From IMG/VR virus record IMGVR_UViG_3300035670_001232, positions 1-23,944 of that record: a stretch of DNA of 23,944 nucleotides; one strand, given 5' to 3'. The position numbers and the translations under genes were made by a program. Position 1 is the stretch's first letter. The number at the start of each line of letters is the position of its first letter. This DNA is from a virus. Below are positions 1 to 23,944 of the stretch, piece after piece. The notes under the pieces were generated by a model. That model was not told the origin of the DNA, made no database searches, and worked only from the letters and a program-made list of their open reading frames with translations.

Positions 1-749
1 TCAGCACGCACGGCTGCTGCGTGTTCGTTGAAACGGTGGCCTTCCTCGGCAGCGCACGCAACGAGGCGCCCGGCATTTACTTGGGCGCGAATGCCACGGC
101 CAGCAAGATCAGCACGCAGGACATCGATATTCTGCTGTTGAGCTACACCGAGGCGCAACTGGCCACGGTCAAGCTCGAAGCCCGCAACGACAAGAACCAC
201 CAACACCTTTACGTCCATCTGCCTGACCGCACGGTGGTCTATGACCATGCGGCGTCTCAGGCGATGGAGCGACCTGTTTGGTTCAATCTGACGACCACTC
301 TTGCAGGTTTTGCGCAATATCGGGCGCGAAACTACGTCTGGGCCTATGACAAGTGGCTGGTGGGTGATCCGCAGTCGTCGTCGATTGGCTACTTTACCGA
401 CACCATCGGAACCCACTGGGGCAGCAATGTCCGCTGGGAGTTTGGCACGGCTATCGTCTACAACGAAGGGCGCGGTGCGCTGTTCAAGCAGTTGGAGCTG
501 GTGACGCTCACCGGCCGCGTGGCACTCGGCATTGACCCGGCCATCAGCACCAGTTACAGCCTGGACGGCACATCTTGGAGTCAGGACATGAGCATCCGTG
601 TCGGCACGACCGGAGCCACCCAGAAGCGCCTGTGCTGGTTCCAGCAAGGCCACATGCGCAACTGGCGCATCCAGCGATTCAAAGGCGATACCCAGGCGCA
701 TCTGTCGTTCCTGCGCCTGGAGGCGCAGCTAGACCCGTTGGCGTTCTGA
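1..749 (+). CDS. P22 gp10-like packaged-DNA stabilization protein, 5' partial
   Basis: The reading frame is open from base 3, so the gene starts before the window; the GTG at 21 is probably internal. About 249 C-terminal residues are visible. They include the stretch VHLPDRTVVYDHAASQA and a Trp/Tyr-rich beta-type sequence that resemble the C-terminal half of the P22 gp10 family (Phage_stabilise; P22 gp10 is about 470 residues). In P22, gp10 is a tail accessory protein that plugs the portal after packaging and carries the tail needle. The following ATG lies one base after the TGA. The ejection-protein and tailspike genes downstream fit this role. The family call rests on recalled similarity, not a search. 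Confidence 0.8.
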   Translation, partial: STHGCCVFVETVAFLGSARNEAPGIYLGANATASKISTQDIDILLLSYTEAQLATVKLEARNDKNHQHLYVHLPDRTVVYDHAASQAMERPVWFNLTTTLAGFAQYRARNYVWAYDKWLVGDPQSSSIGYFTDTIGTHWGSNVRWEFGTAIVYNEGRGALFKQLELVTLTGRVALGIDPAISTSYSLDGTSWSQDMSIRVGTTGATQKRLCWFQQGHMRNWRIQRFKGDTQAHLSFLRLEAQLDPLAF

Positions 750-750
750 C

Positions 751-1896
751 ATGGCTACCTACAACCAGCTCAAACTCACGCGAGATCAACTCGCCGCATT
801 TCTGCAAGATCACGAGCAGGTGAGGCAGTTTGAGAAGCTGTTTGCTGCTATCAATGCTGTGCCAACCGATGTTGTGGCTACCTTTAGCGCAGGCATCACG
901 GGCCTGACACCCGCAACACCAACCAGCGCCGATGTTGTGCTGGCTGGAACGCTGAACGTGGCCAACGGTGGTACGGGTGCCACCACTGCGGCAACAGCGC
1001 GCAGCAACCTCGGTGCAGCAGCATCTGGTGCAAATACCGACATCACCAGCCTGAGCGGAATCACCGGCTCCATCAGCACGGTGGACTCGATCCAGTTTGA
1101 CATTGCATCGGCTGTCCTGGTGGACACCGAGGGCGAGTTGGCATGGAACGAAGACGATGGCACGCTTGATGTTGGGTTGTACGGTGGCAGCGTGCTGCAA
1201 GTCGGTCAGGAGACGCTCTACTACGCCAAGAACACCAGCGGGGCTACCATCGCAATCGGCACGCCTGTGATGTTCACCGGCACTGTTGGCGCATCTGGCA
1301 AGCTCACATTCGGATTGGCTGTGGCAGACGGTTCCGTCCCGTCGAACTACATGATGGGTGTAACAGCACAGCCTGTTGCCAACAACGATTTTGGCTACGT
1401 CACCAGTTTTGGATTGGTCCGTGGTTTTGACACCAGCGGCACACCTTACGGTGAAACCTGGGCGGACGGTGATTTGCTCTACTTCGACCCTGCTACGGCT
1501 GGCACCTGGACGAATGTCACACCGTCTGCGCCGAACATCAGCGTTCCGGTGGCTGTCGTTATCAATGCCTCAGGTGGTGGATCTGGCGCTATCTTCGTGC
1601 GCATGGAAATCAGTGAGGCGCTGAACAACCTGCAAGATGTTCACATCAATGGTGGTGGTCCAACGGATGGCCAGTTGCTGCAATACGTCACGGCCAATTC
1701 GCGTTGGGAGAATACCAGCGCCATCACGGCCGATCTGACCAACAACACAGGGCGTCTGATTGACTCCAGCGTTGCACTGACCAACGGTGCAGCCGCAGCC
1801 ACAGGCACCCTTACCAACGCGCCGACAGCCGGTAATCCAACGAAGTGGATACCGATTGACGACAACGGCACCACACGTTACATCCCAGCGTGGTAA
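751..1896 (+). CDS. Fibre-like virion structural protein at the tail-needle position
   Basis: This 381-residue protein starts at the ATG one base after the gp10-like stop. The N-terminus (about 1-35) is a charged helix. Residues near 70-90 carry the NGGTGATTAATARSNLGAA motif common in phage tail fibres. The rest is Gly/Thr/Asn-rich beta-type sequence with no long hydrophobic segment. In P22 this slot, directly after gp10, holds the gp26 tail needle. I do not see the long heptad coiled coil of gp26, so needle function is inferred from position only. It could equally be a short tail fibre or a decoration protein. Confidence 0.7.
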   Translation: MATYNQLKLTRDQLAAFLQDHEQVRQFEKLFAAINAVPTDVVATFSAGITGLTPATPTSADVVLAGTLNVANGGTGATTAATARSNLGAAASGANTDITSLSGITGSISTVDSIQFDIASAVLVDTEGELAWNEDDGTLDVGLYGGSVLQVGQETLYYAKNTSGATIAIGTPVMFTGTVGASGKLTFGLAVADGSVPSNYMMGVTAQPVANNDFGYVTSFGLVRGFDTSGTPYGETWADGDLLYFDPATAGTWTNVTPSAPNISVPVAVVINASGGGSGAIFVRMEISEALNNLQDVHINGGGPTDGQLLQYVTANSRWENTSAITADLTNNTGRLIDSSVALTNGAAAATGTLTNAPTAGNPTKWIPIDDNGTTRYIPAW

Positions 1897-1910
1897 GAAA
1901 GACGACCAAT

Positions 1911-2306
1911 ATGAAGTTCATCGACATACCAGAAGGTTTTGGTGGCCTGCCATCTGAGGAACCATTCATCACGGCGTCTGAGAACCGCAGAAACACGCAG
2001 ACAGTCATCGACGACTGGATGCTCGGCCCTGAGATGCCGACCAACGTGCGCGGAGCCAACAAGCCCTATTGGGTCAAGTTGGGCAAGGCCATGCAGGTCA
2101 ATGAGACTGAGGCTCGTCGTCGTCGGTGCTCAAACTGCGAGTACTACGACAACTCGACCATGACCCAGGCCAAGATGGACAAGATCCCTTGGAATCAGTG
2201 GGACGTTGACGCAGGGTTTCGAGGCTACTGCAACAAGTTCGACTTCATCTGCCACGACTTGCGTTCATGCCAAGCGTGGGAGGAACGAGAGTACGAGGAA
2301 GACTGA
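1911..2306 (+). CDS. Five-cysteine, probably metal-binding phage protein
   Basis: The protein is 131 residues from ATG 1911. A GTG at 1890 in the same frame would add seven residues and overlap the previous gene; ATG 1911 is preferred because it avoids the overlap. Cysteines lie at about 73, 76, 107, 114 and 120 (C-x2-C-x30-C-x6-C-x5-C) within RRCSNCEYYD and GYCNKFDFICHDLRSC. This looks like a zinc or iron-sulfur site. The N-terminal half is unremarkable and the C-terminus is acidic. It lies between structural genes in the late operon, so a virion or assembly role is likely, but I do not recognise a named function. It resembles P22 gp14 in position only. Confidence 0.7.
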   Translation: MKFIDIPEGFGGLPSEEPFITASENRRNTQTVIDDWMLGPEMPTNVRGANKPYWVKLGKAMQVNETEARRRRCSNCEYYDNSTMTQAKMDKIPWNQWDVDAGFRGYCNKFDFICHDLRSCQAWEEREYEED

Positions 2307-2386
2307 CGCATACATCGCTGACAATGCGAGTATCTGGGCGCGAAATCACTTGATCGGCGTAAATCTCGATCCCAAAGGAGTTCATC

Positions 2387-3103
2387 ATGTTGCCATTGGT
2401 TCTTGGAATGATTGGGGGTTCGCTACTCGGCGGCATGATGCAAGCCGATGCAGCCGAATCAGCCGCAGGTCAACAGTCGGCCGCAGCCCAGGCAGGCATT
2501 GATGAACAGCGCCGCCAATTCAACGAGATCCAGCGGCTGCTGCAACCCTACGTCGGTGCGGGCACCACGGCCATTCAAGGCCTCAGCCCCTACGCCCAGG
2601 CAGGCGCACCAGCACTCCAGCAGCAGATGGCGCTGGCTGGCCTTGGTGGTGCGGCTGCACAGCAGGCAGCCATCGACCAGATCGCGCAAAGCCCGCTGCT
2701 GCAAGCTCAGATGCGCCAGGGTGAGGAGGCGCTGATGCAACGCGCCTCGGCAACGGGTGGACTGCGTGGCGGCAACATGCAGGCCGCACTGGCTCAGTTC
2801 CGCCCACAGATGCTCCAGCAGGCCATCAACGACCAGTACAGCCGCCTTGGTGGCTTGACGGCATTGGGTCAGCAGACCACGCAGAACTTGGCCACGATGG
2901 GTCAGGCATCGGCTGCGCGAGTGGGAGCAACGGGCATGGAGTCTGCCGGCAACATCGCTAACCTGCTTGGCCAGCAAGGCGCAGCCCAAGCCGGTGCGAC
3001 GATGGCCGGTGTGGCACCGTTCGCCAATCTGTTCAACATGCCGATGAAGATGCTGGGGTCCGGCCTGTTTGGAAACCCGTTCACACCAAGCGTTCCGCTT
3101 TAA
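2387..3103 (+). CDS. DNA transfer (ejection) protein, P22 gp7-like position
   Basis: The ATG at 2387 has a strong AAAGGAG Shine-Dalgarno seven bases upstream. The 238-residue product opens with a Gly/Leu/Met hydrophobic segment (1-20). It continues as a Gln/Ala-rich helical protein with many AAxxQ repeats and ends in a Gly/Phe/Pro-rich tail. This matches podophage proteins commonly annotated as DNA transfer protein p32. These are virion proteins released with the genome that help DNA cross the envelope. It is the first of three consecutive ejection-type genes, as in the P22 7-20-16 cluster. The composition is low-complexity, so the family call rests on length, composition and synteny. Confidence 0.72.
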   Translation: MLPLVLGMIGGSLLGGMMQADAAESAAGQQSAAAQAGIDEQRRQFNEIQRLLQPYVGAGTTAIQGLSPYAQAGAPALQQQMALAGLGGAAAQQAAIDQIAQSPLLQAQMRQGEEALMQRASATGGLRGGNMQAALAQFRPQMLQQAINDQYSRLGGLTALGQQTTQNLATMGQASAARVGATGMESAGNIANLLGQQGAAQAGATMAGVAPFANLFNMPMKMLGSGLFGNPFTPSVPL

Positions 3104-3114
3104 GGACTGAAATC

Positions 3115-4557
3115 ATGGTCCAGCCCATCCAATACCTACCCGCCAGCGCCACCACCATCGACCCCTTCGGCAGTCTTGTCGAGGGCTTGCGCCTTGGTGC
3201 GAGCCTTGAGGAGATGCAAGCTGCCCGCGCTGATCGTGAACTCAAGATGCAGCAGCAGCAGTTGGCCATGCAGCGCCAGCAGCAGATTGCCGATGAGTAC
3301 AAACGCTTCAACTCGTTGACAGAACGAACTCCCGACGACATTGCTCGTTTGGCTCAGTTCATTCCGGCAGAGCAGACCAAGAACTTGCTGGACATTTACA
3401 AGACGAGAAGCACTGAACAGCAGGACAGACTCAAACTCGAAACAGGGCAACTGCTGTCGTCTCTGACTCGTGACCCCGCTTTTGCGGTTGAAGACCTCAA
3501 GCGTAAAGCAGTGGCATACCGCGACAGTGGAAAGATTGCCGAAGCAGATCAGTTCGACGCTTACGCCAAGGCAGCCGAGATGAACCCGAAGGCGGTCTAC
3601 GCCGATGTTCTTACCCGCAGCGCAGGTGTGTTCGGGAAAGACTGGACGGAATCGATTCTGAAAGCGACCGGTGATTCAACCGGTGGTCAGTACTTGTCTC
3701 GTGACGAGGACAAGATCAAGGCCGGGTTGGTTACAAGTGAAGGCAAGCCCCTTGCTGGCACGTTCTTCGTGCAGTCGGGTAAGAAGCCAGAACTGATCAC
3801 GCAAGAACCACCGAAAGCAGACGTTGGCTACAAGATCCTGACGCCCGCCGAGGCCAGTGCTCGCGGATTGCCGACCCAAGGCTACACATGGCAGGTGAAC
3901 GAGAAGACCGGGCAAATCGCCGATCTCGTCAAACCACCATCGGCGCCAGTTCAGGTCAATCTACCGGGTCAACCCACACCTCCGACCAAACTTCAGGAGG
4001 AGATGGACAAAAAGTTTGCACCCCTTGCTGTCGAATGGATGGGTGGTGAACGCTCGCTGGCCAACTCTCGAATTCGACAACTGACTAAGGTGGTGGAGGT
4101 TCTCGGCAAACGTGGAGACATCAGCGGTCCTGTGCTTGGCATCACACCTGACGTGGTGAAGTCGTTCGTTGCCCCTGCGTCCAGGTCGGTCAGAGCCAAA
4201 GCCGAGCAAGTCATTCAAGAAGGAATGCGAGCGGTGCTGGGTGCGCAATACACGCAGAAGGAAGGCGAGAACTTGTTGGCACGAGCTTACGATCCTGCGG
4301 CACGAGAAGCAGACAATGCTCAACGACTTGGCGCCATTGTTGAGCAAATGAAAGAGACTGCTCGGGACCGAGACGAGATGCTGAAGTACATGCAGGGTCC
4401 GGGTAATGGGTCATTAGTTGGCTACACAGGTAGAACTCCAACAATGAACGACTTCATTCAAGGTGCTGAGGAACGAATGTCTGGCGCAGCACCGGCCAAA
4501 CCTACCGTTTCAAATATCCGTTCGCAAGCGGACGCAATCCTTGGCGGAGGTCGCTAA
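3115..4557 (+). CDS. Putative ejection / internal virion protein, P22 gp20-like position
   Basis: The 480-residue product starts at ATG 3115 with AAGGA eight bases upstream. Residues about 30-65 are a Gln/Met-rich predicted coiled coil. The middle is helical with conserved-looking stretches such as AGVFGKDWTESILKATG, and the C-terminal half contains VLGAQYTQKEGENLLARAYD. I see no enzymatic motif and no clear membrane segment. Its place between the gp7-like and gp16-like genes points to a DNA-ejection protein. The stop TAA directly abuts the next ATG, which suggests coordinated translation. The function is inferred from synteny. Confidence 0.65.
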   Translation: MVQPIQYLPASATTIDPFGSLVEGLRLGASLEEMQAARADRELKMQQQQLAMQRQQQIADEYKRFNSLTERTPDDIARLAQFIPAEQTKNLLDIYKTRSTEQQDRLKLETGQLLSSLTRDPAFAVEDLKRKAVAYRDSGKIAEADQFDAYAKAAEMNPKAVYADVLTRSAGVFGKDWTESILKATGDSTGGQYLSRDEDKIKAGLVTSEGKPLAGTFFVQSGKKPELITQEPPKADVGYKILTPAEASARGLPTQGYTWQVNEKTGQIADLVKPPSAPVQVNLPGQPTPPTKLQEEMDKKFAPLAVEWMGGERSLANSRIRQLTKVVEVLGKRGDISGPVLGITPDVVKSFVAPASRSVRAKAEQVIQEGMRAVLGAQYTQKEGENLLARAYDPAAREADNAQRLGAIVEQMKETARDRDEMLKYMQGPGNGSLVGYTGRTPTMNDFIQGAEERMSGAAPAKPTVSNIRSQADAILGGGR

Positions 4558-7500
4558 ATGGCAACGGCAGACGAATACGCGGCTTGGATTGTTCAAAACG
4601 CCAGCAAGAAAGGTACGCCTGAATTCGACATCGTGGCTCGGGCGTATGAAGAAGCAAAGCAAGAAGAAGCTGATGCACCAGCGGGTCGTCAACTCACCCC
4701 GTCCGTCGAAGTTCGGGTCGTTGACGAGCAGGAACTCGGTCAGATTCCCGTTGACCCGAACCTCCGCGCCCCCGAGGCCATCAATGGTTTGCAGCCGGAG
4801 ACAACGATGGCCGGGATGCTGGGCGCTGTCACCCGTGGTCTGACGCCCATCGGCACAGGTGCTTTACTTGGTGCAAGGCATGGGGGACTGCCCGGCGCAG
4901 CAGCCGGTGGCGCAGCCGCAGCCCTTGCACCCGTTGTCGGTGATCCTCTGGTGCGTCTCATCAATCGGTCGTTTGGCACGTCGCTCACGGAGCCCACACA
5001 ACTCCTTGACAACCTGTTCACCCAGATGGGTGTTGCGGTTCCGAAGAACGATGTCGAGCGGATGACCAAGGATCTGTCAACAGGCATTGGCAGTGGCATC
5101 TCAGTACCAAAAGCCACCGCCAACGTCATCACTGAGTACGCTGCTCGGCAGGCACCTGCCCAGGCGCAGCAACTGACTCGGCTGGCTGAGAACATCGCCA
5201 CCTCGGGTATGGGGCGTGGATTGACCACCACCGAGCGTGTCGGAGGTGGCATTCTTGGTGGCGCGCTGGGTGGCCTGTCCACCTCGCAGGATCTGGGCGA
5301 TGTGGGCGTGGCTGGTCTTGTCGGTGGTGCGGCAGGCCCGGTGGTCAAAGGTGCTCAGACGGTCGTCGGGAGCATGTATGACAACTTGGTCGCTCCCTTC
5401 GTCAGCCCTACGAAGATGGCCGCACGAACCCTGTTCAAGGACATCGGTGGCACGGTGGGGCGGGCAGAAGAAGCCATTGGTGAACTTCGCCAGGGCATGA
5501 CGGTGCCCACCACTCCCGGCTTCCAGCCCACGGTACCCGAGTTGATGGCAGCCGGTGGTAGCCAGAGGCTTGAGTCGATGGCTACGCTGGCCGAGCGTCT
5601 GGCAGGCTCGTCGATGAAGAACGCCGAGACAGTCAGCCGCGCCATGAACGAGCGCATCGGTGCGCTTCAGGCTCAGTTGGCGCGGATCAACCAGCAGATC
5701 GACCGCCAGGGTGCCATGCTCCAGCCGGGTGCGCTGGACGAGTTGACCGGCACCCGTGATGCGATCCTGAAGTCGCTCGATGATGAGCGCACCGTGATGG
5801 AGAACGCGCTCAAGGCGCGTGCGGGTGGGTTGCCAACGGGAACTCAGCAGGTCGGTGAGGAGATTGCTGCGCGTGCTGCGGAGATGGACGAATCGTTCAA
5901 GAAACTCGTCAACAAACCGAACTATCAACAAGCGTTCAAGTTGGCAGGTGACACACAGATTGATGTGGCACCTATCGTCAGCGCAGTTGAAACTGTCATG
6001 GGCCGTCCACTGTCGTCATTTGCCCCAGACACCGCACCCCCGATCATTCGCGCCCTGAATCGAATGATCCCCCGTCCCCAGGCAAATATCCCAGCAGGTT
6101 CTATTTACGTACCCGGACAACCATTGCCGCAAGCGCCGACTGTCACAGCAACGCTTGATGTGCTGGACGACATGCGCAAAGCGGTCAACGCGACCATTGC
6201 CCAGGCGCGTCGAGGTACAGATCAGTTGGCGGGTGTGGAACTCAACAACTTGATGGGGCTTCACAAAGCCATTGACGATGCTGTCAAGGCATCACCTTTG
6301 TCATCACAAGCCAAGACAGCTTATGAAAAGGCGTTGAAGGACTACCGCGAACTGTATGTTCCGAGATTCCGTACCTCGGAAACAGGCAAGATACTCAAGG
6401 ACACGACGTTCAATGAGACGCGCATCATGCCGTCACAAGTCGTTCAGCAGTTCACCAAAGACCTTGATGCGGCCAAGCAGTTCGTGACCACGTTCGCAGG
6501 TGACTCGCGGGCCTACGACTCCCTGCGCAACGGCATCCTGGGTCAGTTTGAGGAAGCCGCCGTCGATTCGCAGACCAAGATGATCGACCCGCGCAAGGCT
6601 GCCGAGTTCATCAAGAAGAACCGGGAAGTCTTTGCAGAGTTCGACAAAGCGGGCATGGGCATTCGCCACTCGCTAGAGCAGTTTGAGCAGGAGGCCACAC
6701 AAGCCGCCGATGTCTTCAAGCAACTGTCGGATCAGGCTGGTCCGTTCCAAGGCAAGACCGCCGATCAGGTGCTTGACTACGCGCTGTCTGACCCATCGCG
6801 CATGAAGTTTGCAATCGACAAGTCTGGCCCGCAGGGGGCGGACACCCTGCGCCGTGTCATCTCGACCCGCCTAAACCAGATGCTCACGCAACAGCCTGGT
6901 GGCGAGGCGTTGACCGAAGGCAAGGTTCTCAAGGTCGTTGGTGAGCTGACCGACAGCACGGGCAACATCAAGCCAGCCTACAAACTGGCGCTGGGTGACA
7001 ACCTTGTCAAAGACTTCGTTGACCGCGCCAAGGGCTTGGCCAGCGTCATCAAGACGAGCAACGACCCGGCGCTGAAGAACCCCAACGCCATCGCTCCCTT
7101 GCTGCGTCAGAGTGACTTCACCCCCGACCAGTTGACCAATCTGCAACTTGTCGTTGACGACTTGCAGCGGATGAAGAAGGTTCAGGCGGCTGCACAAGCC
7201 GGACGCAAGGCTGAAGCGCCCACGGGTAAGCAGTTCGTCCGGGAGCAGGCCGAGGGCTCGGCAGCACGCATCGACAAGATCAACTATCTGGACAAGTTCT
7301 TCACCCTGCTGCGTGCTGTCTACACAGGCGCATCTGAGCGAGTGAACCCCAAGATCGCCGCCAAGCTGACCAACGTCATCTACAACAACCCTGACGAAGC
7401 CATCAAGATGCTTGAGCAGGAGATCGTCCGTCTCAACAAGCAGGCACAGAGTCCTCTCTCCATCTCACGAAAACGAGAGATTCCTCGTGCAGCCGCTGCC

Positions 7501-7593
7501 ATCGCTGGCCAAAACATCCCCGCCGCCGCTGGTGCCATCACCGCATCTTCGATGGAAAATAGTCGCAAGTACCTCCAGGAGCCCCAACCATGA
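4558..7593 (+). CDS. Large ejection / internal virion protein, P22 gp16-like position
   Basis: This is a 1011-residue protein whose ATG immediately follows the previous TAA. The N-terminal motif EYAAWIVQNASKKGTPEFD (about 6-24) is typical of large phage internal virion proteins. Two glycine-zipper-like hydrophobic regions, about 97-128 and 227-264, could insert into membranes. The remainder is mostly long charged helices. No lytic transglycosylase or peptidase motif was found. Size, membrane-active segments and position before the tailspike support a role in forming the trans-envelope DNA conduit. The stop overlaps the tailspike start in an ATGA. The function is inferred, not shown. Confidence 0.68.
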   Translation: MATADEYAAWIVQNASKKGTPEFDIVARAYEEAKQEEADAPAGRQLTPSVEVRVVDEQELGQIPVDPNLRAPEAINGLQPETTMAGMLGAVTRGLTPIGTGALLGARHGGLPGAAAGGAAAALAPVVGDPLVRLINRSFGTSLTEPTQLLDNLFTQMGVAVPKNDVERMTKDLSTGIGSGISVPKATANVITEYAARQAPAQAQQLTRLAENIATSGMGRGLTTTERVGGGILGGALGGLSTSQDLGDVGVAGLVGGAAGPVVKGAQTVVGSMYDNLVAPFVSPTKMAARTLFKDIGGTVGRAEEAIGELRQGMTVPTTPGFQPTVPELMAAGGSQRLESMATLAERLAGSSMKNAETVSRAMNERIGALQAQLARINQQIDRQGAMLQPGALDELTGTRDAILKSLDDERTVMENALKARAGGLPTGTQQVGEEIAARAAEMDESFKKLVNKPNYQQAFKLAGDTQIDVAPIVSAVETVMGRPLSSFAPDTAPPIIRALNRMIPRPQANIPAGSIYVPGQPLPQAPTVTATLDVLDDMRKAVNATIAQARRGTDQLAGVELNNLMGLHKAIDDAVKASPLSSQAKTAYEKALKDYRELYVPRFRTSETGKILKDTTFNETRIMPSQVVQQFTKDLDAAKQFVTTFAGDSRAYDSLRNGILGQFEEAAVDSQTKMIDPRKAAEFIKKNREVFAEFDKAGMGIRHSLEQFEQEATQAADVFKQLSDQAGPFQGKTADQVLDYALSDPSRMKFAIDKSGPQGADTLRRVISTRLNQMLTQQPGGEALTEGKVLKVVGELTDSTGNIKPAYKLALGDNLVKDFVDRAKGLASVIKTSNDPALKNPNAIAPLLRQSDFTPDQLTNLQLVVDDLQRMKKVQAAAQAGRKAEAPTGKQFVREQAEGSAARIDKINYLDKFFTLLRAVYTGASERVNPKIAAKLTNVIYNNPDEAIKMLEQEIVRLNKQAQSPLSISRKREIPRAAAAIAGQNIPAAAGAITASSMENSRKYLQEPQP

Positions 7594-9419
7594 CCGCTCT
7601 CAGCATCCAGCCCACCTACCCCATCTTCACCGATGCGGCCGGTGAGCCTCTGGAAAACGGCTACATCTGGATCGGCACCGCGAACCTTGATCCTCAAGCC
7701 AATCCCATCAATGTCTATTGGGACGCAGCGCTTACTCAGTTGGCAGCGCAGCCCATTCGCACGCTCGGCGGCTACCCGTCCAACAGCGGCACGCCTGCAC
7801 GCCTGTACGTCAACAGCGACTACAGCATTCGAGTTATGAACAAGAACGGCAGCGTGGTTTACAGCGCACCGGCTGCGACGGAGCGGTTGAGTGATGTTGT
7901 TGTCGGTGGTGTCAACGCCAGCGAGGTAGTCTATGACCCCTCCGGCACCGGAGCCGTTGCCACGACTGTGCAGACTAAGCTGCGCGAGACGGTGAGCGTG
8001 AAGGATTTTGGCGCCACGGGCGATGGCGTGACGGATGACACGGCTGCGATTCAGGCGGCCATTGCTTACGCCGCCACTTACGCGACGGCTGTTGGCCAAG
8101 CTGTGTACTTCCCACGCGGGGATTACCTTTACTCCTCGCTGACTATTTCTGCCGGAAACGTGCATCTTGTTGGCGATGGCGATGCCCGGCTTATCAAAAG
8201 CGGGACGACCGGCGATGGCTTGACGATCAAAAGCACTGGAGCCCGCATCTACGGCAATAAGGTCACCGGGCTGGTTTTTGCCAGCGCAAATACTGGAGTT
8301 TCCGGTCGCCTCATCTATTGCGAGAACGTTGGTCAGATCACAATCAAAGACATCGTGATAACTAGTTTCCCGGCTGCTGGATATCGAGGAGTCGAGTTCT
8401 ACAAGGCATCGCAAACTGTCTTTGGAGCAGCTATACAAAACTGCGTAGAACGTGGTTTTTACGCCCGAGACTGTGTGGACGTTACCGCAGTGCCGGGGAG
8501 CCGTTCTGACAGTAATGGCTCGCACGGATGGGAATTTGACACTTGTTCTGGCGTGTATTTCACCGACGTTACGGCGTACTGGAATAACGGCAACGGTTTC
8601 AGACTTGTTGGGACAATAGTTTCGCCAATATTGGCGACCGCAGGCAATTCTTTCCAGTTTCATTCTGGGTGTATTGCCGACTCCAGCGGCAGCGATAACT
8701 GGTTTATCTCCTCACTAATTAAGAGCACCTTGACCGGGTGCTGGGGTAGTACGCAGAAAAACACAACTGCCGATTTAAGCGGGTTTGTTGTCACGGGTTG
8801 CGTCGGGGTTGATCTCAACGGCCTGATCGCAATGACGAACAACGCGATGGGGTTGCACATCACAGGTGGCAGCAACAACATTCAAGTACGCGGCGGGCGG
8901 TTCGATGGCAATGGCAAGCAAGCCGGATCGGCGCGAAGAGAAGGTGTCGTCATTGCCACCAGCACATCAACGATCATGGATGGCGTCATCATGACTGACA
9001 CCCAGGTCGTAAAAACTCAACAGTACGGGTTGCGAGTGCAGGCTATTGCTTTGTTGCTGACTATAAGTAACTGCAACATGGATGGAAACGTAATCTATCC
9101 GTATGCGTTTGACGCAATACCCACTAACTTCAATGAGTCAAACAATTACACAGCGGAGCCTGTGACGGTTGCGTCTGCTGGAACTGTTTTTCTGCCGAAT
9201 TTTGGAAGGGTGTTTGTTATCACGGGCACTACCAACATAAACGCACTTGGAAACCAGTGGCGCGGCCGTCAGGTCACGCTGGTATTCCAGGGGGCTCTGA
9301 CCGTGGGTGACACTGGCTCGCTTGTTTTGGCTGGCAACTTCACCACGACTGCCGACGACACGCTTACGCTAATAAGCGATGGCGTTAATTGGTACGAAGT
9401 ATCTAGGAGCGTGAACTAA
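7590..9419 (+). CDS. Tailspike: P22-type head-binding domain plus pectate-lyase-like beta-helix
   Basis: The 609-residue product starts at ATG 7590 within an ATGA overlap and has AGGAG upstream. Residues about 8-95 match the P22 tailspike head-binding domain in pattern: NGYIWIGTANLDP, then PIRTLGGYP, then a YSIRVMNKNG strand. Residues about 135-180 carry the Pectate_lyase_3 signature VKDFGATGDGVTDDTAAIQ, followed by AVYFPRGDYL. A long right-handed beta-helix-type region follows, with a small C-terminal domain. Tailspikes bind and often cleave surface polysaccharide. The catalytic residues cannot be assigned from sequence alone. The beta-helix part looks poorer in GC than its neighbours, consistent with exchange of the receptor-binding module. 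Confidence 0.85.
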   Translation: MTALSIQPTYPIFTDAAGEPLENGYIWIGTANLDPQANPINVYWDAALTQLAAQPIRTLGGYPSNSGTPARLYVNSDYSIRVMNKNGSVVYSAPAATERLSDVVVGGVNASEVVYDPSGTGAVATTVQTKLRETVSVKDFGATGDGVTDDTAAIQAAIAYAATYATAVGQAVYFPRGDYLYSSLTISAGNVHLVGDGDARLIKSGTTGDGLTIKSTGARIYGNKVTGLVFASANTGVSGRLIYCENVGQITIKDIVITSFPAAGYRGVEFYKASQTVFGAAIQNCVERGFYARDCVDVTAVPGSRSDSNGSHGWEFDTCSGVYFTDVTAYWNNGNGFRLVGTIVSPILATAGNSFQFHSGCIADSSGSDNWFISSLIKSTLTGCWGSTQKNTTADLSGFVVTGCVGVDLNGLIAMTNNAMGLHITGGSNNIQVRGGRFDGNGKQAGSARREGVVIATSTSTIMDGVIMTDTQVVKTQQYGLRVQAIALLLTISNCNMDGNVIYPYAFDAIPTNFNESNNYTAEPVTVASAGTVFLPNFGRVFVITGTTNINALGNQWRGRQVTLVFQGALTVGDTGSLVLAGNFTTTADDTLTLISDGVNWYEVSRSVN

Positions 9420-9420
9420 C

Positions 9421-9528
9421 ATGGAAAACTTGATCTATTGGCAAGGTGTCGCAGTCGGTATTGACTGTGGGTCTTTCATCTCCTGGTTCCCCGGCGCTCC
9501 GAAAGAGGCGCTTGAAGCGTACAAGTGA
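9421..9528 (+). CDS. Small 35-residue peptide between tailspike and lysis genes
   Basis: ATG 9421 follows the tailspike TAA by one base, with AGGAG about eleven bases upstream. The peptide begins MENLIYWQGVAVGID, has one Cys and a moderately hydrophobic centre, and ends EALEAYK. Its TGA overlaps the next GTG start (GTGA), and this tight packing is the main reason to believe it is translated. No family recognised. It could be a weak membrane peptide, or only a leader that couples translation of the next gene. Confidence 0.45.
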   Translation: MENLIYWQGVAVGIDCGSFISWFPGAPKEALEAYK

Positions 9529-9788
9529 AACCCGCTCCATCCATCCTCGCCGCCATCCTCCGCTGGCGTGGCTTCAAAGCCATCACGCTGCCGCCCTTCG
9601 GCATCTACGCGCTGCCGGAGTGCTGCGGAGATGCGAGGCTGGCGCGGCATGAGCAGGCGCACTGGGAACAGTACCAGCGGATGGGTCTGGTGCGGTTCTA
9701 TGTGACGTATATTTGGCAGGTACTGCGGTACTCGTACCGAAATGCCCCAATGGAAATTGAGGCCCGTGCGGCCGAGATGAAAGGCTGA
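9525..9788 (+). CDS. Small HExxH (minigluzincin-like) protein of the lysis cassette
   Basis: The 87-residue product starts at GTG 9525, which overlaps the previous stop in GTGA. It contains RHEQAHWEQYQ, a canonical HExxH zinc-protease motif (His42, Glu43, His46), and a downstream PMEIEAR with Glu77 or Glu79 as a possible third ligand about 31-33 residues later. Hydrophobic stretches surround the motif (GFKAITLPPFGIYALP and FYVTYIWQVL). Similar short proteins occur in phages and bacterial genomes, as far as I recall without a known function. Its place directly before the XhlA-like, endolysin and holin genes suggests a role in lysis or envelope processing. The alternative is a structural zinc fold without protease activity. 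Confidence 0.7.
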   Translation: MKPAPSILAAILRWRGFKAITLPPFGIYALPECCGDARLARHEQAHWEQYQRMGLVRFYVTYIWQVLRYSYRNAPMEIEARAAEMKG

Positions 9789-9789
9789 C

Positions 9790-10041
9790 ATGACCGATGA
9801 TGATTTCAAGCGCCTTGAGACCAAGGTTGACAAACTCACCGACGCGGTGTCCAAGTTGATTCTGGTCGAGGAGCGCCTGGCCAACCAAGGCGAACGCATC
9901 GGCCGGGTGGAGCGGGCGGTGGCGGTGGTTGAGACCAACGTCTCAAAGCTCGACCGCACCGTCAGTACGTGGATCAATCGCGGCATCGGTGCCTGGGCGC
10001 TGCTGCTGTTGATCTGGTCGGTCGGCCAGAAGTTGCTGTGA
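9790..10041 (+). CDS. XhlA-like coiled-coil membrane protein, lysis-associated
   Basis: The 83-residue product starts at ATG 9790 with AAAGG five bases upstream. Residues about 5-60 form a heptad-rich coiled coil (KRLETKVDKLTDAVSKL and later RVERAVAVVETNVSKLD). One C-terminal transmembrane helix follows (about 65-82, GIGAWALLLLIWSV). This layout resembles haemolysin XhlA proteins, which associate with holins at the cytoplasmic membrane. An i-spanin is less likely because those have the membrane segment at the N-terminus. The stop overlaps the endolysin start in GTGA. Confidence 0.65.
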   Translation: MTDDDFKRLETKVDKLTDAVSKLILVEERLANQGERIGRVERAVAVVETNVSKLDRTVSTWINRGIGAWALLLLIWSVGQKLL

Positions 10042-10511
10042 ACTTCGGCCAAGCCTTCTCTGAGCTGCTGGAGCACGAAGGCGGCTACAGCGATCACGCC
10101 GCCGACCCTGGCGGTAAGACCCGCTACGGCATCACCGAGGCCACGGCCCGTCGCGTGGGCTACAAGGGCGACATGCGCGAGTTGCCGATGGATCTGGCCC
10201 AGCGAATCTACCGTGAGGAGTACTGGACTCCGATGCGCTGCGACGATCTGCCTGCCGAGGTGCGCTACATCGTCTTCGACGCTGCTGTGAACTCTGGCTG
10301 CAAGCAGTCCGCCATGTGGCTCCAGCAGGCTGTCGGTGCCAACCAAGATGGCGTGATCGGACCCAAGACTCTGGCGGCTGTGGCAGCCACGCCGAACCTC
10401 AAGTCGAAGCTACTGGCCCAGCGGCTTCGGTTCATGGCGAACCTGCCAACATGGCCCGCATTCGGCCGAGGTTGGGCGCGTCGAATCGCTGCACTGATGG
10501 AGATGACATGA
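10038..10511 (+). CDS. Endolysin: GH108 muramidase with PG_binding_3 domain
   Basis: GTG 10038, in a GTGA overlap with the preceding stop, gives a 157-residue protein. An in-frame ATG at 9969 would add a basic, unrelated extension inside the previous gene. Residues 13-31 hold EGGYSDHAADPGGKTRYGI, the glycoside hydrolase family 108 motif with catalytic Glu14. Residues about 77-86 read YIVFDAAVNS. The C-terminal part (about 88-150, DGVIGPKTLAAV) fits PG_binding_3. The enzyme cleaves peptidoglycan glycan strands. No signal peptide or SAR helix is visible, so release through the downstream holin is likely. The stop overlaps the holin ATG (ATGA). Confidence 0.92.
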   Translation: MNFGQAFSELLEHEGGYSDHAADPGGKTRYGITEATARRVGYKGDMRELPMDLAQRIYREEYWTPMRCDDLPAEVRYIVFDAAVNSGCKQSAMWLQQAVGANQDGVIGPKTLAAVAATPNLKSKLLAQRLRFMANLPTWPAFGRGWARRIAALMEMT

Positions 10512-10909
10512 ACCCGTTGATCCTTGGCCCCGTGCTTGAGATCGGCAAGACGCTGATCAACCGCTACTTTCCCGATGCAGAGAAGGCCAAAGAGGCCGAG
10601 ATGGATCTGCTGCGCATGGCCGCAGATGGTGAGTTGAAGCAGGTGATCGCGCAGCTGGAGATCAACGCCAAGGAGGCATCGCACCCGTCGGTGTGGGTGG
10701 CTGGCTGGCGTCCAGGCTTCGGCTGGGTCGGCGTTGCCGGGTTCGCCTACGCCACCGTTGGTCACTCTGTGCTGGCCTGGGTGGCTGCCATCAGAGGCTG
10801 GCCCGTGCCACCAGCAATCAACCTCGATCTGCTTTGGGTGGTCATCACTGGCCTGCTAGGTATCGGCGGTTTGCGCACCGTCGAGAAGGTGCAGGGCGCG
10901 GCTAAATAA
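10508..10909 (+). CDS. Holin, three-transmembrane phage/GTA type
   Basis: ATG 10508 overlaps the endolysin TGA (ATGA) and has GGAG five bases before it. The upstream in-frame extension to 10316 lies inside the endolysin gene. The 133-residue product has a short N-terminal hydrophobic part, then a charged helix (DAEKAKEAEMDLLRMAADGE). Two strong membrane helices follow in the C-terminal half (WVGVAGFAYATVGHSVLAWV and LLWVVITGLLGIGGL). The HPSVWVAGWRPGFGWVG stretch is typical of the holin family of phages and gene transfer agents. It would form membrane lesions that release the endolysin. It is the last late gene and converges with the minus-strand cassette. Confidence 0.88.
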   Translation: MNPLILGPVLEIGKTLINRYFPDAEKAKEAEMDLLRMAADGELKQVIAQLEINAKEASHPSVWVAGWRPGFGWVGVAGFAYATVGHSVLAWVAAIRGWPVPPAINLDLLWVVITGLLGIGGLRTVEKVQGAAK

Positions 10910-10916
10910 GCCACGC
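10896..10916. terminator. Hairpin at the convergent gene junction
   Basis: An imperfect inverted repeat, GCGCGGCT and AGCCACGC around a five-base AAATA loop, has seven of eight pairs matched. It sits where the holin and the last minus-strand gene overlap. No T-run follows on either side, so intrinsic termination is uncertain. It is the only candidate for separating the converging late and early transcripts. Confidence 0.3.
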
Positions 10917-11072
10917 CAGCAGGCCAGCGCCGATGAGGCTCACCAGCGTGATGCCGATGGCGGCGGCGAACTCTAGCCCGGTGGGCTCTGATGATTCCTC
11001 ATCGGGCTCCATGCAGCATGGGTTCGTGCCGCTGCATGACTCCTGGCCTTTGAATGGGCAGCGTTGGTTCAT
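10902..11072 (-). CDS. Small Cys-containing membrane protein
   Basis: ATG 11072 lies in an ATGA overlap with the upstream gene. The 56-residue product has four cysteines in the N-terminal half (positions 5, 12, 18, 19, within CPFKGQESCSGTNPCC), an acidic linker and a C-terminal membrane helix (about 36-56, FAAAIGITLVSLIGAGLLAWLI in part). No family recognised. The layout suggests a membrane-anchored metal-binding or disulfide-linked head. It is the distal gene of the minus-strand small-gene chain. Its last bases overlap the holin 3' end on the other strand. Confidence 0.6.
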   Translation of the reverse strand: MNQRCPFKGQESCSGTNPCCMEPDEESSEPTGLEFAAAIGITLVSLIGAGLLAWLI

Positions 11073-11272
11073 GATCGCATCCAATCGGGTTTGTTTGGTA
11101 GTGGTGCCCAGCCTGCAAAATACTCTCGGGTGTGGACTGAGATGAGGCCATAGATGGCCACACCTCCATCTGTTAACAGCTGCACCTTGGCCCCGAGCGG
11201 GCAGGTGTCCATGCGCTGCCAGTAGTACGTTTGGTCAACCGCCACGCGCTTGTCAGTGTTGACTTTCGTCAT
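11069..11272 (-). CDS. Small phage protein, DUF551-like ending
   Basis: ATG 11272 has GGAGGGAGC just upstream. The 67-residue product contains DTCPLGAKVQLLTDGGVAIYG and ends WAPLPNKPDWMRS. The pattern of a display-like beta strand followed by W-x-PLP recalls the DUF551 phage family, though I cannot confirm membership. No catalytic motif is visible and the function is unknown. It overlaps the upstream gene by 20 bases and the next ATG by four, so it is translated within the coupled cassette. Confidence 0.65.
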   Translation of the reverse strand: MTKVNTDKRVAVDQTYYWQRMDTCPLGAKVQLLTDGGVAIYGLISVHTREYFAGWAPLPNKPDWMRS

Positions 11273-11441
11273 GCTCCCTCCACCGTGACGGGCACGGCTC
11301 GTCCTTGATGACCCAGGCCCCGATCCAGACTTGGCGCTGGGCGTTGGGGTGCATGGGCAGCGTCATGCGCAGGCAGTCGTTGCACTCGCGCAGCGCCGGG
11401 TTGCCAGCGCACTTGGCAACGTCTTGTTGGATGTATCTCAT
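11253..11441 (-). CDS. Small four-cysteine protein, probably zinc-binding
   Basis: ATG 11441 is preferred to the upstream in-frame start at 11474. It has AAGGAG six bases before it and overlaps the preceding TGA as ATGA. The 62-residue product has cysteines in VAKCAGNPALRECNDCLRM and in DEPCPSRWRE, giving C-x8-C-x2-C and a later C. This could bind zinc. A Trp-rich strand (RQVWIGAWVI) lies between them. Similar short phage proteins are familiar but unnamed. No function can be given. Confidence 0.65.
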   Translation of the reverse strand: MRYIQQDVAKCAGNPALRECNDCLRMTLPMHPNAQRQVWIGAWVIKDEPCPSRWREHDESQH

Positions 11442-11674
11442 GGGTTGCTCCTTGCGCGGATAAGCGCTGCGCACCCTGCTGGTGTCAGCCGCTTTTCACC
11501 GTTCAACCAGTCACACAGCTTGGCGCAGGCTTCGCGCTCGGCGGCGGCGACTAGGACGGCGAAGCGTTCAAGCTCTCCCTGCGTCATGACCACGTAATCG
11601 GTGCGACCGTATAGGCTGCTAGGTTCAGCCGCCCCAACTCCACGCGCCATGCGGATGATGTCGTCGCGGGTCAT
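11438..11674 (-). CDS. Small hypothetical phage protein, MTRDDIIRMAR family
   Basis: ATG 11674 is chosen because it overlaps the preceding TGA in ATGA; a GTG six bases earlier is possible. The 78-residue product is helical and contains MTQGELERFAVLVAAAEREACAKLCDWL (shown here in part as ELERFAVLVAAAEREACAKL), a stretch that recurs in many phage accessory proteins. The C-terminus reads AALIRARSNP. No catalytic or DNA-binding motif is visible and the function is unknown. Confidence 0.62.
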   Translation of the reverse strand: MTRDDIIRMARGVGAAEPSSLYGRTDYVVMTQGELERFAVLVAAAEREACAKLCDWLNGEKRLTPAGCAALIRARSNP

Positions 11675-11763
11675 GTCCACCCCATCAGTTTGAACGCCGC
11701 CTCAGTCGGCACAACCATCTGCACATACGCACCGCGCAGCGGACACCAGAAGTAAATGTTCAT
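11671..11763 (-). CDS. 30-residue peptide in the coupled cassette
   Basis: ATG 11763 overlaps the TGA of the upstream gene (ATGA), and its own TGA overlaps the next ATG (ATGA). The peptide begins MNIYFWCPLRGAYVQ and ends FKLMGWT. It is aromatic-rich with one Cys. It fills the whole space between two coupled genes, and the overlaps on both sides are good evidence that it is translated. No family recognised. It is too short for domain assignment. Confidence 0.55.
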   Translation of the reverse strand: MNIYFWCPLRGAYVQMVVPTEAAFKLMGWT

Positions 11764-12131
11764 GCGTTCTTCTCCTTCAGCGCGGCCTCAGCAAACTCAA
11801 CGCCTTTGCGGAAAGACCAGTTGCACAGGTCTTCGGTAGGAAGTTGCTCGCGCCCATCTCTGATTTCCTCCTCCGTCAGCCCTCGCCACTCGCGGCGTGG
11901 TTTCATCTGAAAAAGAAGAGCCTCTAGCTCGTTGCAATACTTAACTAAACGTCGTAAGGAATCACGAAGTTCTTGTTCATACTGATCTGGCTGCTCCAGC
12001 GCGGCCTTGATGGCGGTGATGGCCTTGTTTATCTCCCCTGATTGCAAGCCACCATGGTATGTGTGCCAATGGTCTTGCGCGACTCTCAACGCCGCCAAAG
12101 CCTGCTCGGCGGCGGTTCGTAGGTCAGTCAT
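11760..12131 (-). CDS. Hypothetical helical phage protein with REWRGLTEEEI motif
   Basis: ATG 12131 overlaps the preceding TGA (ATGA) and has an AGGAG about seven bases upstream. The 123-residue product has an N-terminal Ala/Gln-rich helix, a central coiled-coil-like part (QYEQELRDSLRRLVKYCNEL) and a C-terminal REWRGLTEEEIRD followed by FRKGVEFAEAALKEKN. The same arrangement is common in phage accessory proteins of unknown function. It may mediate protein-protein contacts; there is no enzymatic motif. Confidence 0.65.
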   Translation of the reverse strand: MTDLRTAAEQALAALRVAQDHWHTYHGGLQSGEINKAITAIKAALEQPDQYEQELRDSLRRLVKYCNELEALLFQMKPRREWRGLTEEEIRDGREQLPTEDLCNWSFRKGVEFAEAALKEKNA

Positions 12132-12433
12132 TTCATGCTCCTTCCTATCTCAGCCGCAGCACTAACGATGGCGCGGCGTGTGGCGGCGTAGGGATCATCT
12201 CCGCAGTCTTCAACGGCACCTGCTCCATATGCTGATACATACACTTTGTTCAGATACGGGTCAGGCGGTGATATGCAAAGCCGTAGGCTCACCGCCAGCC
12301 TGAAAGCATCGCCGTCGTCGGTGAGGGGGTTCCAAGGTTCAGCTTGAAACGTCATCAATGATCCATCTTTCCATCCGTAACAGCCGATCCCCGCCGCCTT
12401 CGCAGCAGCTTCAAGTAGTTCTCGGTCAGTCAT
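12128..12433 (-). CDS. Phage protein with WNPLTDDGDAFRLAV motif (DUF2591-like)
   Basis: ATG 12433 is preferred to an upstream in-frame start that would run through the previous gene. The 101-residue product starts MTDRELLEAAAKAAG, carries WNPLTDDGDAFRLAV near residue 35, and ends AATRRAIVSAAAEIGRSM. This pattern occurs in a widespread group of small phage proteins that I believe is DUF2591; I could not check. The role is unknown. It overlaps the upstream HTH-like gene by eight bases and the next start by four. Confidence 0.68.
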   Translation of the reverse strand: MTDRELLEAAAKAAGIGCYGWKDGSLMTFQAEPWNPLTDDGDAFRLAVSLRLCISPPDPYLNKVYVSAYGAGAVEDCGDDPYAATRRAIVSAAAEIGRSMK

Positions 12434-12668
12434 GTTTGTACTCCGGCATCGGGCAATCCTCTGGCACCTCAACGACGCACCAGATGGCTGCCCATTTGCG
12501 ATTCCGAGCTTTGAACCAGCGGTCGATGTAGGCGTCTGGCATCGAGCGCAACGATGCCCGGACAGCAGGCTCGGGAAGCCCCAGGTGGTCAGCGATGGTT
12601 GCGATGCCTAGGCCGTCTGGGTGCTTGAGCAGTAAGGCTCTCAACTTTGAATGATGTGTTGGTCTCAT
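12426..12668 (-). CDS. Winged-helix-like DNA-binding protein
   Basis: ATG 12668 has AAGGAG seven bases upstream and overlaps the preceding TGA (ATGA). The 80-residue product has a helix-turn-helix pattern at about 5-45 (KLRALLLKHPDGLGIATIAD, then LGLPEPAVRASLRSM). A Trp-rich beta hairpin follows (DRWFKARNRKWAAIWCVVEV) and fits the wing of a winged helix. It may be a small regulator within the early operon or a protein that modulates host transcription. The target is unknown. Confidence 0.6.
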   Translation of the reverse strand: MRPTHHSKLRALLLKHPDGLGIATIADHLGLPEPAVRASLRSMPDAYIDRWFKARNRKWAAIWCVVEVPEDCPMPEYKHD

Positions 12669-12775
12669 CTCTCACTCCTTATGAACCACCAAGCCAGTCG
12701 TGCGCCCACATAGACGCCGACCACAAACGAAACGAACGAAACGACGGGGAGGGCAATGCGCCAGAACTCGGTCAC
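12665..12775 (-). CDS. 36-residue single-pass membrane peptide
   Basis: GTG 12775 overlaps the upstream TGA (GTGA), and the stop overlaps the next ATG (ATGA). The peptide begins MTEFWRIALPVVSFVSFVVG, a hydrophobic helix continuing to about residue 32, and ends in a short charged tail (RSER). Tight coupling on both sides supports translation. Such short early membrane peptides may act on host envelope functions or superinfection, but nothing here shows a specific role. Confidence 0.55.
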   Translation of the reverse strand: MTEFWRIALPVVSFVSFVVGVYVGARLAWWFIRSER

Positions 12776-13005
12776 GACTCCCTCGCTTTCAGCATGGCAT
12801 CTGCCATCGTGTAGCAGGCATTCGCCATTGCCCCAACAGGCTCGGCCTGCTGCTCCATGAATCGACGCGCATCTCGGTCAAGCCCCGCCAATAAACCCGA
12901 GAGCGCCTTGGCCGCGAAGTAGTCGCGCAGGGTCATGCCTTGATGATCGTTAGCCATCACTGGCCCCTTGATCGGGAACGCTGGCCCGCCTGTGTTGTTA
13001 CTCAT
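12772..13005 (-). CDS. Small phage protein, TGGPAFP / GMTLRDYFAAKA family
   Basis: ATG 13005 overlaps the preceding TGA (ATGA) and has GAGAGGGG upstream. An in-frame ATG at 13023 lies inside the upstream gene and is not used here. The 77-residue product begins MSNNTGGPAFPIKGP, continues GMTLRDYFAAKALSGLLAGL and ends with a helical YTMADAMLKARES. It belongs to a very common, unnamed group of proteobacterial phage proteins. No function is known to me. Confidence 0.75.
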   Translation of the reverse strand: MSNNTGGPAFPIKGPVMANDHQGMTLRDYFAAKALSGLLAGLDRDARRFMEQQAEPVGAMANACYTMADAMLKARES

Positions 13006-13217
13006 TTCAAAACCCCTCTCCACCGCTTGGACTGGTTCGATGACTGACGCTCACGCCAGCCAACTGCACCCTCCTGCGTCTGGGAGACAAACCCCCAGCG
13101 GCCAATGTCGGCGTTCCAGAAGCACCAGAGTATGAGTTCTGGCACGGCTCCCTTTACTTGGTACAAACCCGACCTCGCAGGCTTCTCCATGCCTGCGAAC
13201 CATGGTGTGGTTTTCAT
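13002..13217 (-). CDS. Small Trp-rich hypothetical phage protein
   Basis: ATG 13217 has AAGGAGC upstream, within the last codons of the helicase gene, and starts one base after the helicase TGA. The 71-residue product is beta-rich with seven or more Trp residues (PWFAGMEKPARSGLYQV, then LILWCFWNADIGRWGF). It resembles small phage proteins with a GxY-WxW-WRG pattern, possibly related to DUF551. No catalytic residues are visible. It is the first gene of the coupled small-gene chain. Confidence 0.62.
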   Translation of the reverse strand: MKTTPWFAGMEKPARSGLYQVKGAVPELILWCFWNADIGRWGFVSQTQEGAVGWRERQSSNQSKRWRGVLK

Positions 13218-13218
13218 C

Positions 13219-14625
13219 TCATGCTCCTTTGCGTTGACGATATTGCTTGACGGCGGTGCGCAACCCCGCCTGTGTGGTGGCCTTCTCGTCGAGTGCGATG
13301 GCCTGCGCTTGATCCAATGTGTCCTTCGTCATGATGCGGTGGCAGATCACCGGCGCACCCTGACCCTGACGCCTGACACGGGCGTTGAACTGGTCGTACA
13401 GATCTAGGCTCCAGTTGAGCCCGTACCAGACCAACGTGCGCCCGGTCTTTTGGAGCCCGTCGATCCCATGTCCCATTGATGCCGGGTGACCGATCATCAG
13501 TTGACAGTCGCCACGCTTCCACCTGTCCATCGCGTTGGTCAGTGACCCTTCGCTCTTGCACTCGGTCAGGTTGATCGGCCGCAGCGCCTTGAACCGCTCC
13601 ATGATCCGCTCGGCATCGCTGCGGTAGGCGTAGGAGCAGAGCACCGGAGAGCCCTGCGCTTCGTCCAGGATCTCCTCCAGGGCGTCGAGCTTCAGGTCGT
13701 GAACCGGCTCCCACAGCGGCATCCCGGCGATGGGGTACACCGCGCCGTTGGAGAACTGGAGACACTTGTTCGTCATCGCAGCGGAGTTGAAGACCTCGAT
13801 CTCCTTGCCGCTGTCCAGCACGGTGAAGAACTCGCGCTCCATCTGTTCGTACTGCCCACGCAACTCGTTGGGCATCTCCACCTCGATGTCGTTGACGATC
13901 AGATCGGGCAACGGGTTGTAGTCCTCGGCGCTCATCTCCAGCGTGATGTCACCAATCAGGTTCTTGATGACCTCCTCGGTGTCGTCGAACGGCACCTCTT
14001 TGAACGGCCCGACCTTCTTGTAGAACCGGGTCTTGAACGCGGTCTTGCTGGTGCCCAGGCGATGGCCTTTGTCCACCACCAGATACTGCCCGTGCAGATC
14101 CTTGTAGCCGTTGCTGGCCGGGGTGCCGGTCAGGCCCGTCGTCCAGTCGAAGTGCTCCGCGATGCGGCGGTATGACTTCACCCGGTCCGTGGCGCTGTTC
14201 TTCATCTTGCTGATCTCGTCCCACACGATGCCGTTGAAGGGCAGCGGGCGGTCTTTGCTGATGAAGTAGGTGTGCAGCGTGTCGGCCAGCCACCCGAGAA
14301 CGTCGTAGTTCACCAAGTAGATGTCAGCAGGGCGCAGCAGGGCGCGGGTGCGCTGATCACGCGTGCCCGCCACCACACTGAATCGCAGATGCTTGGTGTG
14401 CTCCCACTTCGCAGCCTCTTGCCGCCACACGAGGCGGATGACGCGGATCGGGGCGATGATGACCACGGCGCGGAGGAACTGCGACTTGATGAGGTGCGCG
14501 ACGCTGGTGAGCGTGATGACGGTCTTTCCCAAGCCCATGCTGACCCATAGCATGCTATTAGGCTGCGTGCATTGGAAGTTGACCGCCTTCTTCTGGTAGT
14601 CGTGGAGCAGGTTAGGGGTCAGCAT
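13219..14625 (-). CDS. SNF2-type superfamily 2 helicase / DNA translocase
   Basis: The 468-residue product has the full set of SF2 motifs: Walker A SMGLGKTV (29-36), Walker B DEIS (136-139), motif III TGTPA (166-170), and in the second RecA lobe IGHPASMGHGIDGLQ (about 378-392, motif V) and QFNARVRRQGQ (412-422, motif VI, arginine finger). The size and the compact lobes fit phage SNF2-like proteins. It would hydrolyse ATP to move on or remodel DNA during replication or recombination. The start at ATG 14625 overlaps the VRR-NUC stop by seven bases. The nuclease-helicase pairing is a familiar phage replication arrangement. Confidence 0.92.
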   Translation of the reverse strand: MLTPNLLHDYQKKAVNFQCTQPNSMLWVSMGLGKTVITLTSVAHLIKSQFLRAVVIIAPIRVIRLVWRQEAAKWEHTKHLRFSVVAGTRDQRTRALLRPADIYLVNYDVLGWLADTLHTYFISKDRPLPFNGIVWDEISKMKNSATDRVKSYRRIAEHFDWTTGLTGTPASNGYKDLHGQYLVVDKGHRLGTSKTAFKTRFYKKVGPFKEVPFDDTEEVIKNLIGDITLEMSAEDYNPLPDLIVNDIEVEMPNELRGQYEQMEREFFTVLDSGKEIEVFNSAAMTNKCLQFSNGAVYPIAGMPLWEPVHDLKLDALEEILDEAQGSPVLCSYAYRSDAERIMERFKALRPINLTECKSEGSLTNAMDRWKRGDCQLMIGHPASMGHGIDGLQKTGRTLVWYGLNWSLDLYDQFNARVRRQGQGAPVICHRIMTKDTLDQAQAIALDEKATTQAGLRTAVKQYRQRKGA

Positions 14626-14930
14626 CGCCCCAGCTCCGTCATCTCACTGGTTATGCGCAGCATCTCGTTCACCATGCGCATCCCAGCGTCCACGTTGTCC
14701 ACCACGAACACCGGGACGTCGTACTCCCGCAGCCGCTTGTGCTCGCGCTCCTGGGCTGGCGTGGGCTTCTGGCCCTGGCGCTTGAACTCGCAGAAGAACA
14801 TGACGCCACCGGGCACGATGAACAGGCGGTCAGGCACCGCAGCACGCGCTGGCGAGGTGAACTTGTATGCCAGCAGCCCACGCTCACGGGCGTAGGCGCA
14901 GACCTTGGATTCGATGTCTTTTTCAAGCAT
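14619..14930 (-). CDS. VRR-NUC domain nuclease
   Basis: ATG 14930 has GGGAAG five bases upstream. A GTG at 14936 overlapping the previous stop (GTGA) is a real alternative and adds two residues. The roughly 103-residue product is a minimal VRR-NUC (PD-(D/E)XK) nuclease: PD at about 33-34 in AAVPDRLFIVPGG, then E48-x-K50 in FFCEFKRQGQKPT. The stand-alone phage form often sits beside an SNF2 helicase, as here. It probably resolves or trims branched DNA during phage replication and recombination. Confidence 0.9.
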   Translation of the reverse strand: MLEKDIESKVCAYARERGLLAYKFTSPARAAVPDRLFIVPGGVMFFCEFKRQGQKPTPAQEREHKRLREYDVPVFVVDNVDAGMRMVNEMLRITSEMTELGRC

Positions 14931-14932
14931 GG

Positions 14933-15136
14933 TCACTTCCCATCGTCCGTGTTCTGGTCAATCTCTTGAATCGCTCGCTTGCAGTAGATGGCCGCATCGA
15001 GCAATTCCTCGTACTGGTGCTGCAACCAATCGCGCAGCGGCAGTTTGTTCTTGGCGACGGTGGTGCCGTACTTGCGCAGCCCGACGTACTGCCGCAGTCG
15101 AATGTCTTCGACGACTTGTGATTCCGTGTCTCTCAT
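14933..15136 (-). CDS. Small helical phage protein, possibly MazG-like
   Basis: ATG 15136 overlaps the polymerase TGA (ATGA). Longer in-frame starts lie inside the polymerase gene. The 67-residue product begins MRDTESQVVEDIRLRQ and carries WLQHQYEELLDAAIYCKRAI, all helical. The YEELLDAA stretch recalls the acidic ExxD motif of all-alpha NTP pyrophosphatases (MazG-like), but only one half of such a site is present. It could dimerise to form an active site or be an accessory protein. Its place between polymerase and nuclease genes suggests a replication or nucleotide-metabolism link. Confidence 0.6.
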   Translation of the reverse strand: MRDTESQVVEDIRLRQYVGLRKYGTTVAKNKLPLRDWLQHQYEELLDAAIYCKRAIQEIDQNTDDGK

Positions 15137-16965
15137 GCCAGCCCCAGTGCGAGTTTCTCGATCTCGTTGACGTAGTAGTCGAAGTCCACAGGCAGCACGG
15201 CATCTTTGATGTCGTTGCACACCTGCACGTTCCAGCCCGACTCGACGGCGAACTTGCGCCAGTCGGTCTTGCCTTTGAGCGGGGGCATCCACTTGGTCAG
15301 CGGCTTGCCACCCTTGGCGATGTAGTACCGGGTCGTGTTCTGCACCTGGGCATCGCCCCACTGGAGATAGCTCGACCTGGGCACCTTCACACGCAGCATG
15401 AAGTCGTGCAGATCCGGCCAGTTCTCCACCGTCTCGCGGATCGGTGCGCCGTCCACCAGTACCTTCTCGACCACCTTGGGGATCACCAAGCCGCCAGCGT
15501 TCTGGTGCCAGCCCGCCTTCCACTCGTAGGCACCCTTACGCTTGGTGTTGCCGTCAGGGTAGACGGCCAAGTAGTTGTTGACGTCGCGGATCATCATGGC
15601 CTTGTAGGTGGCCTCCTCAAGCTGCAACCCGGTGCGCTGCTGCCACGCTTGGCTGACCATATCGACCATCACCTTGTGGCTGCGCGGCACGCGCACCGTG
15701 ACGCCATCGGTGTTGATCTGGACGATCTGCAAGCCATCGATGGTCATCAGCCCCTCGGCCAGCACACACAGCAGCAACTGCCCGTTGAGCGTGATCGACA
15801 TGGTGAACAGCGGGTCGTAGAACACGCTGAACTGGTTGTTGCTGTCACCGTAGACGCCGTTGAGAGCCAGTTTCAGCATGGCCGATTCGGTTGACTTCTT
15901 GGGGTACTGCTTGCGCTGCTCGAACAGGTTCTTGTAGATGGCGCAGAACTCCTGGCCGAGATGGGCCGGGTAGAAGCCATTCGTGATTGCCAAGTTTGGA
16001 TAGTACGAAGTGACATCAAGGTCCACGATGATGAACTCATCATCTGACTCGATGACTCGTGACTCGACGGAGCCGTGGATGCCGCCGAGGCCGAAGACGA
16101 AAGTGAATCCATTGACAGTAGCGGTGAGGTCAGTGAAGACACCCTTGGTCTCGGTGATCGACTGGTCTTTCAGCCAGTTCAGGACGCGGGTGAACTCGGT
16201 GTTCTGGAATGTGATCCAAGGCAAGATGGCGTCCTTCAGATGGATCACCGAGCGCTTGGTCTGCCTGGGTGTGCGTCCATCGGGGCCGAAGTCGTAACAG
16301 GCCACGCCGGACTCCTCCAGCTTCAGCGTGAAGAACTCCTTGCCGATCTTGGTGTCGTTGAAGTTGAGCCAGTCTTTGCCGGGGTACTTGGTGCACAGAT
16401 CCTCGCGGAACCGGATCATCTCGGTTGTGTGACCGTAGAACGCCTTGGTCTGCGCGACATCGTGCCGGTTGTAGTGCTTGAGCACCTCGATCTGCTCACG
16501 GGTCAACTCGGTTCCAACCTTGAAGGGCAAGTCCTCGATGGTGTCCGAGCGCATGTTGAACTCCAGCGCCTTGAGGCTGGTGGCTCGGGCCTTGTTGTCG
16601 AAGTGGTGGATCTTGTAGAGGTCGATCTGCTCCACGATGCGGTCACTCGGCTTGACCGTGTGCAGCCAGCGGTCCTCGTCGTCCTGGCGCTCAATGATGG
16701 CCTGCGCCTTGCGGTACAGAGTCTGGGCATCAGACTGACCCATCTGCATCAGCATGTGCAGGATCGGGTAGTCGAAGCCGATGTTGTTGAACCCGGCCAT
16801 GCGGTCGTTATGGTCGGCCAGATGCCGAACGAACTCAATGATCTGCCGGGAGTCGTTGCGCCATTCGCTGATCTCGAACATCAGCCGCACGGGCGCTTGC
16901 GCGTGCTCCACGGCCAACGTGAAGACGTTGGGATAGGTTTCACAGTCATAGATCCAATCACGCAT
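15133..16965 (-). CDS. Family B DNA polymerase with 3'-5' exonuclease domain
   Basis: The 610-residue product has exonuclease motifs Exo I (D7-C-E9), Exo II (FNNIGFD, Asp65) and Exo III (YNRHD, 165-169). The polymerase motifs are motif A DLDVTSYYP (315-323), motif B KLALNGVYG (365-373) and motif C INTDGV (417-422). A GLGGIHGS stretch at 293-299 is typical of phage members. Family B usually reads DTD at motif C; here it is NTD, with the metal-binding second Asp (D420) kept. It is short for a B-type polymerase but appears complete. It replicates the phage genome. The start ATG has no clear Shine-Dalgarno and lies just after a strong hairpin. Confidence 0.92.
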   Translation of the reverse strand: MRDWIYDCETYPNVFTLAVEHAQAPVRLMFEISEWRNDSRQIIEFVRHLADHNDRMAGFNNIGFDYPILHMLMQMGQSDAQTLYRKAQAIIERQDDEDRWLHTVKPSDRIVEQIDLYKIHHFDNKARATSLKALEFNMRSDTIEDLPFKVGTELTREQIEVLKHYNRHDVAQTKAFYGHTTEMIRFREDLCTKYPGKDWLNFNDTKIGKEFFTLKLEESGVACYDFGPDGRTPRQTKRSVIHLKDAILPWITFQNTEFTRVLNWLKDQSITETKGVFTDLTATVNGFTFVFGLGGIHGSVESRVIESDDEFIIVDLDVTSYYPNLAITNGFYPAHLGQEFCAIYKNLFEQRKQYPKKSTESAMLKLALNGVYGDSNNQFSVFYDPLFTMSITLNGQLLLCVLAEGLMTIDGLQIVQINTDGVTVRVPRSHKVMVDMVSQAWQQRTGLQLEEATYKAMMIRDVNNYLAVYPDGNTKRKGAYEWKAGWHQNAGGLVIPKVVEKVLVDGAPIRETVENWPDLHDFMLRVKVPRSSYLQWGDAQVQNTTRYYIAKGGKPLTKWMPPLKGKTDWRKFAVESGWNVQVCNDIKDAVLPVDFDYYVNEIEKLALGLA

Positions 16966-16982
16966 TACGATTACTCAGTGAG

Positions 16983-17006
16983 AGGGCGCGGACTGATCCG
17001 CGCCCT
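16983..17006 (-). promoter_or_regulatory. Perfect hairpin between SSB and polymerase genes
   Basis: A perfect 10-base inverted repeat, AGGGCGCGGA / TCCGCGCCCT, flanks a four-base loop. On the transcribed minus strand it lies after the SSB stop and 17 bases before the polymerase ATG. No T-run follows, so it is a weak terminator at best. It may be an attenuator, an RNA processing site or a 3' stabiliser that keeps SSB mRNA abundant while polymerase synthesis stays low. Confidence 0.55.
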
Positions 17007-17013
17007 TGGAACA

Positions 17014-17658
17014 TCAACCCATCAGGAACGGGGGCAGACCCATCGCAGCAGCGGGTGCCGCAGCAGGGGCAGCGCCGGCCACAGCGCCGAACATGCCCGA
17101 CGCATCGACTGCGCCTTCGCCGAACGCCTTGTCATCACCTGCGAATTGGATGGCCACCAGATCCGCACGGATGCCGCGACCGTGCTTGTTCTCCTGCAAC
17201 CAAGGCTTGATGGCCACGTTGACACGGCAACCGCCGTACATCTTGCGGGTCAGCGCCTGATAGGCCATCGTGTTGGTCGGGTCCACGGGTGAGCCGTCCG
17301 ACTGGATGATCTGCGGCGGCGTGTCCCGACCAGCGGTCACGAACACGTTGCCCGTGTAGCCGTCGTACGGCTGGAAGGTCTTGCTGTTGACCTTCTGGTT
17401 ACCGTCACCGTAGCAGCGCAGCTTGCGGTCAGCGTTGATCATCTGCATGACCTGATTGGCGTGCTCCTTCCACTTGGCCAGCGCCATCTCGTTGATCTTA
17501 GTCATCAGCGCCTTGAAGCCGGGGTGATCGGGCGGCATGATGAAGTCGCCCGAGTAGCTGGTGCGCTCCTTGCCGGTCTCGGGTGAGACACGCTTCTGGG
17601 GCTCTGCGAGGTGGGGGAAAGACAGTCGAACATTCGACAGGAAAACAACGTCACTCAT
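17014..17658 (-). CDS. ssDNA-binding protein, Enc34 type (DUF2815)
   Basis: ATG 17658 is chosen over an in-frame start at 17685 because AAGGAG lies seven bases upstream. The 214-residue product begins MSDVVFLSNVRLSFPHLAEP and contains YSGDFIMPPDHPGFKALM, KCYGDGNQK-like RCYGDGNQK, and GGCRVNVAIKPWLQENKHGRG. These match the DUF2815 family, shown in phage Enc34 to bind single-stranded DNA with an OB-like fold. The C-terminal 45 residues are Ala/Gly/Pro-rich and flexible. Unlike bacterial SSB the tail ends in PFLMG and is not acidic. It sits between the DUF2800 nuclease and the polymerase, the usual place for this family. Confidence 0.88.
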   Translation of the reverse strand: MSDVVFLSNVRLSFPHLAEPQKRVSPETGKERTSYSGDFIMPPDHPGFKALMTKINEMALAKWKEHANQVMQMINADRKLRCYGDGNQKVNSKTFQPYDGYTGNVFVTAGRDTPPQIIQSDGSPVDPTNTMAYQALTRKMYGGCRVNVAIKPWLQENKHGRGIRADLVAIQFAGDDKAFGEGAVDASGMFGAVAGAAPAAAPAAAMGLPPFLMG

Positions 17659-17672
17659 GATTACTCCTTGGT

Positions 17673-18950
17673 TTACAACAGCCACGAGGGCAGGGGTTCG
17701 ACGACAGGTGTCGCCGGTACTGCGCTGAACATCGGCGCAGCATTCAGTGAGACGGCAGAGCGATGGTCCGAGGCCAAGGCGAGCACCGGCTTACCGGTGG
17801 TCTTGACCACATACTCCTGCTCCATCGTCTTGAGTTGTCGGGCGGTCAGTTGCACCGTGCTGCCGTCCCGCTTGGTCCAGGTGAGCTTCTCGGCCTTGGC
17901 TGGGCTGACGACCTTGGTCTCGTAAACAGCACCCTTGGGGATGCCCATCTTGACCAGCTTCTCGGCGATCTCATCGTCCGACAACTTCCACGAGCGCGAG
18001 GTGCGACCGTTCACCAGCTTCAGGCCGGGGATGGTCTGACCGGACTCCAGACGACGCTGAGCCTCCTTCTCCACACCCTCCAGCAGCTGCCGCATCAGCG
18101 GTGCCGCCTCCAGGATCTGGACGATCTGGTCATCGCTCATCGTGGTTGGATCTTTGTCAGCGGTGCCCATCACGATGTCGGCCGACTGCACAACCTCCAG
18201 CGCCTTGGTGGACAGTGCAGCACACGCGCCCTTGTGCGCACAGTACTTGCACTGCTTCTCACCAGGCACCAGTGGCGCATCGGGCTTGTCGGTAGCCTCG
18301 GCCTCCGCCAGGATCTGCGGGGCCACCACGTCCATCAACTTATCCACAGAGTAGTCCACAGACCGGATGGCCTTGCCGCCCTTGAGAGCGAGCTTCGGCT
18401 GGATCACCGTCATGCGCACCGTGTGGTACGGGTAAGGGCGGGCCTTCTTGAACCCGGCCAGCACACCGACTGCATACTGCTCCATCTGAAGGATGGCCGA
18501 GTCCCATGCGTCGTTCATGCCGTCCTTGTAGTCGATGACCTCCAGCACCTCGTTGAGCGGATCGTGGATCTGCACATCGACCGTGCCATCGAGGTCAGAC
18601 CGACCCATGAAGTAGGCCAGATGGACCCGCTGCTCGGCGATGACCTCGGCCATGCCCATCGTCGGTGCGACTCGCTCCTTGATGTAGTCAATGGCGATCT
18701 TGACCCGTGCGGCGCGGTCAGCATCGACAACGAACTCGCCGTCATGGTCCGACATGCGCACACCGACCATGCTGGTGGGATCGCCGAGTCCGCCCTTGAT
18801 GCAGTGCTCCAGCAGCGTGTGACTGTGCGTCCCGTCGATGGCCGCAGCACCGCTGCGCACCTCAGGGTAGACAGCCTCCTCACGGATGCTGCCTGGGCAC
18901 ACTCCCCACCGATGCCGCTTGGACGGCGACAGTTTGGCGTGGTCACTCAT
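17673..18950 (-). CDS. DUF2800 Cas4/RecB-like PD-(D/E)XK exonuclease
   Basis: The 425-residue product starts at ATG 18950 with GAAGG seven bases upstream. It shows the RecB/Cas4 nuclease motifs: DGTHSHTLLE (His42), GRSDLDGTVD (Asp121), VIDYKDG (Asp140, Lys142) and QMEQYA (155-160). Cysteines at 18, 234, 237 and 243 (CKYCAHKGAC) fit a Cas4/AddB-type 4Fe-4S cluster. It likely resects DNA ends for phage recombination. The C-terminal third is helical with no motif. It lies directly upstream of the SSB gene, as expected for an exonuclease and SSB pair. No annealase gene is recognised in the window. Confidence 0.9.
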   Translation of the reverse strand: MSDHAKLSPSKRHRWGVCPGSIREEAVYPEVRSGAAAIDGTHSHTLLEHCIKGGLGDPTSMVGVRMSDHDGEFVVDADRAARVKIAIDYIKERVAPTMGMAEVIAEQRVHLAYFMGRSDLDGTVDVQIHDPLNEVLEVIDYKDGMNDAWDSAILQMEQYAVGVLAGFKKARPYPYHTVRMTVIQPKLALKGGKAIRSVDYSVDKLMDVVAPQILAEAEATDKPDAPLVPGEKQCKYCAHKGACAALSTKALEVVQSADIVMGTADKDPTTMSDDQIVQILEAAPLMRQLLEGVEKEAQRRLESGQTIPGLKLVNGRTSRSWKLSDDEIAEKLVKMGIPKGAVYETKVVSPAKAEKLTWTKRDGSTVQLTARQLKTMEQEYVVKTTGKPVLALASDHRSAVSLNAAPMFSAVPATPVVEPLPSWLL

Positions 18951-18952
18951 GG

Positions 18953-19372
18953 TCAGACCTTCAGCGCTTCGACACCAGCGAACAGCGCGTCGTACTTGTC
19001 GGGGCTGACCTCGTTGATCGTGGTGCAGCCAACGCTGCCGAGCACGTTCTGGATCTGCGCACCCTTGACCGTGCCGAGTGTCTTGTAAGACCCCATGATG
19101 TAGTCGATCAGGCCCTTTTGGTCAGCGAATGGGGCCTTGGGCAGCGCCTGGGCAACAGGTGCCGGTGCAGCAGGAGCTGGCACCTCGAACACGGGCGGCG
19201 CGGGCATCGCAGGCGCTGCGGCGACAGGGGCGGGGACCGGAGGAACGGATCCACCGGGACGGACGACCGGCGGAGCCACCGGTGCGGGTGCATCAATGGG
19301 ACGGGCGCCCATCGCAGCGACTAGTGCGTGGATGGCAGCGGTCAGGGCTTCAATCTTGGCTTCGAGAGACAT
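18953..19372 (-). CDS. Pro/Ala-rich linker protein of the replication module
   Basis: ATG 19372 is preceded by AAGGA about eight bases away. The 139-residue product has an N-terminal helix (MSLEAKIEALTAAIHALVAA), a Pro/Ala/Val-rich linker at about 25-78, and a folded-looking C-terminal part (KGLIDYIMGSYKTLGTVKGA, then VSPDKYDALFAGVEAL). No catalytic motif is visible. The layout of two small domains and a flexible tether suggests a scaffold or loader between replication proteins; that is inference. The start overlaps the RHH gene by 23 bases. Confidence 0.65.
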   Translation of the reverse strand: MSLEAKIEALTAAIHALVAAMGARPIDAPAPVAPPVVRPGGSVPPVPAPVAAAPAMPAPPVFEVPAPAAPAPVAQALPKAPFADQKGLIDYIMGSYKTLGTVKGAQIQNVLGSVGCTTINEVSPDKYDALFAGVEALKV

Positions 19373-19547
19373 ACAAGGATTCCTTCTTTGGGTTTACGGG
19401 TGGGATTACGGTTAGGCGGTCCTCGATGAACGCCTCGACCAGTTCGCGCAAGACCTCCGACACGCCTCCGTATCGAACTGCCTTGTCGCGGAACGCTTGA
19501 TGCACCTGCACCGGCAGACGCACCGTGAGAAAAGTCGTGTTCTTCAT
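19350..19547 (-). CDS. Ribbon-helix-helix transcriptional regulator
   Basis: ATG 19547 gives 65 residues; an in-frame ATG at 19556 adds MVN. Residues 5-45 fit the Arc/MetJ-type fold: a strand TTFLTVRLP, helix A QVHQAFRDKAVRYG, and helix B VSEVLRELVEAFIEDR. Such dimers bind direct or inverted repeats in tandem. The gene lies immediately next to three phased 8-base repeats, so autoregulation and control of the divergent rightward gene are likely. It is the first gene of the leftward replication operon. The C-terminal tail (about 48-65) is probably disordered. No good Shine-Dalgarno precedes either start. Confidence 0.8.
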   Translation of the reverse strand: MKNTTFLTVRLPVQVHQAFRDKAVRYGGVSEVLRELVEAFIEDRLTVIPPVNPKKESLYVSRSQD

Positions 19548-19548
19548 G

Positions 19549-19578
19549 TTGACCATTGTTGCACATCTCAAGCACAAT
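19549..19578 (+). promoter_or_regulatory. Candidate sigma70-type rightward promoter
   Basis: TTGACC (19549-19554) and CACAAT (19573-19578) are separated by 18 bases. They match five of six and four of six positions of the -35 and -10 consensus. The gene at 19610 follows with an AAGGAG. The -10 overlaps the middle operator repeat, so a bound RHH protein would block it. The leftward promoter could not be placed with confidence. Confidence 0.4.
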
Positions 19579-19587
19579 GCAAGCACA
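19558..19587. promoter_or_regulatory. Three direct repeats, 11-base period: probable RHH operator
   Basis: The repeats are GTTGCACA (19558-19565), CAAGCACA (19569-19576) and CAAGCACA (19580-19587), each starting 11 bases after the last. Read on the minus strand they are TGTGCTTG, TGTGCTTG, TGTGCAAC. One helical turn between copies would place bound dimers on the same DNA face, as ribbon-helix-helix proteins often do. The array ends two bases before the upstream ATG candidate of the regulator. Confidence 0.6.
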
Positions 19588-19609
19588 CCAACGCAAAAAG
19601 GAGAACGCG

Positions 19610-19771
19610 ATGAGCAAGGTGCAGATGATTCGACGGGCCATTCGGCTGTGGAGTGGCTCGACATCGAAGCGGGTCAACCGACACAATCAGCGGCAGTGGC
19701 TGAAATCGGTGGAGTTCCTAGGCGACAGGTGGCTGCTCGCCAGACAGGTGACACGCAAGGCGGGTCAGTAA
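19610..19771 (+). CDS. Small basic hypothetical protein, first rightward gene
   Basis: ATG 19610 has AAAAAGGAG seven bases upstream; longer in-frame starts would run through the operator. The 53-residue product is strongly basic (MSKVQMIRRAIRLWSGSTSK, then WLKSVEFLGDRWLLARQVTR). Short phage proteins with a similar FLGDRWLLA ending seem familiar, but I know no function. The charge suggests nucleic-acid or membrane binding. It is divergent from the RHH regulator and probably shares its operator. It is followed by a hairpin and then the primase gene. Confidence 0.65.
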   Translation: MSKVQMIRRAIRLWSGSTSKRVNRHNQRQWLKSVEFLGDRWLLARQVTRKAGQ

Positions 19772-19804
19772 AAAATAACCCACCCGGTTTGTGGCCGGGT
19801 GGGT
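19770..19804 (-). terminator. Intrinsic terminator acting on leftward transcripts
   Basis: A perfect 10-base stem, ACCCACCCGG / CCGGGTGGGT (19778-19787 and 19795-19804), with a seven-base loop is followed on the minus strand by TTATTTTTT. On the plus strand only CAAATC follows, so it should act leftward. The nearest minus-strand genes to its right end at 22335, about 2.5 kb away. It would stop transcripts that had run antisense through the primase gene. Confidence 0.75.
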
Positions 19805-19829
19805 CAAATCACAGAGGAGGGAGAACGCC

Positions 19830-19847
19830 ATGAAGGCGTGCCCATGA
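19830..19847 (+). CDS. Five-codon minicistron (MKACP) before the primase gene
   Basis: The strongest Shine-Dalgarno here (GAGGAGGGAG, 19814-19823) is correctly spaced for ATG 19830 but 28 bases from the primase ATG 19849. ATG 19830 opens ATG-AAG-GCG-TGC-CCA-TGA, and its stop lies one base before the primase start. Its ATG sits in the loop of a small hairpin (ACGCC-ATGAA-GGCGT). This looks like a leader that delivers ribosomes to the primase by reinitiation. Confidence 0.4.
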   Translation: MKACP

Positions 19848-19848
19848 T

Positions 19849-22350
19849 ATGACATCAGACGTATTCATTCAACACCCGGCCAGCGTGGACGCATACATCA
19901 GACACGGTTGGTCACTGGTGCCGATCCCACCTGGTAGCAAAGGCCCTTCGACACGCGGCTGGAACCAGCGCGGGACCACACTGCGCAGCCAGTCGGATCT
20001 GCCACCGGCACACGGTGTCGGGCTGGCCCATGCGTACAGCGGCACGATGGCGCTTGACATCGACGACTGGGCGAGTGCTGGTCAGTGGTTGTCCTTGTTC
20101 GGCGTCAACCTCTCGGCGCTCTACGAGGGCCACGATGCGGTCATCGTGGACAGTGGCCGACCTGGGCACGGGAAGCTGCTCTACGCGATGCCGTTCGGTC
20201 TGACGCTGCCGTCCAAAAAGATCAGCATCGGCGGGGCAACGGCGTTCGAGCTGCGCTGCGCCACGGCTGACGGTCTGACGGTGCAGGACGTTCTGCCGCC
20301 GTCGATCCACCCTCAGACTCAGCAGCCCTATCGCTGGGCAGGACGGGGCCACTGGACGCGACTGCCCGTGATCCCGATGCCGCTGCTGGAGTTGTGGCAG
20401 CAGATACTGATCGAGGCCGCACCGGCACCGACCGAGCCCACGGGTGAGCTGGTCGAAGTCAACTGGGACGAGATCCGCAGCGCACTCGATGCCATCAGCG
20501 CAGACGGATCACGCGACGAGTGGATTACCTGCGGCATGGCGCTGCATTGGGCGGGGACGCACACCGGCAAGGTCGATGAGGCGTTCGGCATCTGGCAGCA
20601 GTGGAGCCAACAGTCGGCGCAGAAGTACCCCGGCGACAGACAGATCGCGGCGCAGTGGCGTTCATTTAAGTCGGACAAGGCGTCGTCGGTGCGCCTGGGC
20701 AGTCTGTTCCACCTCGCCCGTCAGGCTGGGTGGGTGAAGCCCGCACTGGACGCATCGGCCTTATTTAAGCCAGCCGAGGCACTGACCGCGCCGACGGTGC
20801 TGATGGAGTCGGGCAAGGTGCCCGCACCGACCATGCGCATCGAGTGGTGGCCGCAGGCTCTGGCCGACCGAGCCACTGAGGTCAGCCAGCACATTGGGTG
20901 CGATCCCATCGTGCCGCTGTTCAGTGGCCTGGCGGCGGTAGCAGGGGCCATCGATGCCCGGTCAAGGCTCAAGCTGATGGAGGGCTATGAGGTGCCCCCG
21001 GTGATCTGGCTGATGACCATCGGCAGTCCAGCTGACAAGAAGACACCGGGCGCGAGTCCCATGATCGAGGTTCTCCATCAGATCGAGGCCGAGGACTACC
21101 CTGCGTTCAAGCGGCGGCTGCTCGACTGGGAGGCACTGGAGGCGCGGCACTCAGTGGCGAAGAAGGAGTTCCTGGAGACGGCCGCCTCGGCCGACTTCAC
21201 GGGCAACACGGCGCTGCCCCACGTGACCGACCTGCCCCCGCAGCCCCAGCCCCTGCGGATCAAGGTGAGCGACATCACGAGTCAGAAGCTCGTGCGCTAC
21301 GCGGCGGAGCGTCCTCGGGGCCTGTTGTGCTACCTGGACGAGATGGCCGCGTGGACGAAGAAGATGAGCGACCGACAGAGTGGTGAGGATCGCTCGACTT
21401 GGGTGCAGGCCTACGAGGCACGGCGGTATGAGTACGACCGGGTGAGCGGCGGGGCCATCATCGCCGACTGCTTCGCGGTCAGCGTTTACGGCAACATCCA
21501 GCCCCTGGTCTATCGGGGTGCAGTGGAGGCACTGGCCACTGACGGCCTGTTGCAGCGGTTCATCCCCGGCATCCTGGACACGCGCAAGACACGCCGAGGG
21601 GAGCCACGGCCACCGGCACACTCGGCGAACTGGGACCAGTTGATCCGACTGGTGTACTCACTACCGGCGCAGACGTACACGCTGGAGCCCGAGGCGTTCA
21701 CACTGTTCCGCGAGTTCCAGTTGTGGTTCGAGCAGTCGAAGCGTGACGAGGTGGTGATGGAGTCGGACCCGGCGTTCCTCACGGCCTACGGAAAGCTGGA
21801 GGGCACGGCGGGCCGACTGGCGCTTCTGTTCCACGTCCTCGACGCGCCGTTCTCGCCCGTGGTCAGCCGCTCGACACTGGAGCGGGCCATCAGCATGGTG
21901 CGGGGCTACGTGATCCCGGCGCTGCGGTACACCCTGGCCGAATTCACCGGCGAGTCGTTCGACGTCTGGGTGCAGTCATGGCTCCTCTACCACTGCGGGG
22001 GAAAGCCGGTTGTCACACTGTCGGAGATCAAGCGCGGCGCACGGCGAAAGATGGAGAAGGTCCAGTCGATCTGGCTACAGGACCGGATGGTCCTTGGGGC
22101 TATGCAGACGCTGGAGGATGCCGGGTGGGTGATCCGCAGCGATGATGGCACACGCGAGCATCTGCATCAGGCCGAATGGGCCGTGAACCCGGCGCTTGCA
22201 GGGGCGTTCAGCAGGCAGCGCACCGAGATCATCAAGGCCCGTCAGCGGGCCGAGGATGAGCGGCGCAGGATAGCGGGCCTGGAGCGGCGAGAGGTGCCGC
22301 ACTTCGAGCAGTGGATGGACGGGGACGATGAGGATCAGCTGGCGGCTTGA
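19849..22350 (+). CDS. Primase-helicase: Prim-Pol + PriCT_2 + DUF3987
   Basis: The 833-residue product begins with an archaeo-eukaryotic-type primase domain (about 10-180): ALDIDD (Asp70, Asp72), SGRPGHGKLLYAMP (102-115) and VLPPSIHPQTQQPYRW (148-163). PriCT_2 follows at about 207-295 (SALDAISADGSRDEWITCGM). The C-terminal half fits DUF3987, a helicase-like ATPase found in phage and plasmid primases. Its Walker A position reads GSPADKKT (392-399) instead of GxxxxGK(S/T), while the Walker B LDEM (496-499) is normal. It would prime replication and perhaps unwind DNA. ATG 19849 has only a weak own ribosome site and follows a minicistron. The 3' end overlaps the methyltransferase gene on the other strand by 16 bases. 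Confidence 0.88.
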   Translation: MTSDVFIQHPASVDAYIRHGWSLVPIPPGSKGPSTRGWNQRGTTLRSQSDLPPAHGVGLAHAYSGTMALDIDDWASAGQWLSLFGVNLSALYEGHDAVIVDSGRPGHGKLLYAMPFGLTLPSKKISIGGATAFELRCATADGLTVQDVLPPSIHPQTQQPYRWAGRGHWTRLPVIPMPLLELWQQILIEAAPAPTEPTGELVEVNWDEIRSALDAISADGSRDEWITCGMALHWAGTHTGKVDEAFGIWQQWSQQSAQKYPGDRQIAAQWRSFKSDKASSVRLGSLFHLARQAGWVKPALDASALFKPAEALTAPTVLMESGKVPAPTMRIEWWPQALADRATEVSQHIGCDPIVPLFSGLAAVAGAIDARSRLKLMEGYEVPPVIWLMTIGSPADKKTPGASPMIEVLHQIEAEDYPAFKRRLLDWEALEARHSVAKKEFLETAASADFTGNTALPHVTDLPPQPQPLRIKVSDITSQKLVRYAAERPRGLLCYLDEMAAWTKKMSDRQSGEDRSTWVQAYEARRYEYDRVSGGAIIADCFAVSVYGNIQPLVYRGAVEALATDGLLQRFIPGILDTRKTRRGEPRPPAHSANWDQLIRLVYSLPAQTYTLEPEAFTLFREFQLWFEQSKRDEVVMESDPAFLTAYGKLEGTAGRLALLFHVLDAPFSPVVSRSTLERAISMVRGYVIPALRYTLAEFTGESFDVWVQSWLLYHCGGKPVVTLSEIKRGARRKMEKVQSIWLQDRMVLGAMQTLEDAGWVIRSDDGTREHLHQAEWAVNPALAGAFSRQRTEIIKARQRAEDERRRIAGLERREVPHFEQWMDGDDEDQLAA

Positions 22351-22933
22351 TCGCCCCACTGGTCAGCCATTGCCGCAGCGATCCCTGAAAACGTGGCGCT
22401 GCGGATCTTCCACCTGTCCGCCGATGGTGGTAGGTTGTACCACTTGGGCAGACTACGCCCGCTCTTGGTAACGTGTCGCGCCCCCCCCCCCTGCCGACAA
22501 TTTTCGATGGTTTGAGGTGAGGGAGCCCCTTGAGCCACAAGCACGTCGTCTTGGTGGCTTCGTGGCCATGCTGCCACGGCTGGATGATCTGGTCCGGCTT
22601 TCGGATGCGACTGGAGATGATCGAAACCGGGTTTTCAATGCAGATCCGGGGAATCGGTGCGGACATCAACAGTCGAACGAAGTCGAGTGCTTCCGCCTGG
22701 ACGTCGGGCTTATCGGCGAACCATCGGGCACCACTAACGGCCAGATGAGTGCAGGGCGGGTGCGCGATCATCAGATCCCACCCCATGCCGAGCACTTCGC
22801 GGACATCTCCGCGCCAGTGAGGGCCGCAGGGGCTTTCACTGGGCAGAAGATCGCATGACATTGCATCATGCCCACGCGCGATGAACGCATCGCGCACTGT
22901 GCCCGAATACTCACATGCGATCAGGACTCGCAC
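22335..22933 (-). CDS. Phage cytosine-C5 DNA methyltransferase, frame broken at a poly-G tract
   Basis: The frame opens at GTG 22933 and encodes MRVLIACEYSGTVRDAF (SAM-binding motif I), HPPCTHLAVSGARWF (catalytic PPC, Cys61) and CIENPVSII (motif VI, ENP). After residue 147 an 11-G tract (22481-22491) shifts the frame into a basic, Pro-rich tail with no family character. The expected C-terminus lies in the neighbouring frame (GRSLPKWYNLPPSADRWKIR, then TFSGIAAAMADQWG) and ends at TGA 22335. A tract of 12 or 9 G would join the two parts into about 199 residues. It may protect phage DNA from restriction. Whether this is a phase-variable switch, a mutation or a sequencing error cannot be told here. 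Confidence 0.82.
22481..22491 (+). repeat. Homopolymer tract of eleven C (eleven G on the coding strand)
   Basis: This is the only long homopolymer I noticed in the window. It lies inside the methyltransferase gene at the exact point where the two family-like parts change frame. Tracts of this length slip readily during replication and are also a common site of sequencing error. Confidence 0.95.
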
Positions 22934-23154
22934 GGCTTGACGGGCATCAGGCCGCGCAGCATGTCGGGCGAGAGCACCTCGAGCATCTCCAGCACGTCCA
23001 GCAGCCGCACGGCCACGGCGGGCGGGGTACGCTTACCCGTGAGCCAGTGGTGGCACGTTGGCCGGGGTACGCCGAGCATCATCGAGAGGTGGGCGGTGTT
23101 GAGCCCGTGGCGGGCTTGGAGGGCCTTCAGGCGGTCGATTGTCGAGGTGGTCAT
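22921..23154 (-). CDS. HTH (XRE-like) DNA-binding protein
   Basis: ATG 23154 overlaps the previous TGA (ATGA) and has GAGGTG upstream. The 77-residue product has a helix-turn-helix at about 8-45: LKALQARHGLNTAHLSMMLG, then VPRPTCHHWLTGKRTPPA, the second helix being the recognition helix. A Leu-rich helix follows (VRLLDVLEMLEVL) and could dimerise. It resembles small Cro/CI-type regulators, but its place between the small genes and the methyltransferase does not show which promoter it controls. The start codons read MTTSTI, nearly the same DNA as the start of the next gene upstream. Confidence 0.72.
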   Translation of the reverse strand: MTTSTIDRLKALQARHGLNTAHLSMMLGVPRPTCHHWLTGKRTPPAVAVRLLDVLEMLEVLSPDMLRGLMPVKPCES

Positions 23155-23504
23155 TCGGTCACCTCATGCACGACATCATCCAGCGGCGTGAACTGCGGCG
23201 CGGTGCTCAATGGGTGATAAAGGGCCAGATGGTCCACATAGTCGTCGTATGCGTGGACGTTCGTCGAGGTGGTGCGCATCGTGGCGCGGCGGGTGTTCAT
23301 TTCAAAAAACCGGGCCACGTAAGAGCTGGTCGATTCACCCTCGAGATGCTTAGGGTAAACGCGGCGGTCCACACGGGGCCGGGGTTTGCCGGCAAGACGT
23401 CGAGGTGAGATGAGGGCCGCGAGGGTTTCAGTGCCGGGCTCCGTGTAATACACGGCGCGGGAACCGGGCCACATTCTGCGGGTGACGATTGTCGAGGTGT
23501 TCAT
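23151..23504 (-). CDS. Hypothetical phage protein
   Basis: ATG 23504 has AAGGAT nine bases upstream and is preferred to an in-frame start at 23549 that lies inside the preceding peptide gene. The 117-residue product begins MNTSTIVTRRMWPGSRAVYY, is rich in Arg and Thr, and has an internal MRTTSTNVHAYDDYVDHLAL. No family recognised. The internal ATG near 23279 could start a second, 42-residue product, but nothing besides the repeated DNA around it supports this. The stop overlaps the HTH gene start. Confidence 0.55.
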   Translation of the reverse strand: MNTSTIVTRRMWPGSRAVYYTEPGTETLAALISPRRLAGKPRPRVDRRVYPKHLEGESTSSYVARFFEMNTRRATMRTTSTNVHAYDDYVDHLALYHPLSTAPQFTPLDDVVHEVTE

Positions 23505-23508
23505 GGCA

Positions 23509-23577
23509 TCAATCCTTGTTGTCGATGAGGTAGATGATGAGGGCCGCAAGGGCCCCCAAGATGAGAGCCAACAGCAT
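23509..23577 (-). CDS. 22-residue membrane peptide
   Basis: ATG 23577 lies two bases after the clamp-like gene stop, and the TGA ends four bases before the next ATG. The peptide is almost one hydrophobic helix (MLLALILGALAALIIYLI) with a short charged end (DNKD). It fills the gap between two genes exactly, which supports it. The ribosome site is weak and no function is known. Confidence 0.4.
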   Translation of the reverse strand: MLLALILGALAALIIYLIDNKD

Positions 23578-23579
23578 GA

Positions 23580-23944
23580 TCAAAATCCGAATTCAGGGCC
23601 GGTGGGCAGATCGTCGAGGTTCAGCCGCATCGGCATGACAATGGCGAAAGCATCATCGGCTAGGTGGGCGAATCCTGCGCCGGTGCCATTGGGGCGAATG
23701 TGGGTCACTTTGTGCCCAAACAGTTTCCCCGCATCGTTGACCCGTTCGACATACTGGGGATCGAAGAACGCCAGCGGGTTATCGACCGTCGGAACTGGCC
23801 GGGCTGCGCGACGCCAGTCGGGGAACCGGCCGTCAATCTCGCCGATGATCATCTGACGGCCGCATGACGTGGCGATGATGCGGCGCTTCGTGGCATCGGG
23901 TCCAGCTGCGGAATGATCGCCTGAGAGGTCATCCGGCACTTCGA
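23580..23944 (-). CDS. Sliding-clamp-like (DnaN-like) protein, 5' partial
   Basis: The frame stays open to the right edge, so the gene begins outside the window; the GTG at 23939 is probably internal. The visible part of about 120 residues contains GEIDGRFPDWRR, matching the bacterial beta clamp IDGRFPDYRR region. It also has FDPQYVERV, like the clamp domain 3 FNVSYVLDVL, and AFAIVMPMRL, matching the clamp C-terminal signature VVMPMRL. The spacing between DGRFP and VMPMRL is about 60 residues, half that of E. coli DnaN, so domain 3 looks shortened. A 13-residue tail follows MPMRL. It probably tethers the phage polymerase to DNA. Confirmation needs the missing N-terminal part. Confidence 0.72.
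   Translation of the reverse strand, partial: EVPDDLSGDHSAAGPDATKRRIIATSCGRQMIIGEIDGRFPDWRRAARPVPTVDNPLAFFDPQYVERVNDAGKLFGHKVTHIRPNGTGAGFAHLADDAFAIVMPMRLNLDDLPTGPEFGF

Follow-up and report, generated by a model that had tools for sequence, protein, structure and literature searches.

In phage P22 (Arc/Mnt), a ribbon-helix-helix (RHH) repressor acts on closely spaced divergent promoters. The regulator gene and the main operon of the Gram-positive plasmid pLS20 diverge from overlapping promoters, Pr and Pc, and the protein Rco binds an operator lying over them, with a second operator and looping; in the arrangement that the authors favour, each promoter has its -10 box where the other has its -35 box (PMC4207663). 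Omega (ParB) of pSM19035 is described as a small RHH protein that recognises WATCACW heptads, in direct or inverted orientation, over its own and other promoters, the heptads being contiguous and numbering 7 to 10 per site (PMC9499535). The nearest named phage to the virus analysed here is DSL-LC05 (OR003940), for which the family Luchaoviridae has been proposed (PMC10611076). Its gene order is the same: primase, divergent small protein, further hypothetical protein, exonuclease, SSB, polymerase, nuclease and helicase. The DSL-LC05 small protein (51% identical) is annotated as hypothetical, and no promoter or operator figures among the nine features annotated in the fetched stretch. Literature searches under the names DSL-LC05 and Luchaoviridae returned no paper besides PMC10611076.

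The window analysed here is a virus record of 23,944 nucleotides, the left part of which is occupied by rightward structural and lysis genes. The features discussed below are collected in Table 1. The genes on either side of the candidate control region are those named in the initial annotation, namely the 65-residue protein with its ATG at 19547 on the minus strand, and the 53-residue ORF at 19610-19771. The layout resembles that of pLS20 in that a putative regulator gene and an operon diverge from predicted overlapping promoters, with a candidate operator over them; it differs in the protein, in the replicon and in the second operator with looping on pLS20 (PMC4207663), no second operator having been identified here. 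In contrast to the contiguous heptads of Omega, words of 5-8 bases stand 11 bases apart here, or form a palindrome with two bases between the halves; the half-sites of several relatives read TATCACA, which fits WATCACW (PMC9499535). Unlike the Omega system, no partition ATPase was found among the proteins of the window that were searched. The region was filed as an autoregulatory divergent control region, an ordinary and already known kind, in a little-described phage group.

Table 1. Features at and around the divergent control region, in window coordinates.
Feature	Position	Strand	Basis
Rest of leftward arm: proline-rich protein, DUF2800 exonuclease, ssDNA-binding protein, DNA polymerase, endonuclease, helicase	13219..19372	-	
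Probable ribbon-helix-helix protein of 65 residues, encoded first in the leftward replication operon	19350..19547	-	ORF, translation, predicted helices, weak RHH-type profile matches
Predicted rightward promoter -35, TTGACC	19549..19554	+	consensus scan; register same in relatives
Predicted leftward promoter -10, AACAAT, preceded by TGTGC (extended -10 form)	19555..19560	-	relatives
Degenerate form of the relatives' 24-base palindromic promoter/operator site (candidate)	19555..19578		symmetric matrix
Repeat copy 1, TTGCACAT	19559..19566	+	
Repeat copy 2, AAGCACAA, overlaps rightward -10	19570..19577	+	
Predicted rightward promoter -10, CACAAT (TACGAT or alike in relatives), spacer 18	19573..19578	+	consensus scan
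Predicted leftward promoter -35, TTGCAT	19577..19582	-	position of TTGC/TTGA in 18/43 clusters
Repeat copy 3, AAGCACAC, just upstream of leftward -35, at predicted rightward transcript start	19581..19588	+	
53-residue ORF with GGAG upstream	19610..19771	+	
Predicted intrinsic terminator for leftward transcription, between 53-residue ORF and primase	19776..19806	-	
Primase-helicase-like protein (Prim-Pol, PriCT_2, DUF3987)	19849..22350	+	

Exact copies of GCACA start at 19561, 19572 and 19583, with a spacing of 11 bases, and the array extends over 19561-19587. Three copies of one 8-base word at this spacing had been described previously; the spacing was reproduced, but the single 8-base word was not, since the pairwise identities of the three words are 5/8, 5/8 and 7/8 and the 5-base core GCACA is all that they have in common. 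As also proposed, the array covers a candidate -10, the second copy overlapping CACAAT (19573-19578) of TTGACC-N18-CACAAT. Among 20,000 dinucleotide shuffles of the 62-base region, 73 contained any exact 5-mer three times at equal spacing with a period of 6-22, and 10 contained such a triple with a period of 10-12, in a test of 5-mer triples that was post hoc. Locally, the GCACA triple is more frequent than expected by chance. The only other exact 5-mer triples with a period of 10-12 in the whole window are two overlapping ones at 5245-5246. Since a stretch of 24 kb could contain one such triple by luck, it is the relatives, not the statistics, that decide.

Searches of viral contigs yielded 12 loci from 66 stretches with the small protein alone and 22 from 74 with an alignment; the primase and exonuclease searches gave 62 loci from 62 stretches and 55 from 58, respectively. 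A profile of the small protein matched 110 times in 154 sequences (the window plus 153 loci), which gave 63 different upstream stretches, repeatedly fetched contigs having been merged where their last 110 bases were identical. These stretches gave 62 rows (L095 gave two, of which one was kept) and then 43 clusters, which were cut at 80% identity and are not mutually independent. The rows of L094, L053, L076, L048 and L004 are anchored off register in the alignment. No homologue of the small protein was found in 84,980 prokaryote genomes, from which 70 candidate stretches were taken, and a plasmid search for homologues gave only four matches, with E values of 3 to 5, one of them a MobC.

Superimposed divergent promoters of the sigma-70 type were predicted at this place across the 43 clusters, each -35 adjoining or overlapping the -10 of its partner, so that -35 and -10 elements of both strands fall within 34 bases in a conserved register. 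A TTGC or TTGA word is found 16 bases before the leftward -10 in 18/43 clusters; among the remainder, others carry TTGACA or TTGCAC one or two bases further from it. On the opposite strand, the best promoter has the first base of its -35 at +10/+11 and the end of its -10 at -18 relative to the leftward -10 in 23/43 clusters, including this phage and L110. The mean best promoter scores were 8.4 leftward and 8.3 rightward, against 6.0 and 6.1, respectively, in shuffled sequences. In this phage the leftward promoter reads TTGCAT-N16-AACAAT, with 7 bases from its -10 to the ATG at 19547; it matches the consensus weakly, and the consensus scan of the window did not pick it up. The reading of the region between the genes as a divergent promoter and regulatory region agrees with the predicted elements on both strands and their register in relatives, from which we infer that the promoters work. 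As the two predicted promoters lie on the same 34 bases, RNA polymerase could use only one of them at once.

The distance from the leftward -10 to the ATG is 7-9 bases in 10 of 42 clusters, this phage included, and 23 to 41 bases in the other 32 (L095, without a usable start, was left out). AGGA is present in two of the ten short-distance clusters, but as part of their -10. Leftward transcripts would begin on, or directly beside, the start codon of the 65-residue protein, and its mRNA is predicted to be leaderless here and in close relatives. A second promoter-like site, GTGCTACACT or alike, was seen at L019:12279, L037:10967, L031:10215 and L035:6553 and at similar places in other loci, about 6-7 bases from an ATG or GTG, and may belong to a further leaderless gene of these phages.

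Anchored on the leftward -10, the 43 clusters gave the consensus TTtTtgCAtTGTA.CACA..TGTG.TACAcT, and the element common to many relatives is an everted palindrome, GTA.CACA..TGTG.TAC. The halves of the palindrome are also parts of the extended -10 elements (TGTG.TACACT) of the two promoters. A symmetric matrix was built from 18 clusters with this phage excluded. Its best place in the whole window is 19555-19578, with a score of 10.2, the next score being 3.7. In many loci, though not all, the best match lies beside the gene; it is not first at the gene, or is only weak, in loci such as L004, L011, L016, L024, L042, L048 and L051, and further in L053, L061, L067, L068, L069, L076 and L095. Because many loci share sequences with the training rows, the match in this phage alone was counted as independent. 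At 19555-19578 this phage retains one half of the palindrome and, like L110, has a direct copy in place of the other. The half-site at -15 to -8 fits the consensus here in 3/8 bases only, and the middle copy, which is the rightward -10, is shared with L110 alone among the 43 clusters. Reading the palindrome as a CRP-like, DnaA-box-like or LexA-like site was rejected, as the order of the halves or the letters do not fit.

In relatives, too, phased GCACA/TGTGC copies precede the small-protein gene, as would be expected of that protein's operator. As a general form, however, the direct 11-base array did not hold up, many relatives having the inverted (everted) pair instead. In the 43 cluster representatives there are 41 GCACA/TGTGC words (20.1 in shuffled sequences, 7.1 at random places in the same loci), 17 direct GTG/CAC pairs at distance 11 (3.1 and 1.8) and 12 occurrences of CAC-N4-GTG (1.9 and 0.9); in none of 500 sets was even one of these counts attained. 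Pairs at distance 13 are enriched as much as those at distance 11 (17 versus 3.0 shuffled), which we read as the -10 word TACACT itself.

A scan of the whole viral collection for GTA.CACA..TGTG.TACACT returned 13 stretches, of which 11 lie directly upstream of a homologue of the small-protein gene (E <=1.9e-27), six from contigs already used and five from new contigs; the other two (L154, L159) do not. The scan for the array type of this phage also returned 13 stretches. Eight look like simple repeats, one lies with the gene (L171, the same contig as L110), and four contigs of one lineage (L167, L168, L177, L179) carry a near-identical array that lies in promoter-like sequence and precedes a 99-residue ORF. 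No homologue of the small protein was found in these four records, which are fragments (0/4 by A3, 0/4 by PF01402).

RHH proteins have a short N-terminal strand followed by two helices and, as dimers, bind DNA through a beta-ribbon. The monomer model of the 65-residue protein contains helices at residues 13-24 and 29-41, with pLDDT of about 90-94 there, preceded by a conserved FLTVRL segment to which the model assigned no strand. Matches to RHH-type profiles are weak: RHH_1 in 2/11 family members (best E 0.16), an Arc-like PHROG in 4/19 (best 0.11) and two RelB-type NCBIfam models in 1/19 each, while a PDB hmmsearch gave ParD-1 at E 2.3. The 65-residue protein itself had no match in Pfam and PHROG at 0.1, Foldseek and VIA-align searches with the monomer model returned no RHH structure, and neither it nor the members tested gave a significant RHH profile or structure match. 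The RHH identity assigned earlier is plausible, with two predicted helices in the right places and weak, non-significant matches to several RHH-type families. In comparison with P22 Arc, the nearest profile here is the PHROG 'Arc-like repressor', which is weak, with no significant sequence match. Unlike in P22 Arc/Mnt, no lysogeny genes were recognised among the proteins of the window searched.

Repeated candidate half-sites lie over the predicted promoter of the protein's own gene and are conserved with that gene, and promoter elements overlap them. From this pattern, we lean towards the interpretation that the small RHH-like protein binds the region and represses both promoters jointly. The GCACA/TGTGC words would be half-sites for the 65-residue probable RHH repressor, present here in a direct-repeat version of what many relatives have as an everted palindrome, and dimers on the half-sites would cover both promoters. 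The leftward promoter would drive the leftward replication operon and the rightward promoter the 53-residue ORF and the primase, and once the protein had built up it would silence the primase arm along with its own operon.

We regard it as unlikely, although worth serious weight, that the repeats are nothing more than promoter elements (-35 TTGCAC/TTGCAT, extended -10 TGTG.TACACT) read by the host polymerase and that the small protein does not bind here. Since most copies coincide with promoter elements, part of the conservation may be that of RNA polymerase, and since both halves of the palindrome fit the extended -10 and GTTGCAC reads as a -35, promoter conservation alone could make much of the pattern. 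Another conserved promoter-like site, GTGCTACACT or alike, stands directly before an ATG or GTG several kb away, and the near-identical array in an unrelated promoter-like stretch, in a lineage whose fragmentary records gave no homologue of the gene, speaks against the operator reading. However, the copy directly upstream of the leftward -35, which corresponds to no known core element, is present as GTGC (10) or TGTG (5) in 15/18 clusters, the exceptions being L013, L062 and L042. That this conserved extra copy lies outside both core promoters is in favour of the small protein binding there. In L085 there is an additional copy one turn further out, and of the 13 full-pattern stretches 11 are at the gene, which again argues against promoter elements alone.

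The initial annotation had proposed a cooperative direct 11-base array acting as a switch that sets the leftward replication genes against the primase transcript. The array is real and is also present in L110, and the overlapping promoters would be mutually exclusive. Nevertheless, the proposal is improbable: the array form is exceptional among the 43 clusters, both arms carry replication genes and opposing them makes little sense, no integrase was found among the proteins of the window searched, and the nearest named relative is given as predicted virulent (PMC10611076). The presence of replication genes in both arms, with the protein first in the leftward one, suggests joint feedback, and feedback on two sets of replication genes is most likely, rather than a switch between them.

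It seems very improbable that the region is a replication origin whose short iterons the small protein would occupy as initiator or origin-binding factor. The phased direct repeats do lie between divergent replication genes, an AT-rich stretch adjoins the site in distant relatives, and the GC skew turns from negative (18001-19000) to positive (19001-20000). However, the change in skew follows gene direction, repeats of 5-8 bases are atypical for iterons, the window contains no AT-rich stretch, and the array is not conserved.

On the rightward side, no relative of the 53-residue ORF was found among the loci fetched, and its place is taken in close relatives by another small gene. The terminator points left, against the primase, and an A-tract with a hairpin in the same orientation is found upstream of many primase relatives. 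The primase leaders of many relatives (e.g. L091, L092, L093, L160) contain a leader ORF of ~12-15 codons that has a ribosome site to itself (for instance MKKLATAITSENIV) and a stop overlapping the primase start as TATGA; this looks like translational coupling. The leader ORF of this phage (19810-19851) has shrunk to MKACP and ends just before the primase start. A small hairpin (19825-19839) between the ribosome site and the primase ATG is also present in L028, L029, L083, L103 and L171, the stem letters varying between relatives with pairing kept. Over all leaders examined, the longest hairpins had 4.7 pairs versus 4.3 in shuffles, and were hardly longer.

Within the interpretation of joint repression by the small protein, a more specific version is possible and is offered tentatively. 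One 24-base palindrome would have three readers, each half doubling as a repressor half-site and as the extended -10 of one of the two opposed promoters, and a single bound complex would close both arms. The repressor mRNA would be leaderless because its promoter runs up to the start codon. In the lineage of this phage the inverted site would have been rebuilt into a direct 11-base array, so that a closely related protein would have to bind head-to-tail. The region provides a testable operator and promoter map for a group of uncultured phages little covered in the literature. Beside closely related proteins it also offers a natural series of sites, from inverted to direct, which asks how small repressors tolerate changes in site geometry.
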